DNA of 64,000 nucleotides from Desulfurococcus amylolyticus Z-533 (GCF_000513855.1 NZ_KI911318.1:62001-126000); one strand, 5' to 3'; shown: positions 1 through 64,000, counted from the first letter of the stretch. Notes: a model not told the origin generated them from the sequence alone. Numbers and translations: made by a program.

Positions 1-1014
1 GTCTAGGTGTATCCCTGTATCAATTCTAACCATGTCCTCGCCGAGGATGAATGGGATTGTGTGTCTCGGTATCCCTAGTCTTATGGCCCTTGTATAAATA
101 TACATTAAGTCGAAGTTATCCCCATTATAAGTGAGTACTACAGGGTACCTTGAAATAGTCTTGAGAGCTTCAAGGATCAACGCCTTCTCTGAGTCGAATA
201 CCTCAACCTCAATATCGACAGGGTAGTCATCAGACATGTAGTCGAATCTCTCTTTGAATCTTCTCCCCAGTAGAAGTACCTTTCTAAAGCCATTATTTGA
301 TGAAAGCCCTATACTGATAACAGGGTATTCTCCCTGTCTTGGATTAGGTATTCTACCTTTAAAGGGCGTATACACCTCGATATCGATAGCTATTCTCAAT
401 GCTTTTGGCGGCGCTTCCTCAAATAGTAGTAGGTAGTCCTCGGCTAGTTTAATAGTTTCCTCGGGCTCGTTCTTAAATAATTCCCTTAACGATTGTATCA
501 GTGTTAACGGTATCTCGGGTTTCACCAGTGTTATTCTCGGCTTGGAGCCATCGTTCTCGATGATGTACTTCATTCCCGGGATTAATCCATTATCATAGAC
601 ATAGTTATTATGGTATTTGATTTTAGCTTCCCATACAGAGGCGTTACTAGGCATCTTTGACCTTAGCTTCTTCACTGCTAATGGGTCTCTCGTGATTATC
701 TTGGTGACTCTGATCTTCTTCATGGTTAACGGGTTAGTCTTATATACTTCCTCGAAGCCTTCGACATACTTATCCCTGGCTATATCATTTAATGATTTTA
801 CCTCGTCAATGCTTAGATCTGTTAGGAAATATGGCTTATGCCCAACTGGATCCATTATTTTTACCAGTTTACTGCCATCCTCATCGAGGAACTCTAGTAT
901 TGCTTTCCCCAGCCTTCCATCATAGTATACTCCGAGCAGGTAGTGTGGTTTGCTTAAAACCTTGTACGATGTGAAAGACTCCTTAACATGTAGTGGTGTA
1001 TCCATGCTTCGCAT
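1..1014 (-). CDS. polB: B-family DNA polymerase, 5' part (cut by window edge)
   Basis: Replicative or repair B-family DNA polymerase; only the first ~335 residues are inside the window. The reading frame shows the N-terminal domain and the start of the 3'-5' proofreading exonuclease: Exo I as DIEVYTP near residue 210 and Exo II as YNGDNFDLMY near residue 297, both with the expected acidic metal ligands. The polymerase palm and fingers lie outside. Two in-frame ATGs exist, at 1014 and 1005 (three codons apart); a purine-rich GGATGAAGG precedes both, so either may be used. It begins 7 bases after the aNAC stop on the same strand, so the two are probably co-transcribed. Which of the several crenarchaeal PolB paralogs this is cannot be decided from the fragment. 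Confidence 0.93.
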   Translation of the reverse strand, partial: MRSMDTPLHVKESFTSYKVLSKPHYLLGVYYDGRLGKAILEFLDEDGSKLVKIMDPVGHKPYFLTDLSIDEVKSLNDIARDKYVEGFEEVYKTNPLTMKKIRVTKIITRDPLAVKKLRSKMPSNASVWEAKIKYHNNYVYDNGLIPGMKYIIENDGSKPRITLVKPEIPLTLIQSLRELFKNEPEETIKLAEDYLLLFEEAPPKALRIAIDIEVYTPFKGRIPNPRQGEYPVISIGLSSNNGFRKVLLLGRRFKERFDYMSDDYPVDIEVEVFDSEKALILEALKTISRYPVVLTYNGDNFDLMYIYTRAIRLGIPRHTIPFILGEDMVRIDTGIHLD

Positions 1015-1021
1015 GGATCCT

Positions 1022-1381
1022 TCATCCTTCTCTGAGAATCATTATTGCCTGCAGAATATCTCCCCTTGTCTTTAATAGAGCTTCCCTGGCTTTCTCGTAA
1101 CTAGCCCCTGTCTGTTCCATGACGAACCTTATGTCTTCCTCGGGTATCTTCACTTCTTCAACTTGCTTAGCTTCCTCGCTTTGCTGAATTGTCTCCGGGA
1201 TGCCTGAAACCTGGTAGAATACCTGTCCACTCGCCTTGAATACTAGTACCTGTGGCTCTTTAACAAGTATCTTCTTGTCCTCGAGAACTATCTCGACTCT
1301 TTTTACACCAGTCAACTCCTCGACATCAATACCCATCTTCTTCAGAAGCCTTTTTAACTCTCGTGGATTAGATGCGAACAT
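1022..1381 (-). CDS. nac: Nascent polypeptide-associated complex protein (aNAC)
   Basis: Ribosome-associated chaperone of the archaeal NAC-alpha family; archaea use a homodimer. The 119-residue protein has an N-terminal basic ribosome-binding stretch (NPRELKRLLKKMG), a NAC beta-barrel domain (about residues 20-70) and a C-terminal UBA domain (last ~40 residues, IRFVMEQTGASYEKAREAL). The frame is open a further 13 codons upstream, but the ATG at 1381 has a GGTG ribosome site just upstream and gives the usual MF..NPR start of the family. A TATA-like TTTATA at 1411-1416 fits transcription starting close to the gene. It runs directly into the DNA polymerase gene. Confidence 0.93.
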   Translation of the reverse strand: MFASNPRELKRLLKKMGIDVEELTGVKRVEIVLEDKKILVKEPQVLVFKASGQVFYQVSGIPETIQQSEEAKQVEEVKIPEEDIRFVMEQTGASYEKAREALLKTRGDILQAIMILREG

Positions 1382-1493
1382 GATAAACACCAAGTTATAA
1401 AAAGCTTGACTATAAATCAATATGGTAGAGCACTAAAAATATGTTTCCCTCAATGGGTTTCATTGAGTTGTTTACCATGACTTTGGTGATACA

Positions 1494-2771
1494 ATGTTGA
1501 AGATTAAGGTGCTTGGAGGAGGTAGAGAAGTAGGTAGGGCAGCGTATCTTATTGAGGATGGCTCCCAGAAATTCCTACTGGATTACGGGGTAAACTTCGA
1601 TGAAAGGGATCTACCTAGGCTCCCTCATCATGTGAAGCCCCTTGAAATAAGCGGGTTAATAATATCACATGCCCACCTAGACCATGTTGGTGCAGCACCA
1701 TACCTATACATAACGGGGAGACCAAAGGCGTTCTCAACCATGCCAACTATGGAGGTAGCTAGGTTATTAGTTATAGATTTCTTGAAGCTGAACTCTGCTG
1801 TTATAGAATATGATATGAGGGAGTTCGAGAACCTATATGATAACACGGTCTTCCTCGAGTATGGTGAGAAATACGAGGAGGAAGGATTTAAACTGGTCCT
1901 GGAGAACGCGGGACACATTATTGGTAGTAGCATGACGTACCTTGAAACAGGTAGTGGGCATAGGTTAATGTATACTGGTGATATTAATAACAGGGATACA
2001 TGGACTTTACCAGGTGCCGAGACCCTGGAACTAAATGTTGAAACAATACTCATTGAGTCAACATATGGGGGTAGAAATCATCCTCCTAGATACATTGTTG
2101 AAAAGAAACTGTTGGAGATAGTTGAGGAGACTATTGATAGGAAAGGGACCGTCCTAATACCGGCTTTCAGTGTTGGGCGGAGTCAGGAGATAGCCACGTT
2201 AATAGCTGCGGAAGCACCCTATGTTGACATATACTTGGATGGCATGATCAAAGATATAACCGAGATATATCTCAGATACAAGAAGTACTTGAAGGATTCA
2301 TCCCTCTTTGCTAAAGTCTTTGAAACAGTCAACTTTGTTACAGGTGCGAAGGAAAGAAAGAAAATCATAAACAAGCCCTGTGTAATAATAGCTTCAGCTG
2401 GAATGCTCAAGGGAGGTCCCAGCGTCTACTACCTTAAGAAAATGTATCAGAATCCGAGGAACTCAATAGTGATGGTGAGCTATCAAGCACCCAATAGTAA
2501 TGGCCATAAATTACTAGAAGAGGGAGGGATTCCAGAGCTGGAAATCGATAGGGTTAATGCAAGGGTTGAATGGCTTGATTTCTCCAGTCATGCAGGGCAG
2601 GATGGACTACTAGATATAATATCAAGATACAGGACATCACTAAAGAACATTGTTATAATCCATGGAAACGAGGATGAAGCCACCTCTTTAAGAGACGTGA
2701 TCCTTGAGAAGCTGGGTAGCGATATCAATATCTATATTCCCAAAGTCGGAGACGAAATAGTGATTCAGTGA
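1494..2771 (+). CDS. Beta-CASP metallo-beta-lactamase ribonuclease (aCPSF2-like)
   Basis: RNA endo/exonuclease of the CPSF73/RNase J superfamily. In 425 residues it carries the metallo-beta-lactamase motif 2 HAHLDH (59-64), AGHIIGSS near 142, TGDIN near 161, the beta-CASP acidic motif in IESTYGG near 184, an SAGML segment near 300, motif C in SSHAGQ near 360 and a final IHGNEDE near 389. There is no room for the N-terminal KH domains of aCPSF1 (~640 aa), so this is the KH-less aCPSF2 type. The ATG follows GGTGAT by five bases. It is divergent from aNAC and convergent with tRNA-Asn. Exact substrate is not readable from sequence. Confidence 0.9.
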   Translation: MLKIKVLGGGREVGRAAYLIEDGSQKFLLDYGVNFDERDLPRLPHHVKPLEISGLIISHAHLDHVGAAPYLYITGRPKAFSTMPTMEVARLLVIDFLKLNSAVIEYDMREFENLYDNTVFLEYGEKYEEEGFKLVLENAGHIIGSSMTYLETGSGHRLMYTGDINNRDTWTLPGAETLELNVETILIESTYGGRNHPPRYIVEKKLLEIVEETIDRKGTVLIPAFSVGRSQEIATLIAAEAPYVDIYLDGMIKDITEIYLRYKKYLKDSSLFAKVFETVNFVTGAKERKKIINKPCVIIASAGMLKGGPSVYYLKKMYQNPRNSIVMVSYQAPNSNGHKLLEEGGIPELEIDRVNARVEWLDFSSHAGQDGLLDIISRYRTSLKNIVIIHGNEDEATSLRDVILEKLGSDINIYIPKVGDEIVIQ

Positions 2772-2775
2772 GCAG

Positions 2776-2878
2776 CGCCGGGGCGGGGACTCGAACCCCG
2801 GACCACCGGGTTTCCGCACCAGGCTTCTCGCTTAAGCGGTTAACAGCCCGGCGCTCTACCGAGCTAAGCTACCCCGGC
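2776..2878 (-). tRNA. tRNA-Asn (GTT) with intron
   Basis: Cloverleaf read on the minus strand: acceptor GCCGGGG pairs with CCCCGGC, discriminator G, T-arm CGGGG-TTCGAGT-CCCCG, anticodon stem CCGGG/CCCGG and loop CTGTTAA, giving anticodon GTT at 2842-2844. The gene is 103 nt; the mature tRNA is 74 nt, so about 29 nt are intron, placed at the canonical archaeal position 37/38. CCA is not encoded. It lies between the aCPSF2 stop and EF-2, with its own TATA box. Confidence 0.95.
2812..2840 (-). other. tRNA-Asn intron (position 37/38)
   Basis: About 29 nt separate anticodon-adjacent A37 (2841) from the 3' half of the anticodon stem. Removal restores a normal 7-nt loop. Archaeal tRNA splicing endonuclease cuts such introns at a bulge-helix-bulge. 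Boundaries are inferred from restoring the stem and may shift by one base because of repeated A residues. Confidence 0.75.
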
Positions 2879-2906
2879 ATCATTATTTCATAAGAATCCT
2901 AAGGGG

Positions 2907-2914
2907 ATTATAAA
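2907..2914 (-). promoter_or_regulatory. TATA box for tRNA-Asn
   Basis: TTTATAAT on the minus strand, 29 bases before the tRNA 5' end. That is the spacing expected for an archaeal tRNA promoter whose transcript starts a few bases upstream of the mature end. Confidence 0.6.
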
Positions 2915-2973
2915 TTATTTTATAAAATTTATTGCGAGGTGCCTATGGAAAAATTATGTATAATTGAAAACAA

Positions 2974-5184
2974 CTATGGAGATAGGAAGTCCTCGGGTTT
3001 AGGCGGCTCTGGTTTCAGCCCTTTCCTGGTTCTAATCTTCGCGATTAGATCCATTAACATGTTCTCGGGAACCGGCGCCCACCTACTGAATTCCTGTCCC
3101 CAGATAGCCTTACCTGCTGTAACATTTCTCAGCATATCAGCTATATCGAATGACTCTGACACAGGTATCTCAGCTATTACCCTAGCTGTGGTCTCCATTT
3201 GCTGCACCTCTATGAGTTTACCTCTCTTCTTCGTTATCACTGAGGAGATGTTGCCTATATACTCCATTGGGGACCTTATATCGAGCTTTAATATGGGTTC
3301 AAGTATTGTTGGCCTAGCCGTTAGGAAACCAGCGAATATAGCGTTTCTAACTGCTGGGAATATCTGTGCCGGTCCCCTGTGTGCAGGGTCTTCGTGGATC
3401 ACCGCATCATGTAATACGACCTTCACACCTCTAACAGGCTCCATTGCTAATGGGCCTTCCCTCATTGCCAGTCTAAAGCCTTGTATGATAGTGTCCTTGA
3501 CTTCCCTCAGGTATTGTACACCTGTTGTCATATCAATGAGTATATTCAGGTTTTCATCAATAGCCATTATTCTTCTAGCCTCGTCGGCATCCCATCCAGC
3601 TTGTTCTCTCAGTATCTTAGCTCTCTCACGTGCATCCATGTCCTCCATTATAATGCCTTCGGATAATAACCTGAGCGTCTCCTCATTTAATGGTGTAACA
3701 CTTATGTAGAACTTATTATGCTTGTTAGGCGACTTCCCTTCGAATACCTGGCTTCTATCCCTAATGGTTTCCCTATACACTATGACAGGCGGAGAGGTAA
3801 CTACCTCGAGCCCATATAGATCTTTCAAAAGCGTTAAAGCTATCTCTATGTGTAACGTGCCTACACCGCTGAGTAGGTACTCGCCAGTCTCCTCATTTAT
3901 TTTCACTATAAGGCTTGGATCCTCTAGGTGCAACTTATATAATGCATCAATGAGCTTTGTTGTCTGCTGGGGGTTCTTCGGCTCTATAGCAACTGTGACA
4001 ACCGACTCGGTTATCATCTTGAGCTTCTCGAAAGGCGTCATAGTGTCCTTGTACTTCATTGATACCACTGTTTCACCAGACCTGGCTTTCTCTAATCCCA
4101 GTGCAGCAGCTATGTTGCCAGCTGTTATTTCATCAGCTAGCTCTCTATATGGACCCATGTAGAGGCTTACCTGTAATACTCTCTGTGGTGCTCTAGCATT
4201 CACCAGCCAGACTTCTTCACCGGGTCTAAGGGTACCCGAATATATTCTACCAGTCGCAACTAATCCAGCGTGAGGGTCAACCCTTATATCATTTATCAGC
4301 ATCACTAATGGACCGTTTGGATCAGCCTCTATTAAGTGCTTTACGATTTCGTGATTGGGGTCGCCGTGCCATATCTTTGGAATCCTGTATCTCTGAGCCT
4401 CTCTCGGGTTTGGAATGTGTTTAACAACCATGTCTAATATTGCTTCATGTAAGGGGGCTATCTTCTGTAGCTCTGCAACAGCCTCCTTACCTCTAGTATA
4501 GACATCGACTATGTCAGAGAACTTTATTCCTTTCTGCTGCACCAAGGGTATTGTAAGCCCCCAGCGGTCTCTTGCTGAGCCAAATGCCACCTGTCCCTTC
4601 ATTGGATCTAGTAGCCAGGCTTTCTGGAATTCTTTATCAGCATATGTAGCAATAAGCGTGTTCACATCCCTGACTATTTGGACTAGCCTCTGCTGGATTT
4701 CAGTTGGTGATAACCTTAACTCCTTTATCAATCTATCTATCTTATTTATGAAAAGCACCGGGCGGACCCGTTCCTCTAATGCTACACGGAGATACATCTC
4801 GGTCTGGGTCATAACGCCTTCTACAGCGTCTACAACGACTATAGCGCCATCTATCACCCTTAGGGCACGAATGGTTTTGGACTGGAAGTCGACGTGACCA
4901 GGTGTATCTATCAGGTTTATTAGATACGGCTTACCCTTGTACTCGTGGTATAGGCTCGCATTTGCAGCCTTAACCGTCATCTGCCTCTTCTGCTCGACAT
5001 CAAGGTAGTCTAATGCCAGGGCCTGACCAGCTATCTTCTCGGAAATTAATCCTGCAGCGCTTAACAGTGTGTCGGATAGAGTTGTCTTTCCATGGTCAAC
5101 GTGGGCTGTAATACCTATGTTCCTGATCTGCTCGATATTCCCCATTATCTTTAATACTTCGCTGGTCTGCTTAAACTTAACCAT
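2974..5184 (-). CDS. fusA: Translation elongation factor 2 (aEF-2)
   Basis: Ribosomal translocase GTPase, 736 residues, full length for the family. G1 is AHVDHGKT (27-34), G3 DTPGH near 92, G4 NKID near 145. The C-terminal diphthamide loop is intact, with the modified histidine at about residue 602 in DPAHRGPAQ, so the cell must carry the diphthamide pathway. The start ([13 protein letters not shown]) matches the usual crenarchaeal N-terminus, and GGGGAT lies eight bases before the ATG. It has its own TATA box and seems monocistronic, followed by tRNA-Asn. Confidence 0.97.
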
Positions 5185-5224
5185 ATTCGATCCCCATTAT
5201 CTTTCACGAATAAGTATAATCTGA

Positions 5225-5236
5225 TTATAAAACTTT
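5225..5236 (-). promoter_or_regulatory. EF-2 promoter (BRE/TATA)
   Basis: Minus strand reads AAAGTTTTATAA: a purine BRE followed by TTTTATAA about 44 bases before the EF-2 ATG. Predicted start of transcription is near 5203, leaving a ~20-nt leader that contains the GGGGAT ribosome site. Confidence 0.6.
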
Positions 5237-5351
5237 AATTTTGAGCTTGGTACCAGGTTAGAACATCCCTTAGCAATGCTTTGATCGGTTAAGGACTATT
5301 AGAAATCATGGCATTTGCATCTAGGCTGAAAAAGCTTGTCCGCCTTAGCGT

Positions 5352-5675
5352 TTAATGGGTTTCTCTGGATACATATTCATTGAGTAATTCCTCGAAGATG
5401 CTTCTGGCATAATTGATTGCATCCTGTAGTATTTGTTCATAGTTGTATACATCGCCGAAGGGGCCTGTTGCTTCCAGGTCTAATACGAGGTTCAAGCCGT
5501 CCCCCACTTTTTCAATGCTTATAATGGTGTTGAAATAGGTCTTTTTAGGTAGTTTTGATACTAGGTACTCTGATATTTTCTCATCTACTTTACTGATTAT
5601 ATTTTCCAGCATATCCTCGGTGAGTCCCTGAATATTTATTCTGCCGAGAACCCTGTCATTCGATTGATAATCCAT
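5352..5675 (-). CDS. DUF3194 family protein
   Basis: A 107-residue archaeal protein of unknown function that I recognise as the DUF3194 family, which typically sits directly after prefoldin beta, as here: its first 20 bases overlap the end of the prefoldin gene. The sequence alternates an N-terminal helix (LTEDMLENIISKVDEKI) with beta strands and a C-terminal helix (YARSIFEELLNEYVS), with no cysteines, catalytic motif or membrane segment. Likely a small cytosolic factor translated together with prefoldin; function not inferred further. Confidence 0.75.
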   Translation of the reverse strand: MDYQSNDRVLGRINIQGLTEDMLENIISKVDEKISEYLVSKLPKKTYFNTIISIEKVGDGLNLVLDLEATGPFGDVYNYEQILQDAINYARSIFEELLNEYVSRETH

Positions 5676-6021
5676 GCTTGCTTAATGCCTCCTTAATGCG
5701 TCCCTCCAACTCGTTAACCTGCTTGTTGAGGAATTCTAATTGCTTACGGTACTTATCTCTTTTAACCACAAGTAGCTCTTTTCTTTCCTCGAGTTCCTTC
5801 ACGATATCTGCCTTGCTCTTCTTGACGATGACATGTCCTACGACCTTGTATAGCTCTGTACTATCATCAACATTCTTTAGAGTATCCATTACATTCTCTA
5901 CATCGCTGAGTTCAGCCTCAACCATTTTTAGCTCAGCATCTATTCTAGCCTGGTGCTCCCTTAAGGTCTGATACTGGATTAGCAATTGTTGGACCTCGGG
6001 CGGGAGGGTTTTTTCACTCAT
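5656..6021 (-). CDS. pfdB: Prefoldin beta subunit
   Basis: Beta subunit of the jellyfish-shaped prefoldin hexamer (alpha2 beta4) that passes unfolded proteins to the thermosome. The 121-residue protein is the usual length: an N-terminal coiled-coil helix (LLIQYQTLREHQARIDAELKMVE), a beta hairpin (ELYKVVGHVIVKKSK, around 55-70), and a C-terminal coiled-coil helix. It overlaps the upstream Pcc1 gene by 8 bases and the downstream DUF3194 gene by 20, so translation is probably coupled. Confidence 0.93.
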   Translation of the reverse strand: MSEKTLPPEVQQLLIQYQTLREHQARIDAELKMVEAELSDVENVMDTLKNVDDSTELYKVVGHVIVKKSKADIVKELEERKELLVVKRDKYRKQLEFLNKQVNELEGRIKEALSKHGLSIE

Positions 6022-6238
6022 TTCCTAAACACCTTACCAAGTCTAATAGCATGAGTACTATATTTGTAAAGCTGTTATTTAAGGCTTTTAAAATACTGGC
6101 TTTACTACATGAGAACCTGATTACTAATATGGAGTGATTCTCAACCACCTCGCCCCTGCATTCTTTTGGGATATCATTGAGGTCGGGTTTAATGGATGCG
6201 AGTATAGCCTCGGCTACCTTCTCATATACCCCGAGCAC
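6014..6238 (-). CDS. pcc1: KEOPS subunit Pcc1
   Basis: Small (74 aa) dimerisation subunit of KEOPS, which makes the t6A37 modification of ANN-decoding tRNAs. The CTAG/Pcc1 fold signature is visible as an alternating strand (HSILVIRFSCSKASILKALNNS) followed by the C-terminal helix (LMLLDLVRCL). Position in the exosome superoperon upstream of prefoldin beta is typical. A second Pcc1-type gene lies at 17717-18034, and Kae1 and Bud32 lie at 20.8-22.5 kb. Confidence 0.8.
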   Translation of the reverse strand: MLGVYEKVAEAILASIKPDLNDIPKECRGEVVENHSILVIRFSCSKASILKALNNSFTNIVLMLLDLVRCLGNE

Positions 6239-6257
6239 GTATTCTACCTCTACTTTC

Positions 6258-6791
6258 TCACTTATATAGGATCACCCTTGCAATCCTGAGTGATGGCCCT
6301 ATTCGATGGTTGGTTGAACTGTAGAATTCGACATCTACGTACTCGCTTTCCTCAAGGGCTATTTTAACATCTGGTTGACGAGAGAAAGCTTTCGACGTTA
6401 TAGAGAGTAGTATATCTGCAAGGGCAAAGCACTCGTCTGTCACACATTGATCATACTCTACTTTAACACTACGGGGATTATATACTCTAATCGACTCAGG
6501 ATTCTCTCTTGAGAGCCTTACTCCACTTAATAATAGTGTTGATATCCTTATAGCACTAGGTGGCATTATGGAGGAGTCCACCTTATAGATCTCTATAGTT
6601 GATGGATTCCCCCGTCTCTCACCAATTATGGCTATGTAGGACAAGCCATTCTTATAGGCCTCAATAACCAGGTCCTCCAACGTCTTTTTTCCACGGGTAA
6701 CCCTGATCGAGTAAGGTATGACTGAGGAGAGATCCTTGGCAAAAGATCTTACCCTCTGAGAGGGCCTATGGGATGTGGTTATAAGAATCAA
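6258..6791 (-). CDS. Brix domain ribosome biogenesis protein
   Basis: Archaeal Brix/Imp4-type protein, 177 residues. The N-terminus (MILITTSHRPSQRVRSFAKDLSSVIP) and the central YIAIIGERRGNPSTIEIY are the typical Brix half-repeat pattern of RNA-binding assembly factors that act on pre-rRNA. It sits between L37Ae and Pcc1 in the exosome superoperon, as in many archaea, which supports a role in large-subunit or rRNA maturation. Confidence 0.87.
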   Translation of the reverse strand: MILITTSHRPSQRVRSFAKDLSSVIPYSIRVTRGKKTLEDLVIEAYKNGLSYIAIIGERRGNPSTIEIYKVDSSIMPPSAIRISTLLLSGVRLSRENPESIRVYNPRSVKVEYDQCVTDECFALADILLSITSKAFSRQPDVKIALEESEYVDVEFYSSTNHRIGPSLRIARVILYK

Positions 6792-6796
6792 GTAGT

Positions 6797-7057
6797 CTAC
6801 TCCCTTATAATGATATCTGAGAATAATTTGGCTGACTCTGTCTTAGGCATATATGCTCCTCCAGCCCATTTAGCCCCACATTTCTTGCAAGCCCACACAC
6901 CTGTGCTTAACCTGTACACTTTACCCTTATGCCCGCAGAACGGGCAGGTGTGTGGGCTGTACCGCTTTTCTAATATATCACGTATTTTTTTCCTGAGGGT
7001 TGAACCATATCTTGTCCCATATCTACCTGCTATCCCAACTACCTTTGTCTTACCCAT
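6797..7057 (-). CDS. rpl37ae: 50S ribosomal protein L37Ae (eL43)
   Basis: Zinc-ribbon ribosomal protein of the large subunit, 86 residues. The C38-x2-C41 ... C57-x2-C60 zinc ligands are intact, and the GKTKVVGIAGRYGTRYG start is diagnostic. The ATG at 7057 is preferred over one two codons upstream because it lies six bases after GGTGA. Five bases separate it from the Brix gene. Confidence 0.95.
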   Translation of the reverse strand: MGKTKVVGIAGRYGTRYGSTLRKKIRDILEKRYSPHTCPFCGHKGKVYRLSTGVWACKKCGAKWAGGAYMPKTESAKLFSDIIIRE

Positions 7058-7076
7058 AAGCATTCACCATGTATAC

Positions 7077-7937
7077 TTACTCTGATACTAAGGGTTTCAT
7101 GTATTCACTTGGGTTATTTAATATTTTCTTCATTAAGTCCACGAGTTCTCGTCCCTTAGATAGCGCTATTTCAATAGTGTTATCGAGAACGCTTCTAGAG
7201 AATCCTTTCATCCCTCTTTTTTGTATACCACAGATCCTGCCTGACTCATCGATAGCGATAGTTATGAATGAATCTATTACAGCCTCCTCCTCGAGTAGGG
7301 GATCAACGATTATTACATCGTTGTAGATACCCATTGTAACAGTGGCCACCAACGTATTTATCGGTAATGGGCCAACATACTTGGTATGGTCTACTTTATA
7401 CCCGTTCTCGCCTTTAATTAACTCTGGAATCCTTGATGTTGCCAGGGCGAGCATTGAGGCAAGCATGCCGGTATCGATAATGTTGCCCTGGTGATCCACC
7501 AGGTAGATATCCGTGTAGACACTCCACACTATTTTTCCCGGCTCTATGGCTAATGCATCCAGCTTAACAGCCTTGGATTCCCTTAGTGATCTATCAATAA
7601 CCCTTGCAACCTCTATCGCGTTTTCATCTGGTGGACCGGGCTCGAATGATGGTGATGCTAATGGAACAAACTCAGCATGTACTTGTAAAACTCCTTCCCC
7701 AGGTCTATCCGGGAAGGGCTCCTCTAGTTCAAGCTTTACGCCTGCTATTACCTGTGTACCTCCTAGCTTAACAAGGGAACTACCGGATGCCTTGGTTATA
7801 GGGTTCAATATCACTTCTATAGGCCGGTAATCAGTTAAACCCCTACCGTCTATTCTCTCTCCTTTCTTTATGGATTTAACTATGTTTTCCACCTGTATTC
7901 TAGGTAGTAAAGGCTCTTTCTCGGGTGTTATACTCAT
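7077..7937 (-). CDS. rrp42: Exosome core subunit Rrp42
   Basis: Catalytically silent RNase PH-like subunit of the archaeal exosome ring (three Rrp41-Rrp42 dimers). The 286-residue length, RIDGRGLTDYRP motif near 29 and GTQVIAGVKLE near 61 are characteristic. The region equivalent to the Rrp41 acidic active site reads DPLLEEEAVIDS, as expected for the structural subunit that contributes RNA-binding arginines. It follows Rrp41 with one base between stop and start. Confidence 0.96.
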   Translation of the reverse strand: MSITPEKEPLLPRIQVENIVKSIKKGERIDGRGLTDYRPIEVILNPITKASGSSLVKLGGTQVIAGVKLELEEPFPDRPGEGVLQVHAEFVPLASPSFEPGPPDENAIEVARVIDRSLRESKAVKLDALAIEPGKIVWSVYTDIYLVDHQGNIIDTGMLASMLALATSRIPELIKGENGYKVDHTKYVGPLPINTLVATVTMGIYNDVIIVDPLLEEEAVIDSFITIAIDESGRICGIQKRGMKGFSRSVLDNTIEIALSKGRELVDLMKKILNNPSEYMKPLVSE

Positions 7938-7938
7938 T

Positions 7939-8667
7939 CTACCTCACCTCCTCAAACATCTTGTAATACTTACGGTACATTGCCTCCTTCGCGGTTTTAT
8001 AGATTTGTTCGACTCCTTTGTAAGCCATGTCTAGTGCCTGCTTGAATTCGCCAGAGGTTAAGACGCCGTTTAACTGTAGTAAAACTATCTCGCCAGTATT
8101 CGGCATGATGCCTACTGGGAGATCTGCTTCACCATACTCGTCCTCCAGCTCATTTATGTCTAGTACTAGTACTCCATCAACTTTCCCTACTGCAACACCT
8201 ATGACTAGATCTCTCATAGGTATCCCCGCGTCAGCTAGTGCTAGTGAAGCAGCGGTTAGCCCTGTTGTACGTGTCCCTCCATCGGCTTGGAGGATCTCTA
8301 TGAATACATCTATACTGGCCCTTGGAAACTGTGATGTAAAAACGACTGATTCAAGTGCTTCACGTATAACCTTGGATAACTCGATTTCCCTTCTGGAGGG
8401 AGCAGGTGATTTACGCTCTGTCGTAGAGAAAGGTGCCATATGATATCTTACTCTGAGTATTGCCCTATCTGGTAGACTTATATGCTTCGGCAGCGCTTCC
8501 CGTGGACCATATACTGCCGCCAAGGCCTTCGTATTACCATACTCAACCAATGCGCTTCCATTAGCATTTTTCAAGACTCCTAACGCTATTCTAACCGGAC
8601 GTAGTTCCTCCGGTTTTCTCCCATCTATTCTTAATCCATCCCTGATTAATACAGGTTTTCCACTCAT
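7939..8667 (-). CDS. rrp41: Exosome catalytic subunit Rrp41
   Basis: Phosphorolytic 3'-5' exoribonuclease subunit of the exosome, 242 residues. [13 protein letters not shown] near 13 and the RNase PH core are present; the catalytic acidic segment [17 protein letters not shown] (about 172-188) is intact, as is the phosphate-binding DGGTRTTG near 132. Its start overlaps the end of rrp4 by four bases, a tight translational coupling. Confidence 0.97.
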
Positions 8668-9383
8668 TTGCCTTCACCAAGCTTGGATTCTAGAAATACT
8701 CTTACTTCCTCGGTTAGACCACGTATATGTGCTTTTAACTCAATGAGTCTTATTGCCTCTATTAAAACTTTGGTAACATATTCATCCTTGCATTTTAGCC
8801 ATACGTACCCGTTCTGTGCAATCGTTATATCACAGCCGCTTTTACTCGATAGTAGATTATACATACTACCCTTCTTACCCACCAGCCTAGCTACTTTACT
8901 CGGCTTAATCTCGACAACTACCCCTTCAAGTATTTTCCCTAATCCTTTACCCTTCGTAGTTAGCATGGGGTCTCTGGTTCTATCGAAGATCGCTATTTTC
9001 GCCAGGATTAAATCACCTGTATCCAGGTAGTTCCTCAAGTTATGAGTTATAGGGTTGAATCCCTCGATAACATCTGAACCGGGCAGGATCGCCTTGTATG
9101 GTGCACGTATATCTATGCTCCACGAGGTTACGCCTATGCTATCTACGATCCCTATAACTGTATCATCTTTCCTTGGGTAGTAAACGCTTTCAAGTGGTAC
9201 GACATTGATGTCTTTATCCTCAATGTAGACTATGCCGAGTACATCGCTGTATACCTTATTGTCTAGAACATATATGTGTTTATCCGGGTACCTCTTGATC
9301 TCATTTGAGATAATGCCTTCCTCAAGTATCGCGAGGCAGTCTCCAGGTCTCACTAACTGTCTATCAGCTACCAGAACCTTCAT
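8664..9383 (-). CDS. rrp4: Exosome RNA-binding cap subunit Rrp4
   Basis: Cap subunit that feeds RNA into the Rrp41/42 ring, 239 residues. Order: N-terminal domain (VRPGDCLAI), S1 domain (about 70-145, [18 protein letters not shown]...) and a KH-type domain with the GKKG turn ([15 protein letters not shown], near 160). It lies eight bases downstream of SBDS and overlaps Rrp41 by four. Confidence 0.95.
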
Positions 9384-9390
9384 CGATCTC

Positions 9391-10086
9391 TCACCCCACG
9401 TTCAATATCTTAACTTCCCCGCTACCCTTTGTTAAAGCGTTGACTTTATCTATCAACTCTTGTTGCAATCCAGCCGGAATCTCTAGCTCCACATATAAGC
9501 TCCCGTCTTCACGCCACTGGACCTTCTTAGTTGTCCCCATTACCTGTATTTGTTTAAGCGATCTACTAGCATATTCGCTCGGTATTCTTACAGCGACATA
9601 AGCCTTAGCTATTTTTATAGGTATAACCTTGGCTAGCTGTGAAACAATATGTTCCATTTGCTGCTCAGCTGGCTTATATGGGTCTATTGATATCCTTGCT
9701 TGCTCCATCGCCAATTCAAGTCTTTTCACTGGGATAGGTAGTTTCGTCTTGGGATCTATAGCGTTTCTAGCGATCAAGTTTAATATCTGTGCCCTCTTTT
9801 CCTCAATAAACTTTCTTCTCTGTTCGGCTGTGAGCTGTAGTTCACCGCGTTTTATAATCTCCACTGCTACTACCTTGGGATCATCTGTTCCAAAAACCTC
9901 CTTCATCGACTCCGGTGAGGCCTTTAACCCTTTTCTAGCATCTTTATAGATGAAGTCTCCAGCCACAACTTCATCTATACTTATCTGTTTTCCCTCCTTA
10001 ATCTTAAGCGCTAACTCAGGGTCGACCAGGATCTCGAATCTATGTCCTTTAGCCTCGTAGCGTGCGATGACTAGTTTATCTTTCAT
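9391..10086 (-). CDS. SBDS/Sdo1 ribosome maturation protein
   Basis: Archaeal homolog of the Shwachman-Bodian-Diamond protein, which helps release the anti-association factor from new large subunits. At 231 residues it has the three-domain length; the N-terminal FYSH domain includes YEAKGHRFEILVDPELA and FVTD-like EVFGTDD, the middle domain shows QLTAEQRRKFIEEKR. It is placed between proteasome alpha and Rrp4, the standard exosome superoperon order. Confidence 0.95.
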   Translation of the reverse strand: MKDKLVIARYEAKGHRFEILVDPELALKIKEGKQISIDEVVAGDFIYKDARKGLKASPESMKEVFGTDDPKVVAVEIIKRGELQLTAEQRRKFIEEKRAQILNLIARNAIDPKTKLPIPVKRLELAMEQARISIDPYKPAEQQMEHIVSQLAKVIPIKIAKAYVAVRIPSEYASRSLKQIQVMGTTKKVQWREDGSLYVELEIPAGLQQELIDKVNALTKGSGEVKILNVG

Positions 10087-10127
10087 GGCTTAAAAACCTC
10101 ATATAGGGTTTGGCTCCGTGATATATT

Positions 10128-10868
10128 CTACATCTTTAGCTTTCCTTCTTTCTCCAATTCCTCAATATACTTCCTTATTTCATTCGGCATAAGTATTCTG
10201 AACCGACGTGACTCAACATCTACATAACCTATCTCCATGTAGTCCTCGAAAGGCTTGCCCTCTACTATCCCTGCAAGTGCTTGTATTGCTAGTTTAAGGG
10301 ATTCGCTAGTATCTAAATCATACTTGTAGTTTTTCTCCAGGAATTCTATTACATTATTGCTTTTCTCACCTATAGCTGTCGCGTAATAACTAAGGTATCT
10401 CCCACTAGGTTCAGTCATAAATAACTGTGTGCCTTTTTCATCTACCCCGGCAAAAATCATTGCCACGCCGAAGGGCCTTACACCAGCATGCTGCGTGTAT
10501 GCCTGCTTGACATCGCATACTAGTTTAGTTATATATTCTACCGGAGCTGGTTCATCATAGTAGAACCTATGAAGTAGTGCCTGGTTTATAGCGTAGCTTA
10601 TCAATATCCTTCCATCTCCAGCCATTCCAGCATAGCTGGCGCCTATATGATCATCTATCTTGAATATTTTCTGAATCGCCTTCTCATCGATGAGCTGGGT
10701 TATCTTCCTCTTTTCAGCTGCAACGATAGAGGCGCTCTTTGTTCTTATACCTATAGTGGTCCAGCCTCTCCTCACGGCTTCGAACGCGTATTCAACCTGA
10801 TATATCCTCCCATCAGGCGAAAATATTGTGATTGCCCTATCATACGCTGCAGCCATTGAGAAACCCAT
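10128..10868 (-). CDS. psmA: Proteasome alpha subunit
   Basis: Outer-ring subunit of the 20S proteasome, 246 residues. The alpha-type N-terminus that forms the gate (AAAYDRAITIFSPDGRIYQVEYA) is present and there is no processed threonine, as expected. The C-terminus carries a short charged helix. GGGGAGTG lies seven bases before the ATG; AT-rich elements at 10899-10906 and 10916-10923 are candidate TATA boxes, so this is likely the first gene of the downstream half of the superoperon. Confidence 0.97.
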   Translation of the reverse strand: MGFSMAAAYDRAITIFSPDGRIYQVEYAFEAVRRGWTTIGIRTKSASIVAAEKRKITQLIDEKAIQKIFKIDDHIGASYAGMAGDGRILISYAINQALLHRFYYDEPAPVEYITKLVCDVKQAYTQHAGVRPFGVAMIFAGVDEKGTQLFMTEPSGRYLSYYATAIGEKSNNVIEFLEKNYKYDLDTSESLKLAIQALAGIVEGKPFEDYMEIGYVDVESRRFRILMPNEIRKYIEELEKEGKLKM

Positions 10869-11080
10869 GTTTTCACACTCCCCGTATCCTACTCATCATT
10901 TAAATACATCTAAGTGTTTTTAACTCTTAATGCATCCATGTTAATTCCCATTACAACTGAACCGTTCACCTGGGTCGTGACTTCATGTGTTGTTCTGTAT
11001 TGTATCTGCTACGGGGTTCACTCCTACTTCAATATAATTTACAGAAACATTTATCCAATAAGCTTTAATCTAATGTTTCT

Positions 11081-11106
11081 GCCCCTTAGGGCGAGGAGAG
11101 GGTCAG
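11081..11106 (+). mobile_element. Possible IS605-type end fragment
   Basis: A GC-rich stretch, GCCCCTTAGGGC followed by GAGGAGAGGGTCAG, resembles the 3' end of IS200/IS605 TnpB elements and the better copies in this window at 19.6 and 53.5 kb. No tnpB sequence remains beside it. It is isolated in AT-rich intergenic DNA between psmA and the C/D sRNA candidate. Low certainty because it is short. Confidence 0.3.
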
Positions 11107-11157
11107 CGGTGAAAATGATAAAGCTATAATAGGTTCGATAAAGTATTCCATAGAGTA

Positions 11158-11215
11158 GATGATGACGCCGCTCCAGAATGAACTTGGTAGATGATTACTT
11201 CGCGACGATCTGATT
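11158..11215 (+). ncRNA. C/D box sRNA candidate (2'-O-methylation guide)
   Basis: On the plus strand: C box ATGATGA (11159-11165), 12-nt spacer, D'-like ATGA (11178-11181), linker, C'-like ATGATTA (11191-11197), 12-nt spacer, D box CTGA (11210-11213). Archaeal C/D sRNAs are ~50-65 nt with C/D' and C'/D guide regions of 10-12 nt, which this matches exactly in size and symmetry. The predicted guides are CGCCGCTCCAGA and CTTCGCGACGAT. Targets (rRNA or tRNA) are not assigned. The D' and C' boxes each have one mismatch; the C and D boxes are perfect. Confidence 0.72.
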
Positions 11216-11377
11216 AAACCGTTTACAAGTGAAAACACTGTCTTTTAAGGTAGAGTTCTCATGTGTTTCTTCTCATCCTTGTGGACAAGGTGCAGGCCTT
11301 TGGGGCCAACCCTAAACAATAACAGAAGCGAGATAATCCTCCAGTGACAAATTGTGGATGAAATCTATTCTACGAGG

Positions 11378-11385
11378 TTTTTAAT
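11378..11385 (+). promoter_or_regulatory. TATA box for tRNA-Leu
   Basis: TTTTTAAT preceded by GAGG lies 28 bases before the 3' edge of the tRNA leader, giving a predicted transcript start near 11407, six bases upstream of the mature tRNA. Confidence 0.55.
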
Positions 11386-11412
11386 CCCTCTAACAATAAT
11401 TAGATACCGGGT

Positions 11413-11497
11413 GCGGGGGTGCCCGAGCTTGGCCAAAGGGGGCGGACTTAAGATCCGCTGGCGTAGGCCTGCGTGGGTTCAAATCCCACCCCCCGCA
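11413..11497 (+). tRNA. tRNA-Leu (TAA)
   Basis: Class II tRNA of 85 nt with a long variable arm. Acceptor GCGGGGG/CCCCCGC, discriminator A, anticodon stem GCGGA/TCCGC with loop CTTAAGA, anticodon TAA at 11449-11451, T-arm GTGGG-TTCAAAT-CCCAC. No intron and no encoded CCA. It is on the strand opposite to the exosome superoperon it interrupts. Confidence 0.96.
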
Positions 11498-11540
11498 CCT
11501 CTCTATTATCAACATGGTTGATGACTGGTCTCCTCATACT

Positions 11541-12008
11541 TTAATACTTCTCCAGGATCTTTCTGCATTTCTTCAACGAGCCACAGGTCTTCAATGGTAT
11601 GGCTATACATTTAGAGTTATTTACTTGCTTGAGGATCCCGAGGACTGCAAGCACGTGATCTTTGTAGAGATGGCTGACTCTAAGTACTCCTACTTGCTTG
11701 TCTTCCATGAAGAATATGAATTGAGGTGATGCCTTGTGGAGTAGGACTTTACCAAAGTACTCTGCGTATAGTTTCGTAAAGGAGTCTTCAAGTTGCTCCC
11801 TGGTGACCGGTTTATCGCATACAATTGAAAACGCTATGTAGCGCTTCCTAGGCTTAATCATCCCACCCTGGTTTCTGACACGTGTTTCAAGCACACCAAT
11901 TATTTCAACGAGGCGTGAAACCCTATAGTGGCTCCTAATAGATAATATGAGGGCGACTAACGAGGAAGCCAGTGTAAGTAAAACTAATACTGCCTCAAAG
12001 CTATTCAT
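11541..12008 (-). CDS. rnp2: RNase P subunit Pop5 (Rnp2) with N-terminal membrane segment
   Basis: Protein subunit of archaeal RNase P. Residues ~52-150 form the Pop5 domain (RKRYIAFSIVCDKPVTREQLE ... FGKVLLHKASPQFIFF ... GVLRVSHLYKDHVLAVLG). Before it lies an extra hydrophobic helix (about residues 5-23, FEAVLVLLTLASSLVALIL) and a short linker. A canonical Pop5 is ~110-120 aa, so the ~50-residue extension looks like a membrane anchor. Eight bases overlap the upstream Rpp30 gene, so both RNase P subunits are co-translated. The 3' end is convergent with tRNA-Leu. Confidence 0.85.
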   Translation of the reverse strand: MNSFEAVLVLLTLASSLVALILSIRSHYRVSRLVEIIGVLETRVRNQGGMIKPRKRYIAFSIVCDKPVTREQLEDSFTKLYAEYFGKVLLHKASPQFIFFMEDKQVGVLRVSHLYKDHVLAVLGILKQVNNSKCIAIPLKTCGSLKKCRKILEKY

Positions 12009-12627
12009 CCCTACCCACCTTGCCCCTGGTTAACTGGAGTTTCTCAGAGATGATTTGATATGGCCTCGTAGTAATCGATGCAAGGGCAACGGGCTCTGGG
12101 ACATCATACAGTGTTTTAAGGAGGCTTATTATTGCACGGGGGTGGTAGAGCTCCCACCAGTGCTCGGCGCCCGAACCCACTATTAATGATATATTCATCC
12201 TTAAAGCCAGGTTTATCCTTCTATAAGCCTGTCCTCTTTTAACATCATCCAGGGCCAGGAGGCTCTTTAAAGATATCTCGAGAGGCTTATTGTGAGTCTT
12301 CATAGCCCTGAACTGCTTTACATCGAAGAACTCGATGTTTTCATCATTCATTATAATAACGTTTACCCTACCATCGTGTGTGCTCCACCTAGCGGTCTGA
12401 AGCGATAAAGGCGTTACAGCAGTATAGGCTATTCCACCCTGTGTGGAAAGCATGTTCTTCAGCTCTGTGACACTAGCAGCCTTCAATACGAGTCTAGGTA
12501 TCGCTACAAGAGACCTTGTCTCCAAGGGCTCTCTTAGGTCATTGCAGGCTATGAATTTAAAGTATAGTCTTCCAGCAGCTTCCAAGACATCTCCAGTGCA
12601 ATTAGCAACATTGACATCTATAAACAT
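12001..12627 (-). CDS. rnp3: RNase P subunit Rpp30 (Rnp3)
   Basis: RNase P protein component 3, a PHP/TIM-barrel-fold protein without known catalysis of its own; partner of Pop5, with which it overlaps. At 208 residues it shows the Rpp30 pattern: MFIDVNV start, a central VNVIIMNDENIEFFD strand, LRMNISLIVGSGAEHWWELYHPRAIISLL near 142-170, and LASITTRPYQII near the end. The GSGA plus P-R dyad is the typical family landmark. Confidence 0.88.
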   Translation of the reverse strand: MFIDVNVANCTGDVLEAAGRLYFKFIACNDLREPLETRSLVAIPRLVLKAASVTELKNMLSTQGGIAYTAVTPLSLQTARWSTHDGRVNVIIMNDENIEFFDVKQFRAMKTHNKPLEISLKSLLALDDVKRGQAYRRINLALRMNISLIVGSGAEHWWELYHPRAIISLLKTLYDVPEPVALASITTRPYQIISEKLQLTRGKVGRDE

Positions 12628-12713
12628 TTGGAACCTCCTATGTAATTAAGGTAGTCAAGCTTATTATTAATGATGGCTAGGGAGCGGGATCTTTAAGCCT
12701 AGCTGGTACTTGA

Positions 12714-13187
12714 CTATCCCAGCGATGTTAAGCCATCGATATATCCCGATATCTTCTCAATGCTTTTAACTCCTTTGAAGTGGAGCGTTATTTTTACAAC
12801 ATCGTCGGAGTCGAGTAGTTTCATGTTTCCGAGGAAGGCATCCTGCTTGCTGATACGCAGTATCAAGCGCCCAGTTCTAGGATCGAATCTAAGGGGTAGG
12901 GTGATCTTCATTAATGACTTCTCAGTGTCGCTCATAGTGGATAATAAGTATTTAAGTACTTCCTCGCACTCCTCAAGTATCTGTGTCTTTATGACTACTA
13001 TTCTATTACCATAGTAGCCTTCAACGGCTTCCTCGATTAGTATTAGTTTACCCCGTATTTCAGGGGGAATTAAGTTAAGTATTGATGCACGGACTCTGTT
13101 GCAATCCTCTGTGGCGTGGCAAAAAGAAGATATCTCTATGGATTGAAGCACTACTTTTCTTCTTTCAGTTTCTCTGCTATTTGCCAT
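12714..13187 (-). CDS. COG1325 exosome-associated RNA-binding protein
   Basis: A 157-residue member of the archaeal 'exosome subunit' family COG1325 (L5-like RNA-binding fold). I see [16 protein letters not shown] near 17, [13 protein letters not shown] near 58, and the lower half [25 protein letters not shown], which is the recognisable core. No catalytic motif. Its 5' end overlaps the 3' end of L15e by 37 bases and it precedes the RNase P genes, so it belongs to the same superoperon. Confidence 0.8.
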
Positions 13188-13813
13188 GGATCACGTGCTC
13201 CCCTACTGGCTTCGTGACGCTTCTTCAACTCTCTCTCTTTCAGTTTACGTTTCCACTTGTAGTACACTGTGCCTCTGAGTCCACGACTCTTTCTAAGGCC
13301 CCTCATCTTCTTCCCAGCACTGGTCAGCCCTCTGAATACTCTACCTCTATTCTGAGGCTCGCATATCCAGTTGACATCTGGGTCATTGCATATTGATGGG
13401 TGATGCGGGTCGACAAGTATTACCTCGTACCACTTGTATCTACCATCCTCGGCGACATAGTAGCTGTTAAGCACTTCTAGTCCAGGGAACTTTCTTGCAG
13501 CCCTCTCCTCAGCTATTAATCTGAGGCTTTTTGCCGGAGCGTAACCATAGACACCCATTCTCTTAGGTCTTCTTCCACTATCCGGCCTGGGCTTTCTCTG
13601 CCCTCCTTTTCTAACCCTTACCCTTACGATGATGAAGCCTACTTTAGCCTTATACCCTAGTGCTCTGGCTTTATCGAGTCTAGTCGGCTTCTCTAATCTA
13701 ACAACTGAGGGCTCTCTCCTCCACTCGATCAACCTCTGCCTGATTAAGGCCTCTAGTTCCCTGCTTTTCTCCTTCCAGGCTTCAGCTATATAGTGATACA
13801 TGCTCTTAGACAT
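13151..13813 (-). CDS. rpl15e: 50S ribosomal protein L15e (eL15)
   Basis: Large-subunit protein, 220 residues. The [13 protein letters not shown] start, [22 protein letters not shown] near 67, and the conserved [12 protein letters not shown] near 128 identify it. The frame stays open upstream into the neighbouring YchF gene, but the ATG at 13813 has the family start and a GGTG ribosome site. First gene of the exosome superoperon; it is divergent from YchF and shares a promoter zone with it. Confidence 0.95.
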
Positions 13814-13859
13814 AGCTAAGCACCGTGACCTAGGTGTATATAATAATGAGTTAACGGGG

Positions 13860-13870
13860 TTTATAAAAAA
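13860..13870. promoter_or_regulatory. Shared TATA element between L15e and YchF
   Basis: TTTATAAAAAA: its first eight bases TTTATAAA are self-complementary, so TBP could bind in either orientation. It lies 36 bases before the YchF ATG and 47 bases before the L15e ATG. A second AT-rich box (TATATAATAA, near 13838-13847) lies in the same 86-base gap and could serve one of the genes. Confidence 0.45.
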
Positions 13871-13899
13871 TAGGCTAAAACTGTGGCGAGGAAGCGTAG

Positions 13900-15132
13900 A
13901 TGCCGCCTCCAGAGAAGATAATAGGGATAGTTGGAAAAACAAATGTGGGTAAGTCAACCTTGTTTTCAGCCATGACGCTTCTACCGGTGAAGATAGCCAA
14001 TCACCCCTTCACAACAATAGAGCCGAATATAGGGGTGGGACACGTTAGAGTGAGATGTGTCCACACCGAGATAGGGTTACCCAGGTGTGATCCACGTGCA
14101 GGCTTCTGTATCTCGGGTGAGAGGTTCATCCCGGTTAAGATAATCGATGTAGCCGGTCTCATACCAGGGGCGAGCATGGGTAGAGGGCTTGGAAATAAGT
14201 TCATGGATGACCTGAGGCAAGCAGATGTTCTCATACACGTGGTTGACGCATCGGGTTCAACAGACCTGGAGGGCAATCCAGCTGCTCCTGGAACATATGA
14301 TCCTGTTGAAGAAGCTGAGAATATACTTCACGAGATAAATGAGTGGTTTAAGAACATTGTTACACGGATCTGGGAGTCTAAGATCTCCAGGTTCCTTGCT
14401 TCAACTCAGGCATCACTAGACTTGATAACTCAGAATCTCTCAGGGCTGAGTGTTAGAAGACAACATGTTATAGAAGCCATTAAAAAAGCAGGCTTAGAGG
14501 ACAAGCCCTTTAAAAACTGGAGTCTCACCGATGTAGCGGATTTCGCGGTTGCATTAAGAGAGGTGAGTAAACCCATTCTCATAGCGGCTAATAAGATAGA
14601 TACACCTGTGGCAGTAGAATACGTAAGGGCCTTGAAAAAGAGGTTTGGCGAGGAAAATGTTGTTCCTGTAAGCGCGCTAGGGGAATACATCCTGAGGAAG
14701 GCGAGTCAAGGTGAGTTAATAGAGTATATACCGGGAGACTCGATGTTTAGAATTAAGGATTCATCGAGGCTTACCAGTGATCAATTAAAGGTACTTAAGC
14801 TTATAGAGGACAATGTTCTTAAACAATATGGTTCAACAGGGGTTCAGCAATTACTCAATCATGCCGTATTCAGGAAGCTTGGGTTAATAGTGGTATATCC
14901 TGTTGAGGATGAGAATAAGTTTACGGATCACCATGGAAATATATTGCCAGATGCTTACCTAGTGCCTAGGAACACTACTGCTAGAGAACTTGCATACATG
15001 ATTCATACAGAGCTCGGTGAAGGCTTCCTCTACGCTGTTAACGCTAGAAGTAAGAGGAGGATTGGAGAGGATTATGTGCTTGAGAACAATGATATCATTA
15101 AGATTGTAGCGGTTAAATCCAGGAGCAGTTAG
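13900..15132 (+). CDS. ychF: YchF/OLA1-type GTPase with TGS domain
   Basis: Obg-superfamily ribosome-associated P-loop NTPase, 410 residues. G1 [12 protein letters not shown] (8-19), G3 [10 protein letters not shown] near 88, NKID near 229, and a C-terminal TGS domain (last ~80 residues, ending ALENNDII-like [14 protein letters not shown]). NKID is in the G4 position; OLA1/YchF proteins often prefer ATP, so nucleotide choice is uncertain. GAGGAAG precedes the ATG. Monocistronic and convergent with the DUF2095 gene. Confidence 0.93.
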
Positions 15133-15144
15133 GATAATTAAACA

Positions 15145-15513
15145 TCAATGCGTGCCAGGGATTTGCTTGAATATTTTTTCCCAGTACCTCTTAGCCTCCT
15201 TATAGTAATAATCATCCTGCTTCCTCCCGCCAAAGTACTCTATGCCATTTCTCTCCAATACGGCTTTTAATTGCTCTCCCTCTCTTGCATCGAGCTCTCC
15301 ATGGTTTACAAGGTAATCCACTACTTCAAAGGCTTCTTCAAGGCTTTTACAGCGTCTAATATAGTCTACTACTGTAGGTGTGTATCTGCTCCACGGATCG
15401 GAGAAGCCCATGTTCACGCTTAATTTTAGAGATATATCTTTCTCCTCGAGTACCTCTCTAGCTAGATGCGGGTATTTTTTCTTGAAGTCATTTATTCTAT
15501 ATGTGTCCGCCAT
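15145..15513 (-). CDS. DUF2095 archaeal protein
   Basis: A 122-residue, charged, helical protein of a conserved archaeal family I recognise as DUF2095 (COG4911). Visible features are an N-terminal KKYPHLAREVLEE, a central DPWSRYTPTVVDYIRRCKSLEEAFEVVDYL segment and no cysteines or membrane helices. Start and upstream stop share a base (TAATG) with the nucleotidylyltransferase gene, so it is translated by coupling from that gene. Function unknown. Confidence 0.7.
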   Translation of the reverse strand: MADTYRINDFKKKYPHLAREVLEEKDISLKLSVNMGFSDPWSRYTPTVVDYIRRCKSLEEAFEVVDYLVNHGELDAREGEQLKAVLERNGIEYFGGRKQDDYYYKEAKRYWEKIFKQIPGTH

Positions 15514-16796
15514 TATTTCTCACTGATTCTATCTTTATTCAACCCGGTTTTTATCTCTACTCTTCCATCACTGTAATAAATAGAGTTCGAGGCCACATCC
15601 CTATATACAACTGAGCCAGGCATAATCCATGTATCACTCCCTATTTTCACCCCGGGCATCAGCGATACATTAACACCTGTTTTCACATTAGCCCCTATCA
15701 CAGCACCCATTTTCTTTCTGCCGGTGTCCTCCACATGGTCTTTTATAAGCATTTTAACCGTTGTCTCGTCAAACCTTAAATTAGCTGTTATCGTTCCAGC
15801 GCCGAGGTTGACGTTTTCACATACTATACTGTCACCGATGTACGTGAGATGACTGGCGTGCACATTTTCTAGTATTATGCTCTCCTTGACTTCAACGCTG
15901 AAGCCTATTTTGGAACCCCTACATATAACACTCCAAGGCCTGATTCTAGCGTTCGGCCCTATTTCGACCTCTCGATCTATATATGCTGGTCCCTCTATCA
16001 TTGTAAATGGGTTCACTAAGGAGTTTTCTCCAATATAGACCTCACCGATTATATGGGAGGGTTCTATGACTCTTCCCTTTATCTCTTTTTTAACCATTGT
16101 TAAAGCCATCTTGTTTGCCTCTATTACATGCCATGGCTTACCTATATCGATCCATAACGCCCTCGGTAACTTGTAGATTCTAATCTTCACCCCTCTCCTA
16201 CTCATATTATTTAATACATCAGTGAACTCTAATTCTCCACGTGGGCTCGGCTTTATATCGCTATTACCTAGGATGTCACGGGTTCTCAACTTATATATGC
16301 CCGCGTTGACTAGTCTCGAGGGAGGGTTTATGGGTTTCTCCACGACTCCTTTGAAATAGTTACCTTCATTAATAAGTACTCCGTAGTCGCTTGGGTTATC
16401 TACTTCGCTACCTACAATAATGTTTCCGCTTTCCCCCGCAATCTCTGGGATAATGTTTACCGGTGTGAAGATGTCAGAGTAAATGATTAGGACGTCATCG
16501 TCACTACCCATTCCTTCAATACCCTTAACAACAGCATCCCCTGTTCCCCTTGGTTCACCCTGCTCTACGAATCTCACCTTAAAGGGTAGTCTCCTGCTCA
16601 TCACATGTGCTCTAATAATATCCCCCATATATCCTGTTACAATAACCACTTCATCTATGAACGAGACGGCTGCAAGCCTATCAAGGTACCAGTCCAACAA
16701 TGGCTTACATAGGATTGGTATCAATGGTTTAGGGCGGGTCTCGGTTATCGGTTTAAGCCTGATCCCGTTTCCAGCGGCTAATATAACCGCCTTCAA
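15513..16796 (-). CDS. Sugar-1-phosphate nucleotidylyltransferase / left-handed beta-helix protein
   Basis: Bifunctional GlmU-like enzyme, 427 residues. The N-terminal Rossmann domain has the nucleotide signature LAAGNGIRLKPITETRPKPLIP (residues 5-26), and the metal-site IIYSDIF near 104. The C-terminal ~180 residues are hexapeptide repeats of a left-handed beta-helix (acyltransferase-like; EIGPNARIRPWSVI, GANVKTGVNVSLMPGVKIG). Archaeal homologs make UDP-GlcNAc or activated glucose; the precise sugar is not readable. The start is TTG at 16796 with a strong GGAGGAGG seven bases upstream. Confidence 0.85.
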   Translation of the reverse strand: MKAVILAAGNGIRLKPITETRPKPLIPILCKPLLDWYLDRLAAVSFIDEVVIVTGYMGDIIRAHVMSRRLPFKVRFVEQGEPRGTGDAVVKGIEGMGSDDDVLIIYSDIFTPVNIIPEIAGESGNIIVGSEVDNPSDYGVLINEGNYFKGVVEKPINPPSRLVNAGIYKLRTRDILGNSDIKPSPRGELEFTDVLNNMSRRGVKIRIYKLPRALWIDIGKPWHVIEANKMALTMVKKEIKGRVIEPSHIIGEVYIGENSLVNPFTMIEGPAYIDREVEIGPNARIRPWSVICRGSKIGFSVEVKESIILENVHASHLTYIGDSIVCENVNLGAGTITANLRFDETTVKMLIKDHVEDTGRKKMGAVIGANVKTGVNVSLMPGVKIGSDTWIMPGSVVYRDVASNSIYYSDGRVEIKTGLNKDRISEK

Positions 16797-16818
16797 AACA
16801 AGCCTCCTCCAGCTCTAA

Positions 16819-16836
16819 CATAAACATAAACATAAA
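16819..16836 (-). repeat. Three perfect CATAAA hexamer repeats
   Basis: CATAAA occurs three times in tandem just upstream of the ribosome site of the nucleotidylyltransferase gene (TTTATG x3 on its coding strand). Each copy contains an ATG but none is in a useful frame with a ribosome site. The remaining gap to 16995 shows no further gene or clear RNA. Confidence 0.6.
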
Positions 16837-16995
16837 TTGAGAAATTATTAATAACCTTCATCCCACTTGAATACTGATACTTCACGCTAGAGTGGTGTTA
16901 CCTGTAGAAAACTCACCCTAGTAAAACAATGGCTGGCCCTATAGGCTCAGTAACTAAGAGTAGAAAGGAAGTAGATCGAACGTGTTAAAAGCGTT

Positions 16996-17637
16996 TTACT
17001 CCTCTCTTGCTTGAAGCGGTGAAATAACTACTGCCGGCTTAGGTCCTTCGGGTGATGGTATCAGGAGCAGCTTTGTCTTGTATACTTCTACCCTTCTAAT
17101 TGGATATATCTTTCTAGCGAGCTCAGCTATCTCATTTGAGATCTTATAGCTCATTATCTCCTGTACTAGTTCATCAAGTGTTAACTCGCTGGCTTTCTTA
17201 AAGATATATTCCCTCATCACTCTCCTTATTGCTTTCTTTTGACTAGTATTACATCTGTAGCTTGTTAATGCAACTATTGTTACACGGAGTACGTATCCGT
17301 CTTTCGTGGTGATGTCGAATATGCCTTGAATCTTACTACTCTTCCTCCTTACGAGGCTCCTCATGTAGTCTCGGGCCAATTCATGCCCCTTGAACCTTGT
17401 TAAAGCCTTGTTTCCATCGATACTGATTATTTGGAAGTATAGTTTTACATGTACCTGCGTTATATCTCCGGTTATATCGTACAATGTTGTCTCAATTACC
17501 CTGCCAATCAACTTCTCTGGGTCATCAGCTGGTGTTGAACCTAGAGTTATACCTCCGAACGAGGTTGGTGCAACTACTTCATACCACTTCTTCATCTTCC
17601 ACTTATCTTTCACAACAGCTCTGTGCTTGGAAGACAT
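16996..17637 (-). CDS. rps3ae: 30S ribosomal protein S3Ae (eS1)
   Basis: Small-subunit protein S1e, 213 residues. DKWKMKKWYEVVAPTSFGG near the start and KGHELARDYMRSLVRRKSSKI (about 75-95) are diagnostic. The ATG at 17637 (SSKHRAVVKDKW) is preferred to one three codons upstream. It is the last gene of the S15-RecJ-like-Pcc1 paralog-S3Ae group, an arrangement conserved in archaea. Confidence 0.95.
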   Translation of the reverse strand: MSSKHRAVVKDKWKMKKWYEVVAPTSFGGITLGSTPADDPEKLIGRVIETTLYDITGDITQVHVKLYFQIISIDGNKALTRFKGHELARDYMRSLVRRKSSKIQGIFDITTKDGYVLRVTIVALTSYRCNTSQKKAIRRVMREYIFKKASELTLDELVQEIMSYKISNEIAELARKIYPIRRVEVYKTKLLLIPSPEGPKPAVVISPLQAREE

Positions 17638-17716
17638 CCCTAACAACCCTGGTAACCGTTTTCACTAAGGCGTCCTAGATTAGTAAAGGGATATTTAAAT
17701 ATATTCATTATACATA

Positions 17717-18034
17717 CTAATTAACACTATTCATCGAGGTATTACTTTTCATGAAGCCGGATCCCATGGATGAATAGACCTCTATAGAGTCGATTACTTC
17801 AAGTAGTCCCAGTAATTCATCTATTGTGGAGCGTAGCGACCTCACCGCATCTAACAGGTTGTTTGAAACACATATTTCTATCACATAAGTGTCTTCTTCA
17901 AGCACCTCATTGATCTTCATTCTTGGTGCAGGCTTCGTGTTATCTGGGTGAAGCGATGCGTGGACAGCGTTAATGTATTGCTTACTACCTTTAACAACTA
18001 TTTTCCCACAGGGATACGCTACTTGACTACACAT
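17717..18034 (-). CDS. Pcc1-type KEOPS paralog
   Basis: Protein of 105 residues with the Pcc1/CTAG fold pattern: HASLHPDNTKPAPRMKINEVLEEDTY (alanine-Leu-x-Pro motif then strands), YVIEICVSNNLLDAVRSLRSTIDELLGLLEVI (strand-helix). It is distinct from the Pcc1 at 6014-6238. Archaeal KEOPS has been described with a Pcc1 paralog as a fifth subunit, and this gene is the likely representative. The ATG at 18034 is preferred because GAGGT lies seven bases upstream; it overlaps the RecJ-like gene by 16 bases. Confidence 0.7.
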   Translation of the reverse strand: MCSQVAYPCGKIVVKGSKQYINAVHASLHPDNTKPAPRMKINEVLEEDTYVIEICVSNNLLDAVRSLRSTIDELLGLLEVIDSIEVYSSMGSGFMKSNTSMNSVN

Positions 18035-19164
18035 AATTGGACCTCGTCGCATAGTGTGTATGCTTCCTCGGGTTTAATGCCTACTCTTAAGAGCTCCCTT
18101 AACTCAGTTATCTTCTGGCCATTATAAAGTATTGCAACGGGTTTCTTAGCGGGTAAAGCATTTAGGGAATTCAATATATCTATTACTATACCGGGTCTCT
18201 TGAAATACTCCTCTACATCAATATATGTGTTCTTCTTTGCCAGCCACTCTGGTATAATAATGCCAAGCATGCTTGCAGCCTCATCTATGCTTGACTCATA
18301 AATAGATAGGATAACAGGTATTACACTCATGTCTAAGCTTATCTCCAGCATATATATGGGTGAATCCCTGTAAAGGCTATTGAATACAAGTAGGCTACCC
18401 ATTGCCTCACTGAGCTGGATTTCCAGCCCATTAAATACTTCTGATGGAATAATGAAGTCGCCAAGTAGTTTATTTGTAAAATCCTCAATGGTCATGCCAA
18501 GTGTTTTCGCGATATTATTGAGGAACTCTAATAGCTGGCTGAGCATTTCCTCATCTAGTTTATCAAGGTTCCTTATCTGCTCAGGGTTTTTCTTGAATAT
18601 CCTTGAAGCAAGCTCCTGTATTTTCTCCGAGTTACCAGTGAAACCCGGTAGGAACGGTATTAAAGTCCTTTTAATGCTTTCAACTATCCCGAGTCTCTTA
18701 ATACCCCAAGCCCTCGGAATGGTTGCTTCCTCAAGCCTCCTATCATTAATGAGTTCCCTGAGGATTTTGTCCTCCAGGCCTTTAAACTTCCCCTCTTTAA
18801 ACACGTAGAGATCCCTGTAAAAGGCTGCAATTATTGAGAGGACCTTATCCCACCACTCAATCATATATAAATCGTCTAAGAAACTGGCTATGAAGCCGGC
18901 TACCGAGTAGTCTTGTCTATAGCTTATCGATACATGCTGGCTCTGATTCAGCGGTGGTAGATTAATCAGTATAGCCGGTGTATCCCTCTCATCTATGAGG
19001 ACTTTAGCATCCAGAGTTACCTTGGCTGAAATACCTTGTTCCCTAAGTGTTTTCAACAGTATGCTTGATGCGATAAGTGAGTCTAGTGAAGTATCCGGTA
19101 TTATTCTCACACTCTTATATTTGCTTATAATTGAAACCAAATCGGCTTTCCCCAAAATATTCAC
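18019..19164 (-). CDS. RecJ/Cdc45-like protein lacking the DHH motif
   Basis: A 381-residue protein in the genome position normally held by an archaeal RecJ-like gene (between S15 and the Pcc1 paralog/S3Ae). The N-terminus VRIIPDTSLDSLIASSILLKTL aligns by pattern with the RecJ motif that usually reads HxDxDGLxSxAIL, but several catalytic Asp/His are gone, and there is no DHH triad. This resembles the crenarchaeal RecJ-DNA-binding-domain homolog found with GINS, a Cdc45 counterpart. So I infer a structural replisome role, not nuclease activity. Assignment leans strongly on gene order. Confidence 0.55.
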   Translation of the reverse strand: MNILGKADLVSIISKYKSVRIIPDTSLDSLIASSILLKTLREQGISAKVTLDAKVLIDERDTPAILINLPPLNQSQHVSISYRQDYSVAGFIASFLDDLYMIEWWDKVLSIIAAFYRDLYVFKEGKFKGLEDKILRELINDRRLEEATIPRAWGIKRLGIVESIKRTLIPFLPGFTGNSEKIQELASRIFKKNPEQIRNLDKLDEEMLSQLLEFLNNIAKTLGMTIEDFTNKLLGDFIIPSEVFNGLEIQLSEAMGSLLVFNSLYRDSPIYMLEISLDMSVIPVILSIYESSIDEAASMLGIIIPEWLAKKNTYIDVEEYFKRPGIVIDILNSLNALPAKKPVAILYNGQKITELRELLRVGIKPEEAYTLCDEVQLCVVK

Positions 19165-19327
19165 CGGGTTTTACACATCTGTCATCATAGATAATACAGC
19201 TGGCTAATATTTCATCGTCTCTCAACCCATTAAAACCTGTTTTCCACCGGTCTTAAAAAGGGATCATTCGATTCCTTCAACAATCTACATGCTTCATCAT
19301 GGAGCAACTCTATACATCATATCGGAC

Positions 19328-19620
19328 TGTTACAACCGAAAGCCTCGTCCTTTAGGGCTGGAATGGAGGTTTTAAGCTTTTTTCCTTAGAGATATTTTGG
19401 TGTCCCGGCCGCGGGCGGTGAGGGAGTGCTAACCCTAACGGTTGGGATGAGGGTTAGAGGGCAAAACTACATCTATCTCTAGAGCTCATAAATTACTCTA
19501 TGAAACCTTGAGGAAATACTTCGACCTGCCCTCCAGATAAAAGATGTAGCCCAGAATAGATGGAGGGAACCAATGAACCCCCTAAAGGGAACCCCAACCC
19601 TTTAGAGCGGGGGAGGTCAG
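19328..19620 (+). mobile_element. Decayed IS605-family TnpB element
   Basis: Three parts are visible. A left-end-like hairpin (19328-19369: GTTACAACCGAAAGCCTCG, then TCC/GGA stem) matches the copy at 53458. At 19459-19539 the plus strand encodes HKLLYETLRKYFDLPSR, which resembles the N-terminal region of TnpB, ending in a stop. A different frame (19510-19605) encodes WREPMNPLKGTPTL and a stop, like a TnpB C-terminus. The right end, two short hairpins plus GGGGGAGGTCAG at 19608-19620, is like TnpB omega-RNA 3' ends. So tnpB has lost its middle and its frame. The end abuts the stop of ribosomal protein S15. Confidence 0.6.
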
Positions 19621-20117
19621 CCTGAGGTGGTGGGGCTTTCGGTTTTGAAAACGTATATGCCCTGTGAAACCAGGAGTTTTGCTTTCTCTGGATCATACTC
19701 CCAGTCAGAGGGTAGTTTGCCGGTTCTCTTATAGTACTTCACTAGACGATGTATTTTCGACTCTACCTCTATAAGCCCTCTTAAACTATGGGTATCCTTG
19801 GGATGCTCCTCGAGGTGTCTTCTGAGGTTGACAGCCTGTTGCATTAAATGCATAAGGTCCTCTGGTATAGTGATTTTAATGCCGTGTTTCTCAAGGATCT
19901 CCGTGAGCTTCCTACCTGTTACTTGTCTTACTAATGGGATACCATATTGATCCCTAAGAATTACTCCTATCATTGATGGGGTATACCCTTTCTTCGCCAA
20001 CTCTACGATCAGCAACTCTATATCGCTTGGACTCATATCTAGCTTTAACCATCTCGGTGGCCCAGCCCTCGCCGGCCGGGTTGAATGCGATTGACCCTTA
20101 TCCCTCCTCTTATTCAT
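19617..20117 (-). CDS. rps15: 30S ribosomal protein S15 (uS15)
   Basis: Archaeal S15, 166 residues. The N-terminal [37 protein letters not shown] near 46 and [29 protein letters not shown] near 121 identify it. Archaeal S15 normally ends close to the LLV position (about 150 aa); here ~15 extra residues ([15 protein letters not shown]) follow. The DNA coding for the end of this tail includes ACCGAAAGCCCC, a near match to the IS605 relic next door, and the stop lies in the relic. The extension is probably a by-product of the insertion. Confidence 0.93.
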
Positions 20118-20226
20118 AGCTCTGCAACCCCGTTGACACTATATCCCGGGTTAAACAATACACTATTAAACACCATAATATTTAAGAACAGATTTTAAAT
20201 GTGACTCCTGTGGTAACTATTTCCTG

Positions 20227-20793
20227 CTATCCTGCTTTCTCCTTGATTTTTTCAAATACTGCTTTTACGGCTTTAGCTCTATGGCTATACTTATTTTTCT
20301 CCTCTACATCCATCTCGCCGAAGGTTCTATATGGTTGTTCCCTTGGAGCGAATACTGGGTCGAACCCGAATCCCTTATTCCCCCGAGGCGTGGTGGTTAT
20401 GTATCCGCATACTTCTCCTTCTCCCCTTATTATCTCACCATGTATCACGGCGACAGCCACGGATTTAAAGCATGCATCTCTTTCACTGATCCCCTCCATT
20501 AGTTTCAATACACCGTTTAATCCAAGCGTCTTGAAGACATAACTACTGTAGGGTCCTGGAAATCCATTTAGGGCTCTTATGAATAATCCAGCATCCTCAA
20601 CTAGGACTGGTTTCCTTAAGAGGGAGTATCCTATTAATGCTGCGGTTAACGCTATGTTAGATAAGTCGTCATCCTGTATCTCGATTTTTAATCCCTCGAG
20701 GGGAGCGACATCGACCCCGTACTCCCTCGCTATGTCCTTTATCTCAAGGTACTTGTGTCTGTTACCTGAGAGAAGCAATAGTTTAACCGACAT
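20227..20793 (-). CDS. XTP/dITP diphosphatase (RdgB/Ham1)
   Basis: House-cleaning enzyme hydrolysing non-canonical purine NTPs to monophosphates. 188 residues: SGNRHKYLEIKDIA near 7 (substrate loop), EDAGLFI near 66 with the catalytic Asp, and GFGFDPVF near 143, the standard signature. The GTG nine bases upstream is also in frame, but the ATG at 20793 has the family start. It overlaps the Bud32 gene end by 11 bases. Confidence 0.92.
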   Translation of the reverse strand: MSVKLLLLSGNRHKYLEIKDIAREYGVDVAPLEGLKIEIQDDDLSNIALTAALIGYSLLRKPVLVEDAGLFIRALNGFPGPYSSYVFKTLGLNGVLKLMEGISERDACFKSVAVAVIHGEIIRGEGEVCGYITTTPRGNKGFGFDPVFAPREQPYRTFGEMDVEEKNKYSHRAKAVKAVFEKIKEKAG

Positions 20794-21460
20794 ATCTCTC
20801 ACGCATCACCGATCTCCTTAACTCCCTATCAATGTATCTACCCCGCGTGCTTATCTCCCTTAGTTTATACATGATTTCATCGAAGCTGCCGCTGTAATAC
20901 TCTCTATAGGCTTTAAAATATGACTCCATAAAGGGTTTTAATAGATGAGGGTAGAGCGAGTAAATGCTTTTCTGGAGTAAATGTATATCTATAGCATGCT
21001 CCTCGATATCGGTGCTGTAGCCGGCTAAGCCGAAGTCTATTATGTAGACCCCCCTGCCGGAATATATAATGTTCGCAATAGTGAGGTCCCCGTGATAGAT
21101 CTTCCTATTATGCATTAACGCGCTCTGCCTTCCTATATCCCATGCCATTTCTACGAGCTCTCTAGCCTCTATATTGGCTAGCTTCTCGGAGAGTCTCTCA
21201 CCCTCGATATACTCCATCACTAATGCTCCTTTCTCGACATCCACTAGTAGAGGGGCTGGTACCTTTAATCCGGCTGCATAGAGTTCTGCAAGTATCTTTG
21301 CCTCATTCCTCGTTCTCGTCTGTATAAATATAGTGTCGTAGACTGGGTGTCTATATTGCTTACTCCTACGTTTCTTGATGACTACTTTTCTACCCAGGAA
21401 CTCACCTATGTATATAACGGCTTCAGCCCCCCATAGATTGCTCTCACTGCTTAGAGCCAT
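20783..21460 (-). CDS. bud32: KEOPS kinase/ATPase Bud32
   Basis: Small RIO-like atypical protein kinase of KEOPS, 225 residues. ATP-binding Lys in VVIKKRR near 29, catalytic loop HGDLTIANI (123-131), metal-binding DFGLAG (142-147), and a basic C-terminus. There is no fusion with Kae1, unlike in some euryarchaea, but the genes overlap by 10 bases, so the products are made together. Confidence 0.95.
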   Translation of the reverse strand: MALSSESNLWGAEAVIYIGEFLGRKVVIKKRRSKQYRHPVYDTIFIQTRTRNEAKILAELYAAGLKVPAPLLVDVEKGALVMEYIEGERLSEKLANIEARELVEMAWDIGRQSALMHNRKIYHGDLTIANIIYSGRGVYIIDFGLAGYSTDIEEHAIDIHLLQKSIYSLYPHLLKPFMESYFKAYREYYSGSFDEIMYKLREISTRGRYIDRELRRSVMRERYVG

Positions 21461-22518
21461 GGATAAGCCTCCTCATCAATCCTGTATCTCTGTTTTACAT
21501 GTGTTTCCTCAGGCTTACTTGTCCTACCATATAGATATAATAGGAGCCCTGTATAAGCTATCATCACCCCGTTATCGCCTGCTACATCGGGCGGGGTACC
21601 ATAATATTTTACGTTATAGATGGATGTAAGAGTCTCCATCTTCCATCTCAACACCTTGTTTGATGCGACTCCCCCAACTAGTAGGAGCTGTTTCTTATTG
21701 GTTAACGCGAGCACTCTTTCTGATACCTCGATAAGCATATTGAAGGCTGTCTCCCTGAGGCTGTTACATACCCTGCCCAGACTTTCCTTATCACCATTTG
21801 CTTCCTTCGCTAGTTTCAACGCGGCTGTTAAGAGACCCGAGAAGCTTAGATCGTTGCCTTTAATCGTGTATGGAAGGGGCTGGAACTCCTGGCTCCACTC
21901 GGCACATACATCTATAGCGTGCTTCCCATCAACCACATAGGGTGGAGCTATTCCTATTTCCCTGGTGAAGGTGTCAAAGAGGTTTCCTAATGGTATATCC
22001 AGCGTCTCTCCCATTACCCTATACTGGCTATTTTTCTGAACAAGTACCATCGTATTGCCCCCCGACACATATACTATGACAGGGTCATTGAAGCCGCTGA
22101 ATAACTTACCGATTTCTATGTGGGCAACTGCATGATTCACCGGTGTTAATGGTATGTTGAAGTATTTAGATAGAAACCTAGCTATTGTTGCACCAACCCT
22201 GAGGCAGGGCCCAATACCAGGTCCTACTGCTACTGCAACGGTGTTGATGTCTCTCATAGAGACCCCGGCTTTCCCTAATGCCTCCCTGAGCACAGTGGGC
22301 GCGTTCTTCATGTGATGCTGCGAGGCTTCCCTAGGGTGAATGCCTCCTTTCTCAGGTTTATATTGACTACTAATATTTGCCAATATTTCTACGCTGCCCC
22401 TGGAAAACCTTAGGATTCCAACCCCGAGTGTATGGCTGGTCGACTCAATACCCAGTACTGTTACCTCTTTACCTTCTACACCTTCAGGCAGTTTTACAGG
22501 AACATGTATTTTTTGCAT
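21451..22518 (-). CDS. kae1: KEOPS catalytic subunit Kae1 (t6A synthase)
   Basis: Transfers the threonylcarbamoyl group to A37 of ANN-decoding tRNAs. 355 residues; the start GIESTSHTLGVGI (23-35) and the iron/zinc-binding NHAVAHIE (128-135) are intact, as are YVSGGNTMVL near 150 and the third metal-ligand region DVAGDNGVMIAYTG near 313. It lies in the S27ae-Kae1-Bud32 gene order common in archaea. Confidence 0.96.
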   Translation of the reverse strand: MQKIHVPVKLPEGVEGKEVTVLGIESTSHTLGVGILRFSRGSVEILANISSQYKPEKGGIHPREASQHHMKNAPTVLREALGKAGVSMRDINTVAVAVGPGIGPCLRVGATIARFLSKYFNIPLTPVNHAVAHIEIGKLFSGFNDPVIVYVSGGNTMVLVQKNSQYRVMGETLDIPLGNLFDTFTREIGIAPPYVVDGKHAIDVCAEWSQEFQPLPYTIKGNDLSFSGLLTAALKLAKEANGDKESLGRVCNSLRETAFNMLIEVSERVLALTNKKQLLLVGGVASNKVLRWKMETLTSIYNVKYYGTPPDVAGDNGVMIAYTGLLLYLYGRTSKPEETHVKQRYRIDEEAYPWL

Positions 22519-22575
22519 GGGCTTCCTCTCAAAAACCAGGGGTAGGGGGATCTAGAGTCTCTGCTACTTTTTATC

Positions 22576-22737
22576 TTATTTTACAAACTCTGTGTAATTG
22601 CATTTGCCGCAGTGCCATCTGGGTATTGGTTCCTTATGAAAAGCCATGAAGGAACCACACTTAGGGCACGTCTTATTCTTCCTCTTTATCGTCCCTGTAT
22701 TATAGTCTACCTCATATAATTTATGTATATACGGCAT
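22576..22737 (-). CDS. rps27ae: 30S ribosomal protein S27Ae (eS31)
   Basis: A 53-residue zinc protein too short for many gene finders. It starts MPYIHKLYEVDY and contains CPKCGSFMAFHKEPIPRWHC then GKC, i.e. C24-x2-C27 and C43-x2-C46, with the family ending YTEFVK. In eukaryotes the homolog is fused to ubiquitin; here it is free. The start codon shares one base with the S24e stop (TAATG). Confidence 0.95.
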   Translation of the reverse strand: MPYIHKLYEVDYNTGTIKRKNKTCPKCGSFMAFHKEPIPRWHCGKCNYTEFVK

Positions 22738-23081
22738 TAAGCACCAGCCTCCATTGCTTGTGAGACTTTCTGTAGAGATTCTTCGTTTCGTTTAATAATG
22801 TATTCTGGCTCAAAAAGCTTAACGCGCTCCTCGCTGTCATATATATGGGCTTCCACGAGGCTCACACCCAGCCCGTACTCTGTTTCAACGTTTCTTATAT
22901 ACACTAAGTTTACATTTTTACCATAGACTTTTGCTAGTTCAAGTCTAAGCAACCCCTTGCTCGGAGTCCCCTCGCCAGGGTGTCCTACACGGAGTTTCAG
23001 CTCTATCCTCTTGATTAATGGATTATACCTCTCCTCCACTACCTCGCCACTATATTTACCGAGCGTTATGGTTCTACCCAT
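22737..23081 (-). CDS. rps24e: 30S ribosomal protein S24e (eS24)
   Basis: Small-subunit protein, 114 residues in the preferred frame from the ATG at 23081 (eight bases after GGTGA; a GTG at 23093 is in frame). NPLIKRIELKLRVGHPGEGTPSKGLLRLELAKVYG near 18-52 is the S24e signature. It is coupled with S27Ae downstream and DPCK upstream (14 bases from stop to the ATG). Confidence 0.94.
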   Translation of the reverse strand: MGRTITLGKYSGEVVEERYNPLIKRIELKLRVGHPGEGTPSKGLLRLELAKVYGKNVNLVYIRNVETEYGLGVSLVEAHIYDSEERVKLFEPEYIIKRNEESLQKVSQAMEAGA

Positions 23082-23094
23082 AGCATTCTTCACC

Positions 23095-23568
23095 TTACAG
23101 GTTCATAATAACTATGTCCGGTTTTAACCCTTTAAGTATTTTTAAAACTCTTTCCCTAGAGGGGGATGAAATCACAACACCTACATCTGGTTGTCCATAA
23201 ATGATTTTAAAGCCTCTGACTAGTGTGAAGGGTATAACTAATAAGTCTTCCTCACCTACTACACATATGCTTCTGGCTCCACCAATTAGCGATGATGTAA
23301 AGCTGTTTATGCTTATAGTGCCCTGTGGATTAACCACCAATACATCGCATTCTCTTGGCCCTACGTCCACGGTATGCCTCTTTGTTTTAGCATCAGTTAT
23401 CCTCATTTCAACCATGTGGTTCTTTGAAACAATATCGCCTACAGCGGCATCAGCCCTTAACCCATATACTAGTCCTCTATCAGGGGATACGTAGAGGTCT
23501 CCCTGTGGAATACTTAGAGAGAGCCTGAAGTCAACAGGTAGCTTTAACACTGGTATCGCTTTATTCAA
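23095..23568 (-). CDS. GTP-dependent dephospho-CoA kinase
   Basis: Archaeal final step of CoA biosynthesis (formerly DUF359/COG1909), 157 residues. The recognisable blocks are GDLYVSPDRGLVYG near 23, AAVGDIVSKNHMVEMRITDAKTKRH near 40, GEEDLLVIPFTLV near 104, and YGQPDVGVV near 123. The family uses GTP and has no classical P-loop. It is embedded between Spt4 and S24e, a common archaeal arrangement. Confidence 0.87.
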   Translation of the reverse strand: MNKAIPVLKLPVDFRLSLSIPQGDLYVSPDRGLVYGLRADAAVGDIVSKNHMVEMRITDAKTKRHTVDVGPRECDVLVVNPQGTISINSFTSSLIGGARSICVVGEEDLLVIPFTLVRGFKIIYGQPDVGVVISSPSRERVLKILKGLKPDIVIMNL

Positions 23569-23767
23569 GCTTAACCACGTATTTACCTGGGTTGGTTATC
23601 CCGAGTATTTTAGCGATTAAGGACTTCTCCGGGTTAACGATTATAACGACTCCACTCCATTCAAAAGTAAAGTCCTGGGATCCACACACCGGGCATGTTT
23701 CAGCGTTTTTAGGTACTAGGGACCTGCATCTCCGGCATGCCTTAAAGGGTTTACCTCTACTACTCAC
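23561..23767 (-). CDS. spt4: Transcription elongation factor Spt4 (RpoE'')
   Basis: Zinc-binding partner of Spt5 that stabilises elongating RNA polymerase. About 68 residues: SSRGKPFKACRRCRSLVPKNAETCPVCGS, with C-x2-C and C-x2-C ligands. The GTG at 23767 follows GGTGGTCAAG and gives the normal crenarchaeal start; a GTG at 23776 is in frame. It overlaps RpoE by 8 bases and DPCK by 8 bases. Confidence 0.93.
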   Translation of the reverse strand: MSSRGKPFKACRRCRSLVPKNAETCPVCGSQDFTFEWSGVVIIVNPEKSLIAKILGITNPGKYVVKLE

Positions 23768-24332
23768 CTTGACCACCCTGCTTACTTACCCACTCTAGCT
23801 TCCCCAGGTATGGTTGCTTCATCGTCATATGTATTCTCAACCCCTTACCCGGTAATATTCCAATAGTGTATATCTTTGCTCTGAGAATGTCTCCTTTCTC
23901 TATTGTTCTATGGGACTCCTCTAACATTATTGCCGAACGTGTATTGTCATAGGAAACCTTTTCCTCGGATACCTGGTTTATATGGATGAATCCATCTAAA
24001 ACACCTAGGTTTAAATATATACCTGACTTAGCTACCGTAACTGCTTCGCCCTCAACAACTTCCTTGATGAATGGGCTGAATACTAGGGCACTCATTTCCA
24101 CGTCATGGTATGTTGCACCATCTCCGGGTAGTATCCTCCCATTTTCATCGACTTTTACATCTATTATGGTTACTATAATCCCTAGCTTATGTTCGCCGCC
24201 CTTGGACTCTATTGATGCTATTGTTCCTTCGTACTTGCTCCGTAGTTCCTCAAGCGCCACGTCTTTCACTGGTCTCCCAAATTTCGCTGGCGGTATCCTG
24301 ATTACATCATTTACTCTTATCAGTGAATACAT
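23760..24332 (-). CDS. rpoE1: RNA polymerase subunit E' (Rpo7/RpoE1)
   Basis: Stalk subunit of archaeal RNA polymerase, homolog of Rpb7, 190 residues. The N-terminal RNP-like domain (VNDVIRIPPAKFGRPVKDVALEEL) and C-terminal S1 domain (about 80-165, VVEGEAVTVAKSGIYLNLGVLDGFIH) are visible. It heads a long operon with Spt4, DPCK, ribosomal proteins and KEOPS. An AT-rich stretch of ~85 bases precedes it and probably carries its promoter. Confidence 0.95.
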   Translation of the reverse strand: MYSLIRVNDVIRIPPAKFGRPVKDVALEELRSKYEGTIASIESKGGEHKLGIIVTIIDVKVDENGRILPGDGATYHDVEMSALVFSPFIKEVVEGEAVTVAKSGIYLNLGVLDGFIHINQVSEEKVSYDNTRSAIMLEESHRTIEKGDILRAKIYTIGILPGKGLRIHMTMKQPYLGKLEWVSKQGGQGE

Positions 24333-24419
24333 GGTTTAATCACCAGTGTTTAAGTATGTGTTGATATTTTTAATTAACTATTATAGGTTTTAAATACTAA
24401 TTATAATGACGCCCTTAAA

Positions 24420-24842
24420 TCAGTAGAATGAGGGAACCCCTTCCACATCTATTCTCCACGACTCCTCACGGAGATATATTTCTGGTAGCCCACGGCTCCT
24501 GAGGCGCCTCCTTAACTCTTTATCATTTGTGGCTACCACGACGTTGTTTTCGCTGGCGTATCTTAATATAGCATCATCGACTGTTTCACCGGGGTTTACA
24601 GCGTAATCCACTATCTCACAATACCTGTTAACTATTTCAAGTGCTAATCTCGCCCTCCTACTAATACTGGGCTTCTCTGAGTCCACTATTCTAACTAGTT
24701 CATCGTATACGGGCTTTATCACTATGTACCTTGGCTTCGTGAGAAGCTTCTCCTCTATTTGTTCAAGTACAGGTATGCCGTTAGCCATCATGAGAAGCAT
24801 GTTTGTATCGAGTAAAACAGTTATCCCCTTATTCTGAGACAC
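24420..24842 (-). CDS. PIN-domain RNase (Fcf1/Utp24-like)
   Basis: 140-residue PIN nuclease: DTNMLLMM (12-19), a central E near 48 (VYDELVRIV), D-D in VDDAILRYA near 88 and VVATNDKELRRRL near 99 give the acidic quartet. It is the stand-alone archaeal type (COG1412), related to the eukaryotic rRNA-processing nuclease Fcf1/Utp24, not paired with an antitoxin gene. It overlaps aIF2 gamma by 14 bases, an association found widely in archaea, which favours a role in rRNA processing. Confidence 0.8.
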   Translation of the reverse strand: MSQNKGITVLLDTNMLLMMANGIPVLEQIEEKLLTKPRYIVIKPVYDELVRIVDSEKPSISRRARLALEIVNRYCEIVDYAVNPGETVDDAILRYASENNVVVATNDKELRRRLRSRGLPEIYLREESWRIDVEGVPSFY

Positions 24843-26085
24843 CCTCTATTATCCCCCAGCCAGCAAGCCTCCACCTTGCTAATACACGGCGGCTTATAGC
24901 TATCCTGGATCCACTCCATGTTGCAACAGGGTCTGTTAGCTCTATGGTCATTATATCTTTCCTTATAGACTTCACTACGGCTACCCTGTTCGCTGTACCG
25001 ATTGCAACGGCTATTTTCTCATTCACCTGTATTGGTGGGAGTTTTCCTAGTTCTTTGGTGCCCACTATTCTCTCGAACAACTGGAAGCGCACCTCCAAGG
25101 TCTTCACAACTGGTATATTGTTCCTAGGAGTGGTTACTATTGAACCCACTAATTGATCACCTTTAGTTAGCGAGGGATCCAGCTTGGTCTGTATTGCCAC
25201 CAGTCCTCCAGGTCTGGCCTCATCCACTATTAAGTTGCCATAGCGTACCTCCTCTATAGTCGTCACTATAGGCTCGTATTTAGAGACCTGTGATTTAGCA
25301 CTCCCTACTTGCGTCTTTATCCCGGGGAGTATCATTATCTCATCTCCTACTCTGAAACGCCCTTGTAGAAGGGAGCCCCCGATTACTCCTCCCTCTATTT
25401 TATCATAGGGGGTGCCGGGCTTGTTTACATCAAAGCTTCTCACAACATACATTAATGGAGGCTTCGTGTAGTCTCTCTCAGGTGTTGGAATGATCTCTTG
25501 TATAGCTTGGAGCAATGCATCTATGTTGATGTGGTGTAGGGCGCTGACCGGTATTATTGGTGCGTTCTCGGCTACAGTGCCTTTAACCAGCTTTAAGATC
25601 TCGTTATAGTTCTCTAATGCGCGTTTTTTATCGACGACATCTATTTTGTTCTGAACAATGATGATGTTCCGTAAACCGAGGATGTTCAACGCCATCAAGT
25701 GCTCTACCGTCTGTGGCTGAGGACATGGCTCGTTGGCCGCGATAACTAATATAGCTCCATCCATGATCATTGCCCCACTCAACATGGTCGTCATATATAA
25801 TTCATGACCAGGCGCGTCAACGTAGCTAACCCTTCTAAGCAACTTCGACTCAGAGCCGTCTGGACAATACTCTTTAATCGTGTATGCGTCAGGTAGCGGT
25901 AGCCCATCACAATAGGCGATGTTCCCATCAGCATATCCTAGTTTAATAGTCATTCCACGTTCTATCTCTAGGCTGTGCTTTGCTGTCCAGACACCCGTCA
26001 ATGCTTGGACCAGAGTGGTTTTACCGTGGTCAACGTGTCCAACGACGCCTATGTTGACCTCGGGTGGCTTAATATCCCACGGCAT
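24829..26085 (-). CDS. Translation initiation factor aIF2 gamma
   Basis: GTPase that carries initiator Met-tRNA to the small subunit, 418 residues. G1 GHVDHGKT (16-23), G3 DAPGHELY near 90, G4 NKID near 146, followed by domains II and III. Typical length. Follows S6e (gap 122) and precedes the PIN gene. Confidence 0.96.
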   Translation of the reverse strand: MPWDIKPPEVNIGVVGHVDHGKTTLVQALTGVWTAKHSLEIERGMTIKLGYADGNIAYCDGLPLPDAYTIKEYCPDGSESKLLRRVSYVDAPGHELYMTTMLSGAMIMDGAILVIAANEPCPQPQTVEHLMALNILGLRNIIIVQNKIDVVDKKRALENYNEILKLVKGTVAENAPIIPVSALHHINIDALLQAIQEIIPTPERDYTKPPLMYVVRSFDVNKPGTPYDKIEGGVIGGSLLQGRFRVGDEIMILPGIKTQVGSAKSQVSKYEPIVTTIEEVRYGNLIVDEARPGGLVAIQTKLDPSLTKGDQLVGSIVTTPRNNIPVVKTLEVRFQLFERIVGTKELGKLPPIQVNEKIAVAIGTANRVAVVKSIRKDIMTIELTDPVATWSGSRIAISRRVLARWRLAGWGIIEGVSE

Positions 26086-26207
26086 GATTACTTATTCACC
26101 TTAGCTAGAATAATTTAGTTTAGATTCATTTATAAATCCAAGCCGCCCAATCCTCATGTGCAGAGACTGCCATGGTTAAAAATAATTCATGCCTTTAGGG
26201 CGCTCTT

Positions 26208-26864
26208 TTATTTTGATTCATATACGATCTTCGTGTTTATTTGGACTATATCGGGCGCTATAGTGTTGCCTCTAACAGTCTTTCTCCTTCGTTCACCGTC
26301 TTCTTCGGGATGGAAACCTGGTGGACCCGATAATAACACCTTCTTTTTAACCGGTCCACTTATATCAGGCCTCATTGGGAAACCACTTATGTCGCTACCT
26401 CCTGTTATAGCTAGTTTAACCCCTTTCAGGCCGATTATTGATCCATCAATATAATCACCTATCTTAAGGCCGATAATAGTTTGAGTTCTCTCGTCATTTA
26501 TCCTTATCTGCCATGCTCTTGCGCGGAAGATCTCGCCTTCCAGCTCGTTCTGTCCCGTTGCATTAATTAATTGCTCCATGCTGACTTTCACAACGTTATC
26601 AGGCACGTTGTCATCTATGATTATTCTCCCAGTAAACTTCACCTTGTCCCCTGTATCTGGACGCCGCATTCTTATAGTGGCTACCCCGTGGACAGCCCCT
26701 ATTTCACTCGCTGTTTTACTATTTACTTTAAACACTGGTAGCTCCAGCTTCTCCTTCACTTTATCTGTGAGTTGTATTTCGGGGTCTCCTTCCACTTTTA
26801 CTTTAACTAATTTCTCCTTCTTGGGTGCCTCCGGATCATTTACCACTATCTTGAAGTCAGGCAT
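26208..26864 (-). CDS. rps6e: 30S ribosomal protein S6e (eS6)
   Basis: 218 residues from the ATG at 26864, which sits just after GGTGG; an upstream GTG overlaps that site. PDFKIVVNDPEAPKKEKLVKVKVEG start, IGLKIGDYIDGSIIGLKGVKLAITGGSDISGFPMRPD (about 130-170), and a basic VLLSGPPGFHPEEDGERRRKTVRG C-terminus are hallmarks. The acidic/basic tail is longer than the minimal archaeal form. Confidence 0.95.
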   Translation of the reverse strand: MPDFKIVVNDPEAPKKEKLVKVKVEGDPEIQLTDKVKEKLELPVFKVNSKTASEIGAVHGVATIRMRRPDTGDKVKFTGRIIIDDNVPDNVVKVSMEQLINATGQNELEGEIFRARAWQIRINDERTQTIIGLKIGDYIDGSIIGLKGVKLAITGGSDISGFPMRPDISGPVKKKVLLSGPPGFHPEEDGERRRKTVRGNTIAPDIVQINTKIVYESK

Positions 26865-26918
26865 ATCTACCACCAGTTGCCCGGTGGGTGTCTGGGGTAT
26901 ATTTTACCCAGTATCCCC

Positions 26919-26926
26919 TTTTTATA
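26919..26926 (-). promoter_or_regulatory. TATA box for S6e
   Basis: Minus strand GGGTATAAAAAGGGG lies 55-62 bases before the S6e ATG, predicting a start near 26897 and a ~33-nt leader that contains the GGTGG ribosome site. Confidence 0.5.
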
Positions 26927-27202
26927 CCCAGGGTTTTTAATGGTCTCTATTAGGGGCGTAGAAGCAACGTTTATGTTTTCTAGGGTTGTTAAGGGGGTTC
27001 GGGTCTGGTGGATACCTGTGATTACCTGTTTATAGGCTTTTAGACACTGGGTTACCTGGGTGGGCTCTAAAATATCTACAAGAATTCAGAAAGGATTTAG
27101 AACCCGCAATAGGCTGATGCCGTAAAATAAGAATTAACCGATATAAGCACGTTAATGGTTTAGAATAACTAGGCTTACTAGTGGGCCACATACAGTGTTT
27201 AC
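26927..27202. other. Intergenic DNA between S6e and aIF5B
   Basis: About 276 bases between divergent genes. I see the promoter of S6e at the left edge and AT-rich possible TATA sequences (for example near 27150-27170) for aIF5B at the right, but no open frame, tRNA, clear C/D box or IS end in between. Confidence 0.5.
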
Positions 27203-29032
27203 ATGGTGTTGGAGTTGAGTAGTGATAAGAAAACCTGGATTAGACAACCCATAATAGTTGTACTGGGTCATGTGGATCATGGAAAAACAACACTACTTGA
27301 TAAGATCAGGGGTACAGCTGTAGCTAAGAAGGAGCCAGGCGAGATAACGCAGCATGTTGGAGCTAGTGTAGTACCTGCAAGTGTCTTAAACAAGATTACT
27401 GAGCCTCTAAAGAAGTATTTTCCAAAGCTAGTCATAGAGATACCGGGCTTACTCTTCATTGACACGCCCGGACATGAATTATTTAGTAATCTTAGGAGAA
27501 GAGGGGGTAGTGTAGCTGATATGGCTATACTTGTCGTAGATGTGGTTGAAGGATTCCAGCCTCAAACCATAGAGGCATTGAACATATTGAAGGAGAAGAG
27601 GGTGCCATTCATTGTTGCAGCTAATAAAATAGATAGGCTTGAGGGATGGAAAGCCTTTCCAGACACTCCATTCCTTGAAAGCGTTAAGAGGCAAAGCCCT
27701 AGAACGATAAGTATTCTAGAGGAGAGGATATACCAGTTGGTCGGCAAGTTATACGAGTATGGGTTTGAGTCGGAAAGATTTGACAGGGTCAAAGACTTCA
27801 GGAGGACAGTTGCAATAGTGCCGATATCGGCTAAAACAGGTGAGGGAATATCAGAGTTGCTTGCACTTATAGCTGGCCTCGCACAGCAGTTCATGAAGAA
27901 GAAGCTTGTGACTAGTGAAGACGCTGCTAGAGGGGTAGTATTAGAGGTTAAAGAGGAGCAAGGCCTTGGCACCACTATAGATGTTATAATCTATGATGGA
28001 GTGCTAAGCAAAAACGATCTCTTCGTAGTTGCTGGTAAGAATGGCCCAATAGTTACAAGGGTTAGGAGCCTATTGATGCCAAGACCCCTCCAAGATATGA
28101 GGATGCATGAGGGTCGATTCGTACAAGTAGACCTTGTCACAGCTGCTACAGGAGTGAAAATATCCGCCCCAGGACTCGAGGATGCATTAGCTGGCTCACC
28201 GTTCTACGTAATACCCTCCGAGGATAGGGTCCAGGAATTCACCAGGGCGGTTCAAGAGGAGGTATCTCAGATAAGGTTTAAAGGGGAAAGCGATGGCGTC
28301 GTATTAAAGGCGGATACTCTTGGAACACTGGAAGCCCTACTGGAGGCCCTTAGGCGTGAGAATATACCGGTTAAACTAGCAGATGTCGGCCATGTAACCA
28401 GGAATGACGTCCTAGAAGCCGCCATTGTTAGTAAATCTAAACCTGAGTATGGTGTAATACTGGCTTTCAACGTGAAGATCCTGCCTGAAGCAGAGGAGTT
28501 GAGGGCCCGGGAAAACATACCCGTGTTTAAACATAATATAATATACCAGCTACTCGAAGAATACCTTAAATGGTTCAAGGAATTCAGGGAGAGGGAGAGA
28601 CTGAGGCAGGTAGAGTCTCTAGTAAGGCCAGGTAAGATAAGGATTATACCGGGGGCTGTATTTAGGAGAAGTGAACCCGTTATAGTTGGAGTAGAAGTCC
28701 TGGGAGGCAGGATAAGGCCTAACTATCCATTAATGACAGAGGATGGGAGAAACATTGGCTTAATAATGCAGATACGCGACCGCGATAACGTGTTGAAGGA
28801 GGCGCTTGTAGGGCAACAAGTAGCTATAAGTATTAGGGGCAAGGTAATGGTGGGTAGGCACATAGATGAAGGCGATATCTTGTATACTGATATACCAAGT
28901 GAACACGTTAAATACTGGCTGACAACTTTTAGTAATGAGTTAAGCAATGATGAGAAACTAGTGTTGAAAGAAATAATTGATATAAAGAGGAAGAGCGATC
29001 CCCTCTACGGTATGGTGTTTCAGCAGATGTGA
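27203..29032 (+). CDS. infB: Translation initiation factor aIF5B (IF-2)
   Basis: Subunit-joining GTPase, 609 residues, the normal archaeal length without the long eukaryotic N-terminal extension. G1 GHVDHGKT (22-29), IDTPGHELF near 88, NKIDRLEGW near 142, beta-barrel domain II near 240-340, and the long linker helix before domain IV (EEYLKWFKEFRERERLRQVE, near 450). The ATG at 27203 is followed by GTG and TTG codons; a start a few codons downstream is possible. No inteins. Confidence 0.96.
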   Translation: MVLELSSDKKTWIRQPIIVVLGHVDHGKTTLLDKIRGTAVAKKEPGEITQHVGASVVPASVLNKITEPLKKYFPKLVIEIPGLLFIDTPGHELFSNLRRRGGSVADMAILVVDVVEGFQPQTIEALNILKEKRVPFIVAANKIDRLEGWKAFPDTPFLESVKRQSPRTISILEERIYQLVGKLYEYGFESERFDRVKDFRRTVAIVPISAKTGEGISELLALIAGLAQQFMKKKLVTSEDAARGVVLEVKEEQGLGTTIDVIIYDGVLSKNDLFVVAGKNGPIVTRVRSLLMPRPLQDMRMHEGRFVQVDLVTAATGVKISAPGLEDALAGSPFYVIPSEDRVQEFTRAVQEEVSQIRFKGESDGVVLKADTLGTLEALLEALRRENIPVKLADVGHVTRNDVLEAAIVSKSKPEYGVILAFNVKILPEAEELRARENIPVFKHNIIYQLLEEYLKWFKEFRERERLRQVESLVRPGKIRIIPGAVFRRSEPVIVGVEVLGGRIRPNYPLMTEDGRNIGLIMQIRDRDNVLKEALVGQQVAISIRGKVMVGRHIDEGDILYTDIPSEHVKYWLTTFSNELSNDEKLVLKEIIDIKRKSDPLYGMVFQQM

Positions 29033-29049
29033 AAACAAAATAACCTGGC

Positions 29050-29235
29050 CTACTTTGTCTGCTGACCATACTTTAATGTCCACTTATACTTCCTAGGATC
29101 CCTCTTCATCCTGTAGTTATTAAAACACTTATTGCTGCAGAACCATAGTATCGTTCCATCGTTCATCACGTACATCAATCCTGTTCCAGGCTCCACGTCT
29201 CCACCACAAAACACGCATTTAGCCTGCTTCACCAA
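29050..29235 (-). CDS. rpl24e: 50S ribosomal protein L24e (eL24)
   Basis: 61-residue zinc protein: C7-x2-C10 (KCVFCGG) and C33-x3-C37 (FCSNKC), with the C-terminal [13 protein letters not shown] place the start at TTG 29235, six bases after GAGGTG, since the ATG 33 bases upstream has no ribosome site and would add non-homologous residues. Divergent from S28e with a shared promoter; convergent with aIF5B. Confidence 0.9.
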
Positions 29236-29287
29236 GGTAAACACCTCTCTTCCAGCCAGTGTCAACACAATGTATTGGTTACAAGGG

Positions 29288-29295
29288 TTTTAAAA
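29288..29295. promoter_or_regulatory. Palindromic TATA between L24e and S28e
   Basis: TTTTAAAA lies 48 bases before the S28e ATG and 53 bases before the L24e TTG. Being its own reverse complement it can serve both genes; predicted starts at ~29318 (+) and ~29266 (-). A separate GATATAAAA at 29308-29316 could also drive S28e. Confidence 0.45.
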
Positions 29296-29343
29296 TACCT
29301 TTCTCTGATATAAAAGCATAGTGTTTAAATCGTGGTGGAGGCC

Positions 29344-29604
29344 ATGAGTGAGAACAATAAGATAGTTTTAAAGTCGCCTGATGTGAACGTGGTAGAGGAG
29401 ATAGGGTTCCCAGCCGAAGTAATACAGATACTTGGTAGGACAGGTGTTACAGGAGAGATAATACAAGTGCGTGTCAGAGTATTAGAGGGTAGGGATAAAG
29501 GTAGAATAATAACAAGGAATATAAAGGGGCCAGTGAGAATAGGGGATATAGTTATACTAAGGGAGACTGAGAGAGAGGCAAGAAAGCTGTCAAGCAAAAA
29601 GTAG
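29344..29604 (+). CDS. rps28e: 30S ribosomal protein S28e (eS28)
   Basis: 86-residue OB-fold protein. [49 protein letters not shown] is the S28e core, and the C-terminal [10 protein letters not shown] motif is conserved. The ATG at 29344 follows GGTGGAGG by three bases; a GTG four codons upstream falls in the ribosome site. L24e, S28e and L7Ae are neighbours in many archaea; here the relic insertion separates L7Ae. Confidence 0.95.
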
Positions 29605-29654
29605 ATGCCTGAAACCAGGATGGTATGCTGTCTTCGTTTTATAGGTTTTTAGGG

Positions 29655-29830
29655 TTTTACAATTGAAAGCCCCGTCTTTTAGGGTGGGGTTGGAGATTTA
29701 CGGGTTTTGTTTCCTCTTTTGTTTCTTGGTGATGAGTCTTTAGTGTTTACGAGCCTCAGCTATATTCGAGGCGGTGATCACTGGAAACCATAGCCCCGAG
29801 CCCCGCGTTAAGCGGGGTAGGGGTAGTGCG
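29655..29830 (+). mobile_element. IS605-like end relic with GC-rich hairpins
   Basis: 29655-29693 reads TTTTACAATTGAAAGCCCCG then a stem-loop TCTTTTAGGGTGGGG, close to the left-end hairpins at 19328 and 53458. Further on, 29796-29825 is a strong hairpin, GAGCCCCGCGTTAAGCGGGGTAG. No TnpB-like frame survives between the two. The region separates S28e from L7Ae, which are close in related genomes. Confidence 0.4.
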
Positions 29831-29880
29831 CCCGAGACCGGCTCACGGAAACTCAAGAAGAATTAGCTTTGGTGATAGAA

Positions 29881-30009
29881 GTGGCTGAGGTGTACTTTGC
29901 CGGATGCAGCGTTATAAAGTATAGGAAGGGAGACATAGTCCTATACCCACTAGCAGGATACAGGGAGAAGATGAAACACCTACACGGCAAAAATTATACA
30001 ATAATATAA
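29881..30009 (+). CDS. Small protein, 42 aa, unknown function
   Basis: A short open frame on the plus strand begins at GTG 29881, with GGTGAT ending four bases upstream, and ends at TAA 30007-30009. The product starts MAEVYFAGCSVIKYRKGD and ends KMKHLHGKNYTII; it alternates short strands (VYFAG, VIKYRKG, DIVLYPL) and a basic stretch (GYREKMKHLHGK). It could be a small beta-barrel or a fragment of a larger gene. No family recognised. Located beside the IS605-like relic. Confidence 0.45.
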   Translation: MAEVYFAGCSVIKYRKGDIVLYPLAGYREKMKHLHGKNYTII

Positions 30010-30181
30010 TAATAGCAGAAGACTAACACCAACACATACAAACCATTATAAAACCAGAGACAGCTTGGCGAGGCTGGAAACGGTTTTGAAAACCTGTTTT
30101 ACTAATCGTTCAAGAACCTCGTCGTCCTGGGAGGATTTATTATTGTTCATATAAAAAACAATGAAGGGATGATTACCTTTA

Positions 30182-30565
30182 TCAGCCGCTCTGAGCCCTT
30201 ATCTGCTGGACACTCTTAATTATTTCATCGATTAAGTCCTTTGCTCCGCCTACATCTATTACTGCGACAGAGGCAGCAGACACCTCAATACCGGCTGCTT
30301 GGCCCAGTTTCTGTTTGCTTGGCACGTAGACATATGGTATCTTCTTCTCATCGCATAATAGTGGTAGGTGGGCAACTATTTCAGGTGGGTCAACATCTTC
30401 AGCTATGACAACCAGCTTAGCTTGTCCTCTTTCAACAGCCTTTGTTGTTTCATTTGTACCCTTCTTGATTTTCCCACCAGTCTCTCTTACCTTTGATATT
30501 GCCTGGTATACTTTATCAGCTAGCTCAGGCGGTACCTCGAACTTTACATAAAACGGCTTAGGCAT
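30182..30565 (-). CDS. rpl7ae: Ribosomal protein L7Ae (eL8) / K-turn-binding protein
   Basis: 127 residues. [60 protein letters not shown] is the standard L7Ae/L30e K-turn-binding core. Besides the ribosome the protein nucleates C/D and H/ACA sRNPs and RNase P, so it links to the C/D sRNA candidate and the RNase P genes here. A TATA-like TTTATAAA sits near 30630. Confidence 0.96.
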
Positions 30566-30708
30566 GTGTTCATCCTCCTCCCTTAACTCGTGGTCGTCTA
30601 CAAGCTATATAGAATAATGTCAGGGCTTTATAAATTACGGGCATTAAATAATTTTTAAACTACTTTTGATGCGACTTTCCATTCCATATAATAATGAATC
30701 CGGTGGTC

Positions 30709-32478
30709 TTATTCGTGTGAGAAGACGGCTATTACTTTTTCCTCTTTGATAGTATCTATTCTAATGAACCCGACCCTGTATAATTGCACAATGGAGTCTG
30801 GTTTTTCATTAATAATGCGTTTTTCAACTAGGAGCCTGGCTTCCCTGATCTCTGATCCACTCGGGATCAGGAGGAATAAATCTGTTTTCTCATCGTTGCT
30901 AACCCATTGAATTATTGGAGCATTTAGCTTCCTTGCATCTTCCTGTGAAATACTGTGGAGCCTGGCTATGAATGCTGGCTTACCATCCAATATCGTTGGC
31001 TCCGTTATCATAAAGTTAGCTAGCCCCATGGCTCTGAATGTTTTATGTTCGCTTTGAAGCAGTGTTCCCAAGTCTTTGGATGATATATGGATTACCGAGC
31101 CATCCAGTATCCTATACTCGTAATGCTCCGGTCTTGATGGATGTATTGGTATTTGTGCTTTAAGCTCCTCTTTCACATCCTTTAGTATTACTGGAACCGG
31201 TTCTTCAACACCCATATACCTGTTCGCGACTGGATCAACTAGGATCCTGTTGATAGCGTAGAGATTAACTAGGCTTATCTTGGCATCGATGGGTTTGATT
31301 CCCACTTCCTTAACTATTTTCCAGATTGTTTCACGGAGAATGCCTCTTCTACGTAACCCATTAATTGTTCCGAGTCTTGGGTCATCATATGGTGAGATAC
31401 CTTGTTCTTTAACTAGCTTTCTCATTTTAGACTTGCTCAGTATCACACCCTCTAATGATAAACGTCCAAAATGTATTGTCTCGGGGTATTTCCAGCCCAT
31501 GTGCTTATATAGGTATTTCTGCTTGACAGTATTCGATATGTGTTCCTTTGCGCGGAGGACATGTGTTACACCCATTAAATAATCGTCGACACCAGCAGCA
31601 AAATTGTAAGTTGGCCATACAATGTATTTCTCCCCGGTGACCGGGTGTGGTGTTTTAGATGTATCTATTACACGGAATGCAACCCAATCCCTTACGCTTG
31701 GATCCGGGTGTTGTAAATCGGTTTTCACCCTTAGAACAGCATCTCCTTCACCATAGTGCCCCTCAAGCATTTTATCGAATTTCTCAAGGTTCTCTTCGAC
31801 TGACGTATTCCTATGGGGACATGCCTTGCCAGCGTTCCTATATAAGCGGAATTCCTTATCGGGGCAGGTGTCAATATATGCTCCTCCACGGCTTATCAGC
31901 TCTCTTGCTACATTGTAGAATATATTCATCCGGAGGCTCTGTATGTATTCCTTGCTCCATTTTACTCCAAGCCATTTCAATGCGTCCTTTATCATTGTAT
32001 ATGCTTCTGGGTAAGGTGATTTTATCCTTGGGTCGGTGTCCTCGAAACGAAGTATCATCGCTCCATTATATAATTCAGCATACCAGTAGCTTAACAGCGC
32101 TGGCCTAGCGTTTCCAAGGTGAATTGTGTAATCTGGGTTAGGTGCAAACCTGGTTACCACTTTACCTTTCTCGGCATTGGGTAATGGGGGCAGCTCCTTC
32201 TCCTTGGCTTCCCTCTTCTCCTCCAGTAGTTCTGGCCAGTTCTCTCTGATTATTTTCAACTGGTCTTCGATGCTTAACTTGTTTACTTCCTCTATGGTGC
32301 CCTTTATCAAGTCGATGAATTCTTTGATTCTGCTACGTATCTCTGGGATTTCCCCGATAACCTTTGAAACCACCGCTTTAAAATCGGCTTTACCCTCGTG
32401 TTTTACAGCGTTTACCAATGCGTGTTTGAAAGCGGTTTCTCTCACCCTATCTAATAATGATTTCTCTTGGCTGCTCAA
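30709..32478 (-). CDS. gltX: Glutamyl-tRNA synthetase
   Basis: Class I synthetase, archaeal/eukaryotic GlxRS type, 589 residues. HIGH appears as HLGN (120-123), followed by ALLSYWYA; KMSKS region reads LSKSKMRKLV near 350. The N-terminal ~100 residues are an extra helical region and the C-terminal half is the beta-barrel anticodon domain. Archaea of this group lack GlnRS and form Gln-tRNA by transamidation, so this enzyme is probably non-discriminating. It overlaps the upstream gene by 32 bases. Confidence 0.95.
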   Translation of the reverse strand: MSSQEKSLLDRVRETAFKHALVNAVKHEGKADFKAVVSKVIGEIPEIRSRIKEFIDLIKGTIEEVNKLSIEDQLKIIRENWPELLEEKREAKEKELPPLPNAEKGKVVTRFAPNPDYTIHLGNARPALLSYWYAELYNGAMILRFEDTDPRIKSPYPEAYTMIKDALKWLGVKWSKEYIQSLRMNIFYNVARELISRGGAYIDTCPDKEFRLYRNAGKACPHRNTSVEENLEKFDKMLEGHYGEGDAVLRVKTDLQHPDPSVRDWVAFRVIDTSKTPHPVTGEKYIVWPTYNFAAGVDDYLMGVTHVLRAKEHISNTVKQKYLYKHMGWKYPETIHFGRLSLEGVILSKSKMRKLVKEQGISPYDDPRLGTINGLRRRGILRETIWKIVKEVGIKPIDAKISLVNLYAINRILVDPVANRYMGVEEPVPVILKDVKEELKAQIPIHPSRPEHYEYRILDGSVIHISSKDLGTLLQSEHKTFRAMGLANFMITEPTILDGKPAFIARLHSISQEDARKLNAPIIQWVSNDEKTDLFLLIPSGSEIREARLLVEKRIINEKPDSIVQLYRVGFIRIDTIKEEKVIAVFSHE

Positions 32479-32929
32479 TCGCCACCACCACTATGATTCT
32501 CTCAGGCCTCTCCCAGGTTAAATCGATGACTGCTAGTATAAATCCTTCACAAGTAGAATAAATGTTTCTGACCTCGTTTTTCCTGGTGACAATGTATGCT
32601 ATTAAATCGTTTTTTCTAACGTGCTTCATGCTCCCTATATAAAATACTCTCCTACCCTTCGCTTCCTGCAGGCATAGCTGTGTATTCTCGGAGAAAAACA
32701 GTGCTTTAGACGGCTCTCCAGTGTTGAATAATATTGTACTCCTCTTCAAAATGGCTTTTTCCAAGTCTATGTACTTCAGTATCTCCTCGTATGGTATGCT
32801 ACCATAGTACTTTGTACAATTATTCTTCTCAGGGATGCTTGCCCAAGCGTACTCCGAGTTCTTGAGGCAGATTATTCTCTCGGAGTCGACGTCCTCTATG
32901 AATAACTGTGGGAAAGAGTATTCGCTCAC
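32447..32929 (-). CDS. DUF2118-like archaeal protein
   Basis: 160-residue protein. The C-terminal half (RKNDLIAYIVTRKNEVRNIYSTCEGFILAVIDL near 105-135) has the look of a biotinyl/lipoyl-like or hammerhead beta domain, and resembles the archaeal DUF2118 family as I remember it. No known catalytic residues; there are three cysteines. It lies between IPP isomerase (four-base overlap) and GltX (32-base overlap), so it is in the S13 operon tail. Family identification by memory only. Confidence 0.5.
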   Translation of the reverse strand: MSEYSFPQLFIEDVDSERIICLKNSEYAWASIPEKNNCTKYYGSIPYEEILKYIDLEKAILKRSTILFNTGEPSKALFFSENTQLCLQEAKGRRVFYIGSMKHVRKNDLIAYIVTRKNEVRNIYSTCEGFILAVIDLTWERPERIIVVVAIEQPREIIIR

Positions 32930-34044
32930 TTCATTCTCCTCGTGTTGTTAAGGTAGGTATGGGGATTTATTCCCCTCTGGAGCATCGTGTTTACTATTTT
33001 CTGCCCGAGGATAATAGGCTTGCTCCTTAATTCACCAATATTCCTGGCACCGCTGAGGAACATCGCAGTCTTTAACTCGAAGATATAGTTGTCTAGATAT
33101 GCCTCGGCACGTTCCAGCCCGTTGTCAAGTATATTCTTAAGAATGGGTTTAGCTACTCCAACCATGTCTGCACCAATCGCTATATTCACAGCTGCCTTAA
33201 AGCCGTCCCATACGCCGCCGCTCGCGATAATGAATGAGTCTTCGGCAACATACCTTGTCTCTATTACTGAGAGCGGTGTTGGTATCCCCCACTCGGATAG
33301 CTTCAGCCCGCATTCATAGCGTGATGACCCTGGTTGATTTCTAAGCGTTTCAACGAGAGCCCAGTTTGTACCGCATGCGCCGGCCGTATCATATATTTTC
33401 ACCCCTATATTATGGAATACCCTCACCGTCTCCATGGATAACCCGTTCCCAACCTCCTTGATTATAACGGGTTTACGGAGAGATGCAACTAATTCCTTGA
33501 CTTTATCAATCACATCTAAGCTGAAACGGGTGTCTCCTTCAGGCTGTATTACTTCTTGTGCTGGGTTCAAGTGTATTGCTATGGCATCGGCATCTATTAC
33601 TTCAACTAGCCTTATGACTGTATCAGTGTCGATGTCTCTCAGGGTGTTTAAACCTATATTGCCTATTACCGGTACACTTCTAGCTGTCTCCCTTACGATC
33701 CTATAGCTTGCCACGACATCCTCGCTGAAGTTGCTTTTAACAATGGCTCTCTGGCTACCGACACCTATGGCTACTCGCTTCTTCTCTGCAAGAGTTGCAA
33801 GCATTTTATTTATGCTGACTAGTGATGGATGCCCTCCCGTCATACCAGTTATCATTATAGGGGCTTCTAGCCTGTAGCCTAAAAACACTTGCTTCACATC
33901 CACTTCATCGAAGTCTAATCCAGGTAAAGCTTGATGCACGAGCTGTATCTCTCTATATATCTCACTACAATGGTCTTTGAAGTCGACCCTGGGATCCAGT
34001 GCTAACCTTATATGGTGTAGTTTCCTATTCTGTATCTCATCCAT
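32926..34044 (-). CDS. fni: Isopentenyl-diphosphate delta-isomerase type 2
   Basis: FMN-dependent isomerase that makes DMAPP for ether-lipid isoprenoids. 372 residues from ATG 34044 (DEIQNRKLHHIRLALDP). Conserved blocks: MITGMTGGHP near 63, GSQRA near 92, QPEGDTRFSLDVI near 150, VIIKEVGNGLS near 173 and the phosphate-binding IASGGVWDGFKAA near 273. The longer upstream frame is not supported by the family start. Confidence 0.93.
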   Translation of the reverse strand: MDEIQNRKLHHIRLALDPRVDFKDHCSEIYREIQLVHQALPGLDFDEVDVKQVFLGYRLEAPIMITGMTGGHPSLVSINKMLATLAEKKRVAIGVGSQRAIVKSNFSEDVVASYRIVRETARSVPVIGNIGLNTLRDIDTDTVIRLVEVIDADAIAIHLNPAQEVIQPEGDTRFSLDVIDKVKELVASLRKPVIIKEVGNGLSMETVRVFHNIGVKIYDTAGACGTNWALVETLRNQPGSSRYECGLKLSEWGIPTPLSVIETRYVAEDSFIIASGGVWDGFKAAVNIAIGADMVGVAKPILKNILDNGLERAEAYLDNYIFELKTAMFLSGARNIGELRSKPIILGQKIVNTMLQRGINPHTYLNNTRRMK

Positions 34045-34097
34045 GCTTAATACAACCTTCCTTAAATATATAAGCCGGCATATTAGCTTAGCACTCA

Positions 34098-34949
34098 CTA
34101 AATATAAAACTTTAAAGCAGCGTAGCCAACTACGTGTGAATAATCCCCGGAGGTATCACCACTTGTCGCGTATTTCAATAGCTGGGCTTTTCCTCCCAAT
34201 TTTTTAGTGTATTCCATGAGGGTCATTATTCCTCCTGGTCCACAGATACTTATGTCGTTATGCAGTATCACATTGTATAATCCATCTGTGTCGAGTTTGA
34301 GTATTCTATCTATGGCCATTGAATCCTTCCTGCTTGTCTCTTCATGGGGTTCGTAATGATTGAAGTCGCTGCTTGCTATCACTATTATTCTCTTACCGGT
34401 TGACATGGATGCTTCATATATCGACTTCGCTAGGTCTCTTGCTATATCTGGTGTATGGATACCTATAACTATCGGGGTTATTTTCACATCCTCGCCATAG
34501 ATGTACACTATAAATGGCAGTTGGACCTCAATTGAGTGCTCCTCTAAATGAGCATATTCATCGAACTCAGCGATTTCACTGTTCTCCACAATAAGTCTTC
34601 CAATCTCACTGTCTACAACAAGGTCTCCAAGGGGGGTCTCCCATACTCCCTCAGGATACACTGAAACAGGTCTTCCAAGGCCTGTGTGATTTGTACCAAG
34701 TATCACTATGGTATCAGGCTTCTTATTTAAAGCCATATCAAAGTAGACGTGTGCAGCTACAGGGCCGCTGTAAATATAGCCTGCATGAGGGGCTACATAG
34801 CCTATTGAATTCGTGGCCTGGATATCTGAGGGACTCGGTGGCTTCCCGGGTCCGATCCCATGTTTGAAAGACCACTCTATCACGCTTCTTAACTCCCCAG
34901 GTTTATCAGGGTAAAAATACCCGGCTACTATAGGACTCCTCTTCTTCAA
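34098..34949 (-). CDS. MEMO1 family protein
   Basis: 283-residue archaeal Memo homolog, related to class III extradiol dioxygenases. RSPIVAGYFYPD start, PHAGYIYSGPVAAHVY near 54-69 (a metal-site His), TNHTGLGRPVSVY near 84, SSDFNHYEP near 191. The three His/Asp positions of a metal pocket appear present. Activity is not established in archaea. It follows S2 in the same direction, 98 bases downstream. Confidence 0.9.
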   Translation of the reverse strand: MKKRSPIVAGYFYPDKPGELRSVIEWSFKHGIGPGKPPSPSDIQATNSIGYVAPHAGYIYSGPVAAHVYFDMALNKKPDTIVILGTNHTGLGRPVSVYPEGVWETPLGDLVVDSEIGRLIVENSEIAEFDEYAHLEEHSIEVQLPFIVYIYGEDVKITPIVIGIHTPDIARDLAKSIYEASMSTGKRIIVIASSDFNHYEPHEETSRKDSMAIDRILKLDTDGLYNVILHNDISICGPGGIMTLMEYTKKLGGKAQLLKYATSGDTSGDYSHVVGYAALKFYI

Positions 34950-35047
34950 CCTGCTCCCCTTGAATAATAACTGTTAACTACGAGTTAAATACCTTGAAGC
35001 ATTATGGAATAAGCCTAGAAATATGGTCCTGGATGCCTGCGAAAAAT

Positions 35048-35695
35048 TTAGAGGGATGCCTCGAAATCGGTAGGCTGCTCAGGTAGTTCAGCGTTCGGTG
35101 GTATAACACCTTTCTCACGCAGTATTTGACGCGTTAGTATCCAGTATATTAGGGCCAGGCTCTTCCTACCCTTATTGTTCCCGGGTATTATGAGGTCTAC
35201 ATAGTCAACCCTGTTGTCGGTATCTGCTAAGGCTACTATCGGTATACCTGTTTCAGCGGCCTCCTTAAGGGCTTGCATATCAGACCTTGTATCAGTGATC
35301 ACTACTACATCTGGTTCGAAGTATATCTTAAGACTTGGATTAGTGAAGGTTCCCGGTAAGAATCTACCTACGAATGGCTTACATCCTACATACTGACACA
35401 TCTTCTGAACCGGCTTCCTCCCATACTGTCTTACTGAGACAACGGCTATTTTCTCGGGCTGATATCTAGCGAGGAATTTTCCAGCTATCCTCAGTCTGTC
35501 ATCTATTTTCCTTACGTCCAGTATATATAATCCATCGGATCTAACCCTGTACACGAATGGCTCCATGAACTTCGTGCATATATGGGTGCCTATGTGCACA
35601 CCGGCTGATAAGTATTTCTCAATTGGTACGAGTAGCTCAATTACTCCGCTCTCGGGTTTTGAAACAGGTGCCTCTCCTTCAGGTATATCGCTCAT
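35048..35695 (-). CDS. rps2: 30S ribosomal protein S2 (uS2)
   Basis: 215 residues. The [43 protein letters not shown] segment (about 30-72) and the [16 protein letters not shown] near 125-140 are diagnostic. Follows RpoN with 13 bases between them; standard S13 operon order. Confidence 0.95.
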
Positions 35696-35708
35696 TCACT
35701 ACCACCTC

Positions 35709-35909
35709 CTACGAGATCTTAGGGAAATATAATATCTCCTTTGATATATCCGTGTATGATAAAAACATTCTCCTGCAACAATACCTTTTCACACCGAGAT
35801 CATCTAATACTTTAGCCGGGTTCTCACCGTTCTCAACTCTTTTAATATACTCCTCCCATAAGTGCCCAATGGGTTTACCACAGGTGAAACATCTAACCGG
35901 GAATAACAA
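35709..35909 (-). CDS. rpoN: RNA polymerase subunit N (Rpo10)
   Basis: 66-residue zinc protein: MLFPVRCFTCGKPIGHLWEEY with CxxC, and KRYCCRRMFLSY with the CC pair. Assembles with subunits D, L and P. Lies between S9 and S2, the classical position. rpoK, often next to it, is not in this window. Confidence 0.97.
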   Translation of the reverse strand: MLFPVRCFTCGKPIGHLWEEYIKRVENGENPAKVLDDLGVKRYCCRRMFLSYTDISKEILYFPKIS

Positions 35910-35917
35910 GATCCCAC

Positions 35918-36340
35918 CTACCTATAGCTCTTCTGCCATCTCCTTCTAGCACTATATCTACCCCATTTCTTAGGCTCTGTCTGACGTGGATCACCGCTTA
36001 GCATGTGCCTATCATATTCTTTAAATAGGGATTTCACCTCATCACTGTTAAAGAACTCGACTAGTCCCCTTGCAATAGCTATTCTAACAGCCTCGGCCTG
36101 ACTCATGTAGCCTCCGCCGTGTACATTAACCCTTATATCTACTGTTTTTGCTAGGTCGCCTATTAGTAATAGTGGCTCCAGTATCTTCATCTTGGCTAGC
36201 TCGAATTGGATGAACTCTACTGGTACGTTGTTTATCCATACTCTTCCAATCCCGGGTTTTATCACAGCCCTAGCAATGCTTGTTTTTCTCTTGCCTGATG
36301 AAACAACTATTTTTATCTTATCACTGAGTGTCTGGCTCAC
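35918..36340 (-). CDS. rps9: 30S ribosomal protein S9 (uS9)
   Basis: 140 residues. SSGKRKTSIARAVIKPGIGRVWIN near the start and the terminal DPRQTEPKKWGRYSARRRWQKSYR, whose basic tail reaches the P-site tRNA, identify it. Overlaps L13 by four bases. Confidence 0.97.
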   Translation of the reverse strand: MSQTLSDKIKIVVSSGKRKTSIARAVIKPGIGRVWINNVPVEFIQFELAKMKILEPLLLIGDLAKTVDIRVNVHGGGYMSQAEAVRIAIARGLVEFFNSDEVKSLFKEYDRHMLSGDPRQTEPKKWGRYSARRRWQKSYR

Positions 36341-36789
36341 TTCCTAACACCCCTCCACCCTACGGCTTTCGCCACCTCCTCTAAGTAAACATATCTATTA
36401 CGGAGCCTGGAGACTGAGGCTTCGGGGAACTGTATGAAGGCAATATTCTTCATGTTGCTTGGCACACCTATGTATACTCTGAGCCTCCTAAAAGCATCTC
36501 TTCCCTTCGGCTTATCTATCGGTAACATTCCTCTCACAGTCCTCTTAAAGATATTGGCCGGGGTTCTAGGCCTCCTGACTCCCTTGGTCTCTGGATTGTA
36601 GTGGGTTTTAACCCTAAATAATATCTTATAGCCCTCTAACACCCTGTTTTTCTCACCACTTACCACGGCTTTCTCAGCATTAACCACTATGACTCTATAT
36701 CCCTCGAGCAACTTCTTAGCAATAATACTCGCTAAACGCCCCAATATCTGGTTCGATGCATCTATGTAGAGTACTTTCTCCTCACTCAT
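36337..36789 (-). CDS. rpl13: 50S ribosomal protein L13 (uL13)
   Basis: 150 residues from ATG 36789, five bases after GGGTGAGC; a GTG nine bases upstream overlaps the ribosome site. IDASNQILGRLASIIAKKLLEGYRVIVVNAEKAVVSG is the L13 core. The L18e stop (TGA) overlaps this ribosome site, so translation is coupled. Confidence 0.96.
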   Translation of the reverse strand: MSEEKVLYIDASNQILGRLASIIAKKLLEGYRVIVVNAEKAVVSGEKNRVLEGYKILFRVKTHYNPETKGVRRPRTPANIFKRTVRGMLPIDKPKGRDAFRRLRVYIGVPSNMKNIAFIQFPEASVSRLRNRYVYLEEVAKAVGWRGVRK

Positions 36790-36794
36790 CAAGC

Positions 36795-37157
36795 TCACCC
36801 AATTATCTTGATGTTGCTTCCGGTAGGGTTCTCCTTAACAAGGTCGGGGATAAATATTGCTCTTCCACCACTCTTCACTATTTTCTCAAGTGCTGTCCTT
36901 GAGAATCCGAATGCTGCCACAGTAACCGGGTGATCTATATTACCTGCACCAAGTACTTTTCCAGGCACTACTACAACGTCCCCGGGCTTACTGTATCTAT
37001 TTATCCTACTGATATTCACAGCCCTCCTTCTACGGGTTGGCTTGGATAATTCCTCAGCTATACTACTCCATATTGGTGCGTTATTTATAGAGGCTTGCTT
37101 CCTCAACTCCTCTATCACTTTCCTTAAAACTATATTTGTTTTCCTCAGCCTGCTCAT
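36795..37157 (-). CDS. rpl18e: 50S ribosomal protein L18e (eL18)
   Basis: 120 residues. SRLRKTNIVLRKVIEELRKQAS start, RRRAVNISRINRYSKPGDVVVVPGKVLGAGNIDHPVTVAAFGFS (about 38-81) is diagnostic. Four-base overlap with RpoD. Confidence 0.96.
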   Translation of the reverse strand: MSRLRKTNIVLRKVIEELRKQASINNAPIWSSIAEELSKPTRRRRAVNISRINRYSKPGDVVVVPGKVLGAGNIDHPVTVAAFGFSRTALEKIVKSGGRAIFIPDLVKENPTGSNIKIIG

Positions 37158-38008
37158 ACAGCGACACCATTCCTTCTCAACTCATCTATGAAAGCATCTA
37201 GTTTTCTACTTAGAATGTTTATTGCCTCTATTAAAATATTTCTAGCATTCAGAGCTCCTGTTAGCTCTAGATATAATATATACTCGTTCTCCCTCCATGA
37301 TACCTTCACGGCTTGGGTGGGGCATATGTTTTCACATAGCCTGCAGAATGTACATTCAAGTATTTTATCCTCTTTAACCCTTACCGAGTTGTTGCCTGCC
37401 TCAAATATATTCTTCGGGCATGCATTAACACATCTAGAACACTCGGCCCCCTTACATTTCTCACTATCGAGGGTTATCACTGGAACATATTTATGCGCAG
37501 CGGTGGAGACTGGGCTCCATTTTATATGCTCTTTTCCCCTTCCAAGCCTGGCATATGCCTCAAGCCTTATGCTCTGATCCTTGATAAGCTTCAATATCGG
37601 TATTTCACCGTAGACTGGTACAACATCTGGGTCACTGCTAACAAGGTCTCTACTATACACTGTTAAAACATCCTTCTCAGGCCCGCTTGCCTCCAGCCTT
37701 AGGGTTACGAAGCAATCCTGCGAGAATATTCCTCTATCACCGGCCTCTGCACACTCCTCGGGAGGCTTATACTTGTTTAATGCTTCATTGCTTTTTAATG
37801 GTATTAATCCAAGCCTATGCGATATGTATTCATCATAGAAGACACTTGAGTTTTCCGTTATAGCCACGTAGTCCACAGCCATTGTAGGGACTTCCGATAG
37901 TATTGTTCTTCTCAGCGAATTAACGAGGTGTAATGGCACATCCCTTAAATATAGCTTAATAGTAGAGGGGGTTTTCTCAAGTATATCAATATGCAAGCTG
38001 GAAAACAC
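37154..38008 (-). CDS. rpoD: RNA polymerase subunit D (Rpo3) with two 4Fe-4S motifs
   Basis: Alpha-like assembly subunit, 284 residues. The alpha-type RDVPLHLVNSLRRTILSEVPTMAVD (22-46) and the C-terminal dimerisation half are normal. An inserted ferredoxin-like domain has eight cysteines: C185, C190, C193, C197 and C219, C222, C225, C229, each with the terminal CP. So both [4Fe-4S] clusters can form; the first has an unusual C-x4-C spacing at its start. The GTG at 38008 is listed; TTG at 37996 is an alternative. Confidence 0.96.
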   Translation of the reverse strand: MFSSLHIDILEKTPSTIKLYLRDVPLHLVNSLRRTILSEVPTMAVDYVAITENSSVFYDEYISHRLGLIPLKSNEALNKYKPPEECAEAGDRGIFSQDCFVTLRLEASGPEKDVLTVYSRDLVSSDPDVVPVYGEIPILKLIKDQSIRLEAYARLGRGKEHIKWSPVSTAAHKYVPVITLDSEKCKGAECSRCVNACPKNIFEAGNNSVRVKEDKILECTFCRLCENICPTQAVKVSWRENEYILYLELTGALNARNILIEAINILSRKLDAFIDELRRNGVAV

Positions 38009-38022
38009 CCGTTTCTGCCCTT

Positions 38023-38424
38023 CTATAGCCTCCTACCTCTCCTACCGCCAGGCCTTCTTGTGGTATCATGTGGTATTGGTGTCACATCCTCTATTCTACC
38101 AATAATGAAACCCGCTCTGGCCAGAGCTCTAATAGCTGCTTGAGCACCTGGCCCAGGAGTCTTAGGTCCGTGGCCTCCTGGTGCTCTTACTTTTATATGT
38201 AGCGCGGTGATACCTTTATCCATCGCTTGGGTTGCAGCCCTTGCCGCGGCCATCATTGCCGCATAAGGGCTTGGCTTCTCTCTATCTGCCTTTACAACCA
38301 TTCCACCGCTTATCCTGCTCACAGTTTCCGCTCCGCTTATATCTGTTATATGTATTATTGTGTTGTTGGGGCTGCTGTATATATGTGCTACGCCCCACTT
38401 TAACTCTCTCATTGAGAAAGCCAC
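38023..38424 (-). CDS. rps11: 30S ribosomal protein S11 (uS11)
   Basis: 133 residues. [26 protein letters not shown] near 10-35, [29 protein letters not shown] near 79-107, and the basic [14 protein letters not shown] end are diagnostic. Confidence 0.97.
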
Positions 38425-38437
38425 CGTTCAATCACCT

Positions 38438-38950
38438 CTATGCCTGTGCTTCTTGGCTTATTCTCTGCTTTAATGGACTGAATGGGTAGTAATCAACCAA
38501 TGGCTCCTCATCAACTGTGACTATTCGGCCAGGCGACCTCACTCTTCTACCCCCTATTGCTATGTGTCCGTGGACAATTAATTGTCTGGCTTCATGAAGG
38601 GTCTTTGCTAACCCCTTCTTATACACTATGGTCTGAAGCCTTCTCTCCAGTAGATCCTCTATTTTCAAGTTTAACACATCATCCAGCCTGGCTCCTTCCT
38701 TAAGTAGCCCTAATTTTATCAACCTGTTTAAAAGGGCTTTCTCTTCCTTCTCACGGATTTCAGGAGGCGTTGCTAATAGGGATCTCGCTCTGTGCCTATA
38801 ATACCTCACCATGGTCGCGGTCTTCCATAGTTCTCTTTTATTCCTTAACCCATAGGTACCCATCAGCTTCATTTCGTACATTAATATATCGCGACGCCAT
38901 GGATGCCGGGGACCCTCATAAGATTTCCTTGGTTTGTGTGGGTCGCCCAT
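38438..38950 (-). CDS. rps4: 30S ribosomal protein S4 (uS4)
   Basis: 170 residues. [21 protein letters not shown] start, [37 protein letters not shown] (about 100-136) is the S4 RNA-binding domain. Follows S13 by five bases. Confidence 0.97.
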
Positions 38951-38955
38951 CTAAC

Positions 38956-39480
38956 TCACCCCTCTGTCTTCTTGCTTTGCTGTTGCTGGGTGGCTTTCTT
39001 CTTCCTCACACCCACGGTTACACCTGTTCTACCTGTTGTCCTAGTTCTCTGGCCCCTAACTTTCAAGCCCAGGGCATGCCTTATACCGCGCCAGCTCTTT
39101 ACGCGTTTCTCCCTTTCAATATCTTCCTTCACATAGTATACTAGGTTTGCACCAGTTAAGTGAAGATTCTGGCCTGTTGTGTAATCCTTCTGCCTATTAT
39201 AGATCCATGATGGAATACCGTATTTCCCAGGGTTGCGTACAACCTCTTCGATACTCTTAACCACGTCATCGCTTAGGAAACCAACGCGTTGTTCAGGGTT
39301 CAACCCTAGTATTCTACATATTGCTAGACTAAATGTATAGCCCAAGCCCTTTACTTCTGAGAGACCGTAAACTAATGGAAGCTCTCCATCGACATCGGTT
39401 TCCAGCATTCTAACTATCTGTCTAAAACTCTCCCTCTCACTCAATTCTTTCACCGGACTTAACTCGATAAGCATATACAT
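38956..39480 (-). CDS. rps13: 30S ribosomal protein S13 (uS13)
   Basis: 174 residues. VYGLSEVKGLGYTFSLAICRILG (37-59) and the basic GIRHALGLKVRGQRTRTTGRTGVTVG tail (130-155) identify it. A long lysine/glutamine-rich terminus follows. ATGs at 39480 and 39474 are both possible; no ribosome site is seen, in line with a leaderless first gene of the operon. Confidence 0.95.
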   Translation of the reverse strand: MYMLIELSPVKELSERESFRQIVRMLETDVDGELPLVYGLSEVKGLGYTFSLAICRILGLNPEQRVGFLSDDVVKSIEEVVRNPGKYGIPSWIYNRQKDYTTGQNLHLTGANLVYYVKEDIEREKRVKSWRGIRHALGLKVRGQRTRTTGRTGVTVGVRKKKATQQQQSKKTEG

Positions 39481-39509
39481 AACTACTCAACATAATTAAC
39501 TGATAACGG

Positions 39510-39517
39510 TTTTTAAA
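39510..39517 (-). promoter_or_regulatory. Promoter of the S13-S4-S11-RpoD operon
   Basis: Minus strand AAGCTTTAAAAACC lies ~30 bases before the S13 ATG. The predicted start is ~39488, leaving almost no leader, which agrees with the lack of a ribosome site. Confidence 0.6.
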
Positions 39518-39765
39518 GCTTAGCTTTAAAACACTTTTCCCTCGAGTTAGAGGGGTTCAGGTCTCATATAGGTTTATATAAATTGGTTTCATCCCCTCGT
39601 TTTTGTTCCCCTTGTATCCCCTTTGGGCTTGCATACGGCTTGAGGGCGTTCAAGGTGACATCACATCTTGAGTGCTTTATGAACAGGTTTATGCACGCAA
39701 TTACATTACTTCAATAAAAGAATTTAATAGTAAACCTATATGAAAGCAGAAACAACATACCGAGG

Positions 39766-39851
39766 CGCCGGGGGCGGGATTTGAACCCGCGCGCCCCTTT
39801 CGGGGCACTGGCTCTCCAGGCCAGCCCCTTGGACCGCTCGGGCACCCCGGC
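39766..39851 (-). tRNA. tRNA-Ser (GGA)
   Basis: Class II tRNA, 86 nt, minus strand. Acceptor GCCGGGG/CCCCGGC, discriminator G, anticodon loop CTGGAGA with GGA, long variable arm (TGCCCCGAAAGGGGCG), T-arm GCGGG-TTCAAAT-CCCGC. No intron. It is downstream of S10, with its own promoter. Confidence 0.96.
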
Positions 39852-39878
39852 TCATATCTATGATAAAAGTGTTTCAGG

Positions 39879-39886
39879 CTTATATT
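39879..39886 (-). promoter_or_regulatory. TATA box for tRNA-Ser
   Basis: AATATAAG on the minus strand, 28 bases before the mature 5' end, gives a start ~6 bases upstream of the tRNA. Confidence 0.5.
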
Positions 39887-39959
39887 TCTTAACAGGAGGA
39901 AATTGAGTTCACAGGATGATGGGTTGAACCACTTTATTAAAACATCGGGCTGTTTAAAA

Positions 39960-40271
39960 CTATATCTCTATCTCCATCCATATCTCAGGGGGAATCCTAA
40001 CCCTTATCAACTGCTTCATTACTCTTTCATCCTCGGCTATGTATAGTAGCCTCTTATGTATCCTCATCTCCCATTTCTCATACTTTTTCTTTCCCTCTCC
40101 ATGCGGTAGCTTCATTGTCCTGATTCTTAGTTTTTTAGTTGGCAGTGGTATTGGGCCATTCATTTTAACACCTGTCTTCTTCACTATATCTGTTATCTTA
40201 CCCACGAAGTCGTCTAGTACTTTTACATTGGTGCTCCAGATCTTTATTTTAACCATCCTTGTTGCGGACAT
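39960..40271 (-). CDS. rps10: 30S ribosomal protein S10 (uS10)
   Basis: 103 residues from the ATG at 40271 (SATRMVKIKIWSTN), with an internal ATG five codons on and the frame open nine codons upstream. KKTGVKMNGPIPLPTKKLRIRTMKLPHGEGKKKYEKWEMRIHKRLL is the S10 core. Last gene of the str-like operon after EF-1A (65 bases). Confidence 0.94.
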   Translation of the reverse strand: MSATRMVKIKIWSTNVKVLDDFVGKITDIVKKTGVKMNGPIPLPTKKLRIRTMKLPHGEGKKKYEKWEMRIHKRLLYIAEDERVMKQLIRVRIPPEIWMEIEI

Positions 40272-40336
40272 CGTGACCAACCTTATACCTGTAAGCATAC
40301 TTGGAAACGTAATGTGTAGAATTCGGGTTTAAAAAA

Positions 40337-41653
40337 CTATTTCTTGATATTGACTTGTGCTGGCTTGATCTCGAGTACCTGTCCAATACCGATTGTCTTA
40401 CCCATGTCTCTCATAGCGAATCTTCCAAGAGCTGGGAAGTCAGCGTATTTCTCTACTACAAGTGGCTTTATCGGTTTGAATTTAACTATAGCTATGTCTC
40501 CCTGCTTCAGGAACTGTGGGTTCTTCTCAACCTCCTTACCTGTCCTAGGGTCGATCTTTGAAATTATCTCGGTTATCCTGCATGCCACGCTGGCTGTGTG
40601 GACATGTATTACTGGCGTGTATCCCACGGCTATTGCTGTTGGATGCCACATTATCATTATTCTCGCGGTGAATTCATCGGCAACTGTTGGGGGAACATCA
40701 AGGGATCCAGCCACATCGCCGCGCTTAATATCCTTCTTCTCTACACCCTTTACATTGAACCCGATGTTGTCACCGGGCTCTGCTTTCTCGATCTTAGCGT
40801 GATGAGTCTCTATACTCTTGACTTCACCGATTAGTCCTGGCGGCATGAATACTACTTTATCGCCTACTTTAAGTACACCGGTTTCAACCCTTCCAACAGG
40901 TACGACACCAACACCGGAGATGCTGTATACATCTTGTATCGGTATTCTAAGTGGTTTATCAAGTGGCTTGGGCGGCACCGTTAATAAGTCCAATGCCTCT
41001 ACTAGTGTTGGACCATTATACCACGGCATGTTGGGCGAACGTTCAATCAGGTTTTCACCTGTCCACGCTGACACCGGGATGAATGGTATCTTGGATATAT
41101 CGTAGCCCAGTCCCTTCAGGAATTTACCCAGGATCTCCTTAATCTCGTTGTACCTCTTCTCACTGTACGGTGGCTCGGTTGCATCCATCTTGTTTATGGC
41201 CACAATTAGCTGGTTTATACCCATGGTCCTAGCTAGTATGGCGTGCTCACGGGTCTGGCCCTCGGCACTCATTCCAGCCTCGAACTCTCCTTTTCTGGCG
41301 CTTATAACTAGGATGGCTGCATCGGCCTGGCTTGCGCCGGTGATCATGTTTTTAACGAAGTCTCGGTGACCGGGTGCATCTATGATGGTGAAGAAGTATT
41401 TCTTGGTCTCGAACTTCATGTATGATAGTGAAATAGTGACACCGCGTTCACGCTCTTCCTTCATTCTATCGAGTAACCAGGCAAACTTGAAGCTCTCCTT
41501 ACCCATTTTCTTTGCTTCTTCCTCGATCATCTTCACGGTTTTTTCATCGAAGTAGCCTAGACGATAGAGTATATGCCCTGTCATAGTGCTTTTTCCATGG
41601 TCTACGTGCCCAATTATCACTATGTTTAAATGTGGTTTCTGAGGCGTGCTCAC
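40337..41653 (-). CDS. tef1: Translation elongation factor 1A (aEF-1A)
   Basis: tRNA-delivering GTPase, 438 residues. G1 GHVDHGKST (15-23), G3 DAPGH near 90, G4 NKMD near 152, domains II and III complete. The GTG at 41653 ([12 protein letters not shown]) is preferred because GGTGAT lies four bases upstream; an ATG six bases earlier overlaps that site. Confidence 0.96.
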
Positions 41654-41712
41654 GTTCATCACCTTTCTTATCTACATTAACATGTCCAACTAGTTTAATA
41701 ACTTTCAGGGTG

Positions 41713-41720
41713 TTTATAAA
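41713..41720 (-). promoter_or_regulatory. TATA box for EF-1A
   Basis: TTTATAAA on the minus strand, 60 bases before the GTG, preceded by purine-poor sequence; predicts a ~37-nt leader. EF-1A may thus have its own promoter in addition to read-through from S7. Confidence 0.5.
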
Positions 41721-41801
41721 GTATTTCTCCCTGCCAGTAATTATCTCCGTCCTTGTTTATATAGGAGATAGAGGAGGTATCTGAGTGATAATTTAAAAAC
41801 G

Positions 41802-42398
41802 CTATCTACTGCTTAACGCTATCCTCTCGATTTCCTCCTTCTTCTGAACAGCATAGCTCTTTGGATCATTTGATGCAGCCGACGCTATTTCCTCCGCTAA
41901 TGCCTCCTCTATGGATATGGGGTTGTGGAAAGCCTTTAACCTAGCTCCCTCGGTTAGATGTCTTAGTGCTAGATCAATTCTCCTTAAAGGCGCTATATCA
42001 ACTGAGACATGGTATGTTATTCCACCATACATTATCCTAGTGGTCTCCTCTCTAGGGGCCGCGTTCTCTATTGCCCTCACTAGTACTTGTAATGGGTTTT
42101 CACCTGTTTTCAGATATATGAGTTCGAATGATTTCTTCACAATGTTGTATGCGAGGTGCTTCTTACCCATGTTTCTACCTGGTCGCATTACATTGTTTAT
42201 TAGCCTCTCGACGATGGGTACTAGTGCTTTTCCAAAGCGTTTATGCTCATGTCTGCCGCCGGAGTGGGGTAGGTAAACTGGTTTTAGGCAAATATATTTT
42301 TTCAAGCTAGGGTCTCTTACCTCTATAAAGTCGTAGCTCCATTTATTGAATAACTTTATTTCGCCAATCAACATCTCCCTGGTCTGCATCTCACTCAT
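41802..42398 (-). CDS. rps7: 30S ribosomal protein S7 (uS7)
   Basis: 198 residues. [41 protein letters not shown] (47-87) and [14 protein letters not shown] near 148 are diagnostic, plus a basic tail. Follows S12 by 53 bases. Confidence 0.96.
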
Positions 42399-42451
42399 AC
42401 ATAAACACCTTCATTATCCGATATCAGGGCATGAGTTTAAAACCTATAGCA

Positions 42452-42898
42452 TTATCTCACAGGCTTCTGCTTTTTTCCAAGCCATAAAGCTTTAAGCGAG
42501 ACACCGTTAACCATTACCACCTTATATCTTACGCCTGGGATGTCTCCTAGCGATCCTCCTAGAGGGCCACCGATACCTTCTATTATTACCTCATCGTGTT
42601 CATCTATATAGTTTACTCCGCCATCCCATGGCACGAATGCTGTCACCACCTTACCGTTTTTAACTAGTTGCACCCTTACACATTTTCTTACAGCTGAGTT
42701 CGGCTTACGTGACTCTATGCCAACCTTCTCCAAGACTATTCCTCTGGCCATGGGTGCTCCTTCCAATGGATCCCTTAGCTTACCCATTTTCCTGAGCATT
42801 CTCTTCTTGAAGTCACGCTGACTCCACCTGAATTTCAATCTCTTCTCTTCCAGTTTCCTAGCTGCATACAACCCGCTTGGGCCTTTTTTACCGGGCAT
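42452..42898 (-). CDS. rps12: 30S ribosomal protein S12 (uS12)
   Basis: 148 residues. [39 protein letters not shown] (44-82) includes the conserved decoding-site PNSA loop, and [16 protein letters not shown] near 115 is the second block. Confidence 0.97.
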
Positions 42899-42920
42899 CT
42901 TCTCCCCTCACTTAACCGTG

Positions 42921-43367
42921 TTACGCGATAATCACTGAATCTATATTAAAATGCCTTTTTAAAATAAGTTTAGCCCTCTGAACGTTTTTACCGTTTTTAC
43001 CGATGGCTATCCCTTTATCAGATGGATCCACTGCCACGTAGAGGATCTTGCTACCATCAGGTCTCGTTGAGAGCTTTATCTCCTTTATCCTGGCTGGTGA
43101 TAACGCATATCTGACTTGCTCCTCGAGGTTATTACTGTAGCCAACTATCTCTATGTTTTTATTAAGTATCTTCCTCAGCCTCTGGACGAAGAAGCCTTTG
43201 GGTCCTATCGCCTTTCCCACATCCTCTGGGTTTACTAGGAAGATCACTCTGTTGTTATCCTCCTCAATAATGCAATCCCTTACTACAGCACCTGTGAGCT
43301 CGTTTAATAACGTCATATAGCGGAATTCCTCAGGCGTTATCTTCACCTGTGGCTTCTCGTCACTCAT
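42921..43367 (-). CDS. nusA: Transcription factor NusA-like (two KH domains)
   Basis: 148-residue archaeal NusA, only the two KH domains (NPEDVGKAIGPKGFFVQRLRKIL near 45 and VDPSDKGIAIGKNGKNVQRAKLIL near 112, both with GxxG). The S1 domain of bacterial NusA is absent, as usual in archaea. Placed between L30e and S12. Confidence 0.95.
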   Translation of the reverse strand: MSDEKPQVKITPEEFRYMTLLNELTGAVVRDCIIEEDNNRVIFLVNPEDVGKAIGPKGFFVQRLRKILNKNIEIVGYSNNLEEQVRYALSPARIKEIKLSTRPDGSKILYVAVDPSDKGIAIGKNGKNVQRAKLILKRHFNIDSVIIA

Positions 43368-43373
43368 CTACTT

Positions 43374-43688
43374 CTACACCTCTCCAGCGAAGTCAAGTAT
43401 GTTTGATTGCCCCGGATCGATCACAGCTATTGAGGTAATGCTATGGGGACGTCCCAAAAGGGTACCTAGCTCTATGCTTGTTCCAGGGAACATTATAACG
43501 GGGATATTGCTTAGCTTCGCATAATATATTAGATCCCTTTTTATCTCCGGGGAAGCGTTGGATGCTATGATTACTGCTTTAGCCTTCCCGTGAAGAACTA
43601 GTCTCTTGACTTGCCTACTTCCATACACTATTTGCCCTGTATCAGCAGTCGTTCTTATCGCTTTAAGCAGGTCAACCTGGCTACTCAT
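43374..43688 (-). CDS. rpl30e: 50S ribosomal protein L30e (eL30)
   Basis: 104 residues from the ATG at 43688 ([22 protein letters not shown]), four bases after GGTGAT; the in-frame GTG upstream overlaps the [44 protein letters not shown] is the K-turn-binding L7Ae/L30e core. Overlaps RpoA2 by eight bases. Confidence 0.95.
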
Positions 43689-44901
43689 TCCTATCACCTT
43701 TGTTGCCAGCCTCGGTCTTTAATAGGCTTGGAGTCATATAAATCTGAACCATACCAGTTCCTACAGGTATTGTTTGACCTATTATAATATTTTCTGTAAC
43801 GCCATATAAACGGTCTTCCTCACTAGTGGCTGCTGATTCTAGGAGCTTTTGAACAGTCATCTCGAATGTAGCCCTGGCCAGTACGCTTGGCTTTTCACCG
43901 GCAACACCCATTCTACCAATCTGCCTCACATGCCCGGTCCACGTCATCATATCGGCTAGAAGCATTATATGCCTTATATCTACGTCTAGACCCTGGTCAT
44001 CAAGTATCTCTTTGATCTCCTTGATTATAGCTTGCCTAGCGGCCTCTATGCCGAGCACTCTTTCTATCTCATGTATATTATTAGTATACACTCTCCTCCA
44101 GTCCACGCCTTCTATCCTCATTATTTCCTCAAGGTTGCTTCCCTCAGATATTATCACGTACTCGTCGCCGCGTTTCTGGATTATTACCTTACGTATCTCC
44201 TTTATACCCTTCAAATGCAGACCGAGAAGTTTGCTTCTCAGCTTCTCTAGCTTACTGTAGTCGAGGTATTCCTCTCTAAGCGATATTATTACCTCGTATG
44301 GGTCATCTCCTCTTGAAACCTCGCCCACATCTAGCTCCTTCAACTTCTTAATGATCACCTCGACACTTAACCCCTTATCCTCCAGCATCTCGGGATCCAG
44401 ACGTACCCTCGTCACACCTTCTATGAGGTCGATATCTAGTTCCCTGGTGATGTTCTCTAGGTATGTTGACTCTATTTTTCTAGCTATCTCCCTAGCCTTC
44501 TCCTCGCTTCTCCTATATTCATCCACTAGATATATCTCCATGATAGGTGTTTCAGGCTTTTTCCTGGCGTCAACTATCTCTATGAGCCTGGGGAGACCGA
44601 GGGTTACGTTGTATTCACGTACACCGGCATAGTGGAATACCCTTAATGTCATCTGTGTTGATGGCTCTCCAAGGCTTTGGGCGGCAATAGTTCCCACAGC
44701 CTCGCCTGGCTCTATCAACGAGGAATGATATCTCTCGATTATATGTTCTATGAATCTTTCTACGGTTTCCCTAGTTATCACGATCTTCCCAGCTATGTTC
44801 AGTAATTTATTACGTACTTCCTCATATACCTGCTGGCTAACGTTCCCCTTCAGTCTCTCCTCGAGGAGCTGTTGGATTTCCTCTATAGTTAAACCCTGCA
44901 T
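43681..44901 (-). CDS. rpoA2: RNA polymerase subunit A'' (Rpo1C)
   Basis: C-terminal half of the split largest subunit, 406 residues. [31 protein letters not shown] is the trigger/bridge region; near the end [35 protein letters not shown]. The ATG at 44901 lies after GGAGGTGG in the end of RpoA1; an upstream TTG is in frame but lies within RpoA1. One base separates the two genes. Confidence 0.96.
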
Positions 44902-44902
44902 C

Positions 44903-47563
44903 TTATAGTCCACCTCCAAATATTTTCTCAATGACTCTATCTACGTTAACGGATTTACCATGGTCGCTCTTCATCGGGTCAACACCATCTTCACCATAGA
45001 GTAGCTGGACTATCTCACCTGTGGTAAGACGTACACTTCCATCATACTCCACCCTTAGGTCTTGTAACGCGTTTATTAAACGCCTCTGCATGTATCCAGA
45101 CTGGCTTGTCCTGACAGCCGTATCTATCAGCCCCTCTCTACCAGCCGCGGCATGGAAGAACATTTCAACAGGGTTTAATCCATGTACAAACCCGCTTGCT
45201 ATGAAACCCCTTGCCTCCGGACCCAGGTCTTCTGGCTTGAAGTGGGATAGTGCTCTCCCAAGGTAGCCCCTTGTAAGGCGCTTTCCTCTTACTGTCTGCT
45301 GTCCAAGTAGGGCGGCCATCTGGGTCAGATTGACTGGGTTTCCTCTCGCACCAGTTCTAGCCATGATTACAACGGGGTTGACTAGTGTAAAGTATGGTGT
45401 TATTACCTCGGCAACACTGTCAAGTAGCTTCTTGGATAATATATCAATTATTTCATCTTCCAGTGTCTCCTCAACTGTCTTACCTGGCCTTGCCAGTAGC
45501 TCTCCTCTCCTATACTTGGATATTAGTTCTTCAACCTCCTTTTTCTTCCCAGCTATTATCTCGCTTAACCGGTTCCTAGCCTCCTCTGGAAGCGTTAAAT
45601 GAGTATAGCTCATCGTTAAGCCGTATTTCTCCGACATCCTTATAAACATCTTATAGACTCTATCCATGAACATTCTCCCGTAGTCTTCACCATACTCCTT
45701 TATAAGCCAGTGAACTAGACTCTCTGGCTCCTCCCTCCCAATACTCGCCTTATCCAGTACGCCCTCAAGCAGTACGCCGTTCCTGATTATTACGAGGCTG
45801 TCGTGGGGGCAATCCTCATCAATACACCTTAATGCTGCAGCGCTCCCGATCTTCGAGTTCCTCTTGTAGTTGAAGTCCTTTGGGAGGAATAAGGAGACAA
45901 GCTGTTTACCGGTCCAGAGAGCGCGGGGCTTTAAGATTGCAGGCTCAGGTAACTCGCCCTTATAACCTGTCGAAGAGAGTAGGTCTACTACATCGTCTTT
46001 ATCCAGCAGTGTGGTCTTGCTGGTGAGGATATATGCTCCACTTATATAGTCTTGTAGACCACCTATTATAGGGCCTCCGTAACGTGGTGTGAGAATATGT
46101 CTCTCAACCAACATTAGTAGCCTTGCCTCAGCCCTGGCCTCCTCGCTTTGAGGTACATGTAGGTTCATCTCATCTCCATCGAAATCGGCATTGTATGGTG
46201 GGCACACGAGTAGGTTCAGCCTGAACGTCTTATATGGTAAGACCCTTACAACATGAGCCATAACAGATATCCTATGTAATGATGGCTGCCTATTGAACAA
46301 TACTATATCTCCATCCATTAAATGCCTCTCTACTATGAAGCCCGACTCCAGTGATTCAGCAGCTGCCTTCCTATCCACGAATTTCAGGCTTATTTTCCTC
46401 CCATCCGGTCTCACTATGTAGTTTGCTCCAGGCCATTTCTCTGGTCCATTCAACACCAGCTTACGCATTTCCTCGATGTTCCACGGCGTCACCCTCTCCG
46501 GTATTGTGAGTATCTTGGCAACGTCCTCGGGAACGCCGACCTCGTTTATGCTTAGGCTTGGATCGGGACTTATAACGGTTCTAGCCGAGAAATCTACTCT
46601 CTTACCTCTTAAGTTATTCCTGAACCTTCCCTCCTTGCCCTTCAGCCTCTGTGCTATACCCTTCAATGTCTTTCCACTTCTATGCTTAGCAACCGGTAAT
46701 CCTGGGGCCTCGTTGTCAAAGTACGTGGTTATATGGTATTGAAGTAGTTCCCATTCATCCTCTATGATCGCGCTTGGTGCTCCCCCCTCAACATGCTCCC
46801 TGAGCCTGTTATTTATCCTTACTATGTCAACAAGCTTATGTGTTAAGTCGTCCTCGCTTCTTATGCCTGTCTCTAAGAGTACTGATGGTCTCACGCTTCT
46901 AGGGGGTACTGGTAGTACTGTTAGAACCATCCATTCGGGTCTGGTATCATTCGGGTCTCCGCCAAGTAGTTTCACATCGTCATTCGGTATCTTCTCGAGT
47001 CTTCCACGCACCTCGCTTGGTGTTAGCTTTAAGAGCCCTCTCTCGGTTTGTTCATAGAATGTGTGGGGCTTCTCCAACTTTACCTTGTACTGCTTGGCAC
47101 CGCAATGTGGACATGTATCCGCTGTGCTCGCCCTCCGCCTAATGTATTCGTGGAACCTCTTAATTAAGTAGGGCGCTCCGAGTTCCTGGAGATCGCTTAA
47201 CAACCTCAAGTACTCGCCCTTCTCCTCCTCCGGTATCTTGAGTCTCCCGCAGTTTCTACATGTCGCCTTCAAATATATAAGTATCTGCTTTGCAAATCCA
47301 GCGTGTATAACGGGTTTAGCTAGCTCTATATGTCCGAAGTGACCTGGGCATGAATCCCTTGTATTACCGCAGATTGGACATGTTTCACCGGGCTCGATAG
47401 CTCCTAGTCTCCTATCCATTACGCCGCCATCTATAGGGGAGCCATCGTTATCATATACCTCGGAGGAGAAAATCTGGGTAACACTCATCTTCCTTATCTC
47501 GTCTGGCGAGAGTATCCCGAATTTTATACGTGATATCCTATTGGTAACTATCTTTGAGCTCAC
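44903..47563 (-). CDS. rpoA1: RNA polymerase subunit A' (Rpo1N)
   Basis: 886 residues. Zinc site [17 protein letters not shown] near 58; a second CPHCGAKQ near 149; catalytic Mg loop [22 protein letters not shown] near 458; the bridge-helix region [27 protein letters not shown] near 815. Start ATG, four-base overlap with RpoB. Confidence 0.97.
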
Positions 47564-50500
47564 TTACCACCACCCCTTGTAATGTCCTCAATTAGTAGAC
47601 GAGGCCTTATGCCCATGCTCATTAACTCCTGAAGCAGTAGTTTAAACGCGTATGAGACCTCAACGGGTTTCAATACTCCTTTCTCCTTATGTATTGGGCA
47701 CACGAATTTACCTTTGTTTCTATCATACCAACCCATCGAGCCGCATAGCTCGCATACATAAATTATAGTTGAGTCACTTCTATCCGTCATAGCCTCCTTG
47801 AGTAACAATGCAGAACCGTGCCCAATAAGGCAGTCAACCTCCATCTCACCCCATCTTAATCCACCGGCCCTTGAACGGCCTTCAGTGGGTTGCCTGGTTA
47901 GTATTTGGACTGGCCCCCTGGCTCTGGCATGTATTTTATCGCTTGCCATGTGGTGTAGTTTCTGATAATATACTATACCTATAAACACCGGTGTCTTGAT
48001 TAGCTCCCCTGTGCGGCCATCGTACATTGCCTCCTCGCCTGTATACGGATAACCATGTCTCCTCAGTATTATCTGGAGGTCTTCTATAGGGGTCTTATAG
48101 AAGGGGGTTCCATCAATGATGCGTCCCTCGAGGGCTGCTGCTTTCCCAGCTATGCTCTCCATCAACTGGGCTACGGTCATTCTGCTTGGGAATGCATGTG
48201 GATTAATTATCAGGTCCGGCGTTATGCCTTCCTCCGTGAAAGGCATATCGTATTGTGGTAGCAGCAAGCCGAGTACTCCCTTCTGCCCGTGCCTGGATGC
48301 AAACTTATCTCCTAGCTCCGGTATCCTGAGATCCCTTACCCTAACCTTTATTAGCTTATTCCCCTCGCTATCCATTGTGATTAAAACGGTGTCAACTATA
48401 CCTTTTTCCTCATGCCTCATGACTATACTTGTATCCTGACGTGTGAGTCCCCCTGCTTCGTATTCCTGGGTACTGAGGAATCTAGGAGGGCTGACCTTAC
48501 CTATTAATACATCCCCGCCTGACACCTGTGTTTCAGGGGCCACGATCCCGTCTTCCTCTAGTTTCTCATACGCCTTCTGCCCCCTATATCCCCTTACATT
48601 GGTTGATGGAATAGTTATCTCATCCTGTATTCCTCCAGGATACTTGTACTCAACGGTCGTGTATAGCCTGAAGAACGTGGACCTTGCTAATCCCCTTTCA
48701 ACACTACTCCTATTCATTATCAATGCATCCTCCATGTTGTATCCGGTGTACGTTAAGACAGCGACAACCATGTTTTGCCCAGCTGGCCTCTCATTATAGC
48801 CTATCACATTCATCATTCGTGTCTCTACCAGTGGTCTCTGGGGATAGTGTAGGAAGTGTCCTCTTGTATCCATTCTTCTCTGGAAGTTCGCCGCGTATAA
48901 TCCAAGGCTTTGCTTAGCCATTGCCGACTGATACATGTTTCTAGGACTCTGGTTGTGCTCTGGGTATGGTATAATCGAGGCGGTTATTCCAAGTATCGCG
49001 GGTATCCATATTTCCAGGTGTGTATGTTCAGCCGTGACATCACTGGGTTGCAGCGCTATATAGGCGTTTTCCTCTTCATCTGGATCCAGGTACTCTACTA
49101 TACCTTGCTTGACGAGGTCTTCGAAGGTCAGTTTTCCTTCACTGAGTAATTTAACATGCTCTCTTGTCAGCTTGGGTACTCCGTTTTCAATAACTATTAA
49201 TGGTCTCCGTATCCTTCCGGAATCAGTGTTTACCACTACTTCCTTGATATATTTATTGCCTATGTAAGCTACATTGACTTCGCTGCTTATTTTCCCGCTT
49301 CTCCTCAGCGATCTAATGGTCCTTGCTAATTCCTCTCCATCCTTATGGTAACCTATTAGTTTACCATTCAGGAATACCTTGCACCATCCGGAGTATTTCT
49401 CGCTTATTTCACTGGCTTTAGAGACATCCTCACTAATCATATCTATGAGACCCTTATGGATCTTCCCGTCTATAGTACGCGTTGAGACGATAGGTACTAC
49501 ACCAATCCTGTATAGTAGTGCTTCAATCTCCTTGTCATCTATTCCGACACTAACATTAGTCATCAATGCCAGGTTTTTAACAAGTCCTATGTTAGCTCCC
49601 TCTGGTGTTTCAAACGGGCACATTCTACCCCATTGCGTTCCATGTAGCTCTCTTGCCTCGAAATGTGGTTGCCCTCTTGCCAGTGGGGAGACAACTCTCC
49701 TTAAGTGGCTCAATGTACTCAGCATGTTGGTTCTATCAAGTAGCTGGCTCACACCTGTCCTGCCGCCGGGCCAGTTTCCAGTGGCCATCGCATGTTGGAT
49801 TCTATCCGTTATTATGCTTGGCTTGAACACCATTTTTAAATCTATTTTCTTGGTTTTAGCGAGTTGTTTTTCTATCCCTTCCTTTATCTCTCTAGCGAAA
49901 CCCATCATTGCAGCTCTTAGGAGCACTGCAAGCATGTCGCCGGCGAGTTTCAGCCTCTTGTTTCTATAATGGTCTTTATCATCTGGCTCCCTATAATCTA
50001 GCTGCAGCTCTATTATCCTTGATATCATCTGTCCTATGAAGACGGCTTTCTTAAGCCTTGTTTCAGGAGAAGAGTCGATGCCTATATGTGGTAGAAGCCT
50101 TTCATCAAGGAGCCTCTCCGCTCTCAGTATTCTCTCTTCCCTGGGTCTCCCAATGATGAATTTCGAGGCAATGAAGTCTAGTGCCTCCTCTATAACCTTC
50201 CTCCTGTATTCCTCCTTGAGCCTCCTTACCTCCTCCTCACTAGCGCCCTCTGGTATTTCCAGCTTGGGGAGTATTTCCTGTACCTGGAGTATGGAGGGGA
50301 GTAGATAGGTTTGTATCTCCGGCTTCAGGCTAGTGGAATATAGTATTTCCGCCTCACTGGCGAGTCCCAGGGCGATCATCAGTATAAGGGCTGGGAACTT
50401 ATGTCCTTGGAAACTAGCGTAGAAGACTCCATCCTTTCTCCTTTCAATAATTAGTTGACTCCTCCGTCCTCTTGACACACTGGTTACCTTAGCTACATGT

Positions 50501-51060
50501 GTTACGCTGCTTCCCTCCGGCATGACATCGACGATGATATTGTTGCTTGCCAGATCCTCCTGGGCCACTATAACTTTCTCGCTTCCATTAATTATGAAGT
50601 AGCCACCTGGGTCCCTGGGATCCTCTCCATTTTCGATAAGCTCCTGTGGTGTTAGCTTACTTAATGGGTCGATGCTCGATTTCAACATTACGGGTAGATC
50701 CATTAGCTTCAGTTCCTGCTCCCTAGTGTAGCCGCTTTCATCCTCTATCCTTACTGATACATATATCGGGGTAGCATAGGTTAAATTCCTCAGGCGGCAC
50801 TCCATAGGGGTTTTAGACTCCTCTATCCCTTCTACACTGGTCCATTTAGGAGAATCTATCCTGTATTTCTCGATGACGAGTTTTATTTTATTCGTTATTA
50901 TTATTTCTTTGAACTCCTCGAGGATGGATGGAAGGATCTCCTTTATAAACCTCTCATAACTATCCAGGTGCTGTCTAACAAGCCCCTTTTCCTCGAAATA
51001 CTTTCTCATTACAATCCATAAATCATCTGGTGACAGTGTTTCCTGACTACTAATATTCAA
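47560..51060 (-). CDS. rpoB: RNA polymerase subunit B (Rpo2)
   Basis: Second-largest subunit, 1166 residues in one piece (not split into B'/B''). [22 protein letters not shown] near 151, [20 protein letters not shown] near 483, [14 protein letters not shown]-like [28 protein letters not shown] near 912, and C-terminal zinc [10 protein letters not shown] near 1101. Follows RpoH by eight bases. Confidence 0.97.
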
Positions 51061-51068
51061 TCAGGGAT

Positions 51069-51320
51069 TCACCTCGTGACATCAACTATCACATACCTAT
51101 AGGTAACGAACTCTCCGGCTGTAGGGCTCTTCCTTATTATTCTAACAATATCGCCTGGCCTTGCACCAATAGCTTTAATTACTGGATCGTTGATCGATAT
51201 CCACGGGAGTTGCCACGGCTCCACACCCAGCTTTTTCAATACCTCATATGCCTCTTCTGGTGTTAGGGTTTCATGCTTCGGTACTAACTCGTGTTCCAGG
51301 ATATTGATTTTCTTATTCAT
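51069..51320 (-). CDS. rpoH: RNA polymerase subunit H (Rpo5)
   Basis: 83 residues. [68 protein letters not shown] is essentially the complete archaeal H subunit. GGGTGTT precedes the ATG by six bases. First gene of the RNA polymerase operon. Confidence 0.97.
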
Positions 51321-51389
51321 AAGTAAACACCCAAAGCTATATATGTTCTATACTTTTTTCTAAACCTATTTCTAGAAATCGTTAAACGA

Positions 51390-51397
51390 TTTTTAAA
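51390..51397 (-). promoter_or_regulatory. Promoter of the RpoH-B-A'-A'' operon
   Basis: Minus strand ATCTTTAAAAATCG lies 70 bases before the RpoH ATG; predicts a start near 51368 and a ~48-nt leader. A second AT-rich site near 51340 would be too close to the start codon. Confidence 0.5.
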
Positions 51398-51421
51398 GAT
51401 AATGCCCATTATATCAACTCA

Positions 51422-51444
51422 TTTTTTCCACTATTGGGAAAAAA
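51422..51444 (-). terminator. T-rich inverted repeat after tRNA-Ala
   Basis: TTTTTTCC and GGAAAAAA are inverted with a 7-nt loop. On the transcribed strand the sequence after the tRNA starts CTTTTTT, i.e. an oligo-T run right behind the mature 3' end. Archaeal termination is mostly driven by such runs; the hairpin may be incidental. Confidence 0.4.
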
Positions 51445-51445
51445 G

Positions 51446-51519
51446 TGGACCGGCCGGGACTTGAACCCGGGACCTCTCGGATGCCAACCGAGCGCTCTTC
51501 CAGGCTGAGCTACCGGCCC
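51446..51519 (-). tRNA. tRNA-Ala (GGC)
   Basis: 74 nt, minus strand. Acceptor GGGCCGG/CCGGTCC with the G3-U70 wobble pair that is the identity element for AlaRS, discriminator A, anticodon loop TTGGCAT with GGC, T-arm CCGGG-TTCAAGT-CCCGG. No intron. Confidence 0.96.
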
Positions 51520-51546
51520 ACCGCTTTTAGATTAATGATTCAAGGG

Positions 51547-51554
51547 GTTTTAAG
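51547..51554 (-). promoter_or_regulatory. TATA box for tRNA-Ala
   Basis: CTTAAAAC on the minus strand, 28 bases before the tRNA 5' end; start predicted ~6 bases upstream of the mature end. Confidence 0.5.
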
Positions 51555-51670
51555 ATTTTCCTAGGCAGTTGCTCTCAGGGAAAAAATAAATATTTGAAGG
51601 GAGATATGGGATGTCTAGTATTATTTATAGCTATAGTGTTTAACCGTATCAAAGCTTATGGGTGTGTATC

Positions 51671-52855
51671 TTGGCTGATATCATCGACGAGCTCATTAGG
51701 AAGCGAGGATTTGCATCAAGGATATTTAGGAACAGAGAGGTCCTCCACCCAGACTACATACCTGATACTCTGCCCCATAGAGAAAACGAGATCAGGAGGC
51801 TTGCAGAGCATCTTCTTGTTTCTGCACAGGGTATGAGGCCCAGTAATGTCCTAATCTATGGTTTAACAGGTACTGGTAAAACCGTTGTGGTGAAGTATGT
51901 CGTATCCAAGCTCAAGGAGAAGGCATCATCATTGAATAAGAGGCTTGACTACGCTTATGTTAACACGAGGAAGCTTGACACAACCTATAGGGTGATAGCT
52001 AGTATAGCTCAAAGCATCGGGTTAAGGGTGCCCCACACCGGGCTAGCGATAAGTGAAGTATATAGAAGATATATTAATGCGTTGGATAGCTGGGGAGGCC
52101 TCCACATAATCGTCTTAGACGAGGTGGATTACTATGTTAAGCGTGAAGGAGATGATCTAATATACAAGCTTGTGAGAGCCAATGAGGAATTAAGCAAGGC
52201 TAAGATAGTCTTGATCGGTATAACAAACGACGTCAACTTCGTCGAGAACCTTGATCCAAGGGTTAGGTCTAGTATGGGGGAGATAGAGATGGTTTTCCCG
52301 CCATATAATGCCGAGCAATTATTCACCATATTGAAGCAGAGGGCTGAACTAGCGTTCAATCAGGGCGTAATAGAGGATGGTGTGATATCATACTGTTCAG
52401 CCCTGGCTGCGAGAGAACATGGAGATGCAAGGAGAGCGCTGGATTTACTCAGAGTGTCCGGTGAAATAGCTGAAAGAGAAGGTGCTGAGAGGGTTACAAT
52501 AGAGCATGTGAAGAAAGCCACCCTTGAGATCGAGGAGGGCAGGATATACCAGAGCGTCGTCACGCTACCTCTTCACCAGAAGCTCGTGTTGAAGAAGATA
52601 GTGGAGCTTGTTGAGGCCAAGGAATCCACGACAACCGGGGAAGTATATACAGCATACTCCAATATAATGAGGAACCTTAAATACGAGCCGCTCTCTCTGC
52701 GCAGGATCAGTGAGATTATTTCACAACTAGATATGATGGGGCTGATTATCTCAGAGGTGGTTAATAGAGGCAAATATGGTATCACGAGGATAATAAAGAT
52801 AAGAAAGGATATGCTCCCAGTCATTAAGGATGCATTAAAGGATGTTGAAGCATAG
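51671..52855 (+). CDS. cdc6: Orc1/Cdc6 replication initiator
   Basis: AAA+ origin-binding protein, 394 residues. NREVLHPDYIPDTLPHRENEI near 20, Walker A GLTGTGKT (63-70), Walker B IVLDEVD near 147, sensor 1 IGITNDVNF near 185, sensor 2 GDARRALDLLR near 255, and a C-terminal winged helix (~310-394) ending with TRIIKI. The start at TTG 51671 is six bases after GGGTG; a GTG nine bases upstream is inside that site. No clear origin-recognition repeats are seen in the 150 bases upstream. Confidence 0.93.
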   Translation: MADIIDELIRKRGFASRIFRNREVLHPDYIPDTLPHRENEIRRLAEHLLVSAQGMRPSNVLIYGLTGTGKTVVVKYVVSKLKEKASSLNKRLDYAYVNTRKLDTTYRVIASIAQSIGLRVPHTGLAISEVYRRYINALDSWGGLHIIVLDEVDYYVKREGDDLIYKLVRANEELSKAKIVLIGITNDVNFVENLDPRVRSSMGEIEMVFPPYNAEQLFTILKQRAELAFNQGVIEDGVISYCSALAAREHGDARRALDLLRVSGEIAEREGAERVTIEHVKKATLEIEEGRIYQSVVTLPLHQKLVLKKIVELVEAKESTTTGEVYTAYSNIMRNLKYEPLSLRRISEIISQLDMMGLIISEVVNRGKYGITRIIKIRKDMLPVIKDALKDVEA

Positions 52856-52872
52856 CCATCAAGTGTTTCATA

Positions 52873-53442
52873 ATGACTAAACACTGTTGTATCATAGAGG
52901 CCTATGACGACGGGTTTTTCCCTCCCGAATTCAAGGGCGGGAGGGGAGACACCTTTATAGTAGGGGTTAAAACCAGTGGTTTCAGAGTTCTCGATATAGC
53001 TGTTTCAAGAGTACTTGTCGACGGTGGAGAAACATATAAGAGGATAGTGGAGATGTCGGGGCTTCTAAACGGTGAACTCATAATGCTTGACGGCGTAACT
53101 TATGCAGGGTTCGATGTCGTAGATCCCTTTCTACTTCACAGCGAAACAGGGAAGCCCGTTGTAGCGGTTCAACTATATCCCTTAAACCTTGAGAGAGTTA
53201 GGTCAGCATTGCTAAAGCATTTTCCAGATGGGGAGGAAAGGTTTAGGGTGGTGAGGAATTATTATGAGAGTCTTATCCCAATTGAGACGGCGTGGAGAAT
53301 AATACAGGTAATGGCTGTGGGAATAGATCTAGGTAGGGTAGTAAGAGTCTTAAGGCATGTATGTATATATAGCCCTGAGCCAGAGCCCCTTAGAATAGCT
53401 GATAAGATAGCATCCTCTCTCTCGAAACTATTCATCTCCTAG
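52873..53442 (+). CDS. DUF99 family protein (endonuclease V-like fold)
   Basis: 189 residues, archaeal COG1628. AYDDGFFPP near 10 with the DDG pattern, GDTFIVGVKTSGFRVLDIAVSRVLVDGGETY, MLDGVTYAGFDVVDP near 73 and PVVAVQLYPLNLERVRSALLKHFPDGEERF. The fold resembles endonuclease V, with conserved Asp residues, but activity is not established. Same strand as Cdc6, 17 bases after it, so likely co-transcribed. Confidence 0.87.
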   Translation: MTKHCCIIEAYDDGFFPPEFKGGRGDTFIVGVKTSGFRVLDIAVSRVLVDGGETYKRIVEMSGLLNGELIMLDGVTYAGFDVVDPFLLHSETGKPVVAVQLYPLNLERVRSALLKHFPDGEERFRVVRNYYESLIPIETAWRIIQVMAVGIDLGRVVRVLRHVCIYSPEPEPLRIADKIASSLSKLFIS

Positions 53443-53457
53443 TCCAGGGGAACACGG

Positions 53458-53502
53458 GTTACAACCGAAAGCCTCGCCCTTTAGGACAGGGATGAGGTCA
53501 GA
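53458..53502 (+). mobile_element. IS605-like end relic hairpin
   Basis: GGTTACAACCGAAAGCCTCG then CCCT-loop-AGGG-AT-GAGG and TCAG. It matches the left part of the relic at 19328 over ~20 identical bases; stem positions differ in a compensatory way (CCCT:AGGG here, TCC:GGA there). Only ~45 bases remain, between DUF99 and PEPCK, so this is a minimal footprint with no gene. Confidence 0.5.
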
Positions 53503-53546
53503 TGTTTTATTAATTTTGTAAATATATTATGATACGGGGAACATAT

Positions 53547-55439
53547 ATGGATACTTACATGGATGATATGCTTACCCGTCTCTCCAGATATGCTAGCAGA
53601 GAATCCATTGAGAGAATCTCGAGGATAAATAATAGAAAACTCATTGAATGGATTACAGAGGTCGCGGAGCTTCTCGAGCCCAGCTCCATATTCGTTAACA
53701 CTGGTACAAAGGAGGATCTAGAGTATATTAGGAGACGGGCTATTGAGAAAGGAGAGGAGATACCCAGTAAATACAATCCGCTCCACACGGTTCACTTCGA
53801 TGGCGTGTTTGATTTAGCAAGGGATAGGGAGAATACTAGGATTCTCACTGTGGGTGGTACATCTATCTCGATGATTAATACCAGGGATAGAGAGGAGGGC
53901 TTGAGGGAACTTAGGGAGATATATAAGGGTATAATGAAGGGTAAGGAGATGTATATAGGGTTCTACTGCTTCGGTCCAAAAGATTCATCGTTCACACTCT
54001 ACGGTGTTCAGGTGACTGATTCAGCGTATGTCATGCATAGTGAGAATATACTCTACAGGGTATGCTACGATGTATTTGTTGAGAAAGGCGAGTCACTAAG
54101 ATACATGAGGTTCCTCCATAGTACAGGAGAATTGAACGAGTATGGATGGAGTAAGAATGTGTCGAAGAGAAGGATCTACGTGGATCTGTTGGAGAATATG
54201 ACATACAGCGTTAACACCCAGTATGCTGGAAACACAGTGGGATTAAAGAAGCTCTCATTAAGGCTCTGCGTCTACCAGGGGTACAGGGAGGGATGGCTCT
54301 GCGAGCATATGTTCATAGTTGGAGTCAAGGGGCCGGGTGATAGAGTATCATATTTCACGGGCGCATTCCCAGCTGGATGCGGTAAGACCTCTACAGCATT
54401 AATAGCTGATACCGTGGTCGGGGATGATTTAGCAATAATAAGAAACGTTAATGGTGAGGCAAGGGGAGTGAACCCTGAAGTAGGCATGTTTGGAATAATT
54501 GATGGAGTCAACCCCGTGGATGACCCCGAGATATATAGGATACTTACATCTAGGGATACAGAGGTCATATTTGCAAATGTCCTTCTAACAGAAGACGGTG
54601 AAGTATGGTGGAATGGCAAGACTAGTGAGCCCAGGAAGGGAATAAACTATGCCGGCGAATGGTGGCTGGGTAAACTGGATGAAAAGGGTAAGCCTGTACC
54701 ACCATCTCATCCAAACGCCAGGTTCACAACCAGTATATTCTACCTGAGTAAGGTGGACCCCAGGATAAATGACCCTATTGGTGTACCGGTTCACGGTATG
54801 ATCTTTGGCGGAAGAGACTCAGATACATGGGTGCCTGTGGAGGAGGCGTTTAACTGGGTTCATGGAATAGTCACAAAGGCTGCATCACTGGAATCCGAGA
54901 GAACCACGGCTGTGCTCGGCAAGGCCGGCGAAAGAGAGTTCAATCCATTTGCTATACTGGACTTCCTCTCAATATCACCAGGGGACTTCATAAACCTACA
55001 CTTTAAATTCGGCGAGGAATTAACCAGAGAGCCGAGGATATATGGTGTCAACTACTTCCTCAGGGATGATAAAGGAAGGTACCTGACTGAGAAAGTGGAT
55101 AAAAGAGTATGGTTAAAATGGATGGAGCTCAGGGCAAACAATGACGTGGATGCATTGGAGACTCCTACAGGCTTCATACCGTTGTATGATGACCTGGCTG
55201 AATTATTCAGGAGGGAGCTCAATAAGGAGTTTCCCGTGGAGCTATATGAGAAACTCTTCACGATAAGGGTGGGTAAGCACCTCGAGAAAGCGGAGAGAAT
55301 ATATAGGATATATTATGAGAAAACACCTGAAACACCCAGGTTATTCTTCGACACGTTATTAGAGCATAAGAGAAGGCTTAAGCAGGCACTGGATAAATAT
55401 GGCTCGTTGATCCCACCGTCCAAGTTAGATAGGAGATGA
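53547..55439 (+). CDS. pckG: Phosphoenolpyruvate carboxykinase (GTP)
   Basis: 630 residues from ATG 53547, in place of an ATG six codons upstream, because GGGGA precedes it and a TATA-like TTTTATTAA (53506-53514) predicts a start near 53536. GTP-type P-loop and reactive cysteine in PAGCGKTS near 274-281, VGDDLAII near 296, PHPNARF-like SHPNARFTTS near 392, and VFGGRDSDT-like IFGGRDSDT near 413. Converts oxaloacetate and PEP; in amino-acid-degrading archaea it serves gluconeogenesis or anaplerosis. Confidence 0.96.
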   Translation: MDTYMDDMLTRLSRYASRESIERISRINNRKLIEWITEVAELLEPSSIFVNTGTKEDLEYIRRRAIEKGEEIPSKYNPLHTVHFDGVFDLARDRENTRILTVGGTSISMINTRDREEGLRELREIYKGIMKGKEMYIGFYCFGPKDSSFTLYGVQVTDSAYVMHSENILYRVCYDVFVEKGESLRYMRFLHSTGELNEYGWSKNVSKRRIYVDLLENMTYSVNTQYAGNTVGLKKLSLRLCVYQGYREGWLCEHMFIVGVKGPGDRVSYFTGAFPAGCGKTSTALIADTVVGDDLAIIRNVNGEARGVNPEVGMFGIIDGVNPVDDPEIYRILTSRDTEVIFANVLLTEDGEVWWNGKTSEPRKGINYAGEWWLGKLDEKGKPVPPSHPNARFTTSIFYLSKVDPRINDPIGVPVHGMIFGGRDSDTWVPVEEAFNWVHGIVTKAASLESERTTAVLGKAGEREFNPFAILDFLSISPGDFINLHFKFGEELTREPRIYGVNYFLRDDKGRYLTEKVDKRVWLKWMELRANNDVDALETPTGFIPLYDDLAELFRRELNKEFPVELYEKLFTIRVGKHLEKAERIYRIYYEKTPETPRLFFDTLLEHKRRLKQALDKYGSLIPPSKLDRR

Positions 55440-55477
55440 AAGGAAAAAGATGGTTCACCGGTTTAAGGCGGGTAATG

Positions 55478-55551
55478 CGGGCCCGCCGGGATTTGAACCC
55501 GGGACCTACGGGTTAAAAGCCCGCCGCTCTACCAAGCTGAGCTACGGGCCC
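55478..55551 (-). tRNA. tRNA-Lys (TTT)
   Basis: 74 nt, minus strand. Acceptor GGGCCCG/CGGGCCC, discriminator G, anticodon loop CTTTTAA, T-arm CCGGG-TTCAAAT-CCCGG. No intron. Its promoter TTTTAAAA is at 55581-55588. Confidence 0.96.
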
Positions 55552-55580
55552 AACTATTTTCATGGAATATTGGACAGGGA

Positions 55581-55612
55581 TTTTAAAAGTATTGCTTTAG
55601 GAATCTTTAAAA
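55581..55612. promoter_or_regulatory. Divergent TATA boxes for tRNA-Lys and tRNA-Gln
   Basis: TTTTAAAA at 55581-55588 (for tRNA-Lys, minus strand) and TTTAAAA at 55606-55612 (for tRNA-Gln, plus strand) lie 30-31 bases from their respective tRNA 5' ends. The 91-base gap holds only these two promoters. Confidence 0.55.
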
Positions 55613-55642
55613 CCCCTGGTACCCCTTAGTAAGTAATGAAGT

Positions 55643-55715
55643 AGCCGGGTCGTCTAGCGGCCAAGGATGCGGGGCTCTGGCCCCCGTGACCGGGGTTCGA
55701 ATCCCCGCCCGGCTA
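55643..55715 (+). tRNA. tRNA-Gln (CTG)
   Basis: 73 nt, plus strand. Acceptor AGCCGGG/CCCGGCT with the A1-T72 pair, discriminator A, anticodon loop CTCTGGC with CTG at 55677-55679, T-arm CGGGG-TTCGAAT-CCCCG. No intron. Divergent from tRNA-Lys. Confidence 0.95.
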
Positions 55716-55799
55716 CCTCTCTATTTTTCATGGCACTATTGAATACTAGCCTAGGAATGAAAATATAAAAAAGTATTAAAGATGCGTGTTTGAGATGTT

Positions 55800-57155
55800 T
55801 TACTCCCATGCTTTCATTTTATTTATTACATCATCCGGGACCCTTCCCTCTAACACATCCTTGATTGTCTCGTCTACAATGTTTATCCCAGCGTCAAGTT
55901 CCTCCCTTGATATCACGAGTGGAGGGGCAATCCTCAGGACATTACCGTATTTACCGTAGGTCATCATTATTACCCCTTTCTCCCATGCCCTCCATATTAT
56001 TTTAAGTGCTGTTTTTCTGTCAGGGATCTTCTGCTTCTTCTCCTTGACTATTTCAACCCCGATCATTAGTCCCTTACCCCTTACATCGCCAACTATTTCG
56101 TATTTTTCCTTCAGCTCATTCAACCTTTTTACAGCATAGTCGCCGAGTTCCCTGGCTTTCTCTACTAGGTTATAATTCTTAATGTATTTGATGGTGGCTA
56201 TGGCTGCCACGCAGGATAATGCATGTGCGGCTGAGGTGGCAAAGAATGTTTGAGGCGGCGCGGCATCCAGTATTTCGCTTCTACCGATAACAGCTGATAT
56301 AGGCATGCCTCCCCCTAGTGCTTTACCTAGGACTACTAGGTCTGGCTCCACGTTAAAGTGCTCTATTGCCAGCCATTTACCTGTCCTACCCATACCTGTC
56401 TGGACTTCATCATCTATAATTATTATCCCGTTTTCCCTGGCTAGCTTGAATAAGCCTTTAACATAGTTCTCCGGGGGAACTAATACTCCGCCATCGCCCT
56501 GTATGGGCTCCATTATTATAGCTGCAAAACTGGACGGGTTAATCTTCTTCAGTAAGTCCTCTAATTTTGAAAGGTGGTGATCGCCGCATTCTCTAGGGTC
56601 TTCTATATTACCACATCTATATGTATCCGGGTACTCCACGAAGTACACGTCTTTAAACGGTATTGCTTTCCTGATCTCCTCCCTGAATGATCCACCTACA
56701 GCTATCCCAAGAGCTGTTGTCCCATGGTATGAGTAAGTATACGATATCACGCCGGGTCTACGGGTATAGATGAACGCGGCTTTAAGCGCTGTATCATTAG
56801 CATCCCCACCTGAGAGACCGAATACAACTTTTTTCCTATGGTTTCCCAACGTGATTCCTGTAAGTAGCTCCGATAATTCTATTACTGGTTCATGGTATAA
56901 ATAGAGACAGTAATGTATGAATTTATCTAGGTGCTCCTTGATGGCTTTGATAACCTCCTCGTTACTGTGACCTATATTATATGTTGCGGCACTACTGAGG
57001 AAGTCTATATATTCTCTCCCATTTATATCCCACACCTTAGACGCCTTTGCCCTACTAACCACCAGGGGAAAATACTTGAATCCCTGACTACTTGAAACAT
57101 GTCTCCAATATTTCTCTATGAGTTGAAGATCTTTTCCAGGGCTCTCATTATCCAT
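55800..57155 (-). CDS. Class III PLP-dependent aminotransferase/epimerase
   Basis: 451 residues, fold type I, class III. FGLSGGDANDTALKAA near 116 binds the cofactor phosphate, IIIDDEVQTGMGRTGKW near 246 supplies the PLP Asp, and LGKALGGGMP near 273 carries the Schiff-base Lys. The family includes GABA/ornithine aminotransferases and archaeal amino-acid racemases or epimerases; no motif decides between these. It lies beside an AGCS symporter, suggesting amino-acid catabolism or racemisation of imported amino acids. Confidence 0.88.
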   Translation of the reverse strand: MDNESPGKDLQLIEKYWRHVSSSQGFKYFPLVVSRAKASKVWDINGREYIDFLSSAATYNIGHSNEEVIKAIKEHLDKFIHYCLYLYHEPVIELSELLTGITLGNHRKKVVFGLSGGDANDTALKAAFIYTRRPGVISYTYSYHGTTALGIAVGGSFREEIRKAIPFKDVYFVEYPDTYRCGNIEDPRECGDHHLSKLEDLLKKINPSSFAAIIMEPIQGDGGVLVPPENYVKGLFKLARENGIIIIDDEVQTGMGRTGKWLAIEHFNVEPDLVVLGKALGGGMPISAVIGRSEILDAAPPQTFFATSAAHALSCVAAIATIKYIKNYNLVEKARELGDYAVKRLNELKEKYEIVGDVRGKGLMIGVEIVKEKKQKIPDRKTALKIIWRAWEKGVIMMTYGKYGNVLRIAPPLVISREELDAGINIVDETIKDVLEGRVPDDVINKMKAWE

Positions 57156-57192
57156 TACATAACACCAGGAAACTCAAGCATGCAACCCGGTA

Positions 57193-57417
57193 TTACGAGG
57201 GTTTCACCGGCTGGCTTTTCCTACCTGTGAGCCATGGCACTATCTCAAGCACTAGAAGTATGGCCACTATGGTTATATGCGCCGGCCAATTAGATACTAC
57301 TTCATCTATACTTGTCATGAACCCTAGTTCTAGTAAGAGTATTGTTAACAGTATTAGCGATGAGACCCATACTATTAAACTAGCCGTCGATCTCTGATAG
57401 ATGTTTTCTCCACTCAT
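57193..57417 (-). CDS. Small membrane protein, two transmembrane segments
   Basis: 74 residues from ATG 57417, which follows GGGATGGGAA; an earlier ATG lacks such a site. Two hydrophobic helices (about 14-33, LIVWVSSLILLTILLLELGF, and 46-63, HITIVAILLVLEIVPWLT) flank a short acidic loop, and the end is basic (GRKSQPVKPS). I do not recognise the family. It sits between the aminotransferase (same strand) and the divergent AGCS transporter, so an accessory role in transport is possible, but this is only context. Confidence 0.6.
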   Translation of the reverse strand: MSGENIYQRSTASLIVWVSSLILLTILLLELGFMTSIDEVVSNWPAHITIVAILLVLEIVPWLTGRKSQPVKPS

Positions 57418-57455
57418 TTCCCATCCCATAATAGAATATTAATAGGAACACATAA

Positions 57456-57486
57456 TAAATGTTTCCTTATTATTTGGAAACATTTA
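57456..57486. promoter_or_regulatory. 11-bp perfect inverted repeat, operator candidate
   Basis: TAAATGTTTCC and GGAAACATTTA are exact reverse complements separated by nine AT-only bases. The centre-to-centre spacing of ~20 bases suits a dimeric helix-turn-helix regulator. The site lies 16 bases upstream of the AGCS TATA box and 39 bases from the divergent small-protein ATG, so one protein could control both. Confidence 0.65.
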
Positions 57487-57501
57487 AAAATAATGCAATA
57501 G

Positions 57502-57509
57502 TATATAAA
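57502..57509 (+). promoter_or_regulatory. TATA box for the AGCS symporter
   Basis: TATATAAA lies 35 bases before the GTG, predicting a start near 57530 and a short leader. It is directly downstream of the inverted repeat. Confidence 0.6.
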
Positions 57510-57543
57510 CTGTGGATAGGTAAAAATGTGATGGGGATCTTGA

Positions 57544-58947
57544 GTGGGTGTACTTGAATCGATAATTGAAGCAATAAACTTCATAGATGGACTAGTATGG
57601 GGTCTTCCTGCGGTAATAATATTGGCTGGAACAGGGCTCTCGATAGCGATTCTCGGCCGTTTATTCCAGGTAACCAAGTTTAAAGCTGTACTTAAGAACA
57701 TGTTGTATAAGGGTACGGGTGGTAAGGGAGAGGTAAGTCCATTTGCGACATGGGCTGCAGTTATGGGGGCCACGGTAGGTGTAGGTAATATAGCCGGTGT
57801 CTCCACAGCTGTTCATTTAGGTGGTGCTGGCGCGCTCTTCTGGATGTGGGTTTGCGCTATCCTTGGGATGGGTACTAAAGCCGTTGAAGCCACGCTGGGT
57901 GCTTGGTCTCGGAGAATCACGCCGGATGGGAAAGTTGAAGGGGGTACACCATATTATATAAGGCTGGTGCCGACTGTAGGCCCGGCGCTCGCAGTGTTAT
58001 TCTCTATATTCGCATTTATCGCTGCGTATGGTATAGGTAATACTGTGCAGGCGAATAATGTGGCCCTTGGTGTTGAATATATTGCTAAAGCCTATGGATT
58101 TGATGTTTTCCAAGCAAAGTTGATAACGGGTATATTAATTTTCATATTTACAGCAATAGTAGTCTTGGGCGGTGTCAGAAGGATCACTGATGCATCGAAC
58201 TTCCTGGTGCCGTTCATGGCTACATGGTATATTGTGGCATCACTTGTGATATGGATAAAATATGGCAGTAATCTCCCGCTGGCTTTCAGCGAGATATTTA
58301 CTTATGCATTCACACCGCAGGCAGCAGCAGGCGGTCTCTCTGGTTGGCTAGTTTACTCGGCTATCAGATACGGCTTTGCAAGGGGGTTGTTCTCTAATGA
58401 GGCTGGATTGGGTAGTGCTCCAAACATGTATGCGTATATGACTGTCGACCACCCTGGTAGAGTAGGTCTCTACGGTGTCTTCGAGGTTTTCATGGATACA
58501 ATAGTCATATGCTCTATGACCGGTATAGTTGATATAGTTACCCGTGTATATATCGAGAGACCAGATCTATCTGGTGCACAATTAGCCATGGAGGCTTTCT
58601 ATAGAGCCTATGGAATATGGGCGCCTGTAGTACTTGGTTTAGCATTAGCATTATTCGCGTTTACAACCCTGTTGACATGGGAGTGGTATGGTGAGGTCAA
58701 CTGGATCTACTTCTGGGTTAAAACACTTAAATTACCTGAGAAACCAATGAGGTGGATATGGAGGTTCATGTGGGTTATACCCATAATACCTGCAGCAATT
58801 GCTGAAACAAAAATGTTCGAGGTATTCTGGAATTTCGCTGATATGGCAAATGGTCTCATGGCTATACCAAACCTGATAGCTGTCGCGTATTTTGCACCAG
58901 TGGGTATAGGGCTTATAAGGGATTTCCTAAGGTCTGGAAAAATATAA
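57544..58947 (+). CDS. Sodium:alanine/glycine symporter (AGCS family)
   Basis: Membrane transporter, 467 residues with ~10-11 hydrophobic segments. AGCS landmarks: WAAVMGATVGVGNIAGVSTAVHLGGAGALFWMWVCAILGMGTKAVEATLG (about 71-120), GIGNTVQANNVA near 161, and FARGLFSNEAGLGSAPNMYAY near 280, the family signature. Begins with GTG 57544, directly after an in-frame stop. Imports Ala, Gly or related amino acids with Na+. Controlled by the adjacent inverted repeat, by inference. Confidence 0.94.
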   Translation: MGVLESIIEAINFIDGLVWGLPAVIILAGTGLSIAILGRLFQVTKFKAVLKNMLYKGTGGKGEVSPFATWAAVMGATVGVGNIAGVSTAVHLGGAGALFWMWVCAILGMGTKAVEATLGAWSRRITPDGKVEGGTPYYIRLVPTVGPALAVLFSIFAFIAAYGIGNTVQANNVALGVEYIAKAYGFDVFQAKLITGILIFIFTAIVVLGGVRRITDASNFLVPFMATWYIVASLVIWIKYGSNLPLAFSEIFTYAFTPQAAAGGLSGWLVYSAIRYGFARGLFSNEAGLGSAPNMYAYMTVDHPGRVGLYGVFEVFMDTIVICSMTGIVDIVTRVYIERPDLSGAQLAMEAFYRAYGIWAPVVLGLALALFAFTTLLTWEWYGEVNWIYFWVKTLKLPEKPMRWIWRFMWVIPIIPAAIAETKMFEVFWNFADMANGLMAIPNLIAVAYFAPVGIGLIRDFLRSGKI

Positions 58948-58999
58948 TTGATTCATGCATCCGATTCATTTAAAATAATTTTTTTTGCTAACTCATTTA

Positions 59000-60718
59000 T
59001 CATGCCTTGGAGCGGATTACTCCTTCATATGCTAGCTTATATATTTCACTGGACTCCAGCCTCCTCCTATCCCTAATATATTTCCTGGTTACCTGTCCTT
59101 TTGGTAGACCGTATTTGCTCGAGTATTCTTCAAGTGATATACCGTATTCTTTATGTATTTTATCCCTGTATATGTCGTCGAATATGTTGAATGCGCAGAA
59201 AGGTATTAATCTACCATCTGGCACCGAGTAATGTATATTACATCTCTGTACCCTCTGTATATCGTAGTTGTAGAGGTCCATGAAGTGCATTTGGCCCAGG
59301 AATAATAGCTTGTAATGGAGCTCACCCAGTGCCTCATAGCTTCGCTTTATTATAACGTTGAACAATAGCTTGTATAAGTCGAATTCCTCGGGCTGCTTGC
59401 TTGAGTCAATGAATTTCCTTATGGAATATAACAGCCTCAGCCCAACCATATACCTGTTCGACCCAGTTACGAGGTCCTCCCATTTCTCTCTTAGGTATTC
59501 GAGTAAACCCTCCACATCAACGAAACTAGTGATAGGTATCAGCTTTATCTCGTTGCTTTTTTTCTCGACATATATATAGGTTCCAACGCCGCATATCGGG
59601 TGGTTACTCATCTCGAACTTGAATTCGCCGCTGAATCCCTCTATGAACCTTGAGAATAATGCGCTAACGTTTATCGGGAACCATGCATCTCTGGTTACCT
59701 GTCCATCGGTCTGCTCCTCTATCAACTTTACTACCTCTGGTATTGTTATCCTGTACTTTTCCCTCTCATGCTTCTTCATGTATCCAGTGAGGCTCACCGG
59801 CTGGAAGTTCACTGCTCTTATAACATCCATGTGTTTAGCAGCGAACCTGACTATAGCTCCGAGCTCATGTGTGTTCACGCCTTTAATAACCGTTGGAACC
59901 AGTACAGTACTGGTCATGCCGGCCTTCCTGAACGTCTCAAGTATGTATGGTACCTCCCAGTGGTTCTTCCAGTTTGTTACGGGCGTTACCCCGTCGAAGC
60001 TGAGGTATACTGTGTTTACGCCGCTGCTTCTCAGCTCCCTAGCGTACTCGACTGCTTTAACTGGGTCCTCTATATATAGCTCGGCGAATCTTATCCCATT
60101 AGTATTTAACTGTATGTGTCTTACCCCCTCTTCCTTTAATAGCTTCACGATGTCGACGAGATCCTCCCTTAATAATGGTTCCCCTCCAGTCAACTGTATT
60201 GCAACGGTTACACCCTGCTTCTTAATGCTTCTAACCATCTCCCTTATTTGATCCAGTCTCGGCTCGTAGACGTATCCCGAGGCCTCCGAGTAAAAGAAGC
60301 AGTACCAGCAGGATAAGTTACATCTATTTGTTACAACCATATTCACCAGCGCCGTATGTTGTTTATGCATCGGGCATAATCCACAGTTGAATGGACATAG
60401 TGTTTTAACCTGTGTGTATATGTGTCTAGCCCCCCTCCCGTCTTCAGTGTACTTTACAACCCTCTTATAGAAATCTACATCGCCGTAGTATAGTTCCTCG
60501 ATTTCACCGTGTTCCGGGCAGATTCTTCTAATATATACCTTCCCATCTCTCTCAACTATTACAGCTGGGAGAACCCTGTAGCAGTATGGGCAAACACTTG
60601 TTGTAAGGGATAATACTTCCTCGCCGCTATGTAGCTTCGGCAGGATGTAAACTATTTCACCGGGCTTCTTTGATGACTCCTGAATACTCAAATCACTCAC
60701 CAGGTAGTCTATAAACAT
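59000..60718 (-). CDS. Radical SAM enzyme, tetraether synthase (Tes)-like
   Basis: 572 residues. SAM-cluster motif CNLSCWYC (C133, C137, C140), a preceding CPFNCGLCPMHKQHT (108-122), N-terminal CPYC (43-46) and CPEHG (67-71), then LTGGEPLLREDLV near 177 and NTNGIR near 207. The CxxxCGLCxxH block before the radical SAM motif is typical of the COG1964/Tes family that couples archaeol biphytanyl chains into GDGT, so I infer that role; ring-forming Grs proteins differ. The ATG at 60718 is at the predicted transcript start; a TTG at 60691 with GGTGA upstream is an alternative. Confidence 0.78.
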   Translation of the reverse strand: MFIDYLVSDLSIQESSKKPGEIVYILPKLHSGEEVLSLTTSVCPYCYRVLPAVIVERDGKVYIRRICPEHGEIEELYYGDVDFYKRVVKYTEDGRGARHIYTQVKTLCPFNCGLCPMHKQHTALVNMVVTNRCNLSCWYCFFYSEASGYVYEPRLDQIREMVRSIKKQGVTVAIQLTGGEPLLREDLVDIVKLLKEEGVRHIQLNTNGIRFAELYIEDPVKAVEYARELRSSGVNTVYLSFDGVTPVTNWKNHWEVPYILETFRKAGMTSTVLVPTVIKGVNTHELGAIVRFAAKHMDVIRAVNFQPVSLTGYMKKHEREKYRITIPEVVKLIEEQTDGQVTRDAWFPINVSALFSRFIEGFSGEFKFEMSNHPICGVGTYIYVEKKSNEIKLIPITSFVDVEGLLEYLREKWEDLVTGSNRYMVGLRLLYSIRKFIDSSKQPEEFDLYKLLFNVIIKRSYEALGELHYKLLFLGQMHFMDLYNYDIQRVQRCNIHYSVPDGRLIPFCAFNIFDDIYRDKIHKEYGISLEEYSSKYGLPKGQVTRKYIRDRRRLESSEIYKLAYEGVIRSKA

Positions 60719-60735
60719 GTTATAACGGGATCCCT

Positions 60736-60776
60736 ATTTAAAAACTTGGCTGGCTCCAGGTTCGTGTTATAATAAG
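60736..60776. promoter_or_regulatory. Divergent promoters: Tes-like gene and AK6
   Basis: TTTTTAAATA (minus, 60736-60745) lies ~22 bases before the Tes-like ATG, so its transcript would start near 60714, and TTATAATAA (plus, near 60768-60776) ~35 bases before the AK6 ATG. Confidence 0.45.
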
Positions 60777-60808
60777 GGCGACTTCGCTAATAAACCAGGG
60801 GTGTTTAA

Positions 60809-61390
60809 ATGGGTAAGATAATAGTGGTAGCTGGGGTACCTGGTACAGGGAAGACCAGTGTATCAAGGGAGCTGGCCTCCCTGACGGGGTTTCAGCTAAT
60901 CGAGCTTGGAAGGTATGCCTTGGAGAGAGGGCTAGTTACTGGTTTCGACGATGAGAGGGGTAGCTATGTGATAGATGAGGATGCTTTGTCGCGTGAGGTG
61001 TCAATGCTTGCTGGGAATAGTGAAGGCTATATCATAGTTAGCACCCATTACCCTGAGATCCTGGATCCCAGTGTAGTTGAAAAAGTATTCGTGCTGAGAA
61101 CACATCCCCTGGTACTGGAGAAGAGGCTTGAGTCGAGGGGGTGGGATAGGAGGAAGATCAATGAGAACGTGATGGCCGAGATACTTGGTGTCGTATCATA
61201 TAATGCGTTAACAGTGTTCGGTGAGGAAAAAATATATGAGATCGATACATCTAACACTACACCAGGCGAGGTAGCAGGGCTCGTAGCCGATATACTAAGC
61301 AATAAGACTGTTATCCCCCCAGGCATCAGAATAGACTGGCTCTCAGTACTCTCAGCCGAGGAGTTATCGAGGTTTGAGAGCTATGAGTAG
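60809..61390 (+). CDS. AK6/Fap7-type adenylate kinase family NTPase
   Basis: 193 residues. P-loop GVPGTGKTS (9-17), ELGRYALERGLVTGFDDERGSYVIDEDAL near 31-60, and a LID-type RLESRGWDRRKINENVMAEI near 109-128. This is the archaeal homolog of Fap7/hCINAP, which aids small-subunit maturation, and is also a nucleoside-monophosphate kinase. GGGGTG precedes the ATG. First gene of a four-gene plus-strand operon. Confidence 0.88.
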   Translation: MGKIIVVAGVPGTGKTSVSRELASLTGFQLIELGRYALERGLVTGFDDERGSYVIDEDALSREVSMLAGNSEGYIIVSTHYPEILDPSVVEKVFVLRTHPLVLEKRLESRGWDRRKINENVMAEILGVVSYNALTVFGEEKIYEIDTSNTTPGEVAGLVADILSNKTVIPPGIRIDWLSVLSAEELSRFESYE

Positions 61391-62225
61391 GGGGGGATTC
61401 ATACTAGCGTCGTGGAGCCAGCTAGATAGAATGATCTCCAGGGTAGACGTCGTCTTAATGGTGCTGGATGCAAGGGATCCCTTAGGCACGTTCAGTAAGA
61501 GGCTTGAATCCATTGTTAGGGAAAGAGGGAAGAAGCTTATCCTGGTGTTAAACAAGTCTGACCTGGTTCCCAGGAACGTGGTAGAGGAGTGGAAGAAGTA
61601 CTTCATGGAGAAAGGATATACAACGGTCTACATGGCTGCCGCCAGACACATGGGTACCCTCAGGCTCAGGAGGACTATACGTAGAGTAGCCCCCTCGCTG
61701 CCGACGATAGTGGCTGTAACAGGGTATCCCAAGGTCGGTAAGTCATCCATAATAAACGGGTTGAAGGGGAGGCATTCAGCCCCGACAAGCCCGTACCCGG
61801 GAAGCCCAGGGTACACGAGGCATTTCCAATTATACCGTGTAGACAAGGATATACTGCTGGTCGACTCGCCTGGAGTGATACCTGTCGAAGGAGGGGAACT
61901 TGAAAGGGTGATAAGGGGTTATCCAATAGAGAAGCTCGAGGACCCAGTTCTCCCAGCTATGAAGCTCATCGAGAGGATAATGACCTACCACCCCAACGCG
62001 TTCATGGAGGCTTATGGTGTTAGTGAAAGGGATCCCTTGAGGATCCTTGAGGAGATAGCTGTAAGGCACGGGTGGTTCTATAAAACTACCAGGGAGCCCT
62101 TAATCGAGGAAGCAGCTAGGAAGGTGATTAGGGATTACCATGATGGAGTCGTGAAATTCTATATAAGACCGGCTTGGATCAGAGATATTGGTGAGCCATG
62201 TGATCAAGGTGAAGGTGACCGGTGA
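61383..62225 (+). CDS. Circularly permuted GTPase (YlqF/Nog2/Nug1-like)
   Basis: 280 residues from ATG 61383 (SRGGFILASW). The GTPase motifs are in permuted order: G4 NKSD (57-60), G5-like SAA as MAAA near 84, then G1 GYPKVGKSS (114-122) and G3 DSPG (161-164), typical of ribosome-assembly GTPases of the YlqF type. It overlaps AK6 by eight bases, which is a sign of co-translation with another assembly factor. Confidence 0.92.
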   Translation: MSRGGFILASWSQLDRMISRVDVVLMVLDARDPLGTFSKRLESIVRERGKKLILVLNKSDLVPRNVVEEWKKYFMEKGYTTVYMAAARHMGTLRLRRTIRRVAPSLPTIVAVTGYPKVGKSSIINGLKGRHSAPTSPYPGSPGYTRHFQLYRVDKDILLVDSPGVIPVEGGELERVIRGYPIEKLEDPVLPAMKLIERIMTYHPNAFMEAYGVSERDPLRILEEIAVRHGWFYKTTREPLIEEAARKVIRDYHDGVVKFYIRPAWIRDIGEPCDQGEGDR

Positions 62226-62400
62226 GCAAGCACCTAGAATACTTGATGTCGGAGAGATAAGTGTTTCAGAGCTACTTAGAAGGCTGGGGCTCTCTAAATC
62301 AGAGCATATAGTGCTAAGGGAGGGAATCCCTCTAACAGAGGACGACATCATCAGGGATGGAGACGAGGTAGTTGTATACCTGGTTAAATCAGGTGGGTAG
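62200..62400 (+). CDS. Ubiquitin-like beta-grasp protein ending Gly-Gly (UBL1)
   Basis: ~66 residues from GTG 62200, four bases after GGTGAG; TTG 62188 and GTG 62191 are also in frame. Strand-helix-strand pattern VIKVKVTGE, ISVSELLRRLGL, HIVLREGIPL, DDIIRDGDEVVVYLVKSGG. The ending GG with a preceding DGDEVVV strand matches ThiS/MoaD/Urm1/SAMP sulfur carriers or modifiers. It overlaps the cpGTPase by 26 bases and is two bases from the E1 gene, so it is likely that E1's substrate. Confidence 0.82.
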   Translation: MIKVKVTGEQAPRILDVGEISVSELLRRLGLSKSEHIVLREGIPLTEDDIIRDGDEVVVYLVKSGG

Positions 62401-62402
62401 GG

Positions 62403-63170
62403 ATGAGTCTAAGCAGTGTAGAGTATGAGAGGTATAGTAGGCAGTTGCCAATAATAGGCGTGGAAGGGCAGTTGAAGCTTAAGAAGACGAGCATCCTGGT
62501 CGCTGGTGCCGGCGGCCTCGCATCCACGATACTCTATTATTTAACAGCAGCTGGGGTCGGGAGGATAGTGTTTATCGATGACGGGCTGGTGGAGCTGAGT
62601 AATCTCCAGAGGCAGATACTATACAATACAGAGGACATAGGGAGACCAAAGGTGCTGGCTTCATATGAGAAGCTGGGGAAGCTGAATCCAGGTGTGACGC
62701 TGGAACCTATACAGGCGACTATAAGTAGGGAACTCCTGGATAAACTAGTCCCCAGCGTGGATATAGTTGTCGATGCCCTAGATAACTGGGAGACACGATT
62801 CCTGCTTGACGAGTCTGCCTGGAGGTATGGAAAACCACTTGTTCACGCTGGGGTTGGAGAGTATTATGGACAATTAACAGTTGTGATACCTGGTAAAACC
62901 CCCTGTCTTAGATACTTGTTCCGCAGTGTTGGAGGAGGCGAGAGGGGAAGGATCATAGTCATGGCTCATATACCGGGCTTGCTTGGATTACTGGAGGTAA
63001 ACGAAGTATTTAAGCTCATACTGGGCTACGGTTCTCCATTAGCCGGTAAAATACTATTGTTCAATGCGAAAACCCCTTCGATAGACCTTGTTGAAGTGAA
63101 GTATGAGAATAGTGAAGAAATAGAAAAATACTGTGGCGAACCCGGAGTCAACCACCCATCTCGGGAGTAA
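62403..63170 (+). CDS. E1-like activating enzyme (ThiF/MoeB/UbaA family), cysteine-poor
   Basis: 255 residues. Rossmann GAGGLAS (35-41), DDGLVELSNLQRQILY (59-74) with Arg70/Gln71, RPKVL with Lys83, DALDNWETR (124-132) and the C-terminal GLLGLLEVNEVFKLILG helix. These residues bind ATP and adenylate the UBL. The usual two CxxC zinc pairs are missing: only Cys168 (TPCLRY) and Cys244 (KYCGEP) occur in the protein, and the active-site Cys position reads VMAHIP. So it can probably adenylate but not form a thioester at the usual site. Adjacent to UBL1. Confidence 0.86.
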   Translation: MSLSSVEYERYSRQLPIIGVEGQLKLKKTSILVAGAGGLASTILYYLTAAGVGRIVFIDDGLVELSNLQRQILYNTEDIGRPKVLASYEKLGKLNPGVTLEPIQATISRELLDKLVPSVDIVVDALDNWETRFLLDESAWRYGKPLVHAGVGEYYGQLTVVIPGKTPCLRYLFRSVGGGERGRIIVMAHIPGLLGLLEVNEVFKLILGYGSPLAGKILLFNAKTPSIDLVEVKYENSEEIEKYCGEPGVNHPSRE

Positions 63171-63411
63171 CCAGCGCTATCCTATCGCCGTCTTTCAAAG
63201 GAGTATCTGGGGATAGAACTGGCTTATCGTTTACGAGTGTTACAAATATGTAGTGTCCATCAATATATCTCTCGTAGAGCAATGGGTTGGTTTTCTCGCT
63301 GAGAACCCTAATGGCATCCCTTAGCATGGCTCCCTCGGGGAGCTCTAGCTCCACTATGCTTCTACCAGTGTAATCGCTCGCCCTCCCCAGCGTGATCACT
63401 GTGATTCTCAT
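63148..63411 (-). CDS. Ubiquitin-like/MoaD-type protein ending Gly-Gly (UBL2)
   Basis: 87 residues from ATG 63411 (RITVITLGRASDY), with GGAGAGG upstream and a TATA-like TTTAAGA at 63454-63460; a longer frame upstream would cross that TATA. MoaD-like order: ITVITLGRA, helix LRDAIRVLSEKTNPL, strand GHYIFVTLVND, DTPLKDGDRIALVTPEMGG. It is convergent with the E1 gene and overlaps its 3' end by 23 bases. Could be MoaD for molybdopterin/tungstopterin or a SAMP; sequence does not decide. Confidence 0.82.
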   Translation of the reverse strand: MRITVITLGRASDYTGRSIVELELPEGAMLRDAIRVLSEKTNPLLYERYIDGHYIFVTLVNDKPVLSPDTPLKDGDRIALVTPEMGG

Positions 63412-63540
63412 AAGGTGGTCCTCTCCCCTAGCTACTATTATCCTTACTACTCTCTTAAATCTTAACACGGTTATACAGCTTCAAATATGTGAAAACGCTT
63501 CCATCGCCACCTATGATATCATCCTCGATGATTGAGTAAT

Positions 63541-63823
63541 TTCTGGACACCATCGTAGAGAACTTTCAGAGACGAGCAACCAGTAAGCCGGTTTATGTCC
63601 CTTAAAGAAGCGGGGGTTTCAAGCGATTTATTCGCATTCAATATTGACAGGCTACGTATGCATGTTTGTGGATGAGTGTGGAGGTATAGATGAGCCAATA
63701 ACGAACATCGTTGATCCACCTATTATAAAGCTCGTCACTAAGAGCTCACCTCACCGGTGGACCTTATCCTTCAGGACAGGGAGAGGTTGGCTGGTGATGC
63801 TGTATCTGGAGACTATCTTTTAG
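63541..63823 (+). pseudogene. Possible frame-shifted gene remnant or spurious frames
   Basis: In the 426-base gap between UBL2 and UBL3 two plus-strand frames are open one after the other: 63556-63675 (after a stop; FMSLKEAGVSSDLFAFNIDRL) and, shifted by one, 63662-63823 (DECGGIDEPITNIVDPPIIK). Their combined codon flow looks protein-like but I recognise no family and see no ribosome site. The stretch CCTTATCCTTCAGGACAGGG at 63762-63781 looks like another IS605-type hairpin. It may be decayed, so treat as uncertain. Confidence 0.25.
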
Positions 63824-63837
63824 GATTTGGTAATTGG

Positions 63838-64000
63838 TTAGCCACCGAGGAATTCCTCTATTATTAGGACACGGTTTCCACTTGTTATCTTCATAGTGTA
63901 GTCCTCTACGAGCCTGTCATCTACTAGTACTATGATGTTGTTTCCTGTAAGCTTGTCCCTGGCTGATTCCACCAGGTCTGCTACCCGGGCTTCCTCAGCA
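63838..64000 (-). CDS. Third Gly-Gly-ending beta-grasp protein (UBL3), 5' end outside window
   Basis: Only the last 53 residues are in the window; the frame is open to the edge. They read ADLVESARDKLTG, NIIVLVDDRLV, and SGNRVLIIEEFLGG with the terminal Gly-Gly before TAA. This strand arrangement and the LGG end fit the ubiquitin-like family of MoaD, ThiS and Urm1. Full length and start cannot be determined. The third such gene within 1.8 kb of the E1. Confidence 0.65.
   Translation of the reverse strand, partial: AEEARVADLVESARDKLTGNNIIVLVDDRLVEDYTMKITSGNRVLIIEEFLGG

Follow-up and report, generated by a model that had tools for sequence, protein, structure and literature searches.

How does a single activating enzyme come to stand among three small proteins that look like its substrates, and what might it do with them? 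The question is raised by a locus of Desulfurococcus amylolyticus Z-533, in which a gene for a ubiquitin-like-protein-activating enzyme (E1) is surrounded by genes for three ubiquitin-like proteins (UBLs) ending in Gly-Gly. It lies at the end of the window, the stretch of 64,000 nucleotides that was analysed (genome contig C1, 62001-126000). The UBLs of archaea are closely related to the machinery thought to be ancestral to ubiquitin signalling, and a small, conserved locus in which three UBLs accompany one E1 permits a direct test of how one activating enzyme tells its partners apart. We read the locus, with a probability of roughly 60%, as a conserved activation site at which several ubiquitin-like sulfur carriers share one E1 of the ThiF/MoeB type.

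An earlier note on this DNA, made from the sequence alone, had described three GG-ending UBLs around one E1, and all of the frames are present. UBL1, a SAMP2/ThiS-type protein (62200..62400, plus strand), has 66 amino acids from a GTG placed by homology (the mechanical ORF start is a TTG at 62188) and ends in VKSGG. Its stop codon ends at 62400, two bases before the ATG of the E1 gene at 62403, and both the KSGG ending and this distance are as first described. The E1 gene (62403..63170, plus strand) encodes 255 amino acids. UBL2, of the MoaD/ThiS type (63148..63411, minus strand), has 87 amino acids from the ATG at 63411, again chosen by homology over the mechanical start, a GTG at 63468, and ends in TPEMGG. 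The reported EMGG ending is there, and the gene converges with that of the E1 and overlaps its 3′ end by 23 bases, the UBL2 stop ending at 63148 and the E1 gene at 63170. UBL3 (minus strand) occupies 63838..64000 and continues to genome base 126056, or 64056 if the window is extended, so that the window holds the C-terminal 53 of its 72 amino acids; read from the genome, with the 56 bases that lie beyond the window, it runs from a GTG start to LGG. The LGG ending, the minus strand and a distance of about 430 bases from UBL2 had been noted; the stop codon of UBL3 ends at 63838 and UBL2 starts at 63411, which leaves 426 bases. In most relatives this spacer is shorter, between a few bases and some tens, and a search of the window's own spacer (63412-63837) for repeats found none. 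The window's six frames contain 172 ORFs of 50-130 amino acids, and just two of these have GG at the end, precisely UBL1 and UBL2, which argues that such endings do not simply reflect a long list of ORFs.

Two genes precede the cluster on the plus strand. A YlqF/MMR_HSR1-type GTPase (61392..62225, predicted start; PF01926, 60 bits) overlaps the start of UBL1 and is the upstream neighbour in most relatives also. It follows a small kinase-like protein (60809..61390; NF003012 putative kinase, 98.9 bits, below the cut-off of 152), and the order of these two is conserved. Further upstream, on the minus strand, is a gene for the tetraether lipid synthase Tes (59000-60718; 717 bits, cut-off 450), which lies near the cluster here and is found next to it in several genera.

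Profile searches, which the earlier note had proposed, placed UBL1 with SAMP2 and UBL2 with ThiS/MoaD above the cut-offs, and gave no significant family match for UBL3. UBL1 matched Pfam PF21965 (SAMP2) at 33.6 bits (cut-off 27) and fell short of the NCBIfam SAMP2 equivalog NF041919 (23.1 bits against a cut-off of 70); by these scores it is a relative of that equivalog, not a member. Its nearest solved structure is P. furiosus SAMP2 (9e-12), and the KSGG terminus is without variation in 15 aligned homologues. UBL2 matched PF02597, the ThiS/MoaD family, at 31.3 bits (cut-off 22.5), and did not reach TIGR01687 (moaD_arch), with 29.2 bits against 49.5. It falls on the MoaD side of the tree, the MoaD-like entry 1vjk is its nearest solved relative, and its TPEMGG end is invariant in 16 aligned homologues. 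No moaE or other moa gene neighbours UBL2 in the host genome; moaA, moaC, moaD and moaE sit together at 393 kb. The idea that UBL2 and UBL3 are parts of a molybdopterin operon, which would have severed them from this E1, was rejected, as the moa operon lies at another site and includes a MoaD of its own, and UBL2 and UBL3 stay with the E1 across genera.

UBL3 found no family in NCBIfam at E ≤ 1, and in Pfam only a match to DUF3016 below the cut-off, PF21965 and PF02597 being unmatched at E ≤ 1. The UBL3 family is absent from the curated libraries searched (Pfam and NCBIfam). A profile built from 23 of its homologues reached SAMP2 at 9e-6 only; compared with the profiles of UBL1 and UBL2, it matched both with a probability of about 97%. 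Since the window holds UBL3 in part, a Thermogladius homologue was modelled, and this member of the family, on whose fold the earlier note had made its proposal depend, is predicted to be a beta-grasp domain (pLDDT 90). Foldseek matched the model to MoaD, ThiS, SAMP1, TtuB and ubiquitin; superposed on ubiquitin, MoaD and TtuB it gave VIA Z 8.2-8.7 over 63-70 residues, with an rmsd of 2.1-3.4. With scores so close together, these matches identify the fold but not the function.

In a single tree, UBL1, UBL2 and UBL3 form three clades, with supports of 98/91 for UBL3 and 98/97 and 100/94 for the others. The deeper joins are unsure because the alignment has few columns (85) for 74 rows, and long branches meet. 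As the clades are separate, the proposal that UBL3 is a recent copy of UBL1 or UBL2 was rejected. That it is a chance frame ending in GG was rejected also, since it is kept in 35 genomes of the family and the fold of its homologue is modelled with confidence. It scores at least 60 bits in 32 genomes, all in the window's taxonomic family, and 44-51 bits in three more of that family. UBL3 is confined almost entirely to this archaeal family. The only match of such strength outside it is a UBL3-like domain (51 bits; G093:C33:80317-80514) inside an open frame of 406 amino acids.

Searches for conservation of the locus covered 229 genomes of the class and 40 of the family, and 35 regions around UBL3, UBL1 or the E1 in other genomes of the family were compared. 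UBL3 lies within 5 kb of the E1 gene in 26 of the 35 UBL3-bearing genomes of the family, in 10 genera (G000-G009, G011-G013, G015, G020-G028, G037-G039); these genomes are related, so they are not 26 independent cases. Nearly always, a UBL3-UBL2 pair converges on the E1 gene. UBL2 is at the locus in 25 of the 26 genomes, with a broken frame in G003, G007 and G020. UBL1 is in the cluster in 11 genomes, and the full set of four genes is found in ten, of four genera; in genera g3, g5, g11 and g16 UBL1 is elsewhere. Genus g3 has a B12-binding radical-SAM-like gene, named by eye from its sequence, between UBL3 and UBL2. The comparison of gene order that the earlier note had suggested thus finds UBL2 and UBL3 staying with the E1 across genera, and since the arrangement is so kept, the cluster is very likely a real biochemical unit and not a product of chance.

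Might the genes be together only because the family keeps its gene order? The kinase and GTPase genes beside the E1 are kept as well, as this would predict. However, the flank beyond UBL3 changes several times, differing between genera, while the association of UBL3, UBL2 and E1 holds, and where the cluster splits, different sub-sets of the four genes remain together. UBL3 is away from the E1 in nine of the 35 genomes, and five of these have UBL1-UBL3 pairs without the E1; in G019, UBL3, UBL2 and UBL1 are together without it. The E1s of the unlinked kind form a separate group (support 100/98), yet in G037 (L120) an E1 of this otherwise unlinked group stands beside UBL2 and UBL3 in the same convergent place, and in G010 (L125) one follows directly after UBL2 with a small overlap. 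Either gene displacement or independent gathering could have produced this pattern. The presence of UBL2 and UBL3 beside E1s of two kinds favours a functional tie over inherited order alone, and we regard a merely shared neighbourhood as highly improbable.

A DUF2148 (ferredoxin-domain) gene lies upstream of UBL3 just past the window (L007:4213-4740, minus strand). Here its frame contains a TAG; in G001 it is open throughout. DUF2148 genes adjoin UBL3, UBL1 or the E1 in G018, G029, G030 and G032-G036. As a fixed part of the unit DUF2148 was rejected, many genomes with E1, UBL2 and UBL3 being without it.

The same comparisons bear on a second alternative, in which UBL2 and the E1 are a functional pair like TK2118-TK2117 of Thermococcus kodakarensis, UBL1 is a general carrier for tRNA thiolation, and UBL3 is a lineage-specific duplicate, redundant or regulatory, that is kept by its position. 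UBL2 lies directly upstream of the E1 gene in G010, overlapping it by a few bases, and the Thermococcus pair is likewise in tandem; UBL1 occurs in all 23 near-complete genomes of the host's family; and UBL3, nearly restricted to one family, diverges fast, its homologues being 24-40% identical to the window copy. Against this alternative, the GG end and the proline after the first strand are without variation in 23 aligned homologues of UBL3. In genus g14 UBL3 adjoins UBL1 while the E1 and UBL2 are elsewhere, which is more than passive hitch-hiking predicts, and in G002 the gene missing from the locus is UBL2, not UBL3. We consider this alternative quite unlikely.

The E1 matched PF00899 at 209 bits and has the glycine-rich ATP loop. 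ThiF and MoeB are its best solved relatives, aligned over the full length. Residues R13, D59, R70, K83 and D127 are invariant and align with R14, D62, R73, K86 and D130, the ATP-binding residues of MoeB. At the position of ThiF C184 and MoeB C187 the alignment has no cysteine in this E1, and the crossover-loop cysteine is absent from all 13 distinct E1 sequences of the family. E. coli MoeB is functional without its loop cysteine, and the change in the loop accordingly fits a mechanism in which sulfide or a persulfide attacks the adenylate directly. The zinc site of two CxxC motifs is reduced to CLRY and YCGE in the host genome; single cysteines stand in place of the pairs in the three genomes of the window's genus, and the CxxC motifs are kept in most other genera. 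A search with the PF00899 profile found this single E1 in the whole host genome.

Taken together, the families of the proteins, the missing cysteine and the Thermococcus precedent suggest that shared activation of sulfur carriers is most likely. Using ATP, the E1 would adenylate each UBL at its C-terminal glycine. As it is without a loop cysteine, the adenylate would not be passed to an E1 thioester; sulfide, or a persulfide supplied by another protein, would attack it directly to form the UBL thiocarboxylate. The thiocarboxylate of UBL1, which is SAMP2/TtuB-like, would then give its sulfur to one or both of two TtuA/NcsA-type tRNA thiolases; the MoaD-like UBL2 would supply a pterin cofactor or a similar acceptor; and UBL3 would be a third carrier, or a modifier, with an acceptor of its own. 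Candidate thiolases are encoded at L133:1207-2172 (minus strand) and L134:1354-2373 (plus strand). They are paralogous TtuA/NcsA-like proteins in one small genome, at 252 and 210 bits, below the NCBIfam equivalog cut-offs. A ThiI with a rhodanese domain, above its equivalog cut-off, is also present, and it and the pair are possible sulfur acceptors. The acceptor proposed for UBL2 is made less certain by the amidohydrolase (deaminase-like) genes that adjoin UBL2 in genus g14; a comparison of the neighbourhoods of unlinked UBL2 copies found no consistent partner gene.

The same enzyme could instead head a SAMPylation-like module, in which the three UBLs, once activated by the E1, are joined to different target proteins by isopeptide bonds and sulfur carriage is secondary. 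UBL1 is in the SAMP2 family, a Haloferax member of which is conjugated to proteins, and the model of the UBL3 homologue fits ubiquitin about as closely as it fits MoaD or TtuB, although the shared beta-grasp fold says nothing about function. The catalytic cysteine is missing from the E1 in every relative read. No JAMM protease was found in the host genome with the Prok-JAB profile (PF14464), but the control, Sulfolobus acidocaldarius, an archaeon with Urm1, was also without a match. The absence of a catalytic cysteine from these E1s, with no JAMM protease found, favours thiocarboxylate sulfur carriage over thioester chemistry, and we think a module devoted chiefly to conjugation unlikely. Sulfur carriage need not be the sole role, since in T. 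kodakarensis each of the three Ubls is conjugated to proteins as well (PMC11323500). The locus allows an E1 of this Cys-less kind to be tested for conjugation, sulfur transfer, or both.

The E1 probably has further substrates besides the three local UBLs, as it is the sole E1 found and four more GG-ending MoaD-like genes lie outside the cluster. With neighbours named from their translations, these are the moaD of the moaA-moaC-moaD-moaE group, one beside ribosomal proteins, one beside an AOR gene, and one beside the [2Fe-2S] subunit of a xanthine-dehydrogenase-type enzyme. To judge from these gene counts, up to seven UBLs may be substrates. The suggestion in the earlier note of a dedicated module accordingly stands in part: three UBLs are kept near the E1, but no second E1 was found in the genome and further candidate partners are dispersed. 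The MoaD-like gene at AOR (L010:3186-3489, minus strand, at about 742 kb) is frameshifted at a perfect inverted repeat of 17 bases with a loop of two, which could reflect either a mutation or an error of assembly; in G002 this locus has an uninterrupted frame of 100 amino acids.

A bolder form of the sulfur-carrier reading, tentative and in our view somewhat unlikely, is that UBL3 founds a new ubiquitin-like family, and that a Cys-less E1 activates three UBLs from one locus, each with a different acceptor, at least one of them new. Such a system would handle several modifiers with a minimum of parts, having no E1 thioester, E2, E3 or JAMM protease.

Several known systems resemble the locus. 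Haloferax volcanii has one E1, UbaA, for several UBLs (SAMP1, SAMP2 and SAMP3), as here, and UBL1 scores as SAMP2 in Pfam. The window E1 differs in reaching only 179 of the 450 bits that the model for SAMP-activating E1s demands and in the absence of the loop cysteine, and no Prok-JAB protein was found in the genome. From the TtuB/TtuC/TtuA system of Thermus thermophilus and NcsA of Haloferax come the likeness of UBL1 to TtuB and the presence of two TtuA/NcsA-like enzymes; the host differs in having two paralogous thiolases and extra UBLs, and no genomic link between UBL1 and TtuA. The MoaD-MoeB and ThiS-ThiF pairs of E. coli share the UBL fold and the E1 family, whereas the window E1 is without the cysteine of ThiF C184 and MoeB C187, and half of the zinc cysteines are gone in the window's genus.

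Associations of E1 and Ubl genes, the ThiS and MoaD branches, and lineage-specific Ubls in archaea were described by Makarova and Koonin in 2010 (PMC2948915). The lineage-specific Ubl arCOGs named in its main text and Table 1 are of Sulfolobales, Thermoproteales and Halobacteria, and those parts of the article describe neither a three-Ubl E1 cluster nor a Ubl family specific to Desulfurococcales (PMC2948915). A literature search, which reached few subscription journals, found no paper on the locus.

The closest parallel, described by Hidese et al., is in T. kodakarensis, another hyperthermophilic archaeon, in which one E1, TK2117, is encoded in an operon with the MoaD-type TK2118 and forms pyrophosphate in its presence (PMC11323500). 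This E1 is presumed to serve three ThiS/MoaD-type proteins, UblA (TK1093), UblB (TK2118) and UblC (TK1065), which support the tungsten cofactor and tRNA thiolation (PMC11323500). There, only TK2118 adjoins the E1 gene and the other two are scattered, whereas here three UBLs surround the E1, and UBL3 is outside the families tested. The kind of system is already known; the novelty lies in the UBL3 family and in a three-UBL locus that is conserved.
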